Below, piece after piece: positions 1 to 62,266 of a stretch of 62,266 nt of DNA (positions within the stretch are counted from its first letter, which is position 1; every line of letters starts with the position of its first letter). The notes under the pieces were generated by a model. It saw only the letters and a program-made list of their open reading frames with translations, was not told where the DNA came from and searched no databases. Location: NCBI GenBank assembly GCA_030537075.1, contig JAUNOS010000002.1, positions 1 to 62,266 of the forward strand. Direction: 5' to 3'. This stretch comes from Candidatus Saccharimonadota bacterium (lineage in GTDB: Bacteria; Patescibacteriota; Saccharimonadia; Saccharimonadales; Saccharimonadaceae). A program made the translations under genes and the position numbers.

Positions 1-1
1 T

Positions 2-86
2 GCGGATGTGGTGGAATTGGTAGACACGCATGCCTTAGGAGCATGTGCCTCACGGCGTGAAGGTTCAAGTCCTTTCATCCGCACCA
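2..86 (+). tRNA. tRNA-Leu (anticodon TAG)
   Basis: A full cloverleaf of the long-variable-arm class can be drawn. The acceptor stem GCGGATG (2-8) pairs with CATCCGC (76-82), followed by discriminator A and an encoded CCA (84-86). The anticodon loop CTTAGGA carries TAG, which reads CUA leucine codons. The long variable arm fits leucine. The gene stands alone and is followed by a strong terminator. Confidence 0.95.
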
Positions 87-105
87 CTATAGCTTCTATC
101 GACAG

Positions 106-133
106 ACTCATCAGATTTGCTGATGGGTTTTTT
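106..133 (+). terminator. Rho-independent terminator of tRNA-Leu
   Basis: An 8-9 bp stem (ACTCATCAG with its complement at 120-128) closes a short loop and runs into a T tract at 128-133. It lies 20 nt after the tRNA and separates it from the TasA-like gene. Confidence 0.8.
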
Positions 134-163
134 CTTGCTCCATATTTTTCTTAGGATTATGTA

Positions 164-193
164 TTGCGCCTATGCTTGTCGACGTGCTATAAT
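164..193 (+). promoter_or_regulatory. Promoter of the TasA-like gene
   Basis: TTGCGC (164-169), an 18-nt spacer and an extended -10 TGcTATAAT (185-193). The predicted start near 200 leaves about 50 nt of leader with AGGAGGG (239-244 region) before the GTG at 252. This gene is therefore SD-led, unlike many others here. Confidence 0.7.
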
Positions 194-251
194 GCCAACC
201 ATAAACATAACATACACAGTTTATATGTGTAGCTAATAGGAGGGTACACTT

Positions 252-884
252 GTGAGTAAAGCAAGTAATTATTATTTTAAGCGTGAACGAATTGGTCTAG
301 CGGTTATCGGTGGCATCATGGCACTGATGGTGGCATTTAGCTTGACGCCAACGTTCGCTGGTATCGTGGCAACCATCACCAACAGCGTTAACACCGCCTC
401 AACCGGTACGCTGGTGATGGAAGAAAAGAATCATGACGATTCAGTTACCTGTACCACCACTGGTACCGGCAGCGCGACCTGTGCAACCATCAACAAGTAC
501 GGCGGTCAGGCATTAGCCCCAGGCGGCAGTACTGTTACTAACATTAAGATCACCAACAAGGGTTCAATTCCTGCTAACGGCTTTACTGTTGACGGCGGTA
601 CTTGTACTGTTGAAAACGCACCTGGTGCCTCAGTCTCTGGTACTGGCGACTTGTGTGAGCAGCTCACCGTGACCATCAAGGCAAACGGCACTCAGGTATG
701 GACTGGCACCGCAAAAGCCTTTGAGACAGCCAGCGCTCAGGACGTTAAAGCGGTGGTCGGCCATGCTATCGCAGCAAACGAGACGGTGAACCTCGAGATC
801 ACTGCAGCTTTGCCATCAAACCTAACCGCAGACTTCCAGGGCCGCCAAATCTCACAGCCAATTACCTGGCAGTTCAGCGCCTAA
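252..884 (+). CDS. Secreted TasA/camelysin-like protein with SipW-type signal peptide
   Basis: Small exported protein of 210 aa. The start is a GTG preceded by a good AGGAGG-type ribosome site. The N-terminus has a basic region (KRER, residues 10-13), a hydrophobic core (about 15-35) and a likely cleavage zone at LTPTFA, followed by GIVATITNS and TASTGTL. This matches the pattern of SipW-dependent substrates such as TasA and camelysin. The mature part has about four cysteines and is rich in Thr, Gly and beta-prone segments, so a secreted beta-sandwich or fibre subunit is plausible. The next gene, 34 nt downstream, is a SipW-type signal peptidase, its probable processing enzyme. TasA homology is inferred from the N-terminal pattern; the exact family was not searched. 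Confidence 0.7.
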   Translation: MSKASNYYFKRERIGLAVIGGIMALMVAFSLTPTFAGIVATITNSVNTASTGTLVMEEKNHDDSVTCTTTGTGSATCATINKYGGQALAPGGSTVTNIKITNKGSIPANGFTVDGGTCTVENAPGASVSGTGDLCEQLTVTIKANGTQVWTGTAKAFETASAQDVKAVVGHAIAANETVNLEITAALPSNLTADFQGRQISQPITWQFSA

Positions 885-918
885 TGCATCGTCATACAAT
901 CTGATATACTAGAGGACA

Positions 919-2649
919 ATGAAGTTTAGTAAAACCGGCATTTGGGTACTCGCAGCACTGAGCCTCCTGAGTTTAGGCTCAGTGCTCCTGCTGCACCTGG
1001 CCGGTTTTCGCTTTTTTACCATCGCCACCCCGAGCATGGGTGAAACAGCTCCGGTTGGTACACTCATCGTCACTCAGCCGCAGCAGTCATATACCCAAAA
1101 CGACATTATTTCATTTTATCGCGGTGGTAGCATCTACACCCACCGCTTAACCAAGGTACAAGATGATCATACCTATACCACCAAGGGTGATTTGAACGCC
1201 ACAGAAGACGCACTACCAGTCGCAAAGCGTGATGTGATAGGCAAAGCGGTCGTCATTGCGCCTATCTGGGGCTGGGTGTGGCGTGCGGCACCGATTTTGC
1301 TCATCGGCTGGATCATCGTCTATCTGCTTTCTTGTGTGCGACGACTGCGTGAACGCTGGCGCTGGCCGATCCGTATCGTGGGCAGCACCCTGGTCGTTAT
1401 CTTGGCGACATTGATTCTCAATCCATGGCTGCGTGCTGACATGCTTAGTATTGCCACTCACCAAGAAAAAGAGGTCAAGCTTCATATCGTTAATACAGGT
1501 ATTTTTCCAATTCGCGACGATGATGGCAACCGCATACACACCGGTCAAACCACCATCGTCCGCGCCACCGAGACCGACGCACAAGGTCGCTATGTGTACG
1601 TGCCGCGGCCATCGCTAGGTCCAACTGGCGTCTTTTTTGCGCTCCTATGGTGTCTTTTGCCGCTTTTTGTGGCACTGCTGGTAAAACTGCCACCGCCTGA
1701 AGAGGAAATAACTGGGCTCAGACTAGCTCGCGAACGACGCCGCAATATGACGCTGCTCGGTATTATCATCTTGTTTGAGATTGTGCTGCTGACCGTGCAG
1801 CTGTCTTCCCTGGCGGCCTTTACTGCAACGATCGATAATCCTACTAATCAAACCAGGGCTCGCACCTACTTTAAGTGCGCAGATGCCACTTGGAACCGCT
1901 CGCGCATCCAGCCAGAGCCTCGTCCGTATTTTGCCTGGGCGCTCAATAGTGATTATCGAAACAACCCGGTTGTCGCAGACCTGTCTGGCAACAATAATAA
2001 TGGTCGTGCTGCACCGACCGACGCCTCGCCTACCCGCATCAGCTCACCCACGCAAGGCTGCGTTCGCGATGACCGACGCCTGTCAGTATTTAACGGCGTG
2101 GACGCCTGCCTCACCCACGGCACCTCGGCCGCCCAAAGAGTCGATCCTGCTCCAAACACATTCAGCCTTGAAGCGTGGTTTAGCACCACCCAAAAGAGTA
2201 ATGGTCGCCTGATGGGCTTTGGTTCGCGTTATGACGGGGATTATAATGGCGGTGGTCAGAGTGACAGGCATATTTATATCGATAAAGACGGTCGCGTGGT
2301 GTTTGGCGTGTATGATAACGCCATTAAGCTCGTTAAGTCCCCCGAGGGTGTTAATTACGCTGATGGCCAGTGGCATCATGTCGTGGCCACCATGTCGCCA
2401 AGCGGCGCAGCACTATACCTTGACGGAGTGCGTGTTGATACCAACTCAACGATGACCGCTGGTGAGCAGATGCCTGGCGGTGGCTATTGGAAGGTCGGGT
2501 GCGGCAAGCTGACATACTGGCGACATGCCGATGGCAGCGAATATCATGGTCCTAAGTATTTTACTGGCAATATGCAGTACACGTCAGTCTACAGCGCCCC
2601 CTTGACCGATGAGCAAGTACGCGAACACTACTTGGCAGGCACCCGGTGA
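919..2649 (+). CDS. SipW-like (ER-type) signal peptidase fused to a LamG domain
   Basis: Multi-domain membrane protein of 576 aa. Residues 1-110 are a signal peptidase I of the ER/SipW type: TM1 at about 8-30, Ser39 in ATPSMGE, His75 in YTHRLTKV (His replaces the bacterial Lys) and Asp91/Asp98 in KGDLNATED. Further TM segments lie near 115-137, 147-165 and 233-253. A fifth hydrophobic segment (about 277-296) follows a basic ARERRRN stretch and leads into SSLAAFTATIDNPTN. The C-terminal 250 residues form a concanavalin/LamG domain (FSLEAWFS, DGQWHHVVATM, LYLDGVRV), likely outside the cell. TATACT at 905-910 and AGAGGA lie directly upstream. It probably processes the preceding TasA-like protein. 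The fusion is unusual (see findings). Confidence 0.85.
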   Translation: MKFSKTGIWVLAALSLLSLGSVLLLHLAGFRFFTIATPSMGETAPVGTLIVTQPQQSYTQNDIISFYRGGSIYTHRLTKVQDDHTYTTKGDLNATEDALPVAKRDVIGKAVVIAPIWGWVWRAAPILLIGWIIVYLLSCVRRLRERWRWPIRIVGSTLVVILATLILNPWLRADMLSIATHQEKEVKLHIVNTGIFPIRDDDGNRIHTGQTTIVRATETDAQGRYVYVPRPSLGPTGVFFALLWCLLPLFVALLVKLPPPEEEITGLRLARERRRNMTLLGIIILFEIVLLTVQLSSLAAFTATIDNPTNQTRARTYFKCADATWNRSRIQPEPRPYFAWALNSDYRNNPVVADLSGNNNNGRAAPTDASPTRISSPTQGCVRDDRRLSVFNGVDACLTHGTSAAQRVDPAPNTFSLEAWFSTTQKSNGRLMGFGSRYDGDYNGGGQSDRHIYIDKDGRVVFGVYDNAIKLVKSPEGVNYADGQWHHVVATMSPSGAALYLDGVRVDTNSTMTAGEQMPGGGYWKVGCGKLTYWRHADGSEYHGPKYFTGNMQYTSVYSAPLTDEQVREHYLAGTR

Positions 2650-2670
2650 TTGGTGTATAGTGAAGGTGAT

Positions 2671-2747
2671 GGGAAATTAGCTCAGTTGGCTAGAGCGCAC
2701 GATTCACATTCGTGAGGTCACAGGTTCGAGCCCTGTATTTCCCACCA
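2671..2747 (+). tRNA. tRNA-Val (anticodon CAC)
   Basis: Cloverleaf with acceptor GGGAAAT (2671-2677) paired to ATTTCCC (2737-2743), discriminator A and encoded CCA. The anticodon stem CACGA/TCGTG closes loop TTCACAT, giving CAC, which reads GUG valine. A possible -10 TATAGT (2655-2660) sits just upstream, though read-through from the signal peptidase gene 22 nt earlier is also possible. Confidence 0.95.
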
Positions 2748-2760
2748 CATTTGATGAAAT

Positions 2761-2787
2761 ATCGCTCTTTTTGGGGCGATGTTTGTT
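2761..2787 (+). terminator. Possible weak terminator after tRNA-Val
   Basis: ATCGCTC (2761-2767) pairs with GGGCGAT (2774-2780) around a T-rich loop, followed by GTTTGTT. The interrupted T tract makes it a weak candidate. Confidence 0.35.
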
Positions 2788-2815
2788 ATACCAAGCATGG
2801 AAATGCACCATATTG

Positions 2816-2855
2816 TGCTATACTATTTTTAAAGGAAGGTCTGACAAATCAGACC
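2816..2855 (+). promoter_or_regulatory. typA promoter and leader hairpin
   Basis: An extended -10 TGcTATACT (2816-2824) predicts a start near 2831. The leader is then AAAGGAAGG followed by a perfect 7-bp hairpin GGTCTGA-CAAA-TCAGACC (2838-2855), 8 nt before the ATG at 2864. The hairpin overlaps the end of the only SD-like purine run. Confidence 0.55.
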
Positions 2856-2863
2856 GTATTTTT

Positions 2864-4699
2864 ATGAACGACGCATCACATATTCGCAATATCGCTATCA
2901 TCGCGCACGTTGACCACGGCAAGACGACCATGGTGGATGGGCTTTTGAAGCAGTCGCGTACGTTTCGTGACAACCAGGCTGAAATGGCACAAGAGCTCAT
3001 CATGGACTCGGGCGACCAGGAGCACGAGCGCGGTATCACCATCACCGCCAAGCAGACTTCGGTGTTTTATCAGCAGCCGGGTGGCCAGCAGTACAAAATC
3101 AACATTATCGACACGCCGGGTCACGCCGACTTTTCGGGCGAGGTAGAGCGAACGCTCCAGATGGCAGATGGCGTGCTGCTGATCGTTGATGCGCAGGAAG
3201 GGCCGATGCCACAGACCAAATTCGTGCTGTCAAAGGCGCTGGAGCTGGGGCTGAAGCCAGTGGTAGTGATCAATAAAATTGACAAGCCAGCGCGCCGCAT
3301 CGCTGAAGTGGAGGATGAGCTGAGCGACCTATTTTTGGAGCTGGCGACGGATGATTCACAGCTGCACTACCCGGTGTATTACGCCATTGGACGCGACGGC
3401 AAAGCCTGGCGCGAGACGCCAAGCGACCCGGCGAGCGACGCCGACCTGACGCCGATTTTTGAAGCAATCATCAATGACATTCCAGCACCGAGCGTGACAA
3501 GCGACGGCGCGTTTCAGATGTTAGTGACCAGCCTGCAGTATGATTCGTTCCAGGGGAAATACGCCATCGGGCGGGTGGCGCGTGGCTCAGTGAAGCGTGG
3601 CTTGGCGGTGAGTTTGATGAAAAACGGCGAGGTGTCTGGCTCGGCACGAGTGGAAAAGGTTTTTGGCTACCGCGGGCTGAATCGCGAGGAGCTCGGCGAA
3701 GCCTTTGCTGGCGACATCGTGGCACTGGTCGGCATCGCTGGGGCGCACATCGGCGACACCATCGCCGACAAAGAAACGCCTGAAGCGCTGCCGACTATCG
3801 ACATTGAGGCGCCGACGCTCAGCATGTACCTGGGGCCAAACACCAGCCCGATGAAGGGTAAAGAGGGCGAGTTCACCACGTCACGGCAAATCGGCGACCG
3901 TTTGCAGCGTGAACTGGAAACCAATGTGGCGCTGCGCGTTGAGGAAAATGGCATCGGCTTTACCATTTCGGGGCGCGGTGAATTGCACCTGTCAGTCCTT
4001 ATCGAGACCATGCGCCGTGAAGGCTTTGAATTTGAGGTTGGCCGGCCACAAGTGGTGACTATTCAGGAAGACGGCGTAGAAAAAGAGCCAGTCGAAGAAT
4101 TGCTGGTTGAGGTTGGGCCGGAGTTTGTCGGCGCCATTAGTCAAGAGCTGGGTGCGCGGCGAGCTGAAATGCGCGGCCAAGAAACCACCGCTTCTGGTGC
4201 GGTGCGCTTAACCTATATTTTACCGACGCGGGCGCTGATCGGCCTGCGCAACAACCTACTGACCGCCACCAAGGGCACCGTCATTATGAATTCCCTGCCG
4301 CACGGCTACCAACCGCTGGGCGAAAAGTTGCCGCAGACTCGTAATGGTGTCCTCATCGCCTTTGAGGCGGGCACCACCACGCCCTACGCCCTGCAAACCG
4401 CCGAGGCACGCGGTGAGCTGCTGGTCGGGCCAGGCACTGAAGTCTACGCCGGGATGATCGTCGGTATTTACAATCGCCAGGAAGATTTGGAGATTAACGT
4501 CTGTAAGGCCAAGCACCTGACAAATATGCGCTCCAAGTCTTCTGACGGCACCGTCCAATTGACGCCGTTTACTGACCTGAGCCTGGAGCAGTGCATTGAC
4601 TTTATCGAGGACGATGAGCTGCTGGAAGTGACGCCAAAAAATCTGCGCCTGCGTAAGCGCTACCTGGACGCTAACGAGCGAAAGCGCGCCAAAAAATAG
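2864..4699 (+). CDS. typA: GTP-binding protein TypA/BipA
   Basis: Ribosome-associated translational GTPase of 611 aa, related to EF-G, thought to help ribosome assembly and stress growth. G1 is AHVDHGKTT near the N-terminus, G2/G3 include RGITITA and DTPGHADFSGEVER, and G4 is NKID. The C-terminal half has the TypA-specific region (RGELHLSVLIETMRREGFEFEVGRPQV split across the EF-G-like domains). Length matches the family. The start was set at 2864 because the protein family begins a few residues before RNIAIIAHVDHGK; the upstream in-frame extension lies in the promoter. A terminator follows. Confidence 0.95.
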   Translation: MNDASHIRNIAIIAHVDHGKTTMVDGLLKQSRTFRDNQAEMAQELIMDSGDQEHERGITITAKQTSVFYQQPGGQQYKINIIDTPGHADFSGEVERTLQMADGVLLIVDAQEGPMPQTKFVLSKALELGLKPVVVINKIDKPARRIAEVEDELSDLFLELATDDSQLHYPVYYAIGRDGKAWRETPSDPASDADLTPIFEAIINDIPAPSVTSDGAFQMLVTSLQYDSFQGKYAIGRVARGSVKRGLAVSLMKNGEVSGSARVEKVFGYRGLNREELGEAFAGDIVALVGIAGAHIGDTIADKETPEALPTIDIEAPTLSMYLGPNTSPMKGKEGEFTTSRQIGDRLQRELETNVALRVEENGIGFTISGRGELHLSVLIETMRREGFEFEVGRPQVVTIQEDGVEKEPVEELLVEVGPEFVGAISQELGARRAEMRGQETTASGAVRLTYILPTRALIGLRNNLLTATKGTVIMNSLPHGYQPLGEKLPQTRNGVLIAFEAGTTTPYALQTAEARGELLVGPGTEVYAGMIVGIYNRQEDLEINVCKAKHLTNMRSKSSDGTVQLTPFTDLSLEQCIDFIEDDELLEVTPKNLRLRKRYLDANERKRAKK

Positions 4700-4732
4700 A
4701 CAGTCGTCGCAGTGCGCCACTAAATTGCCATC

Positions 4733-4767
4733 AAAAAACCGCCCCAGTCACTCAGAGGCGGTTTTTG
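4733..4767. terminator. Bidirectional terminator, typA / DUF2569 gene
   Basis: AAAAAACCGCC (4733-4743) is the complement of GGCGGTTTTT (4757-4766), giving a stem with an A run on one side and a T run on the other. It lies between two convergent genes and can end both. Confidence 0.85.
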
Positions 4768-4779
4768 TATCATACCCTG

Positions 4780-5322
4780 CTACTTCACCAGGGTTTCCTT
4801 GATACGGCGCGACAGGATAAAATACAGCGCAATCAGGCCATGCACCAGCAGCGAAATCAAAATCATCGCAATCAGCATCGGAAGCTCCTTATCTGAGGTG
4901 CGGCTATAGCTGTAGCCATAGTCGTAGCGGCTATATGATGAGTAGCTCGTGACATAAGAGACGATCAGAACGATCACACTATGCACCGCCGACACACCCA
5001 GCGTTACCCAAGTGAGTAACTTGCCGATCCGCTTTTCCATGGCCATGGTGACGACTGAAGCAACATAGCCGATAGCTAGCAGTGGCGCAAAGATCAGCAT
5101 GATGATGCTGGCGGCGCTTGACAGATTCAGCATGGCAGCAAAGAAGGCGCTGATGTATGAGATAGCAGCAAAGCTGAACAGGATCATCCAGAAAATCAAC
5201 CAGCCGCCGACGCCCTTGAGGGATTTTTCCATCATGACGTATTGTACCTGTGGTTGTGGCGATGCTTGCACGGGTGCTGGTGCTGCCTGTTCGGTCGTTT
5301 CGGGTGTGGTTTTTGTTGCCAT
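4780..5322 (-). CDS. DUF2569-like membrane protein
   Basis: Integral membrane protein of 180 aa. After a Pro/Gln-rich cytoplasmic N-terminus, the segment LKGVGGWLIFWMI resembles the GIGGWL signature of DUF2569 proteins. Four hydrophobic helices follow (about residues 38-65, 72-93, 102-125 and 148-172), with a Tyr/Ser-rich loop SYSSYSRYDYGYSYS between the third and fourth. An AAAGGAGGA ribosome site precedes the ATG. Its function is unknown. It stands alone, convergent with typA and divergent from trehalase. Confidence 0.65.
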   Translation of the reverse strand: MATKTTPETTEQAAPAPVQASPQPQVQYVMMEKSLKGVGGWLIFWMILFSFAAISYISAFFAAMLNLSSAASIIMLIFAPLLAIGYVASVVTMAMEKRIGKLLTWVTLGVSAVHSVIVLIVSYVTSYSSYSRYDYGYSYSRTSDKELPMLIAMILISLLVHGLIALYFILSRRIKETLVK

Positions 5323-5392
5323 AAAGCTGATATTCCTCCTTTATTAGTCGCTTTGTCTGGATTATACCACCAAAAATGGTTATAGTAAAAGT

Positions 5393-6976
5393 ATGGTAAA
5401 AGATACATTGACGTCAGTAAAGCGGTCGATGGCCCGGACGGCGCAGCGACTAACTCCCGCCAAGCGTAAAAGCCCTGATGAACTGCTGGGCGAATTATTC
5501 CATGAGGTGCAGGAGCGCCAGGTCTTCGCCGATGGCAAGACATTCGTCGATGTCATCCCGAAACGACGTATCCAGCGCATCCTACAGGAGTATGCACGTC
5601 AGCGGCATGGCTCAGGATTTAATCTATCGGAATTTATTCGGCAGCATTTTCATGATATCGAGGCGCCTGGACATCACGCGGCGCTCACGCCAGCCTCGTC
5701 AGCGCGCCAGCACGTGACGCAGCTCTGGCCGCTACTGGTGCGCCAGGCCACCAAGTCTCAGGGGTCGCTTATCGCCCTGCCGTATGATTACATCGTGCCG
5801 GGAGGTCGCTTTTCGGAGCAATTTTACTGGGATAGCTACTTTATCATGTTGGGACTGGCGGCGGATGGCAAGTGGGATATGATCGAAGGCATGATGAAAA
5901 ATTATGCCTACATGATACAGCGGTTTGGGTGCATTCCGACGGGCAATCGGAGCTATTTTCTCAGCCGCTCACAGCCGCCGTTTTTTGCAGCTATGGTGCG
6001 ACTCCTGGCGCGCAACCCTCGTCGCAGACTGCCGAGCATGACCTATCTGGAATATTTTCCGTCGCTCCTGGCCGAATATCGTTTCTGGATGAAGGGGTAT
6101 CGCCGACTTGACGGGACGGACCGCCAGGCGGTGGCGCGCGTGGTGCGGATGCCAGACGGTACGGTCCTCAACCGCTATTATGACAATAAGTCCACGCCCC
6201 GACCCGAAAGCCGCCGCGAAGACGTCGAAACGGCGGCGCACAGCCCAAATGCTAACAAGCAAAAAGTCTTTCTCGATCTGCGAGCGGGTGCCGAGAGCGG
6301 CTGGGACTTCAGTTCACGCTGGTGCCTGGATTCGCAGCGACTGGAGACCATCGTGACGACTGACATTGTGCCGATTGACCTGAACTGCCTGCTGTACGAA
6401 CTGGAGCTGACCATCGCGCACTGCTACAGCATCCTGAAGCAGGCGCCGCTCAAAAAGAAATTCCTGCGGGTGGCTGAAGCGCGGGCGGTAAGTATTCGCC
6501 GCGACTTCTGGGATGAGACGACGGGATTTTTCTATGATTATAATTTCCGCACCGGCCAGCTGATGCCTCATGCCACCCTAGCGGCCACCTTCCCCCTCTA
6601 TGTCGGCGTGGCGACGGAGTCTCAGGCAGCAGCGGTCGCCCAGCGGCTGGAGCAGGACTTTTTGCGCACTGGCGGGCTGCGCACTACCCTGGTAGAAAAT
6701 GGCCAGCAATGGGATGCGCCAAATGGCTGGGCGCCACTCCAGTGGGTGGCGTATGTCGGATTGAAGCGCTATGGGTTTGACGAGCTGGCGGCTGAGGTGC
6801 GTTCGCGCTGGATGGCATCGACAGAGAAAGTGTTCGCCGACCAAGGCAAAATGATCGAAAAATATGACGTCGAGAGCGACTCACGCGTGGGTGGTGGCGG
6901 CGAATATCCGCTACAGGACGGCTTCGGCTGGACAAATGGCGTGTATGCGGCGCTGCATGATGAACTTGAGATTTAA
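5393..6976 (+). CDS. treF: Cytoplasmic alpha,alpha-trehalase (GH37)
   Basis: Hydrolyses trehalose to two glucoses. The 527-aa protein has no signal peptide, so it acts in the cytoplasm. Trehalase signature 1 PGGRFSEQFYWDSY is near residue 136 and signature 2 QQWDAPNGWAP near 438. The catalytic acid Asp lies in ESGWDFSSRW (about 304) and the base Glu in EKYDVE (about 489), followed by the GGGGEYPLQDGFGWTNG loop typical of the family. A -10-like TATAGT (5381-5386) ends 6 nt before the ATG and no SD is visible, so a leaderless mRNA is likely. With the GH13 enzymes elsewhere in the window it points to use of host glucans and trehalose. The last 4 nt overlap convergent rarA. Confidence 0.92.
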   Translation: MVKDTLTSVKRSMARTAQRLTPAKRKSPDELLGELFHEVQERQVFADGKTFVDVIPKRRIQRILQEYARQRHGSGFNLSEFIRQHFHDIEAPGHHAALTPASSARQHVTQLWPLLVRQATKSQGSLIALPYDYIVPGGRFSEQFYWDSYFIMLGLAADGKWDMIEGMMKNYAYMIQRFGCIPTGNRSYFLSRSQPPFFAAMVRLLARNPRRRLPSMTYLEYFPSLLAEYRFWMKGYRRLDGTDRQAVARVVRMPDGTVLNRYYDNKSTPRPESRREDVETAAHSPNANKQKVFLDLRAGAESGWDFSSRWCLDSQRLETIVTTDIVPIDLNCLLYELELTIAHCYSILKQAPLKKKFLRVAEARAVSIRRDFWDETTGFFYDYNFRTGQLMPHATLAATFPLYVGVATESQAAAVAQRLEQDFLRTGGLRTTLVENGQQWDAPNGWAPLQWVAYVGLKRYGFDELAAEVRSRWMASTEKVFADQGKMIEKYDVESDSRVGGGGEYPLQDGFGWTNGVYAALHDELEI

Positions 6977-8142
6977 CTCTGGGGCGGGATATCCTCTGGT
7001 AAAAAGCCTTTTTGGTGCTTGAAATCAGCCTTCCATTGATAATCTTTGCCGTAACCCAGGTCTTTCATGAGCCTAGTCGGCGCGTTGCGTAGATGCAGCG
7101 GGACTTGGCTGTGCGGAAATTGTTTTGCCAGGTCTTGAGCCGCGTGCATCAGGTCGGTGGTTTCGCGTGATTTCGGACTGCGCGCCAGGGCGACCGCGCA
7201 GTGATATAAATTGTAATTCGCTTCTGGTAGGCCCACCCGCTCCACCGCCTCAAAAGTCGCCACCGCTAAAGAGAGGGCGCCATTGCCCGCCAGACCAATG
7301 TCTTCTGAAGCAAAAATCACCATCCGCCGAGCGATAAACTTGGGGTCTTCGCCAGCATCGATCATCCGCGCCAAATAATACAGCGTCGCCCTCACGTCCG
7401 AACCACGCATCGACTTGATGAACGCCGAAATGACGTCGTAGTGCATGTCGCCCGCCTTGTCATAGCCGGGCAGTTTTTTCTGCGCTGCCGCACGCACCAC
7501 CTCGGGCGTTACTTTTTCACCAAAACTGAGCGCCAATTCCAGATTTCCCAGCGCCACCCGCGCGTCACCGGCTGACATTTCCGCCAAGTAATCGAGGGCC
7601 TTGGGCGCCACTTGCTTTGTCTTATTCAGCGTCTTCAGCGCCCGCTTAAGGATGGCGGTGATTTCGTCTTTACTGAGCGGACGAAGCACCAGCACCCGCG
7701 TCCGGCTGAGCAGCGCCGGGATGACCTCAAAGCTCGGATTTTCGGTGGTGGCACCGATGAGTGTGATGAGCCCTGACTCCACATGCGGCAAAAAGGCATC
7801 CTGCTGCGCCTTATTAAAGCGGTGAATTTCATCCACAAACAAAATGGTGCGCAGCCCCAAATTCCAATTTTGCCGAGCATGTTCGATGACTCGCTCGACG
7901 TCCTTTTTGCCACTAGTTACCGCTGAAAGCTCGACGAATTCCGCCTCAACCTCCCGGGCGATGATACGCGCCAAGGTCGTTTTGCCCGTGCCGGGCGGCC
8001 CCCACAAAATCAAGCTCACCGGCTCTTTCTGCCTGACGATCCGCCTGAGAATCTCGCCATCCGCCAGTAACTGCCCCTGCCCGATGACATCATCCAGCGT
8101 CTGGGGGCGCATCCGTTCAGCGAGTGGTTGTCGATTGTCCAT
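6973..8142 (-). CDS. rarA: Replication-associated recombination protein A (AAA+ ATPase)
   Basis: RarA/MgsA-family clamp-loader-like ATPase that acts at stalled forks. Walker [10 protein letters not shown] is near residue 45, Walker B/DEIH in [22 protein letters not shown], sensor 1 [12 protein letters not shown], then the RarA-specific C-terminal tetramerisation region ([29 protein letters not shown]-like end). I start it at MDNRQPL (8142), because TATAAT on the minus strand (8154-8149) ends 6 nt before this ATG and an upstream in-frame ATG would overlap the box. Divergent from ddl with 37 nt between starts. Confidence 0.93.
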
Positions 8143-8148
8143 AGGTCT

Positions 8149-8173
8149 ATTATACATTGCGTCGTGGTATACT
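8149..8173. promoter_or_regulatory. Divergent -10 boxes for rarA and ddl
   Basis: Minus-strand TATAAT (8154-8149) lies 6 nt from the rarA ATG. Plus-strand TGgTATACT (8165-8173) lies 6 nt from the ddl ATG. Both predict transcripts beginning at or next to the start codon. Confidence 0.65.
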
Positions 8174-8179
8174 ATCGGT

Positions 8180-9238
8180 ATGACACATCATATTTTGCTA
8201 CTCTTTGGCGGTGAATCACCCGAGCATGACATCTCGCTTCGCTCCGCCCGCACCATCGACCAGGCGCTGCAGTCCACGCCGCACCGTGTCAGTTACGGCT
8301 ATATCGACCGTCACGGCCAGTGGTGGCTGGTGTCGTCCCTGGATACACTCGCCCAGCGTCGCCCTCTCCATCCGCTGCTCGGTCAGAGGGCGTTTCAGAT
8401 TGACAATCCGAGTGAGCGCCTTGAGCCGACCGTGCTTTTTCCGATCTTGCACGGTCAAGGTGGCGAAGACGGCACGGTGCAGGGACTGGCGGCGCTCCTC
8501 CATCTACCCTGCGTCGGCCCTGGCCTTCTCTCGGCGGCTATCACTATGGATAAAACGCTGACGAAGCAGCTCGCCTCAGCAGCTGGCGTGCCGGTCGTCC
8601 CCTGGCATATTCATCAGCAGGGTCAGGCATATCCCGACTACGAGCAGCTCGCGTCCCAGCTCGGCACCACACTCTTCGTCAAGCCCTCTCGCACCGGATC
8701 GTCAGTTGGCGTGCATAAAGTGCGCTCAGCCGCCGAGCTCACGGCAGCCCTGGATGATGCACTCCGCTATGACGACACCGTTCTTATCGAGCAAGCGGTT
8801 TCAGCGCGGGAAATTGAGCTCGCGGCCTACGGACACGGCAAGGATGTCGCCATCAGTGGTGCAGGCGAGATTATCCCTGGCGAGGAATTTTATAGCTATG
8901 ATGATAAATACGCCGCCGACAGCGCCTCCCAAACGCGCATCCCGGCAGACGTCGATGACGAGACGCTTGCGACGCTCCAGTCATACGCTCGCACTGCCTA
9001 CCAGGCGACAGCCGGCCATGGCATGGCGCGCATTGACTTTTTCCTGTGCCCTGATGGGCAGATTTTTCTGAATGAAATCAATAGTATTCCTGGATTTACC
9101 AGTATCAGCATGTATCCGAAGTTATGGGAAGCGGCGGGTATACCTATCGCAGCCCTGGTAGAGCAGCTCATCACTAATGCTCTCGCCGAAACTGTACACC
9201 CTGTTGCTGAGCGCCCTGCCAGTCAAGCGCTGGCGTGA
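8180..9238 (+). CDS. ddl: D-alanine--D-alanine ligase
   Basis: ATP-grasp enzyme that makes the D-Ala-D-Ala dipeptide for peptidoglycan. The 352-aa protein begins MTHHILLLFGGESPEHDISLRS, containing the family's GGxSxEHxxS motif. Also present are the ATP-grasp loop FVKPSRTGSSVGV and the C-terminal FLNEINSIPGFTSISMYP, whose residues bind Mg and substrate. The start at 8180 is chosen because the family motif follows at once and a TATACT box ends 6 nt before it; a longer in-frame extension would run antisense through rarA. The last 65 nt overlap the convergent 284-aa gene. Confidence 0.95.
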   Translation: MTHHILLLFGGESPEHDISLRSARTIDQALQSTPHRVSYGYIDRHGQWWLVSSLDTLAQRRPLHPLLGQRAFQIDNPSERLEPTVLFPILHGQGGEDGTVQGLAALLHLPCVGPGLLSAAITMDKTLTKQLASAAGVPVVPWHIHQQGQAYPDYEQLASQLGTTLFVKPSRTGSSVGVHKVRSAAELTAALDDALRYDDTVLIEQAVSAREIELAAYGHGKDVAISGAGEIIPGEEFYSYDDKYAADSASQTRIPADVDDETLATLQSYARTAYQATAGHGMARIDFFLCPDGQIFLNEINSIPGFTSISMYPKLWEAAGIPIAALVEQLITNALAETVHPVAERPASQALA

Positions 9239-10028
9239 AACACGACTCCCTTGGCATGGTGAGTGGTGCCGCTTTTTGCAGGAGCCGCTCGCCTTTTGCT
9301 ACTAAAAGCGCAGCTCTCGCAAATTGCTTATAGCGGAGAGTGCTGTAGTAGTCCTCCCAACTCATACCGCCGTCAAGCTGTGCATGCTCATCCAGAAATC
9401 GAAGAGATCTATTGTCAATCGCTTGATCATCTATCGGCGCAAGATAGGTGTCGTGAAACCATTTCTGTAGCTTTGTGGTTGTGCCAAGCGCCCAGCTCGG
9501 GGCGCCAACAGCCGTCCAGCCGATAAGACAAGCAGCGGTATCGTTCACCACATTGCCGTGAGTACAACTATTACCATACCTATGGAGCGCACGGACTAAT
9601 GCATAATTTTCAGCAGGCTCCTCGGTCAACTTCCGTGATGCATTCCGCCCATGAAGAGATTCGTGCAATCCATTTATCGCCAGCGCGCCCTGGCGAATTG
9701 CTTCAGGTTGCACCGGCGGAAGACTTGCTATCACCTCCTGTATAGCCTCCTTACGCGCCTCCATGTAGGGTAAAGCTAGGTGCCGCGCACCCACTCTATA
9801 AGCACCATATAATACCGCAGCAAGTCCCCCCATCGCCAGCGTAGCCGGCATATTGGCATAGCTCATACCCAGCTGTTCGAGCCCTAAGCCCGTTGCGATA
9901 AACGGCGCACCGCCACACGCACCTATCATTGCTCGCGAGCTTGTGATATCAAAAACATCCTGAAGGCGCTCATGTCTGTCATCAAAATCAGCCACAAGGC
10001 CTGGCGCCACAATCCTGCGTTCTCTCAT
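9174..10028 (-). CDS. Unknown membrane protein with an HExxH motif
   Basis: I do not recognise the family. The 284-aa protein has two hydrophobic stretches near residues 30-50 and 60-82, and then INGLHESLHGRN, which fits the HExxH zinc-peptidase pattern (HESLH). A Glu in EEPAENYALVRALH about 20 residues later could be a third ligand. A histidine-rich RYGNSCTHGNVVND follows, and another hydrophobic or amphipathic stretch. On the minus strand TGtTATAAT (10040-10035) ends 6 nt before the ATG, a leaderless arrangement. The 3' end overlaps ddl by 65 nt. Peptidase activity is only a suggestion. Confidence 0.6.
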   Translation of the reverse strand: MRERRIVAPGLVADFDDRHERLQDVFDITSSRAMIGACGGAPFIATGLGLEQLGMSYANMPATLAMGGLAAVLYGAYRVGARHLALPYMEARKEAIQEVIASLPPVQPEAIRQGALAINGLHESLHGRNASRKLTEEPAENYALVRALHRYGNSCTHGNVVNDTAACLIGWTAVGAPSWALGTTTKLQKWFHDTYLAPIDDQAIDNRSLRFLDEHAQLDGGMSWEDYYSTLRYKQFARAALLVAKGERLLQKAAPLTMPRESCFTPALDWQGAQQQGVQFRREH

Positions 10029-10126
10029 GATATTATTATAACATATTTATTTCTTTTATTCAAAATAGCCGTTTCCCTCCCCGTCAACCATGTGCTATCA
10101 TACTAGTAGTAATATAAGGAGGTTGT

Positions 10127-10870
10127 ATGCCAGTAGTCATCGGCTTATTAGTAATTTTAGCACTGTTTGTTATAAGCGGCATCAAAGTGGTCAATCAATA
10201 TCAGCGCGGCGTGGTGCTGACACTGGGTAAATTTACTGGGGTGCGTGAGCCGGGGCTGCGCGTTGTGATACCAATTTTCCAGCAAATGATCCTGGTCGAT
10301 GTCCGTTCCACGCCGATTGACGTACCAAAGCAAGAGGTCATCACCAAAGATAATGTGACAGTGGGCGTCGACGCCGTGGTGTATTTCCGCGTTATCAATG
10401 CGCCAAAAGCGGTGCTGGAAACGACAAATTACATCTATGCGACGAGTCAGTTTGCTCAAGCCGCGCTGCGCGACGTAACCGGTAATGTTGACATGGACGA
10501 CCTGCTGGCGAAGCGTGAGGAAATTTCGCAGCAAATCAAGCAAATTGTCGACGCTGAGACCGACAAATGGGGCATCGATGTGGAAAATGTCAAGATTCAG
10601 AATATCGAACTGCCGGGCGATATGAAGCGCGCCATGGCCAAGCAAGCCGAGGCTGAGCGCGAGCGCCGCGCCAACATCATCAACGCCGACGGTGAAAAAG
10701 CCGCTGCCGAAACCCTGGCCCAAGCCGCCAAAATCCTGGCCACCACCCCTGGCGCCATCAACCTGCGCACCCTGAACACCCTGGAGCGCATCTCGACCGA
10801 GCCGAGCCAGAAGACTATGATGCTCTTCCCGGTCGAGCTGATCGACGCGCTAAGGGGCGGAAAGAAGTAG
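10127..10870 (+). CDS. SPFH/stomatin-like protein (slipin)
   Basis: Membrane-anchored scaffold protein of 247 aa in the stomatin/prohibitin family. It has an N-terminal hydrophobic anchor (residues 1-20), then the SPFH domain: NQYQRGVVLTLGKFTGVREPGL, DVRSTPIDVPKQEVITKDNVTV and the YFRV segment. The C-terminal coiled coil is rich in Ala, Glu and Arg (AMAKQAEAERERRANIINADGEKAAAE). Slipins are often paired with an NfeD-type protein; none is adjacent here. AAGGAGG sits 5 nt before the ATG. Likely role: membrane microdomain organisation or quality control. Confidence 0.9.
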   Translation: MPVVIGLLVILALFVISGIKVVNQYQRGVVLTLGKFTGVREPGLRVVIPIFQQMILVDVRSTPIDVPKQEVITKDNVTVGVDAVVYFRVINAPKAVLETTNYIYATSQFAQAALRDVTGNVDMDDLLAKREEISQQIKQIVDAETDKWGIDVENVKIQNIELPGDMKRAMAKQAEAERERRANIINADGEKAAAETLAQAAKILATTPGAINLRTLNTLERISTEPSQKTMMLFPVELIDALRGGKK

Positions 10871-10903
10871 TTAGCGCGCATGGAGCTCAGCCACGAGCTT
10901 GCT

Positions 10904-11704
10904 CTACGAGCGCAAAATCTTCGCCGTTCGAAAACCTCGGCTAACAACACTGATCGCACCCCACGACAACAACAGTGAAATCACAGCCGCTACAAAGTAC
11001 AGCCATGGATGCTGAGTGCCGTAAAATGCCAGTGGCGCTGCCAGCAGTATGACTGGCAATAAAGCAACCACGCGCACCCAACCGCCGTTGAGCCCAGCCT
11101 TGCTCTCTAGTCCAGCTGGATACAGCAAAGCGCCTGCCAAGGTCGCGCTGGCTGACCACAATCCCGTCGCTAGAGGAAACACAAATACACCGATCCACCA
11201 GGCAGAACGAGCACTAAAACTCATCCCGCCGACCATCACACTTGCCAAAAAAGCACCGATAAACCCGAGCAGCAGAGCCACAAAACCCATCAGCGTCAAT
11301 GCAGCACCAGCCGCCAAATACGCCGCAAATAACTGCCGCCTAGGCACGCCACTCGCCAGCATAACTTCGAGACCACTACCCTCGGTGTCATCGGCCACCA
11401 CACCTGGCAAGATCATCGTCGCCACCACCGCCACCAGCAGCGCAATCAGTGCTGGCATTTGCATGATCAACACCGAGTTGAGTGCTTTTATCTCGCCGTC
11501 AGCACCACGCAACTCTGCTACGTTTTGGACGACCGCTATCATCTCAGCAGGTGGCGTTTGCTTGGTGCCGACAGCCGCCCCATCAAGCACACACATCACC
11601 CCCATCATCACGCCAAGCGCAAGCGCTACCACCACGGTGGTGATTTTTTGCTGTATCCAGGCGCGGTAAATCAACGCTCGCGTCAGCTGCCACCATTTAT
11701 TCAT
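10904..11704 (-). CDS. ABC transporter permease
   Basis: Membrane subunit of an ABC exporter, about 266 aa with six hydrophobic helices: near the N-terminus, then PALIALLVAVVATMILPGVV, LAAGAALTLMGFVALLLG, the GVFVFPLATGLWSASATLAGALLY region, VVALLPVILLAAPL and LYFVAAVISLLLSWGAIS. EGSGLEVMLASGVPRRQLFAAY resembles the cytoplasmic coupling region of ABC-2 permeases. I start it at MNKWWQL, with GGGGG 6 nt upstream inside the end of the ATPase gene. It is translationally coupled to the ATPase. Substrate unknown. Confidence 0.75.
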   Translation of the reverse strand: MNKWWQLTRALIYRAWIQQKITTVVVALALGVMMGVMCVLDGAAVGTKQTPPAEMIAVVQNVAELRGADGEIKALNSVLIMQMPALIALLVAVVATMILPGVVADDTEGSGLEVMLASGVPRRQLFAAYLAAGAALTLMGFVALLLGFIGAFLASVMVGGMSFSARSAWWIGVFVFPLATGLWSASATLAGALLYPAGLESKAGLNGGWVRVVALLPVILLAAPLAFYGTQHPWLYFVAAVISLLLSWGAISVVSRGFRTAKILRS

Positions 11705-12377
11705 CGTCATCCCCCAGTAACTGCAAAATTTTTGCTTCATTGATATCGTTTTTCGTCAGCTCCGTCAGCCGTCCGCCATGCACCACAAAGGCGTGATCAG
11801 CCACGCCGATAGCATCGGCTATATTGTGAGTCGAGTAGAGTATCGATCGCTCTTTTGACCACGCCATCAGCATATCTCGAATCTCCGCCGCATATACCGG
11901 ATCAAGCCCAGTCAGCGGCTCATCCAGCACCAAAAAATCAGGTCGCGCCATAAACAAACGCGCCAAATCAACTCGTTGCCGCTGCCCGCGACTGAGTTTT
12001 TGCAGTTTTTTGTCGATCACTTTTGCCAGCGAAAAATCGGCGATACATTCATCCACACTATGCGGCGGATGCGGGCTATATGAACTGTAAATACTATGCC
12101 AAAAATTTAGATTCTGGCGAACGGTCAACCCTTCGGCCACCGCTAGTCGATGCGCTAAATAACCAGTACTTTGAGCTCGGATTGTCAGCTCACCCGCTAT
12201 CCTTGGCAACACCGAAACTAGCGTGCGCATCAGCGTTGTTTTGCCAGCGCCATTGCGCCCAAACAGCACCGTAATTCCAGGCTGCAAGCGAAACGATATG
12301 TCACGCAGCACCGGTCGATCAGCCCGGTAGCCAACTGTCAAATTTTTCGCTTCAATGATAGCTGATGGTCTATTCAC
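11697..12377 (-). CDS. ABC transporter ATP-binding protein
   Basis: Nucleotide-binding subunit of 226 aa. Walker A is FGRNGAGKTTLM (about 36-47), the signature is LSRGQRQRVDLARLF (LSRGQ in place of LSGGQ), Walker B is PDFLVLDEPLTGLDP and the switch His is in YSTHNIAD. It starts at GTG 12377, overlapping the regulator stop as GTGA, with GGAGGCGT upstream as a ribosome site. The order regulator-ATPase-permease with 4-nt and 8-nt overlaps indicates one operon, typical of small exporters for drugs, peptides or lipids. Confidence 0.9.
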   Translation of the reverse strand: MNRPSAIIEAKNLTVGYRADRPVLRDISFRLQPGITVLFGRNGAGKTTLMRTLVSVLPRIAGELTIRAQSTGYLAHRLAVAEGLTVRQNLNFWHSIYSSYSPHPPHSVDECIADFSLAKVIDKKLQKLSRGQRQRVDLARLFMARPDFLVLDEPLTGLDPVYAAEIRDMLMAWSKERSILYSTHNIADAIGVADHAFVVHGGRLTELTKNDINEAKILQLLGDDDE

Positions 12378-12919
12378 ACGCCTCCTTTTCGCTTGTTTGA
12401 CTTACCCGGCACCATCATAGTGCCGATGGTGTAGCGCTTGCGGCCCTCAGCGTTATTGCGGCAAAGCTTTTCTGTAGCAGCCGCAACCGTACCGATAAAC
12501 TGGCTCATCTCTTCATCATTCGCCCAAAAGCTAGTCTGCGAAAAACCCACGTTGTCATGAGCAAAATCACGTTCTTCGCTTTCAAAATACTCATCAAACA
12601 AATTCGTCATCCCTGCCATATAAAAGCGAAAGAATAGTTTCATCTTTTCTGTCGTGAGCGCGGCAGCATCTGTCGGATCAATCCGAACGGATTTTTCGTC
12701 CAAAGCATAGGTTCGCTCCGCCACACCGCGCACTGCCCGCTCATCTACCACCACCAGAATTCCGGCTTCGTGTAATTTCGAAACCTGGCGATAAGTGCTA
12801 GCTGCTGGCGTGTTTGGCAGGTGTTCGATAATCTCCGCCGTGGTCGCCCGCTCCAACTCAACCAGCGCCTGCACAATTCGCATACGCACTGGATGGAGAA
12901 GAATGTCGATTGATTTCAT
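12374..12919 (-). CDS. Winged-helix transcriptional regulator (ArsR/YobV-like)
   Basis: DNA-binding protein of 181 aa. Residues 1-75 form a winged helix-turn-helix: LLHPVRMRIVQALVE, ATTAEIIEHLPNTPAASTYRQVSKLHEAGIL, then a wing with VRGVAERTYAL. The C-terminal half is helical, as in regulators of ABC export operons. The minus-strand -10-like GATAAT (12933-12928) ends 8 nt before the ATG with no SD, so the transcript is probably leaderless. As first gene of the operon it likely controls the ABC transporter and itself. Confidence 0.8.
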   Translation of the reverse strand: MKSIDILLHPVRMRIVQALVELERATTAEIIEHLPNTPAASTYRQVSKLHEAGILVVVDERAVRGVAERTYALDEKSVRIDPTDAAALTTEKMKLFFRFYMAGMTNLFDEYFESEERDFAHDNVGFSQTSFWANDEEMSQFIGTVAAATEKLCRNNAEGRKRYTIGTMMVPGKSNKRKGGV

Positions 12920-13051
12920 GATTTTATATTATCAATTCTGAGAATATAAAGCAACTGCCTTACCGCACGGTGCTGGCGGGCAGTGAAATGATAAGGGTAG
13001 TCCCGCGGCACTTGACGCTTTTTATTAGCAGCGAGGGGTCGCCTGTAGCCA

Positions 13052-13927
13052 CTAAACAAGCTGCTGCCTCGCCTTCTTCGCTGATGGCGCTGGAGCGATA
13101 GGCCAGGCGTGAAATGCCTCAGGCTCGTAGAGATAGTCGTGGTCAATGCCGAACTGCGTGAGCTTATCATGTAGCAGCGCCGTATCAGGAGAAAGTAAAT
13201 CGCGGCCGGCATTCATCAGGGAGATGCGGCTTCGCACCTTTGTATAATCTGCATAGAGCGGACTAATGTGCGGCGCCTTCGGAGGGGCGTCGGTGTAATA
13301 GCGCGGCATGAAGTGACGAATCGCGGCAAGTGGCAGAAAGGGGTCGCGCGACTCCAGATCGTCAATTTGCGGATTTTCCATCGTGAGGTCGACTGCCGGC
13401 GAGAGCGCCATGACTCGCCCTGGCTGCTGCCGAGCGGACACCAGCAGCGGCAGCACGAGTGCGAGCGTACCGCCCGCCGAATCGCCCATTACCGTCACAC
13501 GCTCTGGCTTGACCTGGCGGATTACCCCCTGATACACCGTAACGATGTGGCGCTGAATATCCCGATAATCATACTGCGGCACCAGCGGATATGCCGGCAA
13601 GCAGACCGGCTGCTGCGTGTGCGCCGCCAAATATGACGCCAGCGACCAGTGTGGCCGCGACATCGGCAGCGTAAAGGCCCCGCCATGCAGATAATATATC
13701 ATCCGGGTCGTATCGGCGCCGTGCGGCGTGATGATAAAGCAAGGGTAGCCGGCGATATCCTCCACCGCCACCTGGTGCTTTCGCGCCACGAACTTCGGCA
13801 CGCGCACCGGCCGCCCCTGCTGACGGGTCAATTTCGCCACGAACTGCGGGTCATCAGGGCTCGGCCAAAAGAGATTTTTCAGCCGCAGCCGAGCGATAGT
13901 AGACAGGGTGAACTGTTCGAGTGCCAT
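13052..13927 (-). CDS. Alpha/beta hydrolase (hormone-sensitive-lipase type esterase)
   Basis: Carboxylesterase-like enzyme of 291 aa. It carries the HSL-family oxyanion motif YYLHGGAF (His81-Gly-Gly-Ala), nucleophile Ser150 in GDSAGG, an acid in GRDLLSPDTALL and catalytic His near 273 in EAFHAWPI. No signal peptide is seen, so it is cytoplasmic. Minus-strand TATAAT (13943-13938) ends 10 nt before the ATG, so the leader would be only a few nt. Substrate cannot be told; short-chain esters are usual for the family. Confidence 0.88.
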   Translation of the reverse strand: MALEQFTLSTIARLRLKNLFWPSPDDPQFVAKLTRQQGRPVRVPKFVARKHQVAVEDIAGYPCFIITPHGADTTRMIYYLHGGAFTLPMSRPHWSLASYLAAHTQQPVCLPAYPLVPQYDYRDIQRHIVTVYQGVIRQVKPERVTVMGDSAGGTLALVLPLLVSARQQPGRVMALSPAVDLTMENPQIDDLESRDPFLPLAAIRHFMPRYYTDAPPKAPHISPLYADYTKVRSRISLMNAGRDLLSPDTALLHDKLTQFGIDHDYLYEPEAFHAWPIAPAPSAKKARQQLV

Positions 13928-13987
13928 TATGGTGTTAATTATAGCAGTCGGGGGTGGTAATGAAAATCAATAATCATTGCGTACTGT

Positions 13988-14389
13988 CTATGCACCGCCA
14001 CCACGCTTGTTATTTGGCTGCTTAAATGCATAGCGCAGCCCCTTGTATGCCAAAGGTTCGTCCGCAAACCGACCGAATAGATGTAGATGGGCATGATCAA
14101 CGTTCTGCCCGCCAACTGGATGAATATTCCAGCCAAGGTTGTAACCATCAGGAGCGAATTTGTCGATAAATGCCTTGAATCTATGCAGTAGCTCATGCAA
14201 TCTCGTCCACTCTTCTTTATTGATATCAAACGGCGTCTTAATGTGGCGTTTTGTAATAATCATTCCGCCGTGCTTCAATTCTCCATCTTCGGCGCTAACG
14301 AAATACCAAAGATCGTCTTCGTACAGTATGTCACCCCGTAAGATGTCATTTGGTATACAGAATGGACAAATATCTTTCACTACCATCAT
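13988..14389 (-). CDS. HIT domain protein
   Basis: Histidine-triad nucleotide hydrolase or transferase of 133 aa. The triad is HAHLH (residues 99-103) in VDHAHLHLFGRF, preceded by the conserved GYNLGWNIHPVGGQ loop. CPFC at 9-12 with later histidines may bind zinc, as in many HIT proteins. AGGAAAGAGG precedes two adjacent ATGs (14389 and 14386). The gene looks AT-richer than its neighbours and borders the accessory island at 14.4-16.2 kb. Confidence 0.88.
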   Translation of the reverse strand: MMVVKDICPFCIPNDILRGDILYEDDLWYFVSAEDGELKHGGMIITKRHIKTPFDINKEEWTRLHELLHRFKAFIDKFAPDGYNLGWNIHPVGGQNVDHAHLHLFGRFADEPLAYKGLRYAFKQPNNKRGGGA

Positions 14390-14742
14390 CCTCTTTCCTA
14401 GCTTGTATTAAGTGGCTTATACCTGTCTGTATTATAGCATTTTTAGTATTGCCGAAGATGCGTAACGCAGCAGTCCCGCCATCTCTGCCATTTTCCAGTG
14501 AGGCAAGCTGCATGAATTCACATATGAATAAGGTTGGCAAATATCCTATAGGCGACTTTTATCTTTCCACATAACTCAAATACCTCAGCGACAAGCGGTG
14601 CTCGCCGTTTGCCTACGACGACTGTCCTAATGCTTATGCCACATTTATGCAGCTAAGTCGAGAGCGGCCGGACATTTCGCCGTGCCGAACCGCAATTCTC
14701 TCCTAAAAAATAGACTTTACTACGCAAAACCATAATTCCCAA
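14390..14742. other. Non-coding stretch without recognised gene
   Basis: Both strands have only short frames with no family resemblance, and the ones crossing the HIT start are antisense. I see no tRNA. It may be decayed sequence at the edge of the island. Confidence 0.5.
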
Positions 14743-14772
14743 ACAAAAAACGGACGGTTCGCGCCCGTCCGT
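14743..14772 (-). terminator. Terminator-like hairpin left of the inverted-repeat element
   Basis: ACGGACGG (14750-14757) pairs with CCGTCCGT (14765-14772). On the minus strand the stem runs into a T tract (complement of 14743-14750). It would stop minus-strand transcripts leaving the element. Confidence 0.7.
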
Positions 14773-14790
14773 GCAATCTTGTCCTAATTT

Positions 14791-15026
14791 GGTGGCAATA
14801 TACGCCAAAGCTCGAACCTGTTTCGAGCGCAAAAGCTGAGCCGTGCAGGCTTAGCCCCAACGCCTGGCGGGCACAAGCGCCCGCTCGCCCCACCAGCCGG
14901 GGGCCCTGCAAAACTCTGTTTTGTGGGGTGGAGATATACCCTTTGAATTATCTTTTTGAAATTTCCCCCGCCGATCTTTTTATTTTTAGTTGAAAAGGGT
15001 GTTTGCTGGTGATTCGTTTTGATACT
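14791..15026 (+). repeat. Left arm of the 236-bp inverted repeat
   Basis: Base for base the reverse complement of 15865-16100; one further outer base (14790/16101) also pairs. Its outer half is GC-rich with several short hairpins. Its inner half is AT-rich. Confidence 0.95.
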
Positions 15027-15064
15027 AAATTAAGGTATTATTGCAGAATCACCCCTGTTAAGTA

Positions 15065-15093
15065 TTGACTTTAAGTCTATATATTGATATAAT
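15065..15093 (+). promoter_or_regulatory. Near-consensus promoter inside the inverted-repeat element
   Basis: TTGACT, a 17-nt spacer and TATAAT. It lies between the arms, so inversion of the segment would not separate it from the gene. Confidence 0.7.
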
Positions 15094-15102
15094 ATAAAGT
15101 AT

Positions 15103-15819
15103 ATGCTAGTGTCCCATGAAATGCTCAGCATTACAATCAAAGATAGTCCAGTAGAAGTACTCGGAATTCTTGGTGCTGGAGGATCAAAAACTGTTCTCGA
15201 CATTTCTCTTAGTGGATTGAGGTGTGCTCTAGCCATACCAAATCGCACAGACCCTAAAAATGTACAGGACGAGAAGTGGGAACTCGTAGCTAGCGAGGCT
15301 GATAACGCAAGGCTGCTAAGTGAACTTGGATTGTTGACTATACCGGACTATGCATTAGAAGATATTGTGTTAAACGGTGACGCGCGAAAAGGACTTCTTA
15401 TGACTCCGTTCTCAGGCTTGCCGTTCGAGGTTTTTGATGGCAAGGACGGTTCAAGAACGTGGGAGCAAGGACCTTTGTCGGATATCGAGCATTTCTCAAG
15501 GATTAGCGAGAGGATGTCGGCTATCAAGGAGGATATAGCTAGGCTTGCGAGTGCAGGGGTCGTACTGAATTCTGACAGCATATCTTTTGCCTGCATGCCT
15601 GATGGTACGATGCGACTTTTTCTGTATGACCTACAGGGTATGTCGGTCACTGATCAAGCAGATGAGTTGAGTGAATTACCCATGAGATATGCTCAACTCG
15701 TAACGAGTAAACTAGATAATGTATTTGACTTTAGGCAGTCTCAAAGGTTTGCTGCGCAGGGGTATGATTTAAACGCTAGACAGCGGTTGGCCACTACGCT
15801 CATCAATGAGTTGCCTTGA
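15103..15819 (+). CDS. Unknown protein, possible degenerate protein-kinase-like fold
   Basis: Only gene of the inverted-repeat element, 238 aa, AT-richer than the window. I recognise no family with certainty. LGILGAGGSKTVLDISLSG resembles a kinase glycine-rich loop and CALAIPN would be the beta-3 strand, but without the lysine. LLMTPFSGLP looks like a hinge. GVVLNSDSISFACMPDG followed by RLFLYDLQG resembles the catalytic loop and DFG region, with the catalytic Asp/Asn not clearly kept. If so it is a pseudokinase. The promoter TTGACT (15065-15070), 17 nt, TATAAT (15088-15093) is near consensus and ends 9 nt before the ATG; an in-frame ATG at 15121 is the alternative start. No signal peptide or TM segment. 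Confidence 0.6.
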   Translation: MLVSHEMLSITIKDSPVEVLGILGAGGSKTVLDISLSGLRCALAIPNRTDPKNVQDEKWELVASEADNARLLSELGLLTIPDYALEDIVLNGDARKGLLMTPFSGLPFEVFDGKDGSRTWEQGPLSDIEHFSRISERMSAIKEDIARLASAGVVLNSDSISFACMPDGTMRLFLYDLQGMSVTDQADELSELPMRYAQLVTSKLDNVFDFRQSQRFAAQGYDLNARQRLATTLINELP

Positions 15820-15864
15820 AGGCTGTTACTCACCCGTAGACCTTCTGTTAGTATCTTTACTATG

Positions 15865-16100
15865 AGTATCAAAACGAATCACCAGCAAACACCCTTTTCA
15901 ACTAAAAATAAAAAGATCGGCGGGGGAAATTTCAAAAAGATAATTCAAAGGGTATATCTCCACCCCACAAAACAGAGTTTTGCAGGGCCCCCGGCTGGTG
16001 GGGCGAGCGGGCGCTTGTGCCCGCCAGGCGTTGGGGCTAAGCCTGCACGGCTCAGCTTTTGCGCTCGAAACAGGTTCGAGCTTTGGCGTATATTGCCACC
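15865..16100 (-). repeat. Right arm of the 236-bp inverted repeat
   Basis: Exact reverse complement of 14791-15026. The outer part (15980-16081) holds GCGGGC/GCCCGC and GCTCGAA/TTCGAGC hairpins, so a transcript of it would be structured. Confidence 0.95.
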
Positions 16101-16122
16101 ATTTCGGAACTAAAACGGAAAC

Positions 16123-16142
16123 GGTCGCCCTGTCGGGCGACC
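16123..16142 (-). terminator. Terminator of the tRNA-Phe/tRNA-Gly transcript
   Basis: GGTCGCCC and GGGCGACC form an 8-bp stem around TGTC. On the minus strand it is followed by a T-rich run (GTTTCCGTTTTAG) and lies 21 nt past the tRNA-Gly CCA end. Confidence 0.6.
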
Positions 16143-16163
16143 AAATCTCAGAAAATTCCATTT

Positions 16164-16239
16164 TGGTGCGGGTTAGGAGACTCTAACTCCTGGCCTCTTC
16201 CATGGCAAGGAAGCGCTCTAACAACTGAGCTAAACCCGC
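16164..16239 (-). tRNA. tRNA-Gly (anticodon GCC)
   Basis: Minus-strand cloverleaf. GCGGGTT pairs with AACCCGC; discriminator A and CCA are encoded (complement of 16164-16167). The anticodon stem CTTCC/GGAAG holds loop TTGCCAT, giving GCC. It lies 51 nt after tRNA-Phe and is probably co-transcribed with it. Confidence 0.95.
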
Positions 16240-16290
16240 ATGTGGTCTAGATGAAAGTATAGCAAATCTTTCACGCTGGCGCAAGGCTTT

Positions 16291-16366
16291 TGGTGGCTCC
16301 TCCCAGACTCGAACTGGGGACACAAGGCTCTTCAGGCCTCTGCTCTACCAACTGAGCTAAAGAGCC
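16291..16366 (-). tRNA. tRNA-Phe (anticodon GAA)
   Basis: Minus-strand cloverleaf. The acceptor GGCTCTT pairs with AGGAGCC (one G-U pair), with encoded CCA. Anticodon stem GAGGC/GCCTT, loop CTGAAGA, anticodon GAA. Confidence 0.95.
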
Positions 16367-16431
16367 ACGCGAAAAAGGCTTACCTGACTATTGTACTAAA
16401 TACGGCGCGAAATGACAACCTCCCAGAGCCA

Positions 16432-16593
16432 TTATCGCGGGTCGCTCGGCGGCGGCTTCGGTATGGGGATGAGCCGTGGCGGTGGTATCACGGGCGGCTT
16501 TAGCTCTGGCGGAGACGCCACGGGCCCCCTGATCAGCGCTTCGAGTGCGGCGATTAGTAATGCGGCGATGACGATTATAATGCGCCCCTGCAT
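16432..16593 (-). CDS. 53-aa single-pass membrane microprotein, proline-rich tail
   Basis: A small gene of 53 codons plus stop. The protein is MQGRIIIVIAALLIAALEAL followed by a tail of Pro, Lys and Arg (PPELKPPVIPPPRLIPIPKPPPSDPR). Residues 5-20 form one membrane helix, or an uncleaved signal, and the tail is a polyproline-like rod. Support for coding: a minus-strand TATACT (16605-16600) ends exactly 6 nt before this ATG, the same layout as many real genes here, and the hydrophobic-then-proline composition is coherent only in this frame. An ATG 6 nt upstream (16599) is in frame but sits against the -10 box. Function unknown; no homologue recognised. Confidence 0.6.
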   Translation of the reverse strand: MQGRIIIVIAALLIAALEALIRGPVASPPELKPPVIPPPRLIPIPKPPPSDPR

Positions 16594-16613
16594 AGCCATA
16601 GTATACCATGATG

Positions 16614-16622
16614 TGTTATACT
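16614..16622 (+). promoter_or_regulatory. Extended -10 for tRNA-Gly (CCC)
   Basis: TGtTATACT ends 10 nt before the tRNA 5' end. Confidence 0.6.
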
Positions 16623-16632
16623 AAGGGAGTCT

Positions 16633-16707
16633 GCGGATATCGTATAACGGCTATTATGTGACCTTCCCAAGGTTGAGACGGGAGTTCGACTCTCCCTATC
16701 CGCACCA
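16633..16707 (+). tRNA. tRNA-Gly (anticodon CCC)
   Basis: GCGGATA (16633-16639) pairs with TATCCGC (16697-16703), with encoded ACCA. The anticodon stem TGACC/GGTTG (two G-U pairs) holds loop TTCCCAA, anticodon CCC. Confidence 0.9.
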
Positions 16708-16721
16708 CATAAACGCCTTTG

Positions 16722-16756
16722 AAAAACTGCTGAGCCATCCTCGCTCAGCAGTTTTT
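16722..16756. terminator. Bidirectional terminator, tRNA-Gly / transglutaminase gene
   Basis: AAAAACTGCTGAG (16722-16734) and CTCAGCAGTTTTT (16744-16756) are perfect complements. They give a strong stem with A and T runs on either side, between convergent genes. Confidence 0.9.
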
Positions 16757-16777
16757 GTATATGTGGGGCTTTGATGC

Positions 16778-18355
16778 TTAGCGCAGGCGATTTGGCAAGC
16801 GATGCGCCTCTTCATTGCGCGACTCTGGTGCTGGATGCATGCGGTTTACATTCCACGCCTTGTAGACGTCCATTTTGCGCGCTGGGTAACGTGGATGCTT
16901 CACGGTCACTTGGCTATGTGACATAAAGTCATCCGAGCGCAGGAAGTAATGATATGGTGAATCAGGCAGCGTGCCAAGCATATTGATCTCATGGAATGGG
17001 TCGACATGATACCACTGACCATCGACCTTCACGAGGTTCCACGAGTGGTTAAAGTACTCAGCACGATACGTCGTTGTGTCCGGGTCAGCCAGCATCTCCT
17101 TGGCGCGGTCATAAGAACGCTTTTGAGTGCCGAAATAACCCTGCACGACACGGACATCCAACCCGAGGCGCTCTGCGAGGCGAGCATAGGTCATAGCGTA
17201 GGTCAGACACACGCCCTCACCGTCCAGCATCGCTGATGCCGGGAAGTGAACGCGGCGCAAGCCCTTTGTGTTATAGAACCATTCTGGCCTGTTATTTGGC
17301 GGGGTAAAGAGCTTGATGTTGGTCAGCACCCAGTCGTGCACCAATTTCGCCTTTTCGATATCGCTTAGATTGAGCTTTGCGTAGGTGTTGTAAAATTCAG
17401 TCACCTTCTTCTCGCCCTCTTTGATATAGTCCAGGTCCTCAAAGTAGCGCAAGTCGATCTCGATGGCGTATTTATCACCCTCAACGTGCTTTGGTGTCAG
17501 TGGCACGATATCGATCGCGTAGCGTGTATAGCCACCCTGAAGCGAGCCATTGAGCATCGTGCGGCGCACCTGCTCGCCCTGATCCTGCGTGCCATAGAAG
17601 ACGCCAGTCGTGCGGTCGCCCTGATAAATCTTCTTAATAACGAAATCTTCCAGGTCCTTTTGGCGACCACGAAAATCAATATTACGATATGTGAGCGGAT
17701 AGTCATAATTCACCTCCTGCTTCACAAAGTCTTCGAGTGACATCAATTCACGTGCTTTGCCATACCTAAAGCTCACCTCGTTTGCGCCCTTGCCGAGGGT
17801 GAGTGATTTTTCTGCTGCGTCAAAGCGCTCATAGCCCTTCGCAAACAAATCATCGGCCACGACAGTTACCTGCTCGCCCAAAACACCATGCTTCGTCTGG
17901 GCCGCTATGACCGCGCCCTGCTGATCCAAATGACGCACCGTATATGCAATCTGAGGCGCTGGCGCAGGAGTTTCTGGCTTTTGAGGCACCTCAGGGGCTA
18001 TGGGAGCGGCTGGCACCTGTGGTGCGACGGGCTGCACTGGCAGCTCAACCAATCGCGTTGGCGCGGTTTTTTGCTCAACTGGTCGATGTGCACCATTGAG
18101 AACAAGCTCTTGCTCCTGCTTTACATCAGCGTTCTCCGAGCCAGAAGTCTGCTCTGAGTCCTTGCCTTGCTTCGTCTCCTCCTTATGGGACGGACGCTTC
18201 GAGTTTTCCGCCGTCACTCCCTGTTTTTTACTGTCACGCTTCTGGTCGCCATTTTGCGGGCTCATGAACATGCCCAATACTGACGTACCGACCAAAAAAG
18301 CGATAAATATGACAATGCACGCAAGAATAATTGCTCGCACCTTGCTTTCTTTCAT
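16778..18355 (-). CDS. Membrane-anchored transglutaminase-like protein with MucBP-like domain
   Basis: Surface protein of 525 aa. A basic N-terminus and one TM helix (about 7-31) anchor it. Residues 35-90 are charged and low in complexity, and 95-135 are Pro/Val-rich, a likely wall-spanning stalk. Residues 136-200 (YTVRHLDQQGAVIAAQT, then EVSFRYGKA) look like a MucBP repeat. The C-terminal half is a transglutaminase/protease fold with Cys near 382 (DGEGVCLTYA), His near 437 (NHSWNLV) and Asp near 450 (YHVDPFHE), a complete triad. AAGGAG lies 14 nt before the ATG, rather far. Likely a secreted peptidase or crosslinking enzyme at the host contact surface; substrate unknown. Confidence 0.82.
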   Translation of the reverse strand: MKESKVRAIILACIVIFIAFLVGTSVLGMFMSPQNGDQKRDSKKQGVTAENSKRPSHKEETKQGKDSEQTSGSENADVKQEQELVLNGAHRPVEQKTAPTRLVELPVQPVAPQVPAAPIAPEVPQKPETPAPAPQIAYTVRHLDQQGAVIAAQTKHGVLGEQVTVVADDLFAKGYERFDAAEKSLTLGKGANEVSFRYGKARELMSLEDFVKQEVNYDYPLTYRNIDFRGRQKDLEDFVIKKIYQGDRTTGVFYGTQDQGEQVRRTMLNGSLQGGYTRYAIDIVPLTPKHVEGDKYAIEIDLRYFEDLDYIKEGEKKVTEFYNTYAKLNLSDIEKAKLVHDWVLTNIKLFTPPNNRPEWFYNTKGLRRVHFPASAMLDGEGVCLTYAMTYARLAERLGLDVRVVQGYFGTQKRSYDRAKEMLADPDTTTYRAEYFNHSWNLVKVDGQWYHVDPFHEINMLGTLPDSPYHYFLRSDDFMSHSQVTVKHPRYPARKMDVYKAWNVNRMHPAPESRNEEAHRLPNRLR

Positions 18356-18524
18356 TGCTCTTTTTTACTCCTTACTTTTCACCTATCACGCCGTTATAGG
18401 GGCGTACATAATTGAGATTATACATCTTTTGTGCATTTATAGCAATAAGGTTGTGAAAATAAGTTAAGCATAGGCTTTTTCACGCATCTCGCCTTTTTGA
18501 CGCTTTTCGCTTATACTTATAAGT

Positions 18525-20111
18525 ATGACAAAGCGTTGGCGCGACATCGGCTCGCTGTACCAGATTTATCCGCGCAGTTTTCAGGACACTAACGACGATG
18601 GCGTCGGCGACCTCAGCGGCATCACGATGCGGTTAGATTATTTGAGCTGCCTCGGAATTGAAGCTATCTGGATATCACCGTTTTTTACCTCGCCGATGAC
18701 TGACTTTGGCTATGATGTGGCGAATTATCGCGATGTTGACCCGGCCTATGGCACGCTGGAGGATTTCAAGCGGCTGCTTAGCGAGGCGCACGCCCGCGGC
18801 ATCAAGGTGATGATAGACCTGGTGCCCTGCCACACCTCCGAGGAGCATCCGTGGTTCGTCGAGTCGCGCTCCTCGCAGGATAATCCAAAGCGTGACTGGT
18901 ACACGTGGCGTGACGGGCGTGACGATGCAGAGCCAAACAACTGGCGCAGTCTGTCTGGCGGCAGCTCCTGGCAATATGACGAGGCGACGGGTCAATATTA
19001 TCTTCATTCATTCCTCCCGACCCAGCCCGACCTGAACTGGGACAATCCTGAGGTGCGCCGCGCTATGACTGACGTGGTGCGTTTTTGGTTCGAACTGGGC
19101 GTCGATGGGATGCGCGTCGATGCTATCTGGGGCATCTCGAAAGATCCAGCCCTGGGAGACGATTCGCCGAACCCTGAATGTGACTGCAACAGCAGTGAAT
19201 ACGGCTCATTCATTCACGATCACTGCAAACACGGGCCACATTTTCGCGACTACCTACGAGAACTGGCCAGTGTCTGTGATGAATTCGACGACCGCCAGAT
19301 GGTATTTGAATTTTACCCCGATGAGCAGCTCGGCGATATTTACCAGCAGTATCACGAAGTTATCTCAGTGCATCCGCGCGCCTCGGCCTTTTTTATGGAG
19401 CACCGCCATATGTCATGGCATGCTGAAGACACCGCCCAGGCCATCGCAGCTTACCTGCACCGTTCAGCGGGCGATAATCTCCCCTTCTTTTGCCTGGGCA
19501 ATCACGACCAGCCGCGCGTCGCTAGCCGTCTCGACTATGCCAGGGCGCGGGCACTCAATTTTCTTAATCTCCTCATGCCTGGTATTAGCGTGGTCTACTA
19601 CGGCGACGAGCTCGGCATGGAAAACGGCGTGCTGGATGCGACCCAGCTGCGAGACAATTTCAGTCCCGCCAATACCACGGTCGACAGCCGCGACCTAGAG
19701 CGGACACCCATGCAGTGGAACGCTGACATGTACGCGGGTTTTTCCCGCACTGAACCGTGGCTGCCAGTACATGCCAACCGGCAAACCGTCAATGTCCGAT
19801 CTCAGATGGCTGACGCCCACTCGATGCTAAATATGCACCAAACCCTCCTGAAACTCCGCCAAGCCATGCCGCTCATCACTCATGGTTCGCTGGAGGTTGC
19901 TAGCAGCGGCAATGGCTTTGTCATCTGCCTTAAGCGCACTTATCAAGGCCAGCGCGGCTACATCATCGTCAATTTTGCCAGCGCCGAACAGTATGTCGAG
20001 CTGCCTGAGCCAGGCCGCATCATCACCTCGACGCACCCGTGGGTGGATTTTCATCAGCGTGGACAGGCCATCACCATCCCTGGGCATGTCGGGTTGTTTG
20101 TGATGGTGTAG
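18525..20111 (+). CDS. Alpha-glucosidase, GH13 family (oligo-1,6-glucosidase-like)
   Basis: Cytoplasmic glucosidase of 528 aa that releases glucose from short alpha-glucans. TNDDGVGDLSGI is the QpDsxGDLxGI-type loop of GH13 subfamilies with glucosidase or trehalose activity. Region I is DLVPCHTSEEHPWF (Cys in place of the usual Asn), region II DGMRVDAIW with nucleophile Asp near 199, region III VFEFYPDEQ with general acid Glu near 260, and region IV CLGNHDQPR. A C-terminal beta domain follows. TATACT (18512-18517) ends 7 nt before the ATG with no SD. Exact specificity (malto-, isomalto- or trehalose-type substrates) cannot be settled. Confidence 0.9.
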   Translation: MTKRWRDIGSLYQIYPRSFQDTNDDGVGDLSGITMRLDYLSCLGIEAIWISPFFTSPMTDFGYDVANYRDVDPAYGTLEDFKRLLSEAHARGIKVMIDLVPCHTSEEHPWFVESRSSQDNPKRDWYTWRDGRDDAEPNNWRSLSGGSSWQYDEATGQYYLHSFLPTQPDLNWDNPEVRRAMTDVVRFWFELGVDGMRVDAIWGISKDPALGDDSPNPECDCNSSEYGSFIHDHCKHGPHFRDYLRELASVCDEFDDRQMVFEFYPDEQLGDIYQQYHEVISVHPRASAFFMEHRHMSWHAEDTAQAIAAYLHRSAGDNLPFFCLGNHDQPRVASRLDYARARALNFLNLLMPGISVVYYGDELGMENGVLDATQLRDNFSPANTTVDSRDLERTPMQWNADMYAGFSRTEPWLPVHANRQTVNVRSQMADAHSMLNMHQTLLKLRQAMPLITHGSLEVASSGNGFVICLKRTYQGQRGYIIVNFASAEQYVELPEPGRIITSTHPWVDFHQRGQAITIPGHVGLFVMV

Positions 20112-20124
20112 GGCGGCCCGGAGG

Positions 20125-20427
20125 CTAGGCGTCCTCCAGCAGCGCCGGCTGCTCCCAGCCTTTGAAGGCTCCAGCCGCCAGCATCTCCTGGCGCCGTCGC
20201 CGCAACTCAACCTCCATGAGTAGCTTTGCGAATTCATCTAGTATCAGCACATTCGGCTGCTCACACGCTTTCAAATCTTCATAGCTCATTGCAGCAATCG
20301 CCTGCTTGAGCTGGTCAATTCTCGCAAACTCCCCCTGCACTGCGCCCTGAGTCTCTTCGTCAAAGACGTGAGGCGTCTCTGCTGCCATTTCAGCACTGGC
20401 GACGCCAGCTCGCTCTACACCTGCCAT
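20125..20427 (-). CDS. Small hypothetical cytoplasmic protein
   Basis: A 100-aa acidic helical protein I do not recognise. It has no membrane segment or signal. The segments GEFARIDQLKQAIAAMSYEDLKA and VLILDEFAKLLMEVELRRRRQEML look like two helices, possibly coiled coil. AAGGGGG precedes the ATG at good distance, supporting translation. It lies convergent with the GH13 gene, 13 nt away. Confidence 0.55.
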   Translation of the reverse strand: MAGVERAGVASAEMAAETPHVFDEETQGAVQGEFARIDQLKQAIAAMSYEDLKACEQPNVLILDEFAKLLMEVELRRRRQEMLAAGAFKGWEQPALLEDA

Positions 20428-20529
20428 TTTTATCCCCCTTTTCCCTTGTTGATATTAGCTGGTTGTATATCTACTATACCCCACCGCTACATATAGCGCT
20501 AGGGTAGTTTTTACAACGCTATATCTAGA
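20428..20529. other. Short intergenic gap
   Basis: About 100 nt with AT-rich and -10-like sequences on both strands. No gene or clear terminator seen. Confidence 0.4.
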
Positions 20530-21078
20530 CTAGAAAAGCGATAGGTGCGGATGGCGATTGTCACCAAGCTGGCCTTCGTCCATTAGGGTAAGTGGCAGCT
20601 GCCGCCCCTGGTCATCCACGGCAAATAAATCCACCCACGGCGCGTCGCCAGCTCGCAGCATCTTTACGGGTGTCATGAGAGGCAGTTGGTTTAGCTGCGC
20701 GATACGGTATTGGCTACCATCCCTCGCTGGAATTGCCCAGCCGATATAGTAGCGCGGCGCGTCCGACTTGACCACAACGTATTCGCGCCAGCCACCGAGC
20801 AGGGGCAGATGAAAGAAGGGCTTGATACGGCGAATACTTTTGGCGTGTGGCTTATCGATACGCAGAAGCTGGTCGATATCAAGCAGCCCTGGATCAACCC
20901 GTCGGCAGTGCCATGGATGTGTATTCTGAATGTCGCCCGTCCGAAAGCCAGTTGCCCGACAGCCAGCGGTCAGCCACATGATGGGCCACAGCAGCACATC
21001 ACCGATGATAGTCCAGCGCGGAAGTCTATGTGGGCGCAGCGTCTCTTTCTGTTTCATACCAATATAAAAAGCCAGCAT
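20530..21078 (-). CDS. Unknown protein with one N-terminal membrane segment
   Basis: A protein of 182 aa, or 175 if it starts at the second Met (21057). A hydrophobic helix WTIIGDVLLWPIMWLTAG near residues 22-40 suggests a membrane anchor. The rest is soluble, with YYIGWAIPARDG, LLGGWREYVVV and HPHLSLF. I recognise no family. It is the last gene of the tyrS-recG-rsmD minus-strand cluster, starting 9 nt after the rsmD stop, so it is probably co-transcribed. Confidence 0.6.
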   Translation of the reverse strand: MLAFYIGMKQKETLRPHRLPRWTIIGDVLLWPIMWLTAGCRATGFRTGDIQNTHPWHCRRVDPGLLDIDQLLRIDKPHAKSIRRIKPFFHLPLLGGWREYVVVKSDAPRYYIGWAIPARDGSQYRIAQLNQLPLMTPVKMLRAGDAPWVDLFAVDDQGRQLPLTLMDEGQLGDNRHPHLSLF

Positions 21079-21086
21079 CCTGCTGA

Positions 21087-21635
21087 CTATTCTTGCTCCT
21101 TTCGGAACCGGGTGAGGTGCGCTCCCCCATAACTACGATTGTCCACCACAACAATTCCGTTTTGAATTGGCACCTCACCTATTCCTGGATGTGATAATAG
21201 CATAGTTCCGCCTGGTTTGAGAAGTCCAAAAAGTCGCGAAATTGTGGAAAACTGCGGCTTGTGATAGGGCGGGTCGGCAAAAATCAGATCAAACTCCTCT
21301 GTTACGCTCATGCTTTCCAGCCAATTTGCTACTGTTGTATTTATTACAATAGATTGTTCTTGGACGGCCAATTCTCGGATATTTTCTGCCAGCACTTTCT
21401 GCGCCACGCGGTCGCGCTCCACAAAGGTTACGGACTGAGCACCCCGACTGAGCGCCTCTAGACCAATCGCGCCCGAGCCGGCAAAAACGTCCAGCACCCG
21501 CGCGCCCTGAACGAGATCACCCAATGAATTGAACAAAGCCGAGCGCACCCGCTCACCCATGGGATGAGTGGCACTGCCCGGCGGCGTCTGGATAAAGCGC
21601 CCGCCGTACTGCCCAGCGATAATCCTAACGCGCAC
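21087..21635 (-). CDS. rsmD: 16S rRNA (guanine966-N2)-methyltransferase
   Basis: SAM-dependent methylase of 182 aa that modifies G966 of 16S rRNA. It begins MRVRIIAGQYGGR, as the family does, followed by THPMGERVRSALFNSLGD. The SAM motif I is VLDVFAGSGAIGLEALSRGA and the catalytic motif IV is FDLIFADPPYH (DPPY). Length is typical. The start overlaps the upstream gene's end by 11 nt, so translation is coupled. Confidence 0.93.
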   Translation of the reverse strand: MRVRIIAGQYGGRFIQTPPGSATHPMGERVRSALFNSLGDLVQGARVLDVFAGSGAIGLEALSRGAQSVTFVERDRVAQKVLAENIRELAVQEQSIVINTTVANWLESMSVTEEFDLIFADPPYHKPQFSTISRLFGLLKPGGTMLLSHPGIGEVPIQNGIVVVDNRSYGGAHLTRFRKEQE

Positions 21636-22464
21636 GCCCCGCCGCCTTTTCCCGCAGCTGCTCCGCCTGCCAGATAGCCGACAGCCAGCCCAGTACCACC
21701 GCGCGAATGATGAGCGGCATCAGCTCCTTGTTCGTGCGCCGCGCCAGTGCCGTCGTCCAGCCATCGCGCGCAAATTCCTCATACATTTTCATTTCCACCA
21801 CCTGATGAATGTGGCCCAGATAGGCCGTCCGAAAGCCGTGGCGCTTCACCGCTGCCTGCTCTGCTTCAGCCGGCAGGCCGTCAGGAAAGCGCTTGTACGC
21901 CACGACGCTCGCCACGCCCATCTCAAAGCCAAAGTGCATAGTCATCACGCCCTTAGCGCCCCAGAATTCCCAGTTATTTTTCAGCATATCCAGTGCGTTG
22001 TCACCCGGCATGACACTTTTTTTGACAAAGGTAGTGCGAGTCTCTAGCCCCTCGCCGCCCCTCAGCTCCATCAATTTCTCCTCTAGTGGATAATGATGTG
22101 GCGGCGTCAGTCCGTCGGTGATAGCGTGCGCCATCCAGGCCGCCTCAAAGGCCGCGCGCTCTTGATTGTCCGCGGCTAACGCTGCCGCGAGATTAGCGAT
22201 ATGCTCGTCGATCATATCCAGCAGGGCCGTGTCCTTGGCGTCATGCGGGTCGATATAGTGCCACGGCTCATCCACCGCTGGACTTTTGCGCTTCACGCCG
22301 TCGGGGCCGTTATTTCCCTCAAAGTGCAAAATATGCTTGATGGTCGGAAAAGTGCACCACGCAGGCAGCAATTGCCGCAGGTGACGACGCGCCACGCGAT
22401 CAATTTTCTGATGCACGCCCATGAGGTGCCCAGATTTGTTATGAAAGGTTGTTCCCGAATACAT
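21625..22464 (-). CDS. Helical His-rich protein, zinc phospholipase C/nuclease-like (tentative)
   Basis: A 279-aa protein. HQKIDRVARRHL near the N-terminus, then HFEGNNGPDG and PWHYIDPHDAKD, then AAWMAHAITDGLTPPHHYP recall the spaced histidine and aspartate ligands of zinc-dependent phospholipase C and S1/P1-type nucleases. No signal peptide is visible, which is unusual for those enzymes. It starts 4 nt after the recG stop and its end overlaps rsmD, so it belongs to the operon. The assignment rests on motif spacing only. Confidence 0.5.
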   Translation of the reverse strand: MYSGTTFHNKSGHLMGVHQKIDRVARRHLRQLLPAWCTFPTIKHILHFEGNNGPDGVKRKSPAVDEPWHYIDPHDAKDTALLDMIDEHIANLAAALAADNQERAAFEAAWMAHAITDGLTPPHHYPLEEKLMELRGGEGLETRTTFVKKSVMPGDNALDMLKNNWEFWGAKGVMTMHFGFEMGVASVVAYKRFPDGLPAEAEQAAVKRHGFRTAYLGHIHQVVEMKMYEEFARDGWTTALARRTNKELMPLIIRAVVLGWLSAIWQAEQLREKAAGRAR

Positions 22465-22467
22465 ATG

Positions 22468-24507
22468 TCAATTCAGCGTCGTCAGTCGTTGATAGCGTGA
22501 GACTGCCCGCGCCAGATGACTATATTGTAGCAGATCTTGGTCAGTTTGTACAAAGCGCTCGGCTTCTTTTTGGGCTCGGGCGATCAGTTTGGTGTCGGCC
22601 AAGGTAGCGATTTGGAGGTTCAGTGCACCGTGCTGGGCCCGGCCGTAAATCTCACCGGGACCGCGCAGCCTCAGGTCAACTTCTGCCAGATAGAAGCCAT
22701 CCTGCGACCGTTCAATTTCACGGAGGCGCTGAGACGGCTTGTCATGTCCGGTCATCAGCAGGTGGCAATAACTCTGGTGCTGGCCTCGACCAACACGGCC
22801 GCGCAGCTGATGCAATTGACTCAGGCCGAAATGATCGGCGTTTTTGATGAGCATGACCGTGGCATTCGGCACATTGACACCGACTTCCACCACTGTTGTC
22901 GAGACCAAGATGTCGAGTTCACCAGCGGCAAACGACCGCATCACCGCGTCCTTTTCCTCGGGCTTCAATTTGCCGTGCAGCAGCCCGACGCGCCGGTGGC
23001 GAAAAACGGACTTGTTCAGATGGGCAAATTCCGCCTCGACCGACGTTTTGTCATTGTCGGGGTTGTCGTCGATCAGCGGACAAATGATGTAGGCTTGGCG
23101 CCCGGCGGCCAGCTCCGCGTCGATGGTTTCGTAGAGTTTTGGCAGTGAAGTTGGTGACCAGATTTTGGTGGCGATAGGCTTGCGACCAGCAGGCAGCTCG
23201 TCCAGCACCGAAACATCGAGTTCACCGTACAGCGTCAGTGCCAAACTGCGCGGAATCGGCGTGGCGGTCATACTGAGCAGGTGTGGCAGGCGCTCAGACT
23301 TATCAAGCAAAGCCTGGCGCTGCTTGACACCAAAGCGGTGCTGCTCATCGATGACGGCAAACCCCAGGCGGTGATAATTAACCCCCTGCTGGATAAGCGC
23401 GTGAGTACCGACAATAACGTCAATTTTACCGACAGCCAACTGCTCGAGCAGCGCCTGGCGCGGCTTGCCCTTCACCGAACCCGTCAGCAGCGCCACATTG
23501 ACACCCAGCGGCTGGAGGAGCCGCGACAACGTCTCGGCGTGCTGAGCTGCCAAAATTTCCGTCGGTGCCATAATGGCCGTTTGAAATCCTGCCTGGGCTG
23601 CCTGGGCAGCCGCTAGTCCCGCTACCACCGTCTTGCCCGAGCCGACATCGCCCTGCAGCAGCCGGTTCATCGGGTGTGGCCGCTCGAAATCCTGCAAAAT
23701 CTGCCACGCCGCGCGCTTCTGTGCGCCCGTCAGTGCGAACGGCAAGGCCTCGACAAAGCGCTTCACCGTCGGCTGATCAAAGCGAATCTGCCAGCCACTC
23801 AGCCGCGTCTGTTCCTGCTTGTTGTACTGCGCCGCCAGCAGCATCTCAAATAATTCCTCGAACGCCAGCCGCTCCCGACCGTGTGCCACCTCGTCCTGCG
23901 AGGCCGGGTGATGCAACATCCGCACCGCATCAGCGCGCGAGGCGAGGTGTTGACGCTGGACGAGCTCTGGCGGCAAGGTTTCGGGCAAAAATTGCATTAG
24001 GGGCCTGAGCTGCTTCATCAGGTCATGCAGCGCGCGCGGGCGCAGACCCTTCACCGCGCGGTACACTGGCGTGATGGCGCTAGTCGGCTGATGGTCCGTC
24101 GGTGCGTCACCCGCTTGCTCCACCGACGGATTACTAATCTGATACTGGTTGCGGCTCAGGCCAAACTCGCCCGAAAACAAAAACTCACCGCCGCTCGCCA
24201 GCTGCGCCTCGCGGTACGGCTGATTGAACCAAATGGCCTTGACCTTGCCAGAATCATCCGCCAAGGTCGCCGTGGTGAGCTTCAAGCCCCGCCGCACGAT
24301 GCGCGTCGAAATCGCCTCGCAGCGCGCCCGAATCACCACCTTGCCCGGAGTCAGATCAGCGATGCGCACCGCATGCGAATAATCATCATAACGCCGCGGC
24401 AAAAACCCCAGCGCGTCCTCCACCGTGTCGAGCCCCGCCGCCACCAAAGCCTCGGCCGTTTTGGGACCGACGCCTTTGATACTAGAGAGCGGGGTGGTCA
24501 ACCTCAT
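22468..24507 (-). CDS. recG: ATP-dependent DNA helicase RecG
   Basis: Branch-migration helicase of 679 aa that rescues stalled forks and processes Holliday junctions. The N-terminal wedge/OB region starts LSSIKGVGPKTAEALV. Walker A is LLQGDVGSGKTVVA near residue 286, motif II FAVIDEQHRFG (DEQH), motif III LSMTATPIPRSLA and motif VI QLRGRVGRGQHQSYC. The TRG region HGALNLQIATLAD-like is present. The ATG follows directly on the HAD gene's TAG stop, so the two are translationally coupled. Confidence 0.96.
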   Translation of the reverse strand: MRLTTPLSSIKGVGPKTAEALVAAGLDTVEDALGFLPRRYDDYSHAVRIADLTPGKVVIRARCEAISTRIVRRGLKLTTATLADDSGKVKAIWFNQPYREAQLASGGEFLFSGEFGLSRNQYQISNPSVEQAGDAPTDHQPTSAITPVYRAVKGLRPRALHDLMKQLRPLMQFLPETLPPELVQRQHLASRADAVRMLHHPASQDEVAHGRERLAFEELFEMLLAAQYNKQEQTRLSGWQIRFDQPTVKRFVEALPFALTGAQKRAAWQILQDFERPHPMNRLLQGDVGSGKTVVAGLAAAQAAQAGFQTAIMAPTEILAAQHAETLSRLLQPLGVNVALLTGSVKGKPRQALLEQLAVGKIDVIVGTHALIQQGVNYHRLGFAVIDEQHRFGVKQRQALLDKSERLPHLLSMTATPIPRSLALTLYGELDVSVLDELPAGRKPIATKIWSPTSLPKLYETIDAELAAGRQAYIICPLIDDNPDNDKTSVEAEFAHLNKSVFRHRRVGLLHGKLKPEEKDAVMRSFAAGELDILVSTTVVEVGVNVPNATVMLIKNADHFGLSQLHQLRGRVGRGQHQSYCHLLMTGHDKPSQRLREIERSQDGFYLAEVDLRLRGPGEIYGRAQHGALNLQIATLADTKLIARAQKEAERFVQTDQDLLQYSHLARAVSRYQRLTTLN

Positions 24508-25263
24508 CTACGAAACAGCATTAATCCCTTCCAGCGCGTAGGCGGTGTCCTCCCAGCCGTCAACCGCGATCGAATCAATACCCATAGCCTTCACTGGATA
24601 ATCATTACCGCCTTCTTCGAGCTTGTCGCCAAAGAACAGGACTTCATCCTTCGTCCAACCATTTAGCTCCATCAATTTGCCGATACCATATGCCTTGTCG
24701 ATCCCTGGCAGCGTGATATCAGTACTCGTCGTGCCGCCGATGCGTACTTCCAGACCTGGCAGCTTCGCCGCTACCTTATCGCGATACACCGGACGAATGT
24801 CCTTGTACTGCTCAGCCCAGGCGTATTTATCCTCTGGCGTCGCCTGCTGGCCCAGCGCCGACATGGTAATTTGACTGTGGCGGTCTTCAATAATCTCGCC
24901 CGCTGGATTGTCACACCAAATGCCCATCTCCTTCGCCGTTTCCTCCAGCGCCGTCATAATCTGCGCCTTTTGTTCGTCAGACAAATCATTAGCATACTGC
25001 ATAGCCCACTCGTTCGTCGCAGCATTAAAGCGGTAATACCGCGTGCCGCAGGTCGGCATGGCGTGGAATTTACTCAGTAGCTCCGGCGCCACCTCCAGGC
25101 GATCAATCACCTGCTTGCGAATCTGCTCAAAGGTTCCGCCAGTAATCACGCACACATCGTACGTCTCCAGCAGCCGCGCCAACTGCGCCGCCATGCGTGG
25201 GCTGATGGCCGATTTGGTGATCGCGAGCGTATCGTCCAGGTCAAAGCTGATAACTTTTTTCAT
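24508..25263 (-). CDS. HAD-IIB hydrolase (phosphomannomutase/sugar-phosphatase-like)
   Basis: HAD-superfamily enzyme of 251 aa. Motif I is ISFDLDDTLA (nucleophile Asp and acid Asp), motif II VITGGT, and motif IV lies in LFFGDKLEEGGNDYP. The cap and sequence style resemble the PMM/sucrose-phosphatase group of HAD-IIB proteins, so a sugar-phosphate phosphatase or mutase is likely. It overlaps tyrS by 1 nt (TAATG) and abuts recG. No clear link to its operon partners. Confidence 0.8.
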   Translation of the reverse strand: MKKVISFDLDDTLAITKSAISPRMAAQLARLLETYDVCVITGGTFEQIRKQVIDRLEVAPELLSKFHAMPTCGTRYYRFNAATNEWAMQYANDLSDEQKAQIMTALEETAKEMGIWCDNPAGEIIEDRHSQITMSALGQQATPEDKYAWAEQYKDIRPVYRDKVAAKLPGLEVRIGGTTSTDITLPGIDKAYGIGKLMELNGWTKDEVLFFGDKLEEGGNDYPVKAMGIDSIAVDGWEDTAYALEGINAVS

Positions 25264-26483
25264 TATTCTTCTCCTTCCGTCACGAGGACAAATGTATTTT
25301 TACCCTTTTTGATCAATGCTGGCTGTTGGACGACCTGATCTTCGGCGATTTTCACGCCGTTGACGCTGACTGCCCCCGACTGAATGAGCCGGCGCGCCTC
25401 GCCGTTAGACTTGGCGACTTCGGACACCACCAGCGCCTCGATGACGCCGACGCCCACTGGCACGCACGGAATTTCTCGGGCTAGCACCTCCAGGTCATCA
25501 TCAGTCAAGTCGCTAAACTCGCCACCGCCAAACAGCACTTCAGTCACCCGCTCCACCGACTCGCGGCGACCTACGCCATGGACGATGTCAGTCACTTCAC
25601 GCGCCAGGACTTTCTGCGCCGAGCGCGCGCCAGGATTGACCGCGTGGTTTTCGGCGATGGCTTCGATGGTCTCGCGGTCGAGCATGGTAAAGACCTTCAT
25701 ATATTCGATGGCGCTTTCGTCGTCCGTATTGAGCCAGAATTGATAAAACTTATACACGCTGGTTTTGTTCTCGTCCAGCCACACCGCACCACCCTCGGAC
25801 TTGCCAAATTTACGCCCAGTCGATTTGTTGATAAGCAGCGGTGCCGTCATAGCGTACACCTCCGCGCCTTCTTTTTTGCGAATTAATTCCACGCCGGAGA
25901 GCAAGTTGCCCCACTGGTCAGACCCGCCAATTTGCAGGTTTACCCCATGGTGCTTGAACAGGTGCCAAAAGTCATAGCCCTGCAGAAGTGTGTAGGTGAA
26001 CTCCGCGAAACTCAGTCCCGTGCCGTTTTTGATACGCGCTTTGAAAAATTCGCGACCCGTCAACTCCGCCATATTAAAATTCTTACCGATATCACGCAAA
26101 AACGGCAGCAGCTCCAGCCCGCGCAACCAGTCAGCGTTATCCACCAGCGTAAATTCGCGCCCAGCAAAAATGCGTGACACCTGCGCCTTTAGGGCATGCT
26201 TGTTATGATCAATTTCTTCATATGACAGCAGTGAGCGCTCCTCAGTATCGCGCATATCACCGATCATCCCCGTACCACCGCCGACTAGCAAAAACACCTG
26301 ATGACCGCGCTCCAAAAAATGCCGCACCATCATGTACACCGCCAAATGCCCCACATGTAAACTATCCGCTGACGGGTCGGTTCCCAGATACAGCGTGAAC
26401 CGCTCCGTATCGATCAGCTTGTCGTCCGTAAACGTCGTCTGATTCCAAAACCCTCGCCACTGTAATTCCTCTGATAACTGCAT
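25263..26483 (-). CDS. tyrS: Tyrosyl-tRNA synthetase
   Basis: Class I aminoacyl-tRNA synthetase of 406 aa. HIGH-type motif DSLHVGHL is near residue 38, KMSKS-type motif is KFGKSEGG near 229, and the GSDQWGN segment is typical of TyrS. The C-terminus is an S4-like RNA-binding domain (EARRLIQSGAVSVNG). A minus-strand TATACT near 26510 and AAGGGAG 4 nt before the ATG mark the start of a six-gene cluster. Divergent from the PBP gene. Confidence 0.95.
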   Translation of the reverse strand: MQLSEELQWRGFWNQTTFTDDKLIDTERFTLYLGTDPSADSLHVGHLAVYMMVRHFLERGHQVFLLVGGGTGMIGDMRDTEERSLLSYEEIDHNKHALKAQVSRIFAGREFTLVDNADWLRGLELLPFLRDIGKNFNMAELTGREFFKARIKNGTGLSFAEFTYTLLQGYDFWHLFKHHGVNLQIGGSDQWGNLLSGVELIRKKEGAEVYAMTAPLLINKSTGRKFGKSEGGAVWLDENKTSVYKFYQFWLNTDDESAIEYMKVFTMLDRETIEAIAENHAVNPGARSAQKVLAREVTDIVHGVGRRESVERVTEVLFGGGEFSDLTDDDLEVLAREIPCVPVGVGVIEALVVSEVAKSNGEARRLIQSGAVSVNGVKIAEDQVVQQPALIKKGKNTFVLVTEGEE

Positions 26484-26557
26484 ACTGCTCCCTTCTTTCC
26501 TTTCAGTATACCAATTTTATGATTGAAGCGAAACGGGCTCATGCTATAATTGATACT

Positions 26558-29275
26558 GTGAAGAAGGAAACGATCAAGAAGCACGTTGACCGCTTGAAGA
26601 AAGCTACCACGAAGCGTGCGCCGGCTTCGAAAGCGAACGCTGAGCCGGTTCGAAAAACGACGCCCAAGCGCATGAGCGTCTATGCAAACTTGGCAAATAA
26701 GCACAAGCTAAAAAAAGATAGACAGTCACGCGAAAAAGCAGAATACCTAGCAAGCCTCCCGAAGCACCCTGTCAAGCGCTTCTTCTACCGACTCCACCCA
26801 AAGCGTGTCTTTGCCTACTGGTTCTCAAAGCGCGGCGCCATCATGGCCCTAAAGATCGCTGGTATCGGTGTACTCCTCCTTCTGGTTCTCATCGGAGGCC
26901 TCTTCGCCTACTTCCGTAAAGACCTCGACCAGCTGCGTCCAGAGCAGCTCGCAAAGCGCGTCCAGACGACAGTGACGAAATATTATGACCGAAATGGCGT
27001 CCTGCTATGGGAAGATAAAGGTTCGGGCAACTACCAGTTAACCGTCGAAGCGGACAAGATTAGTGACTATCTGAAAAAGGCGACCATCGCCATCGAGGAC
27101 CGCGACTTTTACAAACATCATGGCATTAGCGTGAGCGGCCTGGCGCGCGCCTTTTTCTCGAATGCATCAGGCGGCCAGGTGCAAGGTGGCTCAACCCTCA
27201 CTCAGCAGCTTGTCAAGCAAGTCTTCTTCACTGTTGAAGAGGCCAGCAACCGCGGCATCGGTGGTATTCCTCGAAAGATCAAGGAAATGATTTTGGCCAT
27301 CGAAGTAGAGCGCATGTATAACAAGGAGCAGATTCTGTCACTCTATATCAATCAATCCTCCTACGGTGGTCGCCGCAACGGCGCTGAGTCAGGCGCACAG
27401 ACCTACTTCGGCAAGAGCGTAAAGGATTTGAACATCGCTGAGGCCGCCCTCCTGGCATCCATCCCACAAAACCCGAGCGTCTTTAACCCATACAATGTCG
27501 GTGGCCGCAAGATGCTACTAAACCGCCAGCACACCACCATCGACTATATGCATGAGCAAGGCTACATCACTGCCGAACAGGCCAAAGAGGCCAAGGCTTA
27601 CCCTATCATCGATAATCTAAAGCCAGAAACCGACGGCCTCGAAGGCATCAAGGCACCACACTTTGTGCTGATGGTACGCGACCAGCTGAAAAAGGAATTT
27701 GGCGACGCGACAGTAGGCCGCGGCGGCCTAACGGTGAAGACGACACTTGACTGGCGTATCCAGGAGAAACTGGAGGCCGAGATGAAAGCCTTCTTTGATG
27801 GTGGTACGCCAGGACGCAACGGCATCAGTAACGGTGCAGCGACCATCGAGGATGTACAGACTGGGCAGATCGTAGCGCTGGCGGGTAGTCGAGACTTCCG
27901 CCATCCAGGCTTCGGCCAAGACAATGCCGCCCTCGGCTTCATTCAGCCAGGATCAACCATCAAGGCATTCGACTACGCGAAATTGTTCGAAAACCGCGGG
28001 TCTAACCAGATGAACTATGGGAGCGGCTCTATCCTGAGCGATGAGAATATCGATAAGATTTACGGTGCAAAGCTGCAGAACTACGACCGCCAATTCAAAG
28101 GTAATATTACCATCCGCCGCTCGCTGGCCCTGTCGCGAAATATCCCGGCCGTGAAAGCGATGTATATCGCTGGTACGCAGCCGACCATCCAGTTTATCCG
28201 CGATATGGGCAACACCCACTACTGCCAGCAGGAAGAAAACGCTGGCGGCTACGGCCTGTCTGCCGCCATTGGTGCCTGCGGTACCAAGCAAACCGAGCTT
28301 GTGAATGCCTACAGTAGCTTCGCGCGCATGGGTGTCCATAAGCCGAGTGCGACTGTCCTGGAGGTGACGAACAGCCAGGGTGATAATCTAAAAAAATGGA
28401 AGGACGAAAGTAAACAAATCACTGACCCGCAGGTTGCTTATATCATCAGCGACATGTTGAGTGACCTCGACGCATCCCGAAACCTACACGGCTACGGCGC
28501 ACTAACCGTCCCTGGCGTCAAAACTGCTGCTAAAACCGGTACTACCGACCGCGATACCAAACCAAAGGATCTATGGATCATGAACTATAGTCCCGCCCTC
28601 GCCATGGGGATGTGGCTTGGTAACTCTGACACCAGCAATATTGGCACCAGTACCTCATCACTCGGCATGCCCGTTGTCCGTAAGGTCCTTGCCTTTGCCC
28701 ATAAGGACGTCTACGCCAAAGAAGGCAAGTGGAAGCCTGGCGACTGGTTTACGCAGCCAGCAGGCATCCAGCGAGTGAATAATGAGCTCTATCCGTCATG
28801 GTGGAATAAGAAGCACGGCCAGACGACGGAAAAGATGAAGTTTGACCGAGTATCGAAGAAAAAAGCGACGAGCTGTACGCCACCTGGCGCCATCGAAGAG
28901 CTCGAGGTGGTAAAAGTGAAAGATCCTATCACGAACAAGGATTCGTACACTGCACCAGATGGCTATAAGACCGACGAGGAAGATGATGTCCATAAGTGTG
29001 ATGACGCCAAGCCACGAGTCTCTGTCTCCGTCGAAGGGACATCACGCAAGACAACCTTTGAGATCAGCGCCTCAAATGGCAAGTACGGCCTCGAAACAGC
29101 CGAAGTGAGCGTTGACGGAGCAGTTGTGAAAACCGTCTCACTCTCAGGCAGTGGTGGCTCCACGGAATTTAGCGTCTCCAACCTCAGCAAGGGCGCCCAC
29201 ACCGTCTCGGTCGTCGTGCGCGACAAAGCTTACTACACTTCCAGCGACTCAAAGCAGTTTGTACTGGCAAGCTAG
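26558..29275 (+). CDS. Class A penicillin-binding protein (transglycosylase/transpeptidase)
   Basis: Bifunctional peptidoglycan synthase of about 905 aa. A Lys-rich cytoplasmic tail is followed by a TM helix (about residues 97-118). The GT51 domain has EDRDFYKHHGI and GGSTLTQQLVKQ. The transpeptidase has SxxK in QPGSTIKAFDY (about 465), SRN near 526 and KTGTT near 660. A C-terminal beta domain (VSVDGAVVKTVSLSG, VVVRDKAYY) looks Ig/FN3-like. I choose GTG 26558 because TGcTATAAT (26542-26550) ends 7 nt before it. An in-frame ATG at 26519 would put the promoter inside the gene. A terminator follows. Confidence 0.93.
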   Translation: MKKETIKKHVDRLKKATTKRAPASKANAEPVRKTTPKRMSVYANLANKHKLKKDRQSREKAEYLASLPKHPVKRFFYRLHPKRVFAYWFSKRGAIMALKIAGIGVLLLLVLIGGLFAYFRKDLDQLRPEQLAKRVQTTVTKYYDRNGVLLWEDKGSGNYQLTVEADKISDYLKKATIAIEDRDFYKHHGISVSGLARAFFSNASGGQVQGGSTLTQQLVKQVFFTVEEASNRGIGGIPRKIKEMILAIEVERMYNKEQILSLYINQSSYGGRRNGAESGAQTYFGKSVKDLNIAEAALLASIPQNPSVFNPYNVGGRKMLLNRQHTTIDYMHEQGYITAEQAKEAKAYPIIDNLKPETDGLEGIKAPHFVLMVRDQLKKEFGDATVGRGGLTVKTTLDWRIQEKLEAEMKAFFDGGTPGRNGISNGAATIEDVQTGQIVALAGSRDFRHPGFGQDNAALGFIQPGSTIKAFDYAKLFENRGSNQMNYGSGSILSDENIDKIYGAKLQNYDRQFKGNITIRRSLALSRNIPAVKAMYIAGTQPTIQFIRDMGNTHYCQQEENAGGYGLSAAIGACGTKQTELVNAYSSFARMGVHKPSATVLEVTNSQGDNLKKWKDESKQITDPQVAYIISDMLSDLDASRNLHGYGALTVPGVKTAAKTGTTDRDTKPKDLWIMNYSPALAMGMWLGNSDTSNIGTSTSSLGMPVVRKVLAFAHKDVYAKEGKWKPGDWFTQPAGIQRVNNELYPSWWNKKHGQTTEKMKFDRVSKKKATSCTPPGAIEELEVVKVKDPITNKDSYTAPDGYKTDEEDDVHKCDDAKPRVSVSVEGTSRKTTFEISASNGKYGLETAEVSVDGAVVKTVSLSGSGGSTEFSVSNLSKGAHTVSVVVRDKAYYTSSDSKQFVLAS

Positions 29276-29291
29276 CAGCGCCTTTGCCAAC

Positions 29292-29319
29292 AAAATAGCC
29301 CGTGAACCGGGCTATTTTT
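29292..29319. terminator. Bidirectional terminator, PBP / PIN-TRAM genes
   Basis: AAATAGCCCG (29293-29302) pairs with CGGGCTATTT (29308-29317), with A and T runs outside, between convergent genes. Confidence 0.88.
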
Positions 29320-29339
29320 CATATCAAGGGAGGACATCC

Positions 29340-30254
29340 TTACTGCTGGTCTACCAACCGTATCAAATCCGCCTCGCGCTGGGCTGAGGTTTTCGGGCGC
29401 GCCAGGCGCTTCTTAGTCTGGGCGGACTGCTTGGCGCTCGGCTGATCAGGCTGCTGCGGCTTTACTTGGCGCGCGACAGGCTTGTTCGCCTGCGGACGCC
29501 GACCTGTCGAACGCTGCTTAGCCGGGGCTACCGCACTCGGCTGCTGCGGCGCTTCTTTAGCCTCGACCACCCGCGCGAACATCATCTTGCCAGCGTCCGT
29601 CTGCAGGCTGCGGATAATTTCGATGCGTTTTTTCTGGCCGATGAATTTTTTGGCTTGCTCTACCACCACCATGGTGCCGTCAGAAAGATAACCGACCGCC
29701 TGGTGGCTGTCCTGACCTTTTTGCGTCAACTCCAGCTCTAATTCATCGCCCGGCAAATGGCTCATCCGCAAACTTTTGGCCAGCTCATTGATATTCAGAA
29801 TCCGGATCCCTTCGACCTGCGCCACCTTGTTAAGATTATAATCAATGGTTAGGATTGCCGCACCAGTGTCCCGCGCCAGCTGCAACAAGCGGTTATCCAC
29901 GCCCTCAGGAATGCGCTGCGCATCATCCAGCAGGGTAAATGACTTGCCCAGCACGTCTTTGAGCTCTTTCATGGCGTCCATACCGAAACGGGCTCGCTCA
30001 CGCTTGGCGTGGTCTGAGCCATCGGCCAATAGCTGCAGTTCACCCAGCACGCTACGCGGCACCACGACCTGCCCCAACAGGAAACCGGTTTTTGCCAGGT
30101 CTACCACCCGGCCATCCATCAACACCGAAGTGTCAACCAGCATGGTTGGCGTGTCGCCCGTACTCGCCATCCGTTTTGGCTTGGTAGTCAAATAAATTTC
30201 CGCCATAATGCCAAGCAGCATGACGATAATAATAAGTTCAATTGTTTTATCCAT
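29340..30254 (-). CDS. Membrane-anchored PIN/TRAM domain protein (YacL-like)
   Basis: Predicted RNase-like protein of 304 aa. One N-terminal TM helix (residues 4-24), then a PIN domain with DTSVLMDGRVVDLAKTG, VPRSVLGELQLLAD and AILTIDYNLNKVA, which carry the acidic residues of PIN nucleases. A TRAM domain follows (GYLSDGTMVVVEQAKKFIG), a likely RNA-binding module. The last 70 residues are a disordered Lys/Pro/Gln tail, longer than in Bacillus YacL. The ATG directly abuts TATACT on the minus strand, so the true promoter is unclear. Confidence 0.87.
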   Translation of the reverse strand: MDKTIELIIIVMLLGIMAEIYLTTKPKRMASTGDTPTMLVDTSVLMDGRVVDLAKTGFLLGQVVVPRSVLGELQLLADGSDHAKRERARFGMDAMKELKDVLGKSFTLLDDAQRIPEGVDNRLLQLARDTGAAILTIDYNLNKVAQVEGIRILNINELAKSLRMSHLPGDELELELTQKGQDSHQAVGYLSDGTMVVVEQAKKFIGQKKRIEIIRSLQTDAGKMMFARVVEAKEAPQQPSAVAPAKQRSTGRRPQANKPVARQVKPQQPDQPSAKQSAQTKKRLARPKTSAQREADLIRLVDQQ

Positions 30255-30267
30255 AGTATACCTGTTA

Positions 30268-30627
30268 TTATTGTGATTTTTTTAAGTAATCCGTTATGCC
30301 GAGGCGATTACCAAACGGATCCTCAAATTCGACCGCATATCCCGTTCGCACCTCAAAGGGTTCCGACAAGAAAGTAATACCCGCATCATACATGCGCTTA
30401 TATTGCGCCTGAACATCATCGACTTCAAACCAGATAGTTGGCCTAGTATCAGGAAATACCTTCTTATCTTTTAAAATAATTGCTGTCTCTTCTCCGCTAG
30501 GAGCATAGGCGGCCATGCCCGCTTTCGAAAAATCAAACTTAAGGGTTAATCCAAGTATTGTTTCATAATACTGTTTGGCGGTTGCCATGTCGTCAACTGG
30601 TAAAAATATATTATCGTAACTATTCAT
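30268..30627 (-). CDS. VOC (glyoxalase-like) family protein
   Basis: Small metalloprotein of 119 aa with two beta-alpha-beta-beta-beta units: NIFLPVDDMATAKQYYETILGL at the start and TIWFEVDDVQAQYKRMYDAGI in the second half, ending VEFEDPFGNRLGI with the usual metal-ligand Glu. Reaction unknown. AAGGAG precedes the ATG by a normal distance. AT-richer than its neighbours. Confidence 0.88.
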   Translation of the reverse strand: MNSYDNIFLPVDDMATAKQYYETILGLTLKFDFSKAGMAAYAPSGEETAIILKDKKVFPDTRPTIWFEVDDVQAQYKRMYDAGITFLSEPFEVRTGYAVEFEDPFGNRLGITDYLKKSQ

Positions 30628-30653
30628 TATACTCTCCTTCTCTGCTTATTATG

Positions 30654-32003
30654 TTACTGTAAATAATCTATCAGCGCTTGGCGTAGGTCGCTCACGCCGC
30701 GGACAAATATATCTTTATGAGTTTTTGGTGCAATCGCGTAGCCAAAGCCGAGCTTCTTTGCCTCTTTGATACGGGCGTGCCATTGGGTCGCCGAGCGCAC
30801 TTCGCCGCCCAGGCCAACTTCGCCGAACACGACGGCGTCGTCAGACAGTTTGCGCCCCGCACTGGCGCTAGCGATAGCCATGGCGACCGCCAAGTCGGCC
30901 GCCGGGTCGGATAATTTCAAACCACCCACCACATTAACATAAATATCTTTGTCTGACAAGCTGAGCTTGGTGCGTTTTTCCAGTACCGCCACGAGTAGAT
31001 TCAGGCGATTCAGGTCAAAGCCGCTGGCAGCGCGCTTAGGATAGCCGAAATTTGTCGAGTTAACCAGCGCTTGAATTTCCACCAGTAGCGGCCGCGCGCC
31101 CTCCATGGTCGCCAGCACGATGGAGCCATCCAGGTTTTGGCGCTCCGCCAGCAAGCTCGCTGACGGATTGGCCACGATGCGCAGCCCCGCCTCGTCCATC
31201 TCGAAAATTGCCGCCTCATTCGTCGAGCCATAGCGATTTTTCTGCGCCCGCACCACCCGGAAACCACCGTAGCGGTCGCCCTCAAAATTCAGCACCACAT
31301 CCACCAAATGCTCCAGCACCTTTGGTCCGGCGATGGCACCTTCCTTGGTGACATGCCCCACCAAGATCACCGCGGTGTTGGCCGCTTTAGCAGCGCGGAT
31401 GATGACGTTGGACGAATTGGTGATCTGACTGACCGAACCTGGCGCTGAGCTAATGTCCGCCAGCAACAGCGTCTGGATAGAATCGACCACCACCAATTCA
31501 TACTGGCCAGTCTGAATGGATGCGGCGATATCCTCGGCGCTGCTGGACGACGCCAACCGAAGGCCTGATGCGTCCGCTGCACCCAGCCGCTCGGCGCGGA
31601 GTTTCACCTGCGATACCGATTCCTCGCCGCTAACGTACAGCACCCGGTGATCTTTCGCCACAAACGCCGACACCTGCGCCAGCAGTGTACTTTTACCGAT
31701 GCCAGGCTGGCCCGCCACCAGCACCACGCCGCCCGGCAAAAAACCACCGCCCAGCACTGTGTCCAGGTCGTCAATGCCCGTTGTCAATCGCTCGGCCGCC
31801 GTTTCGGCCACTGTTTCGCTCAGCCGTACGCCTTTGAGTGCCGCGCCACGTCCGCTACTTCTCGCCACCACCGAAGCACCTGTTTCGACCGGCGCCTGTT
31901 CGACGAGTGAGTTCCATTCACCGCAGTTTTCACATTTGCCCGTCCATTTCGGAAAACTGGCGGCGCACTGCTGGCAGATAAACTGACTGCGTGCTTTTGC
32001 CAT
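30654..32003 (-). CDS. radA: DNA repair protein RadA
   Basis: RecA-like ATPase of 449 aa that helps branch migration in recombination. An N-terminal C4 zinc finger (FICQQCAASFPKW, CENCGEWNS), Walker A VAGQPGIGKSTLL near 95, the RadA signature KNRYGSTNE and a C-terminal Lon-protease-like domain (ASGFDLNRLNLLVAVLEKR; VNVVGGLKLSDPAADLAVA). The start overlaps the previous gene's stop as TAATG, so it is co-transcribed with the metallopeptidase and clpC. Confidence 0.96.
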   Translation of the reverse strand: MAKARSQFICQQCAASFPKWTGKCENCGEWNSLVEQAPVETGASVVARSSGRGAALKGVRLSETVAETAAERLTTGIDDLDTVLGGGFLPGGVVLVAGQPGIGKSTLLAQVSAFVAKDHRVLYVSGEESVSQVKLRAERLGAADASGLRLASSSSAEDIAASIQTGQYELVVVDSIQTLLLADISSAPGSVSQITNSSNVIIRAAKAANTAVILVGHVTKEGAIAGPKVLEHLVDVVLNFEGDRYGGFRVVRAQKNRYGSTNEAAIFEMDEAGLRIVANPSASLLAERQNLDGSIVLATMEGARPLLVEIQALVNSTNFGYPKRAASGFDLNRLNLLVAVLEKRTKLSLSDKDIYVNVVGGLKLSDPAADLAVAMAIASASAGRKLSDDAVVFGEVGLGGEVRSATQWHARIKEAKKLGFGYAIAPKTHKDIFVRGVSDLRQALIDYLQ

Positions 32004-32980
32004 TATCTCCCCCCTTCTAGACTGTCCAGACTCTGCTGCAGTCGCTGGATTTGCCGACCCAGTGCATTGAGCTGGTCTGCTTTTTGGTTGTATCGTCGTA
32101 TCTTTTCATCAATCTGCCCATAGCGCCGCCGCAGTGCCTGGCGCTCCGCTGCCAATTCCTGGCGACGCGCATGAAAATCAGCTTGTGACGAAAAATCACC
32201 CGACTCGGCACGACGGTTAAACCGCGTCACCTTAGCATTAAATGCCGCAACATCGCGCTGGTACTGCTCGGACAGACGATTGATCTCAGGCTTGAGCGCC
32301 GCCAATTCTGCCGACAGCGACCCTGCCTGCTCCTCGTTACGCACAAAGGTCTGATTGTACTGCTCATGCAGGCGCAAAACCGCCGTGCGATCGGTGAAAT
32401 ACCGAGCATAATGCGCCTCTAGTTCCGGCCCAAGATCAGCAAACTCAGTACCCAATATAGAATGCAGCTCATTCTGCCGCGCCCCTGGCTGCGCCCGCTC
32501 ATAATATGCCATGCGCTCCGCTAGCTTTGGCGACTGATGTTTCTGATAAGCCGTCTCCAGTAACGCCCCCAAGCGCTGCCGCTCATCGCTGCTCAAGCGA
32601 GACCACACCACATGCAACATCTCGTGCGCTGCTGTCACTTCCTTGATACCGTCCAGCGCCGGGTCGGTGATATTGTAAATGTGAATCTGGTCTTTTCCAG
32701 ACACGAAACAGCCAACGATAGGGCTGGCCTGCTCGACGCGGCGACAATCTTGGTTGAACGCCGCGGCATCTTCCAGCTGCGGATGCGACAGATAGAAATA
32801 GAACTTCCCCGTCTCCGTCAATCGCGCACGCTCCGCCAGCCGCGCCACGTCGCTACTTGGCCGATACTGCCAGACGCGCACCTGGTCGAGAAGATACTGG
32901 CGATGATACAATGACCAACCGAGCGCCGCCACCAAGGCCAGCATCACACACAAGCTAACTAATTTACGTAGTTTTGACAT
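32003..32980 (-). CDS. Predicted membrane-anchored zinc metallopeptidase with coiled-coil tail
   Basis: A 325-aa protein. One N-terminal TM helix (about 5-25) exposes the rest outside. TAAHEMLHVVWSRL near residue 117 is an HExxH zinc motif. Glu in QNELHSILGTEFADLG, about 50 residues later, may be the third ligand, as in gluzincins. Two Cys (CRRVEQASPIVGC) could form a disulphide. Residues 215-325 are a long coiled coil rich in Glu, Arg and Gln. Its start overlaps clpC by 17 nt and its stop overlaps radA. I know no named family; peptidase activity is inferred. Confidence 0.7.
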   Translation of the reverse strand: MSKLRKLVSLCVMLALVAALGWSLYHRQYLLDQVRVWQYRPSSDVARLAERARLTETGKFYFYLSHPQLEDAAAFNQDCRRVEQASPIVGCFVSGKDQIHIYNITDPALDGIKEVTAAHEMLHVVWSRLSSDERQRLGALLETAYQKHQSPKLAERMAYYERAQPGARQNELHSILGTEFADLGPELEAHYARYFTDRTAVLRLHEQYNQTFVRNEEQAGSLSAELAALKPEINRLSEQYQRDVAAFNAKVTRFNRRAESGDFSSQADFHARRQELAAERQALRRRYGQIDEKIRRYNQKADQLNALGRQIQRLQQSLDSLEGGR

Positions 32981-35411
32981 CGACCACCACCTTACCTTGC
33001 TTTATGCCAGCCACCAACGTAGCGCCTGCGGGTACGCCAGCGATGATACGGTCACTCAATGGATCCGCCAGAAGTTCTTGCACGGTACGTCGCAGTGCTC
33101 GCGCACCACGCTCCTCATCAAAGCCCTCTTCGATGATATGGCGCTTCACACTCGGCGTCACCTCCAGTTTCAGCCCCTGCACCTCCAGTGAAGCACGCAG
33201 CTCACTGACAAGCGCCTCGACGATCTTTCGCACCACCGGTCGCGTCAAGTGCCGAAAGTGCACCACCGCGTCAAACCGCCCTAGTAACTCTGGACGGAGC
33301 AGCTCCTCCAGCTCTCGCTGCATGACCCGCACCTGCGCATCATCGCGCACCATCGGCTGCTCACTCCCAAACCCGAGCGTTCCGCCGCTTCGCGCCAGCA
33401 GCGCCGCGCCAACATTACTGGTCAGAATGACGATAGTCTGGCGGAAACTGACTACCCGCCCTTGTCCGTCAGTCAATTGCCCATCCTCCAGTAGCTGCAA
33501 CAGTAGATTCAGCACATCCGGGTGCGCCTTCTCTATCTCATCGAACAACACCACGCTATAGGGCTGGCGACGCACCTTGTCCGTTAATGTACCGCCATCC
33601 TCATAGCCGACATATCCTGCCGGCGCTCCGACCAGACGGCTTGCCGTGTGCCGCTCAGAAAATTCGCTCATATCAATTTTTATCAAGTGCGACTCGCCAC
33701 CGCAGACCTCGCGAGCCAGCACACGCGCCAATTCCGTCTTGCCAACACCAGTTGGCCCCAAAAAGACAAATGACCCGAGTGGCCCTGAGGCCCGAGCGAG
33801 CCCTGCCTTTGCTCGACGGATCGCCCGCGCAACCACGTGAATTGCCTCATCCTGACCCATCACTGACCGCGCTAGTCGCTGTTCTAACTTGGCAAGCTGC
33901 TTTGCCTCGCTCGCCACGAGGCGCTCCATCGGTACGCCAGTCATCATTGCTACCGCGCGACGGATATCATCTTCGCTCACTTTCAGACTCTCGTCGGCAT
34001 CGTCCTTCAATGCCGCCGCCTGCTCCTCGAGCTGCGACATGCGAGTCTTATACTCCGCGGCTCGTTCGTAGTGCGCCGCTTCCACCGCTGCATCCAGTTT
34101 GGCCGCAAGCCGCTTAATCTGCCGCGCTAGTTTGTCTCGCCGACTCAGTCGACGCGGCCGCTTTGCATTGACCAATGCCGCCGCCTCGTCCAGCACATCG
34201 ATGGCCTTGTCCGGCAAAAATCGCTCTGTCACATAGCGTTGACTCAGTGTTACGCTGAGCGCCACCATCTCATCAGAAATCTGCACTCGATGATGCGCCG
34301 CCAGTCGCTCCCGCAAACCGCCCAGCATCGCCCTCGCCGTCACCTCATCAGGCTCTGCCACGGTCACCGCCTGGAAACGTCGCCCCAAGGCTGCGTCTTT
34401 CTCGATATACTTGCGATACTCATCGAAGGTCGTCGCGCCGATCACTCGCACTTCACCGCGCGCTAACGCCGGTTTCAAGACATTCGCCGCGTCCATGGAG
34501 CCCTCGGCCGATCCGGCACCCACCAGTAGGTGGAGCTCATCGATGAACAGGATAATCTCCTGATGTTTTCGTACCGCAGCCAGCACCTTCTGCAGCCGCT
34601 CTTCAAATTGGCCGCGAAACTTCGTACCCGCCACCATCGCAGTCAGATCGAGTTGCACCACACGCTTGCCGACCAAGAACGCTGGCACCGCACCACTCGC
34701 GATGCGCTGCGCCAGGCCCTCCACCACTGCCGTCTTGCCGACGCCTGGCTCTCCGATGAGTGCTGGATTGTTTTTCGAGCGCCGCCCTAGCACCGTGATC
34801 ATCCGCTCGGTCTCTGTGTCACGCCCCACCACTGGATCTAACATGCCAGCACGTGCTCGATCTGTTAGGTCGATACCAAATTTCTCCAGTATCGCTAGTT
34901 CATTTCGTCGCCCTTCGGCCGCAGTATGCTCTGTCGTCTCTCGGTGACCTTCATACTGCTGCCGGTCAAACACCTCTTCCAGACTGCCGCGCAGCTGTTC
35001 CAGATCGACATTCATATCCACCAAGAGCCGCGTCGCCCGCGCCTCGCGCTGCAGGAGCATACCGTACACCATATGCTCTGTCCCAATTCGCTCCTGGCCA
35101 AACTCCAGCGCCAACTGCCAGGCGGTGCGCATCATTTCGAGTACCTCAGCATTCAGTCCCTTGTGCACCACCACGATAACCAGTGGCTTTGCTGTTAAAT
35201 CAAGTGCCAATTCGGCCCGATCCAGCGTCACACCATTGTCCGCTAAAATCTTCGCCCCGAGCGATGAGTTCTGCGCTAACACACCCAGCAGCACATGCTC
35301 CGTCCCGACATAGGGACTGCCCGCTCGGTGTGCCAACGCGCCGGCGCGCTCTAAACTGGCCTGCGCCGTCTCCGTCAGGCGGGATTCCAACTCAGAAAAA
35401 TCTTCTGGCAT
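32964..35411 (-). CDS. clpC: ClpC-type AAA+ unfoldase
   Basis: Hsp100 ATPase of 815 aa that unfolds proteins, usually for ClpP. The N-domain has two Clp repeats ([28 protein letters not shown]). D1 has Walker A GEPGVGKT near 220 and Walker [14 protein letters not shown] middle coiled coil near 410-450 ([29 protein letters not shown]) is short, as in ClpC, not ClpB. D2 has Walker [13 protein letters not shown] near 550. GGAGG precedes the ATG. It follows nusA by 24 nt. Confidence 0.92.
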
Positions 35412-35435
35412 ATCGCCTCCTTTCTGATGTGATAA

Positions 35436-36557
35436 CTACTCAGTCGCTTCTTCAACCGCGCTCATCAAGCTGTCTTCGATATTCTTGCGCGGACGTGGCT
35501 CTGCTGGCTTCGCTTCCTTCGCCTTGACGTCTAGGTCATACCCTGTCAGACGGCCCGCCAGCCGCACATTCTGTCCCGCACGGCCGATAGCCACTGACTG
35601 CTGGTCTTCGCTGACATACACCGTGGCGCGCTTCTCAGCCTCATCCACCGTCACGCTCAGCACCTCAGCTGGGCTCATCGCATTGGCGATAAAGCCTGCC
35701 GCATCTTCCTCATGCGGGATGATGTCCACTTTTTCCTGCTCGCCAATTTCATTCATCACTGCCTGGACGCGCGTTCCATGACCACCGACAAAGGTACCCA
35801 CTGGGTCGATACCCGGCAGGCTTGACGCCACCGCCAGCTTGGTGCGGCGACCTGCCTCACGGGCAATTGCCTTAATCTCCACCGCGCCGGTCTCCATCTC
35901 TGGCACTTCCTGGCTGAACAGATACTGCACAAAGGCCTCATTTGCCCGGCTTAAAATCAGCTGCGGCCCGCGACCCTCGCGCTCGATGTCCTTGATCAGC
36001 ACCTTGATACGGCGACCAACACCGTAGTATTCGCCCGGAATTTGCTCTGACTGCGGCATGATACCGACCGCCTTGCCCAGCTCAATCCGCACCACGCGCG
36101 GCTCAACCCGCTGCACCGTTCCGGTCACCACCGTACCGATCTTATCCTCAAACTCAGCCAGTACCACTTCGCGTTCTGCCTCACGCAGCCGCTGCAAAAT
36201 CACCTGCTTTGCGGTTTGCGCGGCGACCCGCCCGAACGACGTGACCTGATGAGTCGAGATAACAACCTCCCCATCAAGGGCAGCGCCAGCATCAAGAGCC
36301 TTCGCTTCTTCCAGATTAATCTGATTAATGTCATTTTCAACCTCCTCAACCACGGTCTTGACAACTGACACTTCAGCCTCGCCGGTGTTCATATTCAGTC
36401 GCGCCCGCACCAACTGCTCGCGCTCGCCATTATCACGCCGCCACGCTGCGGCGATAGCCTGCTCGATAACCTCCAGAATGGTCTCCTCTGGCAGGTTCTT
36501 CTCTTCAGCGATAGTCCGCAGCGCCAACGTCAGCTGCTTGATATTCAAATCTTCCAT
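35436..36557 (-). CDS. nusA: Transcription termination/antitermination protein NusA
   Basis: RNA polymerase accessory factor of about 373 aa. The N-terminal domain binds polymerase (LALRTIAEEKNLPEETILEVIEQAI). An S1 domain follows (GTVVTGTVQRVEPRVVRIELGKAVG) and then two KH domains (GTFVGGHGTRVQAVMNEIGEQEKVDIIPHE; SVAIGRAGQNVRLAGRLTGYDLDVK). There are no C-terminal acidic repeats. I start at 36557, with AAGGAG 6 nt upstream; an ATG at 36563 touches the SD. The promoter region is complex (separate entries). Confidence 0.95.
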   Translation of the reverse strand: MEDLNIKQLTLALRTIAEEKNLPEETILEVIEQAIAAAWRRDNGEREQLVRARLNMNTGEAEVSVVKTVVEEVENDINQINLEEAKALDAGAALDGEVVISTHQVTSFGRVAAQTAKQVILQRLREAEREVVLAEFEDKIGTVVTGTVQRVEPRVVRIELGKAVGIMPQSEQIPGEYYGVGRRIKVLIKDIEREGRGPQLILSRANEAFVQYLFSQEVPEMETGAVEIKAIAREAGRRTKLAVASSLPGIDPVGTFVGGHGTRVQAVMNEIGEQEKVDIIPHEEDAAGFIANAMSPAEVLSVTVDEAEKRATVYVSEDQQSVAIGRAGQNVRLAGRLTGYDLDVKAKEAKPAEPRPRKNIEDSLMSAVEEATE

Positions 36558-36577
36558 AATCATCTCCTTATCTCTTA

Positions 36578-36583
36578 CATTAT
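36578..36583 (-). promoter_or_regulatory. nusA proximal -10
   Basis: Minus-strand TGcTATAAT close to the nusA SD, giving a leader of about 15 nt. Confidence 0.6.
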
Positions 36584-36649
36584 AGCATAATCAGCGTCCG
36601 CGTTCACCCGCTTCAGGCGTCCGAACCGCTGCTCTCGCCCCTTGATATG

Positions 36650-36715
36650 AAAAACGCCGACCCTTCGGGGCCGGACTATACTTTCAGTATAGCACATGCG
36701 GGCGCTACGTGTCAA
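36650..36715 (-). promoter_or_regulatory. Strong promoter followed at once by a terminator, upstream of nusA
   Basis: Minus-strand TTGACA (36715-36710), 18 nt, TGcTATACT (36686-36691 plus TG) is close to the bacterial consensus. Within about 10 nt of the predicted start lies a stem CCGGCCC/GGGTCGG (36674-36657) and a T tract (36654-36650). Most transcripts would stop there unless termination is relieved. Confidence 0.55.
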
Positions 36716-36755
36716 TAGGTACCGCGCCTCCCTCGGTTCGGCTGGAGTGGGTATC

Positions 36756-36784
36756 TTGACTTTTGGATCGATTAGTGATATATA
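36756..36784 (+). promoter_or_regulatory. Promoter of the zinc-ribbon microprotein transcript
   Basis: TTGACT (36756-36761), a 17-nt spacer and TATATA (36779-36784). The predicted start near 36791 leaves an unusually long leader of about 155 nt. Confidence 0.6.
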
Positions 36785-36805
36785 TATCAGCTCTTTGGAG
36801 CGAGA

Positions 36806-36883
36806 GCGATCTCTGGCGGGGTGTCCGATACGCCTTGCCCTGGAAATACTCGGCACGAGAGTATTTTTAGCGAAAGAGATCGC
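36806..36883 (+). ncRNA. Structured leader, possible three-way junction
   Basis: A 9-bp closing stem GCGATCTCT (36806-36814) / AGAGATCGC (36875-36883) encloses a hairpin GGCG/CGCC (36815-36834) and an 8-bp hairpin AAATACTC/GAGTATTT (36844-36866) that ends in a T run. This layout is typical of cis-regulatory RNAs. I match it to no known riboswitch class. Confidence 0.4.
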
Positions 36884-36947
36884 CCATATCTCACCTGTCG
36901 AACTGCTGACGGCGAGGATGTGACCCCCCAGAATAGGAGGTGAAAAG

Positions 36948-37112
36948 ATGGCAAAGAAGAAGGAGGAGAGGTCGTGCAAGAAGCACGATAAAAAACTCAG
37001 GGATTGTCCAGTCTGTCAGGGTCCGGTCGCCCGGTGGCATGACATGGATCCCGATCCTAAGTGCCAGCGGTGCGCTGGGCTTGGTGTAGTATGTGCCCGT
37101 TGCGGGCACTAG
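36948..37112 (+). CDS. 54-aa zinc-ribbon microprotein (three CxxC pairs)
   Basis: A 54-codon gene with a perfect AGGAGG 7 nt before the ATG. The product is basic at the start (MAKKKEERSCKKHDKK) and has CPVC at 20-23, CQRC at 39-42, CARC at 49-52 and a final His54. CxxCxG-like pairs (CPVCQGP, CQRCAGLG) recall DnaJ-type zinc fingers. It probably binds one or two zinc ions and could bind nucleic acid or protein. It has its own promoter, a long structured leader and a strong terminator, so it is a separate, probably regulated unit. Function unknown. Confidence 0.72.
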   Translation: MAKKKEERSCKKHDKKLRDCPVCQGPVARWHDMDPDPKCQRCAGLGVVCARCGH

Positions 37113-37123
37113 ACCAAGCCAAA

Positions 37124-37227
37124 GACTCGAGTTCGTGCCACTCGAGTCCCCCGCCCACCGAACAAGTTCGCCTTGAGTATGTATTTCGCACACTCAGGCT
37201 CGTAGCTTGTTCGGTGGGCTATTTTTC
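37124..37227 (+). terminator. Complex terminator after the zinc-ribbon gene
   Basis: Hairpin one is GACTCGAG/CTCGAGTC (37124-37148), perfect 8 bp. Hairpin two is a perfect 14-bp stem GCCCACCGAACAAG (37153-37166) / CTTGTTCGGTGGGC (37206-37219) with an inner TGAGT/ACTCA hairpin, followed by TATTTTTC. This is much larger than other terminators here. Confidence 0.8.
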
Positions 37228-37245
37228 TTTGGCGTAAAAACCTGC

Positions 37246-37929
37246 TCAGCTGCCGCACTGCGCCAACACACCGCGCATAGCGGTCTTCTCGGCGTCAGTC
37301 ACCCAGAGGTGGTACTTTTGCTTCACCGCGATTTGGCGCGCCACGTATTGGCAGCGAAAGGCTTTATTCGGCGGCAGCCAGCTGGCAGCATCGCCATCGC
37401 CCTTGTCTTGATTGGCCTGCCCTTCTGAGGCCAGCAGGTTGAGCGGATCATTTGCCAGACTGACTCGCTGCAGCTCACCCAGACCCTGGGCACCCTTCTG
37501 CCAGGCGTCACTCAGCGCCACCACATGATCGATTTGCACGCGCTTAGAACTCTCTGGCCCGCGCTGAAAGACCACCTGCTGACCGGTGTACGGGTCATGC
37601 AGCACGCCAGATAGCACCTTACAGCCATCGCCCAGCTTTTTATCCGTCAGATCCCGCGCCAAGATAATCTCCCGCACCGAACACCCGCCGAGCTTCCCCC
37701 AGCCATCACCGAACTGCTTGCGCGAATACCCCGTTTTCGGCGCGCGGCCCTTCACCTCCAGCGTTTCCAGTGCCGCCTGGGCCGTCGAGCCGCCAAAATA
37801 CTGCTGCTCCACCCCGCTCGGCAAAGCTTCCGTCTGCGGCCGCGACAGCTGCCCCGCCCACGCCGCCAAGGCCATCAGCACCAGCAGAAGCAGCGTGGTG
37901 ATTCTCCGCCTGAAGTATCGCCCTCTCAT
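37246..37929 (-). CDS. Secreted HNH endonuclease (DUF1524-like)
   Basis: Exported nuclease of 227 aa. A basic N-terminus and hydrophobic core (MRGRYFRRRITTLLLLVLMALAAWA) form a signal peptide or anchor. The HNH core is VQIDHVVALSDAW, NDPLNLLASEGQANQDKGD and WLPPNKAFRCQYVARQIAVKQKY, which matches the DUF1524 secreted nucleases of actinobacteria and their epibionts. Cys residues could pair. Probable role: degrade external DNA or RNA for nucleotide uptake. Minus-strand TATACT (37941-37936) ends 6 nt before the ATG. Confidence 0.9.
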   Translation of the reverse strand: MRGRYFRRRITTLLLLVLMALAAWAGQLSRPQTEALPSGVEQQYFGGSTAQAALETLEVKGRAPKTGYSRKQFGDGWGKLGGCSVREIILARDLTDKKLGDGCKVLSGVLHDPYTGQQVVFQRGPESSKRVQIDHVVALSDAWQKGAQGLGELQRVSLANDPLNLLASEGQANQDKGDGDAASWLPPNKAFRCQYVARQIAVKQKYHLWVTDAEKTAMRGVLAQCGS

Positions 37930-37934
37930 AGCTA

Positions 37935-37944
37935 TAGTATACTA
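37935..37944. promoter_or_regulatory. Shared palindromic -10 for divergent HNH and pepN genes
   Basis: TAGTATACTA is a perfect palindrome. It reads TATACT on the plus strand (37938-37943, 6 nt before the pepN ATG at 37950) and TATACT on the minus strand (37941-37936, 6 nt before the HNH ATG at 37929). The two start codons are 20 nt apart. Confidence 0.7.
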
Positions 37945-37949
37945 AATAC

Positions 37950-40457
37950 ATGACTACTGTTCCACGACTCAACGACACCTTTTCACCAACGCATTATGCT
38001 TTGAGCCTTGATCTGAGCCGGGCGGACGAACGGCAATTTTCTGGGCTGGTGACGATTGACGGGCGCCTGCTGACTGGTGATGCCGTGCTGCTCCATGCCA
38101 AGGATTTGACGATTCATTCCGCGCTGATCGACGGACAGGTAGCTGAGGTTTCGCATGGCGAGCACGATGAACTACGCCTGACGCGCGAGGGTTTGAGCAC
38201 AGGCGAACACCTGGTGGTGGTCGAGTTTTCTGGCACCATCACCGACGCTATGCACGGCATGTACCCCTGTTATTTTCAGCATGACGGCGTGAAAAAAGAA
38301 CTCCTGGCCACTCAGTTTGAGTCGCACCACGCCCGCGAAGTCTTTCCGTGCGTCGACGAGCCGGCCGCCAAAGCCACCTTTGACGTGACGCTGACCACTG
38401 CGCCGAATCTCACCATGCTGGGCAATATGCCAGTGCGCCAGCAGCGCCAGGAAAACGGCCAGCTCGTCACCACGTTTGACACCACGCCGCGCATGAGCAG
38501 CTACCTGCTGGCGTGGGTGGTCGGTGAACTGCATCACAAGACCGCGCGCACCAAGTCGGGCGTCGAGGTCAATGTCTGGGCCACTCCAGCCCAGGCGCCC
38601 GAGACGCTGGATTTTGCGCTGGATATCGCCACGCGCTCGATTGACTTTTTTGACGACTATTTTGGCGTGCCCTATCCGCTGCCCAAGGCCGACCACGTGG
38701 CGCTGCCAGACTTTTCATCGGGCGCCATGGAAAACTGGGGGCTGATCACCTACCGTGAAAGCTGCCTGCTGGCGGACCATCTGACGCCCGAAGCTTCGCG
38801 CCGTTTTATCGCCACGGTCATCGCCCATGAACTAAGCCATCAGTGGTTTGGCAATCTAGTGACCATGCAGTGGTGGAATGACCTTTGGCTGAACGAAAGC
38901 TTCGCCAATATGATGGAGTACGTGGCCGTCGATGCGCTGCATCCGGAGTGGCGCATGTGGGAGGAATTTGCTACGCACGAAGTGACGGCGGCGCTCAGGC
39001 GCGACAGTCTGGACGGTGTGCAGTCGGTGCAGGTCGATGTCAATCACCCTGATGAGATTAGCACCCTGTTTGATCCAGCCATCGTCTACGCCAAGGGTGG
39101 GCGGCTGCTGGTGATGGCCAGGCGATTGATCGGCGAGGAAGCGTTCCGGGCGGGACTGAAAACTTATTTTGAAACCTTTGCGTACGGCAATACGGTTGGC
39201 GATGATTTGTGGCGAGCGTTGGAGCGCGCCAGCGGCCAGCCGGTGTTGGAGTTGATGAACGCCTGGATTTCGCAGCCGGGTCTGCCGCTGGTCAGCGTGG
39301 AGCGCTCGGAGGCGGGCACGCGGCTCAACCAGCAGCGCTTTTTCATCGGCGAGCACCAGGCGTCTGACGCCGTGTGGCCAATTCCGCTCTTTGGCGGTGA
39401 GGAAGTGCCGAGTCTGATGGCCGATCGCGAGCTGAACGTACCGACAGCCGAGCCGCTGCGCCTGAATCGCTCCTTGGGCGGGCATTTTGTGACGCGCTAT
39501 GACGAAGCCGGCCGGCAGGCGCTGCTAGCGGAAATTGCGGGCCTGCCGACGCTGGATAAAATTTGCCTGCTGCAAGACGCCTCGCTGCTGGCACGCGCTG
39601 AACTGCAATCTTCCGCCGAACTGTTGCCGTTGGCGCTGTCGCTGAAACACGAAGAAAACGAAAAAGTCTATACCATGGCCGCTGGACTGCTGGGCGAGCT
39701 GCGCAAATTTGTCGATGACGATGAGACGGCTCGCGCTCGCTTAAAGCAACTGTCGGCTGATTTTGCGCGCCCAACTGTCGAGCTTCTCGGCTGGGACGAG
39801 AAGAAAGGCGAATCCGACGACGACCGCGAACGGCGCTCCGCGGCGCTCGGGCTGCTGCTGTATGGCGAGGACGACGCGGCGCTTCGCGAGGCCAAGCGGC
39901 GCTTTGACGAGACACCGCTGGAGGAATTATCCGCCGAAACGCGCTCGCTTATTCTCTCTGCCGTGGTGCGCCACTTTGAGACGCCAGCGCTCATCGACCA
40001 ATTGCTCAAAGCATATGTGAACACACCGTCAAATGATCTGCAGCTCGACATCGCCTCGGCGCTGACCAGCACCCAGTCATCAGGTACCACCCAGCGCCTG
40101 CTGGCCGCCCTCCAAGACAGTGCCATCATCCGCCCGCAAGACGCCAGCCGCTGGTTTATCTACCTCATTCGCACCCGCGACTCGCGCGCCGCTACCTGGC
40201 AGTGGCTAAAGGACAATTGGCGCTGGATCGAAACTACCTTCAAGGGCGACAAAAGCTACGACGATTTCCTGCGCTACGCCGCTTCAGCCCTGCTGACCCG
40301 CACTGAGCTGGACGATTTCACTACCTTCACCGCGCCGCTACGCGCCGAACCCGCCCTGACCCGCACCATCGACCTGGGCCTGACGGAAATCACCGCCCGC
40401 GTGGAGCTTATCGAGCGAGATGGAGCGGCCGTTGCGGCAAGCTTTACAAATTACTAA
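37950..40457 (+). CDS. pepN: Aminopeptidase N (M1 zinc peptidase)
   Basis: Zinc aminopeptidase of 835 aa that trims N-terminal residues from peptides. The exopeptidase motif GAMENWG is near residue 260. The zinc motif HELSHQWFGNLVTM is near 294, with the third ligand Glu in LWLNESFA 18 residues on. An N-terminal beta domain and a C-terminal helical ERAP-like domain complete the usual layout. No signal peptide, so cytoplasmic. Likely recycles amino acids from imported peptides, as expected for an auxotroph. No SD; leaderless by the shared -10. Confidence 0.95.
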   Translation: MTTVPRLNDTFSPTHYALSLDLSRADERQFSGLVTIDGRLLTGDAVLLHAKDLTIHSALIDGQVAEVSHGEHDELRLTREGLSTGEHLVVVEFSGTITDAMHGMYPCYFQHDGVKKELLATQFESHHAREVFPCVDEPAAKATFDVTLTTAPNLTMLGNMPVRQQRQENGQLVTTFDTTPRMSSYLLAWVVGELHHKTARTKSGVEVNVWATPAQAPETLDFALDIATRSIDFFDDYFGVPYPLPKADHVALPDFSSGAMENWGLITYRESCLLADHLTPEASRRFIATVIAHELSHQWFGNLVTMQWWNDLWLNESFANMMEYVAVDALHPEWRMWEEFATHEVTAALRRDSLDGVQSVQVDVNHPDEISTLFDPAIVYAKGGRLLVMARRLIGEEAFRAGLKTYFETFAYGNTVGDDLWRALERASGQPVLELMNAWISQPGLPLVSVERSEAGTRLNQQRFFIGEHQASDAVWPIPLFGGEEVPSLMADRELNVPTAEPLRLNRSLGGHFVTRYDEAGRQALLAEIAGLPTLDKICLLQDASLLARAELQSSAELLPLALSLKHEENEKVYTMAAGLLGELRKFVDDDETARARLKQLSADFARPTVELLGWDEKKGESDDDRERRSAALGLLLYGEDDAALREAKRRFDETPLEELSAETRSLILSAVVRHFETPALIDQLLKAYVNTPSNDLQLDIASALTSTQSSGTTQRLLAALQDSAIIRPQDASRWFIYLIRTRDSRAATWQWLKDNWRWIETTFKGDKSYDDFLRYAASALLTRTELDDFTTFTAPLRAEPALTRTIDLGLTEITARVELIERDGAAVAASFTNY

Positions 40458-41062
40458 TTCTTTTTACTATTTTGAGATGCCTGTCGGCAAATATCCATGA
40501 TGTAACCCATAACCCTCCAGTCGTTCTGATTTTCAGGCGGTGTTTGTTGCTGACTACTATTAAATAGCGGTTCCAATATAGTATGAGCGTTGATAACGCG
40601 ATAATAATCACCAACTTCTTTTAGATTAGCAGCGCCCCGAGGCTTATCATAGTCTGCAATCGTAGCACCATCCTGGATATTCCTCCCCCGAATCACTACC
40701 TCCCCCCTAGCGGCACCACCCAGCCCGCGCCGTCTCACCTCATCTCCCTCGCCAGTCTTTGGCATCAGTGATTTACGGTGCAGACTAACCACTCGTCTTG
40801 GGATGTGCCTCTCAACAGGACCCTGACATCCTCGTAGCGCATCGCCTAACCTATCAATAAGTGAATCCCTAGTAGTGCGGCCCTCTTCATCATACCCTAG
40901 AGCACCTAAGGCCTTTCGAGCCCTCCCCACTTCCTCTTCTTCGGAATTAAAACCCGATGCATACTTTATTACGGTTTCGACAGCATGTACCGCCAATATT
41001 GCCCGGCACTTTTCCCGCACCGGACATGAGGCACACCTTTCACTGCTTGGAATCTCATGCAT
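40454..41062 (-). CDS. Unknown protein with WhiB-like cysteine motif
   Basis: A 202-aa soluble protein. ERCASCPVREKCRAILAVHAVE (residues 9-30) matches the CxxCPVRxxC core of actinobacterial WhiB iron-sulphur regulators, but the fourth, N-terminal Cys and the GxWGG turn are missing. The middle is basic (RHIPRRVVSLHRKS; RRRGLGG), which may bind nucleic acid. The C-terminus has DWRVMGYIMDICRQ. Minus-strand TATAAT (41076-41071) ends 8 nt before the ATG. It is somewhat AT-richer than its neighbours. Its last 4 nt overlap pepN. Function uncertain. Confidence 0.6.
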   Translation of the reverse strand: MHEIPSSERCASCPVREKCRAILAVHAVETVIKYASGFNSEEEEVGRARKALGALGYDEEGRTTRDSLIDRLGDALRGCQGPVERHIPRRVVSLHRKSLMPKTGEGDEVRRRGLGGAARGEVVIRGRNIQDGATIADYDKPRGAANLKEVGDYYRVINAHTILEPLFNSSQQQTPPENQNDWRVMGYIMDICRQASQNSKKN

Positions 41063-41113
41063 AATTTATTATTATACATTTGTATTGTAGTTTTGTCAAT
41101 TATATTTTAGCAA

Positions 41114-42193
41114 TTATACCCTCGTTATCTGCTGCACCTCCGGCGGCTGACCGCTGACGTCGGCCGCTAGCAGCTGCATATCATACCCGCCGTACTGCGG
41201 GTGTTTTGCCAGGAATAACTCTGCCGCGAAGCGCATTTGTTGCTGTTTTTTGGCGGTAATCGCCGCCAGGCCGTCGCCATACGTGGCATTTTTGCGGTAT
41301 TTGACCTCGGTGAAAAATAGAATGTTTTCACGGCGGGAGACGATATCAATTTCGCACCACCGCGTGCGCCAGTTGCGTGCGATGATCTCATGCCCCTGCG
41401 CGGTCAGCCACTCCGCCGCCGCCTGCTCACCGGCGTCACCGATGGCGCGGGTGGTCGGAGGCGCCTCCGCCTCACCTCCTCCGACAGAGGCTGTGGAACG
41501 TTCGCGAATAGCGGACGTTCCAGCCGAACGCTCATGAGTCATCTCCGGTGGAGATGCGAATGAAGAGTGTACTCTGGAGGAGGATGGTGGGGTGGAGGCG
41601 CCAGTCCTGCACACATACCCCCGCAGCGGCGCAAAACTCAGCCGATGCTCCGCGCAGGCGCCCAGTCGTTCCAGCCCCGCCCGGTGCGCCGCCGTGCCGT
41701 AGCCCATATTACTCGCAAATCCATACCCCGGATACGCCGCATCCCGCTCCTGCATGTAGGTGTCGCGCGCCACTTTGGCAATGATGGACGCCGCCGACAC
41801 GCTACGTATCAGCCCGTCCGCCTTCGCCATGGTTGTCACATAGCCCTCCAGCGCCGTATCCCGCAGAAAATTCACCGTCCCGTCAATAATAATCTCACTG
41901 AACGCAACACCTTTCTTCCGACACGTCACCTGCACCTGCTCGACCGCCCGCCGACAAGCTAATCGCAGCGCCTCACTCATACCAATCTCATCCAGCTCAC
42001 GCGCCGACACCCAGCCCAGCGCCCATGCACTTGCTTGCTCGCGAATTATCGCGTCGAGTACTTCCCGCTTCTTTGCCGTCAATTTCTTACTGTCATTCAG
42101 CCCGTCGATGGCCACGTCGCCCAATAGCACCGCGCCCATCACCAGCGGCCCCGCCCAGGGCCCACGTCCCACTTCATCAATACCGAGGATCAC
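41114..42193 (-). CDS. rnhB: Ribonuclease HII fused to a YraN-family (UPF0102) nuclease-like domain
   Basis: A 359-aa two-domain protein. Residues 1-200 are RNase HII, which removes RNA from DNA: ILGIDEVGRGPWAGPLV with the DEVGRG catalytic motif, NDSKKLTAKKRE and VSAASIIAKVARD. A linker of about 50 polar residues (PPSSSRVHSSFASPPE and on) joins it to GDAGEQAAAEWLTAQGHEIIARNWR, CEIDIVSRRENILFFTEVKYR, a YraN restriction-endonuclease-like fold with E-x-D and E-V-K. The start is set at GTG 42193, overlapping the VanZ-like stop as GTGA; earlier frames lack homology. rnhB and yraN are often neighbours; here they are one gene. Confidence 0.88.
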   Translation of the reverse strand: MILGIDEVGRGPWAGPLVMGAVLLGDVAIDGLNDSKKLTAKKREVLDAIIREQASAWALGWVSARELDEIGMSEALRLACRRAVEQVQVTCRKKGVAFSEIIIDGTVNFLRDTALEGYVTTMAKADGLIRSVSAASIIAKVARDTYMQERDAAYPGYGFASNMGYGTAAHRAGLERLGACAEHRLSFAPLRGYVCRTGASTPPSSSRVHSSFASPPEMTHERSAGTSAIRERSTASVGGGEAEAPPTTRAIGDAGEQAAAEWLTAQGHEIIARNWRTRWCEIDIVSRRENILFFTEVKYRKNATYGDGLAAITAKKQQQMRFAAELFLAKHPQYGGYDMQLLAADVSGQPPEVQQITRV

Positions 42194-42666
42194 CGGCCCA
42201 CTTTCCGCCCGTAGGTCACCGCCACATACACCACATGCACCAGCAGCGCACCCAGCGTGTTCGCCACGATATCCCAACTGGTATCAGTCAAGGTGATACG
42301 CGCAAGGCCCGCCTTCACCATCACGAGCTCTGCTAATTCATTCACGCACCCCAGCGCCGACACCAGCGCGAACAGTGAAAAAGCCTCCAGCAGCCACCGC
42401 CCGCGCCACCGCAAACTCAACTTTAGATACCACCATAGCAGCCCAGTAAACACTCCACCGCCTACCAGGTGCGTCGTAAAGCTGGTGTGCTGGCCGTCGA
42501 TGAGCGGTGATGGCAAATACCACGAGATGAAAAACAACCCGCATGCCGCGTAAAGCAGTCCGCGATAGCGCGCTTCACCAGCATACCCCGCACGCTGCAA
42601 GGCCGCCGGCACGGCTACTGCGATGATGATTGGCACGAATATGGAGATGAAATGAAATATTGACAT
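42190..42666 (-). CDS. VanZ-like/DUF membrane protein
   Basis: Integral membrane protein of 158 aa. It begins MSIFHFISIFVPIIIAVAV and has about five TM helices, including LLYAACGLFFISWYLP, HLVGGGVFTGLLWWYLKL, LLEAFSLFALVSALGCVNELAEL and DTSWDIVANTLGALLVHVVY. The ELAELV and TSWDIVANTLGALL segments resemble VanZ proteins (FE-x-x-Q and DxxxNxxGxxxG patterns). I start at 42666 because minus-strand TACAAT (42678-42673) ends 6 nt before it. It is coupled to rnhB. Confidence 0.7.
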   Translation of the reverse strand: MSIFHFISIFVPIIIAVAVPAALQRAGYAGEARYRGLLYAACGLFFISWYLPSPLIDGQHTSFTTHLVGGGVFTGLLWWYLKLSLRWRGRWLLEAFSLFALVSALGCVNELAELVMVKAGLARITLTDTSWDIVANTLGALLVHVVYVAVTYGRKVGR

Positions 42667-42697
42667 AGTTTTATTGTACCGTAAAACCATCGGGACA

Positions 42698-42729
42698 GAA
42701 AAATCCCCGAGCCTAGACGCCCCGGGGAT
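42698..42729 (-). terminator. Terminator of rplS
   Basis: ATCCCCG and CGGGGAT form the stem (42702-42709 with 42723-42729). The minus strand then runs into TTTTTC. Confidence 0.82.
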
Positions 42730-42746
42730 ATACAGAAAAGCCAAGC

Positions 42747-43181
42747 TTATTTCTCGGCGTCGTTCTCGGCTGGCGCCTCGGCCTCTTCGGCCTTTGGTGC
42801 TTCTGGTAGTTCATTGACAGCAGCGCGGTCAAAGCCCTTGGCGGTCAGGCGAGCTGACTTGCCACTGCGCTTACGCAGAAAGCTCAGGAAGTTGCGGCGC
42901 ACCTTAGCGCGGCGCACAATTTCCACTTTTTCAATCAGCGGGCTGTGGAGCAAGAATGATTTTTCCACGCCAACACCTGACGCAATTTTACGCACGGTGA
43001 TGCGCGCGGTGTGCGACTGCTTGTTGTCGGTGCGGATGACGACGCCTTCAAACATCTGCACGCGCTCTTTGTTGCCTTCCTTGATCTTCTGATACACGCG
43101 GACGGTGTCACCGCTACGGACGTCGACAACGGCGTGCTTTTTCTGGGCTTGGTTGACCTTATTGATCAGTTCAAAACTCAT
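42747..43181 (-). CDS. rplS: 50S ribosomal protein L19
   Basis: Ribosomal protein of 144 aa at the 30S-50S interface. MSFELINKVNQAQKKHAVVDVRSGDTVRVYQKI at the start and FEGVVIRTDN, ASGVGVEKSFLLHSPLIEKVEIVRRAKVRRNFL mark L19. A C-terminal Ala/Glu/Pro-rich tail of about 25 residues is extra. The start is set at the conserved MSFEL, with an AAAGGAAC site upstream; the longer reading frame covers the leader. rplS next to rnhB is a common gene order. Confidence 0.96.
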   Translation of the reverse strand: MSFELINKVNQAQKKHAVVDVRSGDTVRVYQKIKEGNKERVQMFEGVVIRTDNKQSHTARITVRKIASGVGVEKSFLLHSPLIEKVEIVRRAKVRRNFLSFLRKRSGKSARLTAKGFDRAAVNELPEAPKAEEAEAPAENDAEK

Positions 43182-43319
43182 GATTTCGTTCCTTTTTTCG
43201 TGCAATCGTCTCTCGGCTGGCCACGCAGCTGTATCCCTGCGGCTCCACACCGGTCGATTCGCTTAACCTCTTTGTGATACAATTAGTACAGATTGTAGCA
43301 TAGATAGGAGCGATTGACA
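43182..43319 (-). promoter_or_regulatory. rplS promoter and about 100-nt leader
   Basis: Minus-strand TTGTCA (43319-43314), 17 nt, TACAAT (43296-43291). The leader contains a CCGCAG/CTGCGTGG-type hairpin about 40-60 nt before the SD, a candidate ribosomal-protein leader structure. Confidence 0.55.
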
Positions 43320-43353
43320 AGAGGTCGCTACATAAAAAGCGAGGGGGAAACGC

Positions 43354-44487
43354 ATGAATTATGATCAATTAGCACTCGACTTACACGAACAATTTAAGGG
43401 TAAAATCACCACCGCGCTGCGCGACACTGGTGAGCTCGACCGCGATAAGCTCAGCGCCTACTACAGCCCGGGGGTTGGCGCCGTGTCGCGCGCCATCGCT
43501 GACGACCCGACGACACTGCCGCGCTACACCTGGACCAATAACCTGGTGGCAGTCATTTCCGATGGCTCGGCCATTTTGGGCTTGGGTGATCTGGGACCGA
43601 AAGCCGCCATGCCGGTCATGGAAGGCAAAGGCCTGCTGTTCAAGCACTTTGCTAATGTCGACGCGGTGCCGATTGTGCTGGACGTGCACGAACCAGAGGA
43701 GATTATCGCTGCGGTGAAGGCCATTGCGCCGAGTTTTGGCGCCATCAACCTGGAGGATATCGCTGCGCCGAAATGTTTTGAGATCGAGGAGCGCCTCAAG
43801 GCCGAACTGGACATCCCGGTGTTTCACGACGACCAACACGGCACGGCGGTGGTGGTATTGGCGGGGCTGATCAACGCCATGAAAGTGGTCGGCAAGGACC
43901 TGAGCGAAAGCAAAATCGTCATGATCGGCGCGGGGGCAGCCGGTACGGCCATCGCCAAACTGCTCCATTTGTACGGCGCGCGCAATATCTACGCCGTGGA
44001 CAGCCGCGGGATTATTTCTGACGCGCGTGATGATTTGAACGCGGAAAAAACTGCCCTGAAGGCATATCTGAAGACTGATGTCAGTGGCTCGCTGGACGAC
44101 GCCATCACTGATGCTGATATTTTCATCGGCGTGTCAAAACCGGGACTGCTGACGCCGGAGATGGTGGCAAAAATGGCTGAAAATCCCGTGGTCTTTGCGC
44201 TGGCGAACCCCGTGCCAGAAATTATGCCTGACGTAGCGCACCAGGCGGGTGTGGCGGTCATCGCCACTGGGCGCAGCGACTTTCCGAATCAAGTGAATAA
44301 CTCCCTGGCCTTCCCTGGTATCTTCCGTGGTGCGCTGGACAACGGCGTGCAAAAAATCACCGACCAGCACAAAATCGCTGCCGCCGAAGCATTGGCCGCA
44401 CTGGTCGACGAGCCGACCACCGACACGGTCATTCCGTCGCCGTTTGACGAGCGCGTGGTGCCGGCTGTCGCCAGCGCCATCAAATAA
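43354..44487 (+). CDS. NAD(P)-dependent malic enzyme (oxaloacetate-decarboxylating)
   Basis: Converts malate to pyruvate and CO2 with reduction of NAD(P). The 377-aa single-module bacterial form has YYSPGVGAVSRAI (catalytic Tyr region), ISDGSAILGLGDLGPKAAMPVMEGKG, the metal site EDIAAPKCFEIEE, FHDDQHGTA and the nucleotide-binding GAGAAGTAIAKLL near 193. A C-terminal FALANPVPEI motif is present. GAGGGGG precedes the ATG by 8 nt. With ldh it suggests pyruvate and lactate-based redox balance. Confidence 0.95.
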   Translation: MNYDQLALDLHEQFKGKITTALRDTGELDRDKLSAYYSPGVGAVSRAIADDPTTLPRYTWTNNLVAVISDGSAILGLGDLGPKAAMPVMEGKGLLFKHFANVDAVPIVLDVHEPEEIIAAVKAIAPSFGAINLEDIAAPKCFEIEERLKAELDIPVFHDDQHGTAVVVLAGLINAMKVVGKDLSESKIVMIGAGAAGTAIAKLLHLYGARNIYAVDSRGIISDARDDLNAEKTALKAYLKTDVSGSLDDAITDADIFIGVSKPGLLTPEMVAKMAENPVVFALANPVPEIMPDVAHQAGVAVIATGRSDFPNQVNNSLAFPGIFRGALDNGVQKITDQHKIAAAEALAALVDEPTTDTVIPSPFDERVVPAVASAIK

Positions 44488-46102
44488 CGCGGTTGATTTC
44501 TTCCAGCGTCGTCTCGCCGCGTAGCGCCGCCAGCACGCCCGCCTGCAGCAAGGTCACCATGCCGCTTTTTTTCGCCGCCGCCTCGATAGCCTCGGTGTTT
44601 ACGTCCGTCACGTCGCCACGCAGGAACTGTTGGATGTCCCCCGTTACCACTAACTGCTCCATCACTGGGATGCGCCCCTTGTAGCCGAATGGCACCTCAG
44701 CGGTTGGCACAGGCCGCCACAGCTTGAAATTATCGAGGTTAGGGTGCTCAACGCCTTCAGGCAGGTCGGCCAGGACTTCTTGTACCCAGCGCTTGGTGGC
44801 CTCATCAGGCTCGTATTCTTCCTTGCTTTCATCGTGCAATCGCCGCACCAGGCGCTGCGCGATGATGAGCCGCACCGCCGAAGAGAAGATAGGGTTTTGG
44901 CCGATCATATCGATGATACGGCTGAAGGCCGCCGAGGTCGAATTGGCATGAAAGGAACTTAGCACCAGATGTCCAGTAATAGACGCCTGGATGGCTGTGC
45001 GGGCCGTCTCCTCGTCGCGAATCTCACCCACCATCACCACATCGGGGTCGAGACGCAGCACGCTACGCAGCCCGTCCGCAAAGCGCTGTCCGGCAGTAGT
45101 GTCAATGGGGATTTGCGTGATACCCGGAATGCCATTTTCGATAGGGTCTTCCAGGGTGATAATCTTGCGATCTGGCGTATTCAGCGCATTCAAGATACTA
45201 TACATCGTCGTTGACTTACCGGAGCCAGTCGGACCGACCAGCAGCACCAGCCCTCGCGGATGAGAAATGATCTCATCAATTTGCGCCCGTTCTGCTGGCG
45301 TGATGCTCAGCAGATCAAGGTTCAGCATAGCAGTGTCGAAGTTAAACAGACGTAGCACAACGTCCTGACCATACATCGTCGGTACCGCTTCAACGCGCAG
45401 ATTCAGGAGGTGCGAGGCGCCATCACGGTGAATTTCCTGCTGCATGTGGCTGGATTGTGGCTCCTGAGCGGCTGTCGAGATATTCGCACGCGACGCCAGT
45501 GTCGCCATAATGACGCGGTAGCGGTCACGTGTCAGCTCCGCCACCGAGTGAAGCGCACCATCAACCCGCATGCGCACCCGGATAGATTCACGCTGATTTT
45601 CGATATGAATGTCGGAGGCGCCGAGGCGGTCGGCTTGGTCGATGAGATAATTGAACACATCATTAGTGCCGACTGACGCGAGCACCTGGCTCACTTGCTC
45701 AAGCGTCTCACTGTCGCCTTCTTTGGCAATCTCAATGTCGTCATAGATCACCTTTTTGGGTGGATCAAAGCGCAGCATCAGCGACCGAAACGCAGAGCCA
45801 GAGATCAGGAAAAAGTGTGTTGTGAGTCCTTTTTCGCGATACTCATGGGTCATATTTGACACCAACGACTGCGGCGTCTGAGAGGTGATACCAAAGCGGT
45901 ACGACTGGTCAGCTTCATTTACTAGAAGCGGCACGATGCGCCCCTTGTACATCTCGTCGATCGTCAAGACATCACGCACCAACTCAAGCGTCTGCTCAAA
46001 CTCGCGCGCATCGAGATATTGCAAGCCTAAAATAGCAGCCCGCTTACGCGTCGCCTCCTCGTCCTGGTCGCGGCGTTGCTGCTGAATACGATCTTCGTCC
46101 AT
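44480..46102 (-). CDS. Type II/IV secretion ATPase (GspE/PilB family)
   Basis: Hexameric ATPase of about 540 aa that drives type IV pilus assembly. The C-terminal half has Walker A VGPTGSGKSTTMYS near 288, the Asp box TLEDPIENGIPGITQIPI, Walker B VVMVGEIRDEETA and the His box TGHLVLSSFHANS. No zinc CxxC pair is seen. The N-terminal third is divergent. I start at 46102 because minus-strand TGgTATAAT (46115-46110) ends 7 nt before it; an ATG at 46107 touches the box. Pili are widely used by Saccharibacteria for host contact and DNA uptake. It overlaps the malic enzyme end by 8 nt. Confidence 0.9.
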   Translation of the reverse strand: MDEDRIQQQRRDQDEEATRKRAAILGLQYLDAREFEQTLELVRDVLTIDEMYKGRIVPLLVNEADQSYRFGITSQTPQSLVSNMTHEYREKGLTTHFFLISGSAFRSLMLRFDPPKKVIYDDIEIAKEGDSETLEQVSQVLASVGTNDVFNYLIDQADRLGASDIHIENQRESIRVRMRVDGALHSVAELTRDRYRVIMATLASRANISTAAQEPQSSHMQQEIHRDGASHLLNLRVEAVPTMYGQDVVLRLFNFDTAMLNLDLLSITPAERAQIDEIISHPRGLVLLVGPTGSGKSTTMYSILNALNTPDRKIITLEDPIENGIPGITQIPIDTTAGQRFADGLRSVLRLDPDVVMVGEIRDEETARTAIQASITGHLVLSSFHANSTSAAFSRIIDMIGQNPIFSSAVRLIIAQRLVRRLHDESKEEYEPDEATKRWVQEVLADLPEGVEHPNLDNFKLWRPVPTAEVPFGYKGRIPVMEQLVVTGDIQQFLRGDVTDVNTEAIEAAAKKSGMVTLLQAGVLAALRGETTLEEINRVI

Positions 46103-46109
46103 CTCATAC

Positions 46110-46148
46110 ATTATACCAAAAAGCTTATGCCAGGGCGAGTGGTATAAT
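46110..46148. promoter_or_regulatory. Divergent -10 boxes for pilB-like and TrmH-family genes
   Basis: Minus-strand TGgTATAAT (46115-46110 core) and plus-strand TGgTATAAT (46143-46148 core) lie 7 and 6 nt from the respective ATGs. Confidence 0.65.
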
Positions 46149-46154
46149 TGGAGA

Positions 46155-46679
46155 ATGAAGCCCGAAATCACGCTGCTGGTGCATAATATTCGTTCGACGC
46201 ATAATGTCGGAGCGATCTTTCGTACGGCCGAGGGGTTCGGCGTGAGGCGCATCGTACTGAGTGGCTATACGCCGTATCCGGATTTGGCGCTTATGGGGCA
46301 GCGTGATCCGCGACTGCCGCACATTGCCGAAAAACTGACAGCGCAGATTCACAAGACGGCACTGGGTGCGGAGACCATGGTGTCGTTTGAGTACGTGGAG
46401 GACGTGCGGGCGTGGTTATGTCATAACGATGAGCATGCCATGCTGCCCGTTATCGCCCTGGAGCAAGCTCCAGACAGTGTGCCACTGCCCGGGTTTACGC
46501 CACCGGCCACCTGCGCCCTACTACTGGGCGAGGAAGTCCATGGTATCGAGGAGGACTTGCTAGCGTGGTGCGACCACACTGTCGAGATCCCGATGCAAGG
46601 GCAAAAAGAGTCATTCAATGTCTCCGTGGCAGCAGGCATCGCACTATACGGCTTGACGACAGCGGGCGCTAGCGGCTAA
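46155..46679 (+). CDS. RNA 2'-O-methyltransferase, TrmH/SpoU family
   Basis: SPOUT-fold methylase of 174 aa. Motif 1 is HNVGAIFRTAEGFGV, motif 2 CALLLGEEVHGIEEDLL and motif 3 VEIPMQGQKESFNVSVAAGIALY, which form the trefoil-knot SAM site. No N-terminal extension, so a minimal TrmH-type enzyme acting on tRNA or rRNA. TGgTATAAT ends 6 nt before the ATG; GGAG inside the gap is too close for a normal SD. Confidence 0.93.
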   Translation: MKPEITLLVHNIRSTHNVGAIFRTAEGFGVRRIVLSGYTPYPDLALMGQRDPRLPHIAEKLTAQIHKTALGAETMVSFEYVEDVRAWLCHNDEHAMLPVIALEQAPDSVPLPGFTPPATCALLLGEEVHGIEEDLLAWCDHTVEIPMQGQKESFNVSVAAGIALYGLTTAGASG

Positions 46680-47008
46680 ATCATCACGCCGACCGGAGTG
46701 AATGAGGTGAGAATTGCCATGAGAATAAGAGTGACGTACCAAATTTTGCGATTGAACTGATACTTTTCAATTTTCAGGACCAGCGCAAGCGCCACCAGAA
46801 GTCCTACCGGCACCGCCTGCACTGACAGCGGACCAAGTGTCAGTGGCTCTTTCAAGCGTAACCACAGCGCACTCAGCACGACAAATATCACAAGCTTAAG
46901 AAAAAAGCTACTGTCAGTCTCGTAGCGGCGCTCCTTACCCTTACGGTTAAATAGGGCGTCGGACTTGGAGCGGTTACGTGCGTAGGTGCGGGATTTTTGT
47001 GTTGCCAT
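46676..47008 (-). CDS. Small membrane protein of unknown function
   Basis: A 110-aa protein with a very basic N-terminus (MATQKSRTYARNRSKSDALFNRKGKERR) and three TM helices (about 34-52, 66-80 and 89-106). I recognise no family. It overlaps the TrmH-family stop by 4 nt on the other strand. TATATA and TATGCT are both seen upstream of the ATG; no SD is clear. Confidence 0.6.
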   Translation of the reverse strand: MATQKSRTYARNRSKSDALFNRKGKERRYETDSSFFLKLVIFVVLSALWLRLKEPLTLGPLSVQAVPVGLLVALALVLKIEKYQFNRKIWYVTLILMAILTSFTPVGVMI

Positions 47009-47045
47009 AAGCTATATACAGCATAGCACACATCACGCGCTCAAA

Positions 47046-47076
47046 GAAACAGCCTCCGCTGACCAGAGGCTGTTTC
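47046..47076 (-). terminator. Stem-loop after the FG-GAP gene
   Basis: GAAACAGCCTC (47046-47056) pairs perfectly with GAGGCTGTTTC (47066-47076). The T run is short, so efficiency is uncertain. Confidence 0.6.
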
Positions 47077-47094
47077 ACGTGATGGCTATATCAT

Positions 47095-48006
47095 CTACTT
47101 GTCCTTGACAACTTCAGCGAGGTATATCGCCTTAAATCGATTGAAGCCCGACCCGATCTGCCGAGAGCCGGCGCCAAACGGCCATGCGGCATTGCCAGTA
47201 TTGACATAGTAGCGTAAGGTACCGTTATGAAGCCGACCAACAGCATCGGCGCGGCCATCACCATTGATATCACCGATCATGATGGTGTCAAAAATATGCC
47301 ATCCGGTACCGATACGAACACCCGCCTTAAAGACACTTGTCTTACCAGCCCAGTACGCGCCGTCGGTTTCGTAGAGCCACAGCGAGTGGTCTTTTTTCAC
47401 GCCGACGATATCATCGAGACCATCACCCGTGATGTCGCCCGCCATCAGTGAGGTAAAGTCGCCCCACCCATGACCAATCTGGCGCGCCTGGCCAAGTTCG
47501 AAGCGCTCACGACCGTCCTTGTCCGAAGTATGGAAGACTGGCGCTGCGTATAGTTTACCGTTATCGACATATACCTCCTGAGTAGCCCCGTGATAACTCA
47601 GCTTGGCAAAGGTCGACACGCCGCCGCGATATGGAATGTCACTCTCCAATGCCTTGCGATAGTCAGTCTGAACACCCCACCGGTCGCTGCTGCGGTATAC
47701 CTTGGCATTGTGCAGTTTTGGATATGCTATCACCTCCGCACGACCATCGCCATCCAGGTCTGCAAACTGCAGTAATGGATAGTGGCTCATGTTATCACCA
47801 AAGCGCTCACCAGTTCCCCGTAGCGGCGCCATCCCGCCGTGATTTTCATAGCGGTATAGCGTGCCATCCTGCTGCAACCCGATGACATCGTGACGTGGTT
47901 GCACAGGTGGAACTGCAGCCACCTGTAGCGGACCGCCCGCCACCACGACACCAGCTGCCACCATCAGACTCATACACACCACCGCACCGCGTTTTATTAT
48001 ATTCAT
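47095..48006 (-). CDS. Secreted FG-GAP/VCBS beta-propeller-like protein
   Basis: Exported protein of 303 aa. The signal peptide is MNIIKRGAVVCMSLMVAAGVVVAGG with cleavage near AVPP. Three or more repeats carry calcium-binding-like loops: FADLDGDGRAEVIAY, AGDITGDGLDDIVGVKKDHSLWLYE and IGDINGDGRADAVGRLHNGTLRYY. Such repeats fold as a propeller and often bind sugars or surface partners, as in tachylectin- or integrin-like proteins. I start at 48006, with GGAG just before the ATG; a longer frame lacks the signal peptide at its end. Possibly adheres to the host surface. Confidence 0.8.
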   Translation of the reverse strand: MNIIKRGAVVCMSLMVAAGVVVAGGPLQVAAVPPVQPRHDVIGLQQDGTLYRYENHGGMAPLRGTGERFGDNMSHYPLLQFADLDGDGRAEVIAYPKLHNAKVYRSSDRWGVQTDYRKALESDIPYRGGVSTFAKLSYHGATQEVYVDNGKLYAAPVFHTSDKDGRERFELGQARQIGHGWGDFTSLMAGDITGDGLDDIVGVKKDHSLWLYETDGAYWAGKTSVFKAGVRIGTGWHIFDTIMIGDINGDGRADAVGRLHNGTLRYYVNTGNAAWPFGAGSRQIGSGFNRFKAIYLAEVVKDK

Positions 48007-48072
48007 ATCTCCCTCTCTTGTATTATGCTTATGTATCGTTCTTTTATCATAGCAGGCGGTCATCCATAATAC

Positions 48073-48102
48073 AAATCCCGCTCGCGATAATGAGCGGGAT
48101 TT
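48073..48102 (-). terminator. Terminator of rpsJ
   Basis: AAATCCCGCTC (48073-48083) pairs with GAGCGGGATTT (48092-48102), a perfect 11-bp stem just past the rpsJ stop. Confidence 0.75.
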
Positions 48103-48125
48103 GGTAAACTGAGCTCTCGAGGATG

Positions 48126-48443
48126 CTACATGCGAATCTCTGCGTCAACACCAGCTGGCAAGCTGAGGTTCTGCAGACTGTCGATGGTCTTTGGCGTCGC
48201 ATTGGTGATATCGATGAGGCGCTTGTGGGTACGCATTTCGTATGCCTCACCGCCCATCTTGTAGACGTGCGGACTCTTTACCACCGTGTAGGTGCTGCGG
48301 CGAGTTGGCAGCGGCACAGGGCCAGCGACCTGAGCGCCAGTGCGAATCGCGGTGTCGATAATCTGCTTTGCAGACTGGTCGATCACTTTATGGTCATACG
48401 CCTTGAGGCGAATGCGAATTTTAATACCTGTATCTTGAGCCAT
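48126..48443 (-). CDS. rpsJ: 30S ribosomal protein S10
   Basis: Ribosomal protein of 105 aa. [41 protein letters not shown] is the S10 signature region, with a typical [22 protein letters not shown] strong AAGGAGG precedes the ATG. It stands alone with its own terminator, whereas S10 usually opens the large S10 operon, so here it is split from the other ribosomal genes. Confidence 0.97.
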
Positions 48444-48564
48444 GGCTCCTCCTTATGTGCGGCCCCGTAACCTCTGTTCGCTTCACTAACGTGGCTGACC
48501 GAGTTCTCGGAGCAAATAATAGTAATAACTCGCTGATTATACCAATTTTTTCTTTGCTAGGCAA
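48444..48564 (-). promoter_or_regulatory. rpsJ promoter and about 85-nt leader
   Basis: Minus-strand TTGCCT (48564-48559), 17 nt, TATAAT (48541-48536). The promoter overlaps the end of ldh. The leader has a small GAGAACTCGG-type hairpin before the SD. Confidence 0.55.
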
Positions 48565-49483
48565 GACTGTCGATGGCTTCTTTCACTACGCTTGCCGAGC
48601 GGTGCAGCGCCTCGGTTTCGCGCTCCGTCAGCGGATAGCCCGACAGGATTTTCACCCCATCAGCCGAGACGGTGGACGGTAGCCCAAGGACCACATCGTG
48701 CAGACCATACTCACCCTCAACCAACGAGCATACCGGGTAGATGGTGTGCGATGACCGGCGCAGCGCTGACACGATCTTTGATACCACAAAGCCGATGGCA
48801 AAATAAGTCGATTTCTTTGTCTCGATGACGCGATAGGCACGCTGCCGTATTTTTTCCTCGATATTGTCTATCAACTCTGGCGTAAATCCAGGGTACTCGC
48901 GCAGCGGCACCTCGCCGACTTGTGCTGTTTCTATGGTTGAGAATGATGAGTCTCCATGCTCACCTAAGATGTAGGCGTCGACCTGACCACTATGGACATC
49001 TAGGCCGTCGGCGATCAACGATTTTAGCCGCGAGGTATCCAGCGTCGTGCCCGTACCCAGTACCCGAGATTTCGGTAGGCCAGACTCTTTCAATGCTACA
49101 TAGGTCAAGACATCGACTGGGTTACTGACAACGACAATGTAGGGCTCGGCACCATGCTGCATGATGTTCTGAATAATATCACGCATGATCGCAGCATTAA
49201 CTCCGGCTAGTTCGAGTCGAGTCTGCCCTGGCGCCTGGGGTGCACCAGCTGTGATGACGACGATATCGTCCGTCTTGATGTCACTATAGTCACCGGCTCG
49301 CACCTCTACACTACGGTCAATCCCCATCGCGTCATTGATATCCGCTGCCTGCCCCCAGGCCAGGTCGGGACTGCGATCGATCAGCACAATCTCCTCGACC
49401 ACTTGCCGCAGCGCACACGCATACGCCGCTGTCGCACCCACCATACCGCCGCCACCGACGATCACCAATTTCTGCCTGTTCAT
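48557..49483 (-). CDS. ldh: L-lactate dehydrogenase
   Basis: Reduces pyruvate to lactate with NADH, a fermentation end step. The 308-aa protein has the nucleotide loop VIVGGGGMVGATAAYA, the substrate loop GAPQAPGQTRLEL with Gln (LDH) where malate dehydrogenase has Arg, VVSNPVDVLTYVA, GTTLDTSRL and catalytic His near 173 in ILGEHGDSS. CAGGAG precedes the ATG. The Gln favours lactate over malate, but activity was not tested. Confidence 0.92.
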   Translation of the reverse strand: MNRQKLVIVGGGGMVGATAAYACALRQVVEEIVLIDRSPDLAWGQAADINDAMGIDRSVEVRAGDYSDIKTDDIVVITAGAPQAPGQTRLELAGVNAAIMRDIIQNIMQHGAEPYIVVVSNPVDVLTYVALKESGLPKSRVLGTGTTLDTSRLKSLIADGLDVHSGQVDAYILGEHGDSSFSTIETAQVGEVPLREYPGFTPELIDNIEEKIRQRAYRVIETKKSTYFAIGFVVSKIVSALRRSSHTIYPVCSLVEGEYGLHDVVLGLPSTVSADGVKILSGYPLTERETEALHRSASVVKEAIDSLA

Positions 49484-49551
49484 GTTTGTCTCCTGATCGT
49501 GTTACTATATTATCTTTTTCTACTGTAGCGCCAGAGGCGGGGTTTGTCAAA

Positions 49552-50304
49552 TTAGCGTGGATAGTCCCCGAGGGGTGGTTGACTACAATGAGGGAAGCCG
49601 ATGATCTCAGCGCAGCCCACTCTCTGGTCGTGATAAGAGTGAGGCGAAACCACGATGACGTAGGATTCGTGCGTAGGGTCCAGCGGCTCATTGATAACAT
49701 CGCGCATCTTCACCAACCCCTTTCGCGCTTGCTCACCACTGCTATACATGCGCAGCTGCGAAAACAAAACTCTATCCTCGAGACGCTTCTCCAAAGGAGT
49801 TCCGTCAGGCATCACCGCCCATGCACTATCCATCGGCACCGCTGAGGTATCGAGAAATACAGTTCCCCGACGCGCCAGCATGCCGCGCCAACTGCGCGCA
49901 AGATCCCGCCGAGTCGCAAGCCGCGCGTGGACCGCCTGCACTTCTGGAGAGTCAGCCGTTAGCGGCGACCGATAGATACGCACCGCGAGAACCGCACAAA
50001 GCAACTCTTTCATCGCCACAGGACCACCGCCAATCGATGGCTGCAGGTAGCAAGTTTTATAATCCAGCTCACGCACTGGACCGCCCATCACCAGACCCTC
50101 GTCGATGAGCGCACGCTGTCGCTTGTCGGCCAATGCATGCGCTGCCATCAAGTGCTCGCTCTTAGGGTTTTGCCGCGAAACCAGCGGCACGTAGAGTCGT
50201 ACTATTTGCCACACGGCAAACGCGGCGATGATAACTGCGATAATGAGCAGTCGACGCAGCGCGATCGATTGGTTGTCAGTCGGTTCTGATATCTGCTGAT
50301 CCAC
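49552..50304 (-). CDS. Unknown membrane-anchored protein
   Basis: A 250-aa protein starting at GTG 50304, with AAGGAAGG about 8 nt upstream. A TM helix at about 18-40 (LLIIAVIIAAFAVWQIV) follows a polar N-terminus, so the remainder lies outside the cell. Cysteines in DYKTCYLQPS, ELLCAVLAV, GCAEIIGFPHCSQ could pair. It begins 3 nt after the lipoprotein stop, so the two form a pair with a likely shared role at the surface. No family recognised. Confidence 0.6.
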   Translation of the reverse strand: MDQQISEPTDNQSIALRRLLIIAVIIAAFAVWQIVRLYVPLVSRQNPKSEHLMAAHALADKRQRALIDEGLVMGGPVRELDYKTCYLQPSIGGGPVAMKELLCAVLAVRIYRSPLTADSPEVQAVHARLATRRDLARSWRGMLARRGTVFLDTSAVPMDSAWAVMPDGTPLEKRLEDRVLFSQLRMYSSGEQARKGLVKMRDVINEPLDPTHESYVIVVSPHSYHDQRVGCAEIIGFPHCSQPPLGDYPR

Positions 50305-50307
50305 AAA

Positions 50308-50877
50308 CTACCCTTCCTTTATATACTCATCCCCGCATGCATCCCGTATAGCCTGTCGAGCATCAGGCGCTGGATTATCTGGCAGTCCAAGGTTTACTGC
50401 CATAACGCCCCATATCTCATTATTCTCATAAGTCATAGCAATGATATCGTACACTTCGCCTGTTTTACCGGTCACGCCGCACGCATGATAGTATTTATTT
50501 CCCTCATGCGTACGATCTAGCCGATAATCCACACCGATTGTTCCCCTCCCCTCGCATCCAGGCATTTCGGACTGTGCATCACCGCCAGAGCCAGCATAGA
50601 CTTCTGGCACAAGTGTAAATTTATATGGCACACCATCTACGCAAGCATACGGCGCGCCCATGTTGTCTTGCATAAGTACGCCGCCGGTCTCAACCAGCCC
50701 TTCGGGTCGCCCCGCTGGCACCTCACCTGCCGGACGCGACGGAGCTTGCACCGGATCCGGCATCGCCTCACCGCTCTGACAGCCGCTAATACTCAGCGCT
50801 GCTGCGAGCGCACCAAACACTGCGGTGGCCTTCCACCGTATAGCACCTTGATATCTTTCTGTACGATTCCCCTCCAT
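50308..50877 (-). CDS. Putative lipoprotein of unknown function
   Basis: A 189-aa protein with a signal peptide and a lipobox-like LSISGC at about residues 28-33, after AVFGALAAALSI. A Pro-rich spacer (PDPVQAPSRPAG) follows and then a compact domain with four or more Cys (YACVDG, MPGCEGRG, YHACGVTG, IRDACGDE). AAGGAGG precedes the ATG. Coupled with the downstream TM protein. No named family recognised. Confidence 0.65.
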   Translation of the reverse strand: MEGNRTERYQGAIRWKATAVFGALAAALSISGCQSGEAMPDPVQAPSRPAGEVPAGRPEGLVETGGVLMQDNMGAPYACVDGVPYKFTLVPEVYAGSGGDAQSEMPGCEGRGTIGVDYRLDRTHEGNKYYHACGVTGKTGEVYDIIAMTYENNEIWGVMAVNLGLPDNPAPDARQAIRDACGDEYIKEG

Positions 50878-50988
50878 ACATCCTCCTTTGTGATTCTTAT
50901 TATGACTCTAAGATACAGATTCGTCAAGTCATGAGAGGCGCAGTCCTTGTATTCTTAACATAAATGTGCTATAATATAAATTATTACT

Positions 50989-51846
50989 ATGTTACATGAC
51001 CGAAAAAACAGCTTCGGGGCACTTCTTTCACGTAAGCACCAGGTACACCTTCACGAAGTTGCTAATGATCTTGAGCCGCTACTACCTGATATACCCCGGT
51101 CTTTTGAGGATACCATACGCCATAAACCGATCAATGCTTATCATAAAAAGAAACTGGCGCGAGACATCATCAGATTGCTCATCACTTCTCTCCGCCCGTT
51201 TCAAGATGGTCGACCACACCCTGACACACTCCGTGTCATGACGAACAATGCCAAAACAGCCTGGGGGGGTAAAATCGCTGAAGTGCTGTCGTCGCTTCCA
51301 GAAAAGAGCCAGCTTCCTCGACCGTATCGTCAATTTAATACCTGTACCGACGCAGAAGCTATGTTTTCTGATGCTGTCACTAGACCTGCCTACCGTGTTG
51401 GGCCGCGGAAATTTCCCCTTATGGCGCGCGCCTTGATTATTCATGATGGCGATCACAACATTATCGCTTTACAGAAAGACGAGTTTGAACCAAGCATCAT
51501 GCCCATACAGGACGCACCAGAGCATGGTATGTATAGTGGTATTGTTTCTGCCCCGAGCAGTACGATAGCGCCCCACCACTTTCTCGCCCCGTGCAATATC
51601 GTCATGGCCCCGCTTTCGATATATGAGCAGTGCGTGCCGCTCCGCCCTTCGACGCACTACTTTAATTCAGCAGCACTTGGCGAACTAGCGGTTATCGCCG
51701 GAGTCCACGAAGAGAAGCCCTACCGGTACGATATCAGCCATCCACCCTTGACTCACTTTCGGCTCGCTGATTTTGGCAAAGCTGCCATGCGGCTATCTCA
51801 TGAAGCGACGCCTTTTACAGAGGCGCAAGACACTCGTAAGCATTAA
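50989..51846 (+). CDS. Unknown soluble protein
   Basis: A 285-aa protein without TM segments or a signal. It has no motif I recognise; segments such as FPLMARALIIHDGDHNIIALQKDEF and HHFLAPCNIVMAPLSIYEQC suggest a globular alpha/beta fold. TGcTATAAT (50967-50975) ends 13 nt before the ATG, so the leader is only about 6 nt. A strong terminator follows. A His- and Arg-rich N-terminus is notable. Confidence 0.6.
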   Translation: MLHDRKNSFGALLSRKHQVHLHEVANDLEPLLPDIPRSFEDTIRHKPINAYHKKKLARDIIRLLITSLRPFQDGRPHPDTLRVMTNNAKTAWGGKIAEVLSSLPEKSQLPRPYRQFNTCTDAEAMFSDAVTRPAYRVGPRKFPLMARALIIHDGDHNIIALQKDEFEPSIMPIQDAPEHGMYSGIVSAPSSTIAPHHFLAPCNIVMAPLSIYEQCVPLRPSTHYFNSAALGELAVIAGVHEEKPYRYDISHPPLTHFRLADFGKAAMRLSHEATPFTEAQDTRKH

Positions 51847-51856
51847 GGGATCATAC

Positions 51857-51887
51857 GAATATCCCCGCCATATAGACGGGGATATTC
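51857..51887. terminator. Bidirectional terminator next to tuf
   Basis: GAATATCCCCG (51857-51867) pairs perfectly with CGGGGATATTC (51877-51887), between convergent genes. T runs are short on both sides. Confidence 0.7.
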
Positions 51888-51911
51888 TGCAGTCACTCGC
51901 GATGCGCGAGA

Positions 51912-53096
<1,185 letters not shown>

Positions 53097-53119
53097 TTGT
53101 AGAAGTTCTCCTTTATTTA

Positions 53120-53125
53120 ATTATA
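53120..53125 (-). promoter_or_regulatory. tuf -10 box
   Basis: Minus-strand TATAAT, about 24 nt before the ATG with AAAGGAGA between. A clear -35 was not found. Confidence 0.5.
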
Positions 53126-53170
53126 TTGTCACGCGGGCGTACCCTTAAAAAGGCTCCACGGCGTATGGGT

Positions 53171-54385
53171 TTAATTATAGCGGGTTTTGTAATATTTCGC
53201 AAGGAAATCATCTCGGAAGGCATAGAAGGTGCCGTCCTGTAGGTGGGCGCGGATGTCATCGACCAACTTGACGATAAAGCGTTCGTTATGGATCGACAGT
53301 AGCGTGCCAGCCAGAGACTCGCGGGCATGCAGCAGATGACAGAGGTACGCCGCCGTGTAGTGCTGGCAGGTGTAGCAATCGCAGTCCTCCATAATTGGGC
53401 TGAATTGTTCGCGGTATTTGCGCCCACGAACGTTAACGCGGCCATATGGCGTGTAGGCAGCGCCATTACGCGCCACGCGCGTCGGGCTGACACAGTCGAA
53501 CGTGTCAATCCCCTGCTCAATGGCAGCGAAAATGTCATCTGGCTCAGAAATACCGAGCAGGTGCCGCGGTCTGTCTTCTGGCAAAATCTCATTCACCCAC
53601 TGAATAGTTTGCGCCATGGTTTCTTTTTCTAACGCCCCGCCGATACCATAGCCGTCAAAGTCCATACTGCCAAGGAAGTGCGCCGTCTCTTTGCGTAAAT
53701 CTTCGTAATTCGCGCCCTGCAGAACGCCGAACAGCGCCTGATATGGCTTGTCGGGTCGTGCGGCGCGCAGGCGTTTGACCTCGGCGAGTGAACGTTCAGC
53801 CCAGCGGTGGGTGCGCGCCAACGCCTCGACTTGATACTCATACGGGTCGATGAGTGACGTCAATTCATCAAACGCAAAGGTGATGTCGGCACCGATGCCG
53901 GCTTGAATTTGCATGGAAAGCTCAGGTGTGAATTTGTGGTAGGAACCATCCAGGTGCGACTTGAACATGACGCCATTTTCGTCAACCCACGCGTGGCGTG
54001 ATGACTTTTTCGCGATGGCAATTTCCTCGTCGACATCAGTACTCATGGCGAGCACTTTTTTGAAGCCCGAACCGAGTGACAGCACCTGAAACCCGCCGCT
54101 GTCGGTGAAGGTCGGGCCGTCCCAGTGCATAAATTTCCCCAGGTAACCGGCTTTTTCGATGAGCTCATGACCCGGCTGCAAGTACAAATGGTAGGCATTT
54201 GCCAGTACGGCCTGAGCGCCGACACCTTTGACCATTTCTGGCACCATGGCTTTGACATTGGCTTTGGTGCCAACCACGATAAAGGCCGGGGTCTGAATGT
54301 CGCCATGCGGCGTATGGATGACGCCAGTGCGCGCCAGCGTGCCGTCCAGGCGAGAGGTGATGTGGAAAAAGAAAGGTCGCTGCAT
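53171..54385 (-). CDS. tgt: tRNA-guanine transglycosylase
   Basis: Swaps guanine 34 for preQ1 in tRNAs with GUN anticodons. The 404-aa protein has TDSGGFQVLSL, with the catalytic Asp of the first active-site loop, FAFDELTSL in the second, and the zinc site DCYTCQHYTAAYLCHLLHARE (Cys-x-Cys-x2-Cys plus His). Slightly longer than the usual 370-380 aa. Minus-strand TATAAT (54401-54396) ends 10 nt before the ATG. No queuosine biosynthesis genes are near, so preQ1 may be salvaged. Confidence 0.95.
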   Translation of the reverse strand: MQRPFFFHITSRLDGTLARTGVIHTPHGDIQTPAFIVVGTKANVKAMVPEMVKGVGAQAVLANAYHLYLQPGHELIEKAGYLGKFMHWDGPTFTDSGGFQVLSLGSGFKKVLAMSTDVDEEIAIAKKSSRHAWVDENGVMFKSHLDGSYHKFTPELSMQIQAGIGADITFAFDELTSLIDPYEYQVEALARTHRWAERSLAEVKRLRAARPDKPYQALFGVLQGANYEDLRKETAHFLGSMDFDGYGIGGALEKETMAQTIQWVNEILPEDRPRHLLGISEPDDIFAAIEQGIDTFDCVSPTRVARNGAAYTPYGRVNVRGRKYREQFSPIMEDCDCYTCQHYTAAYLCHLLHARESLAGTLLSIHNERFIVKLVDDIRAHLQDGTFYAFRDDFLAKYYKTRYN

Positions 54386-54457
54386 AATCTGTTTGATTAT
54401 AGCATAATCAGCGCGATCCCGTGGTCATGATGCTTATGGTGCGCTATAATTAGAAGC

Positions 54458-56419
54458 ATGAGTGAGCTGCTAAAACGCGACCCATGGTTGGCGCCACATG
54501 CCAAGGCATTGGCATCCCGCGAGGCGGCACTGCAGCGAAAGGTGGCGCGGCTGCTCGGCGATGTGTCGCCGGCCAAGTTTGCGCTAGGGTTTCATCATTT
54601 TGGGCTGCACCGGACGACAAAGGGCTGGACGTTTCGGGAGTGGGCGCCGAACGCGACGCGCGTGGTGCTGGTCGGCGAGTTTTCAAATTGGCAGGAGCGC
54701 GAGGAATATACCTTGCGTCCAGGCGCACGTGGCGAATGGGAGCTGCAGCTGCCGCCCGAGGCACTCCGCCATGGGCAGCACTATAAACTGCGCGTTCATT
54801 GGCGCGGTGGTGGCAGCGGCTGGCGGCTGCCGTCCTATGCAACCTACGTCGTGCAAGAAACGGATGGCGTCGGGTTTGCGGCGGCAGTGTGGGCGCCAGA
54901 CGAGCCATACGCCTGGCAGCACGCCGCGCCACCCGCACCTGACACACCGCTGATTTACGAAGCACATGTCGGCATGAGCAGCGAGGCGCCCGAAGTGGCC
55001 AGTTTTGATTATTTTCGCACTGAGGTACTGCCGCGTATCAAGCAGGCTGGCTATAACACCGTACAGCTGATGGCCATCGCCGAGCATCCATATTACGGCA
55101 GTTTCGGCTATCACGTCAGCAATTTTTTTGCCGTTAGTTCGCGCTTTGGCACACCCGATGATTTCAAGCGGCTGGTGGACACGGCGCATGGGCTGGGCTT
55201 GCGCGTCATCATCGACCTGGTGCATTCGCACACGGTGAAAAATGAAGCCGAGGGGCTGAGCCGGTTTGATGGTACCCTGACGCAGTACTGCCGGGGCGAC
55301 CATCCGGCGTGGGATTCGCGGCTGTTTGATTACGCTCGGCCGGAGGTAGCGCATTTTTTGACCAGTAATTGCCGCTGGTGGCTGGATGAATATCACATCG
55401 ACGGCTTCCGGTTTGATGGCGTGACCAGTATGATCTATCGGCATCATGGCCTCGGCAAGTCTTTCACCTCGTACACGAATTATTTTGGCGACGATGTTGA
55501 CGCGGATGCCCTGGCCTACCTGCGCCTGGCCAACCAAGTGATTCACGCGGTGCGGCCTGACGCCATCACCATCGCCGAGGAAATGAGCGGCCTGCCGGGA
55601 CTGTGCCTGCCGGCGGATCAGGGCGGCATCGGCTTTGATTATCGACTGAACATGGGGGCACCAGACTTGTGGATCAAGACGCTCAAGGAGCGGCGCGATG
55701 AGGACTGGGACTTAGGCGAGCTGGTTCATACGCTGAGTTCGCATCGCCCTGAAGAGCGTGTTATCAATTACGCTGAGAGTCACGATCAAGCGTTGGTCGG
55801 CGACAAAACGCTGGCCTTTCGGCTGATGGACGCGGCGATGTATCAGCACATGGACAAGGCCGACCCTGACCCGAGGGCGGAGCGCGGCGTGGCGCTGCAC
55901 AAGCTGATCCGGCTGTTGACAGCTGGACTGCACGGCGGCGGATATTTGAATTTTATGGGCAATGAGTTTGGGCATCCGGAGTGGATTGATTTTCCGCGCG
56001 AGGGAAATGCTTGGTCATTTCACCACGCTCGGCGTCAATGGAGCCTGGTGGACAACGGCTTTTTGAAATACCAGTGGCTGGGCGAATTTGACCGAGCCCT
56101 GATGCGGCTGCTACCAGACCTTGATAGCCACGACCTACGTCATGTTCAGACAAATAACCAGGACGGCACGGCCACCTTTCAGCGTGGCGATCTGCTCTTT
56201 GCGTGTAATCTGTCGCCAGACAATTCCTACGGCAACTTCCCCGTTCTGGCAGAGCCTGGCTCCTACCGCATCGTGCTCGACAGCGACGCGCCCGAGTTCG
56301 GCGGACATGGCCGCATCAGCCCCGACCAACGCTTTTTCACCCAGCCAGAGCTCGAAGGACATATGCTGCGCATCTATCTCCCAGCGCGCACGGGCGTGGT
56401 GCTTAGGCGCGTGGATTAG
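54458..56419 (+). CDS. glgB: 1,4-alpha-glucan branching enzyme (GH13_8-like)
   Basis: Introduces alpha-1,6 branches into glycogen. The 653-aa protein has an N-terminal CBM48 (FREWAPNATRVVLVGEFSNWQ), then GH13 motifs: FAVSSRFGTPDDFKRLVDTAHGLGLRVIIDLVHSH, FRFDGVTSMIYRHHG with nucleophile Asp near 319, IAEEMSG with acid Glu near 373 and YAESHDQ with Asp near 440. FDGVTSMIYRHHG and overall length look more like the eukaryotic/GH13_8 group than E. coli GlgB. TATAAT (54445-54450) ends 7 nt before the ATG with no SD. Confidence 0.93.
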   Translation: MSELLKRDPWLAPHAKALASREAALQRKVARLLGDVSPAKFALGFHHFGLHRTTKGWTFREWAPNATRVVLVGEFSNWQEREEYTLRPGARGEWELQLPPEALRHGQHYKLRVHWRGGGSGWRLPSYATYVVQETDGVGFAAAVWAPDEPYAWQHAAPPAPDTPLIYEAHVGMSSEAPEVASFDYFRTEVLPRIKQAGYNTVQLMAIAEHPYYGSFGYHVSNFFAVSSRFGTPDDFKRLVDTAHGLGLRVIIDLVHSHTVKNEAEGLSRFDGTLTQYCRGDHPAWDSRLFDYARPEVAHFLTSNCRWWLDEYHIDGFRFDGVTSMIYRHHGLGKSFTSYTNYFGDDVDADALAYLRLANQVIHAVRPDAITIAEEMSGLPGLCLPADQGGIGFDYRLNMGAPDLWIKTLKERRDEDWDLGELVHTLSSHRPEERVINYAESHDQALVGDKTLAFRLMDAAMYQHMDKADPDPRAERGVALHKLIRLLTAGLHGGGYLNFMGNEFGHPEWIDFPREGNAWSFHHARRQWSLVDNGFLKYQWLGEFDRALMRLLPDLDSHDLRHVQTNNQDGTATFQRGDLLFACNLSPDNSYGNFPVLAEPGSYRIVLDSDAPEFGGHGRISPDQRFFTQPELEGHMLRIYLPARTGVVLRRVD

Positions 56420-56470
56420 GACACATAAAACACTCTTTTCTTTTTACCGCCCGAGCGCTACACTAAACAC

Positions 56471-57883
56471 ATGAAACGACACAAAAAACCGCATGTACCA
56501 GATTTCTTGAAGCAAGCGCTGGCGACCATATCCATCTTGCCTGCTCAGGAACCCATCCATCCGCTCAATAAGCTTGATGAGAGTCTGACGCCAAATATGC
56601 GAGCACTTCGCCTTACCATGGCTATCGGTAGCGAACTGCTAGCGATGGGCGTGGCCGCCAGTGACGTCGTGCATATGGCACGCGGCATCACTGACACCTA
56701 CTGCAAACGACGTGTTCATGTCGATATTAGCTCGACACTAATAACTGTATCTCAAGATCGCGGCATTGACAAAGAGCCCTTAACGTTAATGCGTACTATC
56801 GCCCTAAAGGACGCTAATTATCACATGATCCAAGATCTTCAACAGCTTGCACTCTTGATCCGTAATACTCATCTGCCGCTTGAGGAAGCCGAACAGCAAC
56901 TTGAAGTCATCATCGCATCGCCACGACGCCATCCGCGTTGGATCACCTATGGCTCAAGTGGCCTCGTCTCTATGGGTGCGGTCATTTTATTTGGCGGCTC
57001 ACCCCTGATGTGTATACTGGCCTTTGTTATGGGCATCCTCGCTACGGGAGTGCTTCGCTGGCTATGGAAGATCGGCGTGTCATTGTTCTATGCACAGATA
57101 GCAGTCGCGCTTTGTATCACTCTCGCGACTGGTTTTGTCGAGTGGCTTAATGTTCAATTAGGGCTCGGTATTAACACTACACTGCTGGTTATTTCTGGGA
57201 TTATCCTGCTTGTTGCGGGGCTGCTTATCGTTGGGGCATTTCAGGATGCTATCGACGAATTCTATGTGACCGCGGGTGCGCGGCTACTGCGTGTCGGGAT
57301 GATGACCGGCGGTATCGTTGTCGGAGTATTGATCGGCCTATATATCATCCAGCGCTCAGGCATTAGCTTTCCGACAACACCGGACCGCCTCACGCTCACC
57401 GAAGCATCACTTCAGTACGTCGGCGCACTCCTTATCGCCGCTGGTTTCGCCGCCGGCAATCATGCACGGCTGTTCGGCATGATAATATCCGGCCTCGCAG
57501 CAATGTTCGGCTGGTGGGTATCGCGCATGCTGATGGATGAGTTCGGCATCGTCATTGCGAGCGGCATGGCCGCGGCGGCTATTGGCGTGACAGCGGTATT
57601 TGTGTCGCGCTTGTCGCGTTTTCCGTCGATGGCCATCATCGCTGCTGGTATCGTCCCGCTCGTACCGGGCCTCTCGCTTTACAACGGCCTGATGGGAGTC
57701 GTCGCCAATCCGCCGGGCGATCCTGAATTCATGATGGCTCTGGCGGTGTTAGCACGTGCGGTGATGATCGGTCTAGTGGTCGCCATGGGCGCGTCGGTCG
57801 GCAACGTTATCGCTCGACCCATCCGCCGCCGCGTCATTCACGCCTATCGCTACCGGGCGGCTAAGCGACCACACGAGTCTTAG
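56471..57883 (+). CDS. ThrE-like threonine/serine exporter family protein
   Basis: Membrane protein of 470 aa with ten or so TM helices. The N-terminal soluble part (LRLTMAIGSELLAMGVAASDVVHMARGI; VDISSTLITVS) matches the DUF1212 half of ThrE. The middle and C-terminal membrane parts have ITYGSSGLVSMGAVILFGGSP, IAAGIVPLVPGLSLYNGLMG and PGDPEFMMAL, matching the second half. It is likely an amino-acid transporter. TACACT (56459-56464) ends 6 nt before the ATG with no SD. It overlaps the dnaE end by 4 nt. Confidence 0.82.
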   Translation: MKRHKKPHVPDFLKQALATISILPAQEPIHPLNKLDESLTPNMRALRLTMAIGSELLAMGVAASDVVHMARGITDTYCKRRVHVDISSTLITVSQDRGIDKEPLTLMRTIALKDANYHMIQDLQQLALLIRNTHLPLEEAEQQLEVIIASPRRHPRWITYGSSGLVSMGAVILFGGSPLMCILAFVMGILATGVLRWLWKIGVSLFYAQIAVALCITLATGFVEWLNVQLGLGINTTLLVISGIILLVAGLLIVGAFQDAIDEFYVTAGARLLRVGMMTGGIVVGVLIGLYIIQRSGISFPTTPDRLTLTEASLQYVGALLIAAGFAAGNHARLFGMIISGLAAMFGWWVSRMLMDEFGIVIASGMAAAAIGVTAVFVSRLSRFPSMAIIAAGIVPLVPGLSLYNGLMGVVANPPGDPEFMMALAVLARAVMIGLVVAMGASVGNVIARPIRRRVIHAYRYRAAKRPHES

Positions 57884-60800
57884 TGTAATTTGACGCACTC
57901 ATCACCCAGCACCGCTCGTAGTCCGTCGAGGAGATCACCGCTCGCGTCAACCTTGAAGGGAAGCTTCATTGCTGATTTCTCTGCATCACCCAACACTAAT
58001 ACCACATCAGTTGCGCCGACCCACTCGCCGCAGAGTGCTTTTAGTGCCACCAATTTATCATGGTCGTTCGGGTCTTTGACTTGCAAGAAAAGGCGTGATG
58101 ATGGAACATCTGGGGCCGGGACTGGACGCGGCGCCTGGTGCGTCGAAGTGGTAGCCGACGACCGAGCCGAGCGAGGCGCACTGCCCGTCCTCTGCGCTTG
58201 ATATGCAGCGCGTTTTTCTTTTTTGTACGCACTGCTGACTTTGGGCGCGTCCATTTTGCGGCCGGTCGATTCGTAGGTTTTGATATCGTCGTCGGAAATA
58301 ACTTCGATGCTGTCGGCGATCATTTTGCTTTCTGAGCCCAGGTTGCCATCGCGGTCGCGGGCGGAATTTTTACCTGTCACGCGGATGACGGCGTCCTGCA
58401 CTAGCTGGGCACCGACTTGCTCGTACAGACTCGGAAAGACGATGACTTCGCCTTCACCAAATTTATCTTCCAACCCCACAAAGGCCATTTTGCTGCCAGA
58501 TTTCGTGAGGATGGTACGCACCGTGGTGATGATGCCGCCCACTGTCATGACGCGACTGTCATATTCGGGCACCAGTTGACTGAGCGGCTGGGCTTGCTCC
58601 TCCAGGTAGGTGGCGTAGCCATCCAGCGGATGTGCCGAAATATACAATCCCATCAGCTCGCGTTCCCACATCAGTCGCTCTTTGTCGGTGTGCTTATTTG
58701 GCGATGGCAAGAGCTGCATGGTCGGCTGGACGCTGGACGCTTCATCGCCCAGCAGCCCAAACAAATCAGTCTGTCCGCTGGCGGCTTCTTTTTGGGTTTT
58801 TTGGGCGAAGGCAGTGATAGTGTCGAGACTAAATAGTAGATCAGATCGATCACCGAAGCTATCAAACGCACCACATTTAATCAGCGATTCCCAGGCTTTG
58901 CGGTTGAATTTACTGGTCGAAACACGCTTGGCAAAATCTTCAATACTGGTGAATTTACCCTCTTCACGGGCCCGCAGCAGCTCCTCAACCGCACCAACGC
59001 CCACACCCTTCACCGCCGCCATGCCAAAACGAATTTTATTCTCGCCTGGCACCACGGCAAATTCCACGAACGATTCATTGACATCAGGACTGAGTACCGA
59101 AATGCCCATATGCTTACACTCCGTCATTTCGATAGCCAGACGCTCGGTATCGTCTTGGTCGCTGGTCATCAGTGCCGCCATAAAGGCGTCGGGATAATGT
59201 GCCTTCAGGTACGCCGTCCAATAGGCGATCAGGCCGTAACACGCCGCATGACTCTTGTTGAAACAATAATTCGCGAACTCTTCCAGCGCATCCCAAAACT
59301 GCTCGGCGACTTCCCTGGTGGCGCCGCCAACCTTGATGGCACCTTCGACAAACTCTGGCTTCACCTTCTGCATGAGGTCAATTTTCTTTTTACCCACCGC
59401 CTTACGCAAGGTGTCCGCCTGGCCGCCGGTAAAGCCGCACCACTCTTTCGAAATCTGCATAAACTGCTCTTGGTACACCAAAATGCCGTAAGTGTTTTTC
59501 AGCGAGTTTTCCATGCCGGGATGCAGGTAGGTAATTTCCTCCTCGCCGTGTTTACGCTTGATGAAGGAGTCGATAAACTGCATCGGCCCCGGGCGATATA
59601 ACGCCACCATCGCGATGATATCTTCAAAGACGCTTGGCTTGAGCTCACGCAGGTAGCGTTTCATGCCAGCCGATTCCAGCTGGAACACGCCGGTAGTGTC
59701 ACCACGCTGAAAGAGTTTATAGGTCTCTTCGTCGTCAAGCGGCAAACTGGAAAGGTCAATGTTGGTTTTGTACACTTTGCGGATAATACGCAGGGCGTTG
59801 TTGATGATGGAAAGGTTGGAAAGCCCCAAAAAGTCCATCTTCAGGAGACCCAGTTCTTCCACTGGCCCCATCGGATACTGCGTTGCTACCACACCTTTTT
59901 GCGCCATTTCCAGCGGCACGTATTTCACCAAATCATCCGGCGCGATCACCACACCGGCAGCGTGCACACCGTGTGAGCGAATCGTCCCTTCCAGGCGCGA
60001 GGCGAAATCATACACCGTTTTTGATATCGGATTGGTTTCGTACTCTTTTTTGAGATCGGGGTCTTCCTCGAGCGACTTCTTGATCGGCACATGACGACCC
60101 TGAACAGGTGGCGGAATCAGCTTCGCCATCCGGTCGGCGTCACCATATGGCACCTGCAGCACTCGCGCCACATCGCGCACTGCTGCACGAGCGGCCATGG
60201 TGCCAAAGGTACAGATATTCGCCACCCGCTCATGACCGTATTTATTGGCGCAATATTCGATCACTTCGCCGCGCCGCGTATCCTGAATGTCGATGTCGAT
60301 GTCGGGCATGGAAATACGGTCGGGATTGAGGAAGCGCTCAAACAGCAGGTCATAATGCAGCGGGTCGAGGTCGGTGATGTTCAGCGCATAGGCGATGATG
60401 GAGCCAGCCGCCGAACCACGTCCCGGCCCAAAGATAATCCCCTGAGACTTACCCCAGTTGATAAAGTCCTGGACGATGAGAAAGTAGCCGTTATATCCCA
60501 TCTTGTCCAGCACGCCAAATTCCATATCCAGGCGCTCCAGCTGCTCCTCGGTTAGCATCGCGCGCAGCTCATCATTCGGCAGTTTTTTGGCGTCCTCCAG
60601 CGCCATCCCCGCATAGCGCGCTGCCATGCCGCTATACACCAGGTGATCCAGATATTCCTTTTCACTCTCGCCATTGGGCGTGGGGAATTTCGGGATGAGA
60701 ATATCGCCCAGCTTGATCTCCAGGCTGCAGCGATCAGCGATGACTTTGGTGTTAGCGATGGCGCTGGGATTAGTTTTTGACCAGCGCGAGATGATATCTT

Positions 60801-61611
60801 CAGGTTCGGTCAAATGCAGCTCGAAGTCCTTCAGACTCATCCGCTTTTCGTCCGAAAGATACGCGCCCGTGCCGACACAGAGCAAAATTTCGTGCGCCTC
60901 TTGATCTTCATGGCTCAGATAATGCCCGTCGCTGGTCACCACGCATGGAATATCCAGCTCTTCGCTCAATTGCTCCAGATAGTCATTCACCTTTTTCTGC
61001 AAATCCCAGTGACTGCGTGCCTCGGGATGACCGTGATCTTGCAGCTCCAGATAGTAACGATCGCCAAAAATCGATTTATACCACTGCGCAATTTCCCGCG
61101 CCTTGTCATAGTCGTCATTACGCAAATTCTCACCCAGCTCGCCACCCATACAGCCCGACATACAAATAATGCCTTCGTTGTACTCTTCCAGTAGGTCATG
61201 GTCGATGCGTGGCTTATAATACACGCCTTCCAGGTTCGCCACCGTGCTGAGCTTCATCAGGTTTTGATAGCCCTGGTGGTTCATGGCCAGCAGCGTCAAG
61301 TGATAGCGCATCTTGTCCTTAGCCGGGTCGCGGTCATGACGGGTGCGCGCCGCCACGTAGGTTTCGATGCCGATGATAGGTTTGATACCGGCGTCGTGCG
61401 CTGCTTTATAAAATTCGATGGCACCAGACATAGTACCGTGGTCGGTGATGGCGCAGGCCTCCATGCCCAGCTCCTTCACCTTCGCGACCATGTCCGGGAT
61501 TTTCGTCAAACCGTCCAGCAGTGAGTGGTGCGTGTGATTGTGCAGATGCACATAATCAGACGGCTTTAACACCGCCGACGTCCCTCCGTCGCTTTTCCCT
61601 ACCGCACTCAT
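57880..61611 (-). CDS. dnaE: DNA polymerase III alpha subunit
   Basis: Replicative polymerase of 1243 aa. An N-terminal PHP domain (YVHLHNHTHHSLLDG; AITDHGTMSGAIEFYKAAHDAGIKPIIG) keeps its metal-ligand His and Asp, so it may still proofread. The catalytic Asp motif PDIDIDIQDTRR is near 435 and FVLP-type finger segments follow. The C-terminus has HhH and OB-fold regions (MTVGGIITTVRTILTKSGSKMAFVGLED). Longer than E. coli DnaE (1160 aa), mainly by a basic Ser/Pro linker near 1130-1175. Minus-strand TGcTATACT (61619-61624 core) ends 7 nt before the ATG. Confidence 0.96.
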   Translation of the reverse strand: MSAVGKSDGGTSAVLKPSDYVHLHNHTHHSLLDGLTKIPDMVAKVKELGMEACAITDHGTMSGAIEFYKAAHDAGIKPIIGIETYVAARTRHDRDPAKDKMRYHLTLLAMNHQGYQNLMKLSTVANLEGVYYKPRIDHDLLEEYNEGIICMSGCMGGELGENLRNDDYDKAREIAQWYKSIFGDRYYLELQDHGHPEARSHWDLQKKVNDYLEQLSEELDIPCVVTSDGHYLSHEDQEAHEILLCVGTGAYLSDEKRMSLKDFELHLTEPEDIISRWSKTNPSAIANTKVIADRCSLEIKLGDILIPKFPTPNGESEKEYLDHLVYSGMAARYAGMALEDAKKLPNDELRAMLTEEQLERLDMEFGVLDKMGYNGYFLIVQDFINWGKSQGIIFGPGRGSAAGSIIAYALNITDLDPLHYDLLFERFLNPDRISMPDIDIDIQDTRRGEVIEYCANKYGHERVANICTFGTMAARAAVRDVARVLQVPYGDADRMAKLIPPPVQGRHVPIKKSLEEDPDLKKEYETNPISKTVYDFASRLEGTIRSHGVHAAGVVIAPDDLVKYVPLEMAQKGVVATQYPMGPVEELGLLKMDFLGLSNLSIINNALRIIRKVYKTNIDLSSLPLDDEETYKLFQRGDTTGVFQLESAGMKRYLRELKPSVFEDIIAMVALYRPGPMQFIDSFIKRKHGEEEITYLHPGMENSLKNTYGILVYQEQFMQISKEWCGFTGGQADTLRKAVGKKKIDLMQKVKPEFVEGAIKVGGATREVAEQFWDALEEFANYCFNKSHAACYGLIAYWTAYLKAHYPDAFMAALMTSDQDDTERLAIEMTECKHMGISVLSPDVNESFVEFAVVPGENKIRFGMAAVKGVGVGAVEELLRAREEGKFTSIEDFAKRVSTSKFNRKAWESLIKCGAFDSFGDRSDLLFSLDTITAFAQKTQKEAASGQTDLFGLLGDEASSVQPTMQLLPSPNKHTDKERLMWERELMGLYISAHPLDGYATYLEEQAQPLSQLVPEYDSRVMTVGGIITTVRTILTKSGSKMAFVGLEDKFGEGEVIVFPSLYEQVGAQLVQDAVIRVTGKNSARDRDGNLGSESKMIADSIEVISDDDIKTYESTGRKMDAPKVSSAYKKEKRAAYQAQRTGSAPRSARSSATTSTHQAPRPVPAPDVPSSRLFLQVKDPNDHDKLVALKALCGEWVGATDVVLVLGDAEKSAMKLPFKVDASGDLLDGLRAVLGDECVKLH

Positions 61612-61629
61612 TACTCTTAGTATAGCACG

Positions 61630-61962
61630 TTAACGGCGGCGTTGCATGGTGTCGGTGAGGTGATTGATAAAGTCAGCCAGCGCTGGGAAAAAGTCGACGA
61701 CCTGCCCCAATATCCACACCACCAGCGCGATGAGCACCGTCGCGCCCAGGACCGAACCAAAACCGAAAAACAGGCCGCGCCAAAAATTCATCATATAGAC
61801 CTGGCGGCGTGAACGGTGAAAATCATTAAACAATTCTTCCAGCAGTGCCTTGCGCGCGCCAATTTCGTTGTCGCGTTGCACTTTTTCTGCCACCGTCCTG
61901 GAAGCTTTTTTTACTACACTGCCCACTGAAGATTTTTTTGTAGTCGTACGGTCAGCTACCAT
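61630..61962 (-). CDS. Small membrane protein, DUF5665-like
   Basis: A 110-aa protein. A charged amphipathic helix (VAEKVQRDNEIGARKALLEELFNDFHRSRRQ) is followed by MMNFWRGLFFGFGSVLGATVLIALVVWILGQVV, one or two TM segments, and a short basic tail. This matches DUF5665 membrane proteins, of unknown function. I take ATG 61962, with GAGGGG about 10 nt upstream; TTG 61968 is an alternative. It overlaps the galU stop by 11 nt and precedes dnaE by 18 nt. Confidence 0.7.
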   Translation of the reverse strand: MVADRTTTKKSSVGSVVKKASRTVAEKVQRDNEIGARKALLEELFNDFHRSRRQVYMMNFWRGLFFGFGSVLGATVLIALVVWILGQVVDFFPALADFINHLTDTMQRRR

Positions 61963-62266
61963 TGCCAAGTCGCCCCTCTAAATGACGGCGCAGGTCTTGC
62001 CCAAATTGCGGATCACGCAGCCCAAAGTCAATGACCGTTTTGAGGTATTCCAATTTGTCGCCAGTATCATAATACGTACCATTGGTGATCTCCACGCCAT
62101 AAAACGCATGGCCATCGTCGATCATCCGCTGCATGATAGGCTGAATGGTGAACTCGCCGTGCCCGTCAAAGCGCTGCTTCGCCTCCTCCAGGTAGGCGAA
62201 AAACTCGCCCGGCAGCAAGTAGCTACTGACGCTCGCCAGGTCGCTCGGCGCATTGGCCTTGCCTGG
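61952..62266 (-). CDS. galU: UTP--glucose-1-phosphate uridylyltransferase, C-terminal part (runs off the window)
   Basis: Only the last 104 codons are inside the window; the 5' part lies beyond 62266. NAPSDLASVSSYLLPGEFF, the EFTIQPIMQRMI segment and TNGTYYDTGDKLEYLKTVIDFGLRDP match the C-terminal end of GalU, which makes UDP-glucose for surface glycans. The frame is open to the window edge. It overlaps the next gene, so the pair is co-transcribed. Confidence 0.82.
   Translation of the reverse strand, partial: PGKANAPSDLASVSSYLLPGEFFAYLEEAKQRFDGHGEFTIQPIMQRMIDDGHAFYGVEITNGTYYDTGDKLEYLKTVIDFGLRDPQFGQDLRRHLEGRLGNGS

Follow-up and report, generated by a model that had tools for sequence, protein, structure and literature searches.

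Genomic islands that are integrated at the 3' ends of tRNA genes by tyrosine integrases have been assembled in the Islander collection (PMC4383910); the tRNA stays functional, a recombinase gene lies at one end and the cargo varies. In the same work it was stated that serine-family integrases were not known to target tRNA genes. Integration of serine-recombinase elements into tRNA genes has been described as rare, with Mycobacterium AICEs at tRNA-Leu and phage phiRSM1 at tRNA-Ser as the cases given, one tRNA each (PMC3218068). Large serine recombinases, the Ccr proteins, together with variable cargo also occur in the staphylococcal cassette chromosome (SCC), which targets the 3' end of rlmH. 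Here we show that perfect inverted repeats in a Saccharibacteria genome flank the gene carried by a worn-out copy of an apparently undescribed family of mobile DNA, which inserts at the 3' ends of many different tRNA genes in Saccharibacteria and other Patescibacteria and whose driver is a large serine recombinase.

Results

The inverted repeat and its surroundings

The window, the whole stretch of DNA that was analysed, comprises 62,266 nucleotides of contig JAUNOS010000002.1 (assembly GCA_030537075.1, Candidatus Saccharimonadota bacterium). The preliminary description had reported perfect 236-bp inverted repeats around one gene, with ATTT directly outside both ends, no transposase, integrase or recombinase, and a tRNA cluster next to them. 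This observation is confirmed: the repeats are exact, although 237 nt long, 100% complementary and 838 nt apart. They cannot be due to chance, and neither arm occurs elsewhere in the 810-kb genome. The tRNA cluster, tRNA-Gly(gcc), tRNA-Phe and tRNA-Gly(ccc) to the right of the repeats, is real and turned out to be the target site. The absence of a recombinase holds only for intact genes. The features are as follows.

13988-14389 (-): HIT-family gene, possibly (by inference) cargo of a second, rearranged element; a close relative, compared by eye, is cargo in the element of relative genome G182 (sequence L081:8362-8760)
14563-14748 (-): decayed remnant of a large serine recombinase, corresponding to residues ~118-187 of the protein of relative genome G035, with one stop inside and its N-terminal side towards the left arm (tblastn E 2.6e-4; blastn 79% over 53 bp to sequence L034, 939-991)
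14738-14794 (-): remnant of a recombinase 3' end ("head") joined to the left arm, giving an attP-like junction (profile of 15 heads built without the window, E 5e-4)
14790-15026 (+): left arm of the cargo module; the outer ~50 nt are tRNA-3'-end-like (P' half of attP, outer-end profile E 1.5e-8) and the inner part holds the conserved stem-loop R1 (60 bits with a covariance model built without the window)
15065-15093 (+): near-consensus promoter read from the sequence, TTGACT (15065-15070), 17-nt spacer, TATAAT (15088-15093), with the start codon 9 nt downstream (possibly leaderless)
15103-15819 (+): cargo gene, 238 aa, the one ORF between the arms
15865-16101 (-): right arm, exact reverse complement of the left arm (outer-end profile hit at 16051-16101, E 1.5e-8)
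16102-16163 (no strand): collapsed recombinase module, two inverted recombinase 3'-end copies fused at the GGTCGCCC/GGGCGACC hairpin, also serving as a terminator-like hairpin after tRNA-Gly (head profile hits 16097-16140 (+), E 6e-6, and 16168-16125 (-), E 9e-5)
16164-16239 (-): tRNA-Gly(gcc), the integration target, whose 3' CCA is the core (ARAGORN and Rfam)

The cargo protein matched no Pfam, NCBIfam or PADLOC family at E<=0.001, and no close relative was found in GTDB contigs; a weak relative over the C-terminal 65 aa is present in G012 (G numbers denote the genomes compared). An AlphaFold model of the protein alone reached a pLDDT of only 33 and was unusable.

The arms form a family with unrelated cargo

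A DNA search of 60 relatives found the arm in 12 of them, repeatedly as inverted pairs around other genes. A covariance model (R1) built from 13 arms without the window found the motif in 37 of 295 Saccharimonadia genomes and recovered the arms of the window. We extracted 32 pairs, all of them convergent; one genome (G057) has two copies in the same direction, and no divergent pair was seen. The inverted repeats are 67-300 bp long, often 99-100% identical, and have a sharp outer boundary at (T)TGG. The central stem-loop (for example window 14925-15015) with the conserved loop TTGAGATTTCCCCCGCCGA shows compensatory changes in 9 of 19 pairs, but is absent from some arm families (for example those of sequences L148, L152 and L153); it might represent an ncRNA, a single-strand site or a terminator. 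An Rfam search of the window and its relatives returned only tRNAs and, in two relatives, LOOT RNA (RF03000), a family without known function; the arm motif is not in Rfam. The LOOT RNA (L031:9021-9137 and L029:8519-8637) lies beside an arm and upstream of similar small membrane-protein genes in two genera, inside or next to these elements.

The cargo is unrelated from element to element, as the preliminary description had predicted for copies in relatives. It includes restriction-modification and PD-Lambda-5-like genes (G006), a retron-type RT (G023), the Thoeris gene ThsB and a C5 methylase (G252), a zinc alcohol dehydrogenase (G025, by eye), EamA and MFS transporters, a CAAX protease, peptidase S58, LD-carboxypeptidase, and in elements of G322 a leucyl-tRNA synthetase and another class I tRNA synthetase (L076:8261-10684 and L078:726-3023). 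No transposase is shared among the 32 elements.

A non-autonomous DDE-type transposon (MITE with cargo), with 237-bp terminal inverted repeats and an ATTT target-site duplication, would agree with long repeats around cargo and with the formal ATTT on both sides. Indeed, ATTT flanks both ends (14787-14790 and 16101-16104), but it overlaps the arm by one base, none of the well-delimited relatives shows a target-site duplication, and the left flanking bases belong to a conserved recombinase 3'-end sequence. Together with the position of the serine recombinase and the tRNA core described below, this makes a transposon very unlikely.

A large serine recombinase lies outside one arm

A clade of large serine recombinases lies immediately outside one arm of most fresh cassettes and is transcribed away from the cargo. 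By our count from the two tables, 18 of the 25 genomes with this clade also have arms, against 37 of 295 genomes overall (Fisher p 2e-13). The recombinase gene is itself flanked by a 100-160 bp inverted repeat made of its own 3' end, and this 3' end abuts a tRNA 3' end on the opposite strand in 31 of 38 loci. The reading frame runs through into the antisense strand of the target tRNA (L030:3530-5272, L034:441-2078), giving tails such as RVGIEPTTLGLE; annotated proteins ending this way may mark such junctions. Recombinase units of G061 and G035, from different families of the class, are 87% identical in DNA, pointing to recent transfer.

The closest NCBIfam models are CcrB, CcrC, CcrA and XisF, with scores far below the Ccr cut-offs (NF047343, about 113 against 900 bits). 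Among the best hits in phages and plasmids, relatives of the recombinase were below 30% identity and not of this clade, and a search of IMG/VR by peptide pattern found none. In GTDB contigs 417 relatives were confirmed. The best 80 of these are almost all Patescibacteria (Saccharibacteria, Nomurabacteria, Magasanikbacteria, Yanofskybacteria, Uhrbacteria, Taylorbacteria and others); a few sit in bins labelled otherwise and may be misbinned. Of the 80, 73 have a tRNA 3' end at the recombinase 3' end, of 12 isotypes, and 37 of the 40 with enough upstream DNA carry the recombinase-flanking repeat. Yanofskybacteria and Parcubacteria examples show the same junction types.

An assembly fold-back, one of the options raised in the preliminary description, has to be considered, since many contigs break at these repeats: 40 of the 80 recombinase loci lie within 600 bp of a contig start, an expected assembly break. 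However, it is ruled out as the general explanation, because the same architecture recurs in independent genomes, four of them in one contig (G023, G123, G153 and G207), and in unrelated assemblies. Moreover, the window has an independent relative, G008, with the same right side. We regard an artefact as very unlikely.

The ends coincide with the tRNA 3' end

Intact relatives share one order: the tRNA 3' end with an NNCCA core, the recombinase 3' end, the recombinase gene, an inverted copy of that 3' end, then arm, cargo and inverted arm ending in NNCCA, and finally the displaced terminator of the tRNA. The core agrees with the last 5 nt of the target tRNA in most delimited elements: TACCA for Arg and Met, CACCA for Leu, Gly and Val, AGCCA for Gln and CTCCA for Lys. 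The last ~45 nt of the arm resemble a tRNA T-arm and acceptor strand (GGTTCTAGC...CACCA). All 14 tabulated heads carry a hairpin with a T-run 25-45 nt after the tRNA, and most displaced host flanks start with another such terminator, as expected if the native tRNA terminator was pushed away.

Joining the far arm to the head predicts the attP of a circular form. In 15 of 15 complete elements an inverted copy of this attP, 205-315 bp long and 90-100% identical, sits between recombinase and cargo. Arms are 83-100% identical within an element and at most 87% between elements, so copies are homogenised or recent.

Occupied and empty sites

The search for an empty site in relatives, which had been suggested beforehand as a test, succeeded for a member of the family. 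G333, of the same genus as G207, is continuous at 96% across tRNA-Ala/tRNA-Val, while G207 has 6.8 kb there, cassette plus recombinase, bounded by the 6-bp core TGGTGG; the inserted unit thus contradicts a transposon delimited by the arms. G333 also carries an unrelated insertion with a broken DDE transposase-like ORF near tRNA-Ala, next to the empty site (L176:1824-3051). This is the only clean empty site found: searches for the G025 and G023b elements gave only tRNA hits, because relatives differ around those tRNAs. In G264 two complete elements stand in tandem at one tRNA-Leu (C2:349761-356995).

The tRNA-Gly site of the window is empty in six congeners (G001-G006), where the tRNA is followed by a terminator-like sequence and no arm. 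It is occupied in G008, which has the same collapsed module and a 94%-identical arm, but an LD-carboxypeptidase-like gene instead.

The copy in the window

Profiles of heads and arm ends built without the window hit exactly the expected places, the arm ends at 14790-14840 and 16051-16101 and the three heads listed above. The stretch 16102-16163 between right arm and tRNA-Gly is therefore a recombinase module collapsed to two fused heads, and left of the left arm are a head and a decayed recombinase. No intact recombinase of this family is present in the genome, so activity of this decayed member is unlikely and its perfect arms need another homogenising process. The left side is rearranged: the left arm joins recombinase-like sequence rather than host DNA. 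A direct-tandem reading of the left remnant was rejected because its N-terminal side faces the arm. The block tRNA-Gly/Phe/Gly (16164-16707, compared with L192, L189 and L194) is inverted between the SPFH and amylase-like genes in G000, the genome of the window, and G008 relative to G001, G002 and G006, possibly through inverted att sites. The full extent of the island is therefore uncertain, and the HIT, esterase and ABC genes at 10.9-14.4 kb may belong to it. A 525-aa gene between tRNA-Gly(ccc) and the amylase-like gene (16778-18355) is absent in G008 at the same place.

Discussion

We conclude with high confidence that the inverted repeats are the two P' arms of the cargo module of a tRNA-targeting integrative element. 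In this view, the large serine recombinase of intact relatives would recombine a circular element (attP = tRNA-like arm end + NNCCA + recombinase 3' end) with a tRNA 3' end (attB). The tRNA would stay whole, the end of the recombinase gene would supply it with a new terminator, and its native terminator would be pushed to the far end. The circle would have two inverted attP copies, of which integration splits one, so that recombinase and cargo each end up flanked by their own inverted repeat. In the window the recombinase module next to tRNA-Gly has collapsed to a 62-bp palindrome, a second recombinase remnant lies beyond the left arm, and only the cargo module is intact.

The anatomy, the ends, core and target, the displaced terminators, one clean empty site, the co-occurrence of arms and recombinase, the variation of the cargo and the inverted attP copy are read directly from sequence. 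Catalysis of attP x attB integration, the circular form, of which no instance was seen, the reason why the attP copy is inverted, and homogenisation of the copies by gene conversion are inferred. The recombinase 3' end faces the tRNA in every case examined, which does not fit equal use of two identical attP copies; the inner copy might serve flipping as in the 2-micron circle, cargo exchange or insulation by its terminator.

The interpretation given in the preliminary description was thus partly supported. A non-autonomous mobile unit with cargo next to a tRNA is close to right, whereas transposition with an ATTT target duplication is not supported, since the core is the tRNA's own NNCCA end.

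An invertible, phase-variable cassette, also proposed there, is unlikely. Perfect inverted arms of 130-250 bp can recombine, and the higher identity of arms within than between elements suggests that some exchange or conversion happens. However, the promoter lies inside the cargo module, so that a flip would not switch it, the cargo is replaced rather than merely flipped, and the whole unit integrates at tRNAs. Flipping remains possible as a by-product of homologous recombination.

Cargo exchange by homologous recombination between arms, aided by natural competence and with the recombinase only a past passenger, appears doubtful. In favour are the same site and similar arm with different cargo in G000 and G008, and restriction-modification genes shared between the G006 and G207 elements at 83% nt; inverted arms would also accept cargo in either orientation. 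This does not explain the tRNA core match, the displaced terminators or the conserved recombinase position, but it could operate together with the main explanation.

Patescibacteria have tiny genomes and few described mobile elements. This family provides precise ends, a target rule and a driver enzyme for a widespread vehicle of defence systems, transporters and even tRNA synthetases. Recombinases with short tRNA-end cores could also be useful genome tools, and the conserved inverted second attP raises the question of how such elements replicate, amplify or exchange cargo. A more far-reaching reading, which we consider possible but rather unlikely, is a Patescibacteria-wide class of small integrative elements in which a large serine recombinase targets the 3' ends of many tRNA isotypes through tRNA-mimicking sites and every element keeps two inverted attP copies. 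The circle would then be a bacterial analogue of the 2-micron plasmid, able to flip and amplify, or a natural recombinase-mediated cassette-exchange system that lets reduced-genome bacteria trade defence and metabolic genes.

Comparison with described elements

Literature searches, limited to open-access work without subscription papers and preprints, found no description of such elements in Saccharibacteria or Patescibacteria. Integron gene cassettes are likewise compact, exchangeable cargo units next to structured recombination sites. Without a dedicated attC or IntI model, no IntI or attC was identified and the cargo genes scanned included no tyrosine recombinase; the arms are inverted pairs, not one attC per cassette. 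The yeast 2-micron circle has two inverted copies of a recombination site dividing it into two unique arcs, as does the circle inferred here from 15 integrated elements, but Flp is a tyrosine recombinase and 2-micron is not known to integrate. SCC elements share the large serine recombinase and the variable cargo, but the recombinase scores described above lie far below the Ccr cut-offs, and the target is a tRNA rather than rlmH. With the Mycobacterium AICEs and phiRSM1 (PMC3218068) the family shares a serine recombinase and a tRNA target; with regard to target and layout, one family here uses 12 isotypes and has the twin inverted attP. The family resembles the genomic islands of the Islander collection (PMC4383910) in its target at the tRNA 3' end, the tRNA that stays functional, the recombinase gene at one end and the variable cargo, and it differs from them in that the enzyme is a large serine recombinase and that an inverted second attP is present.
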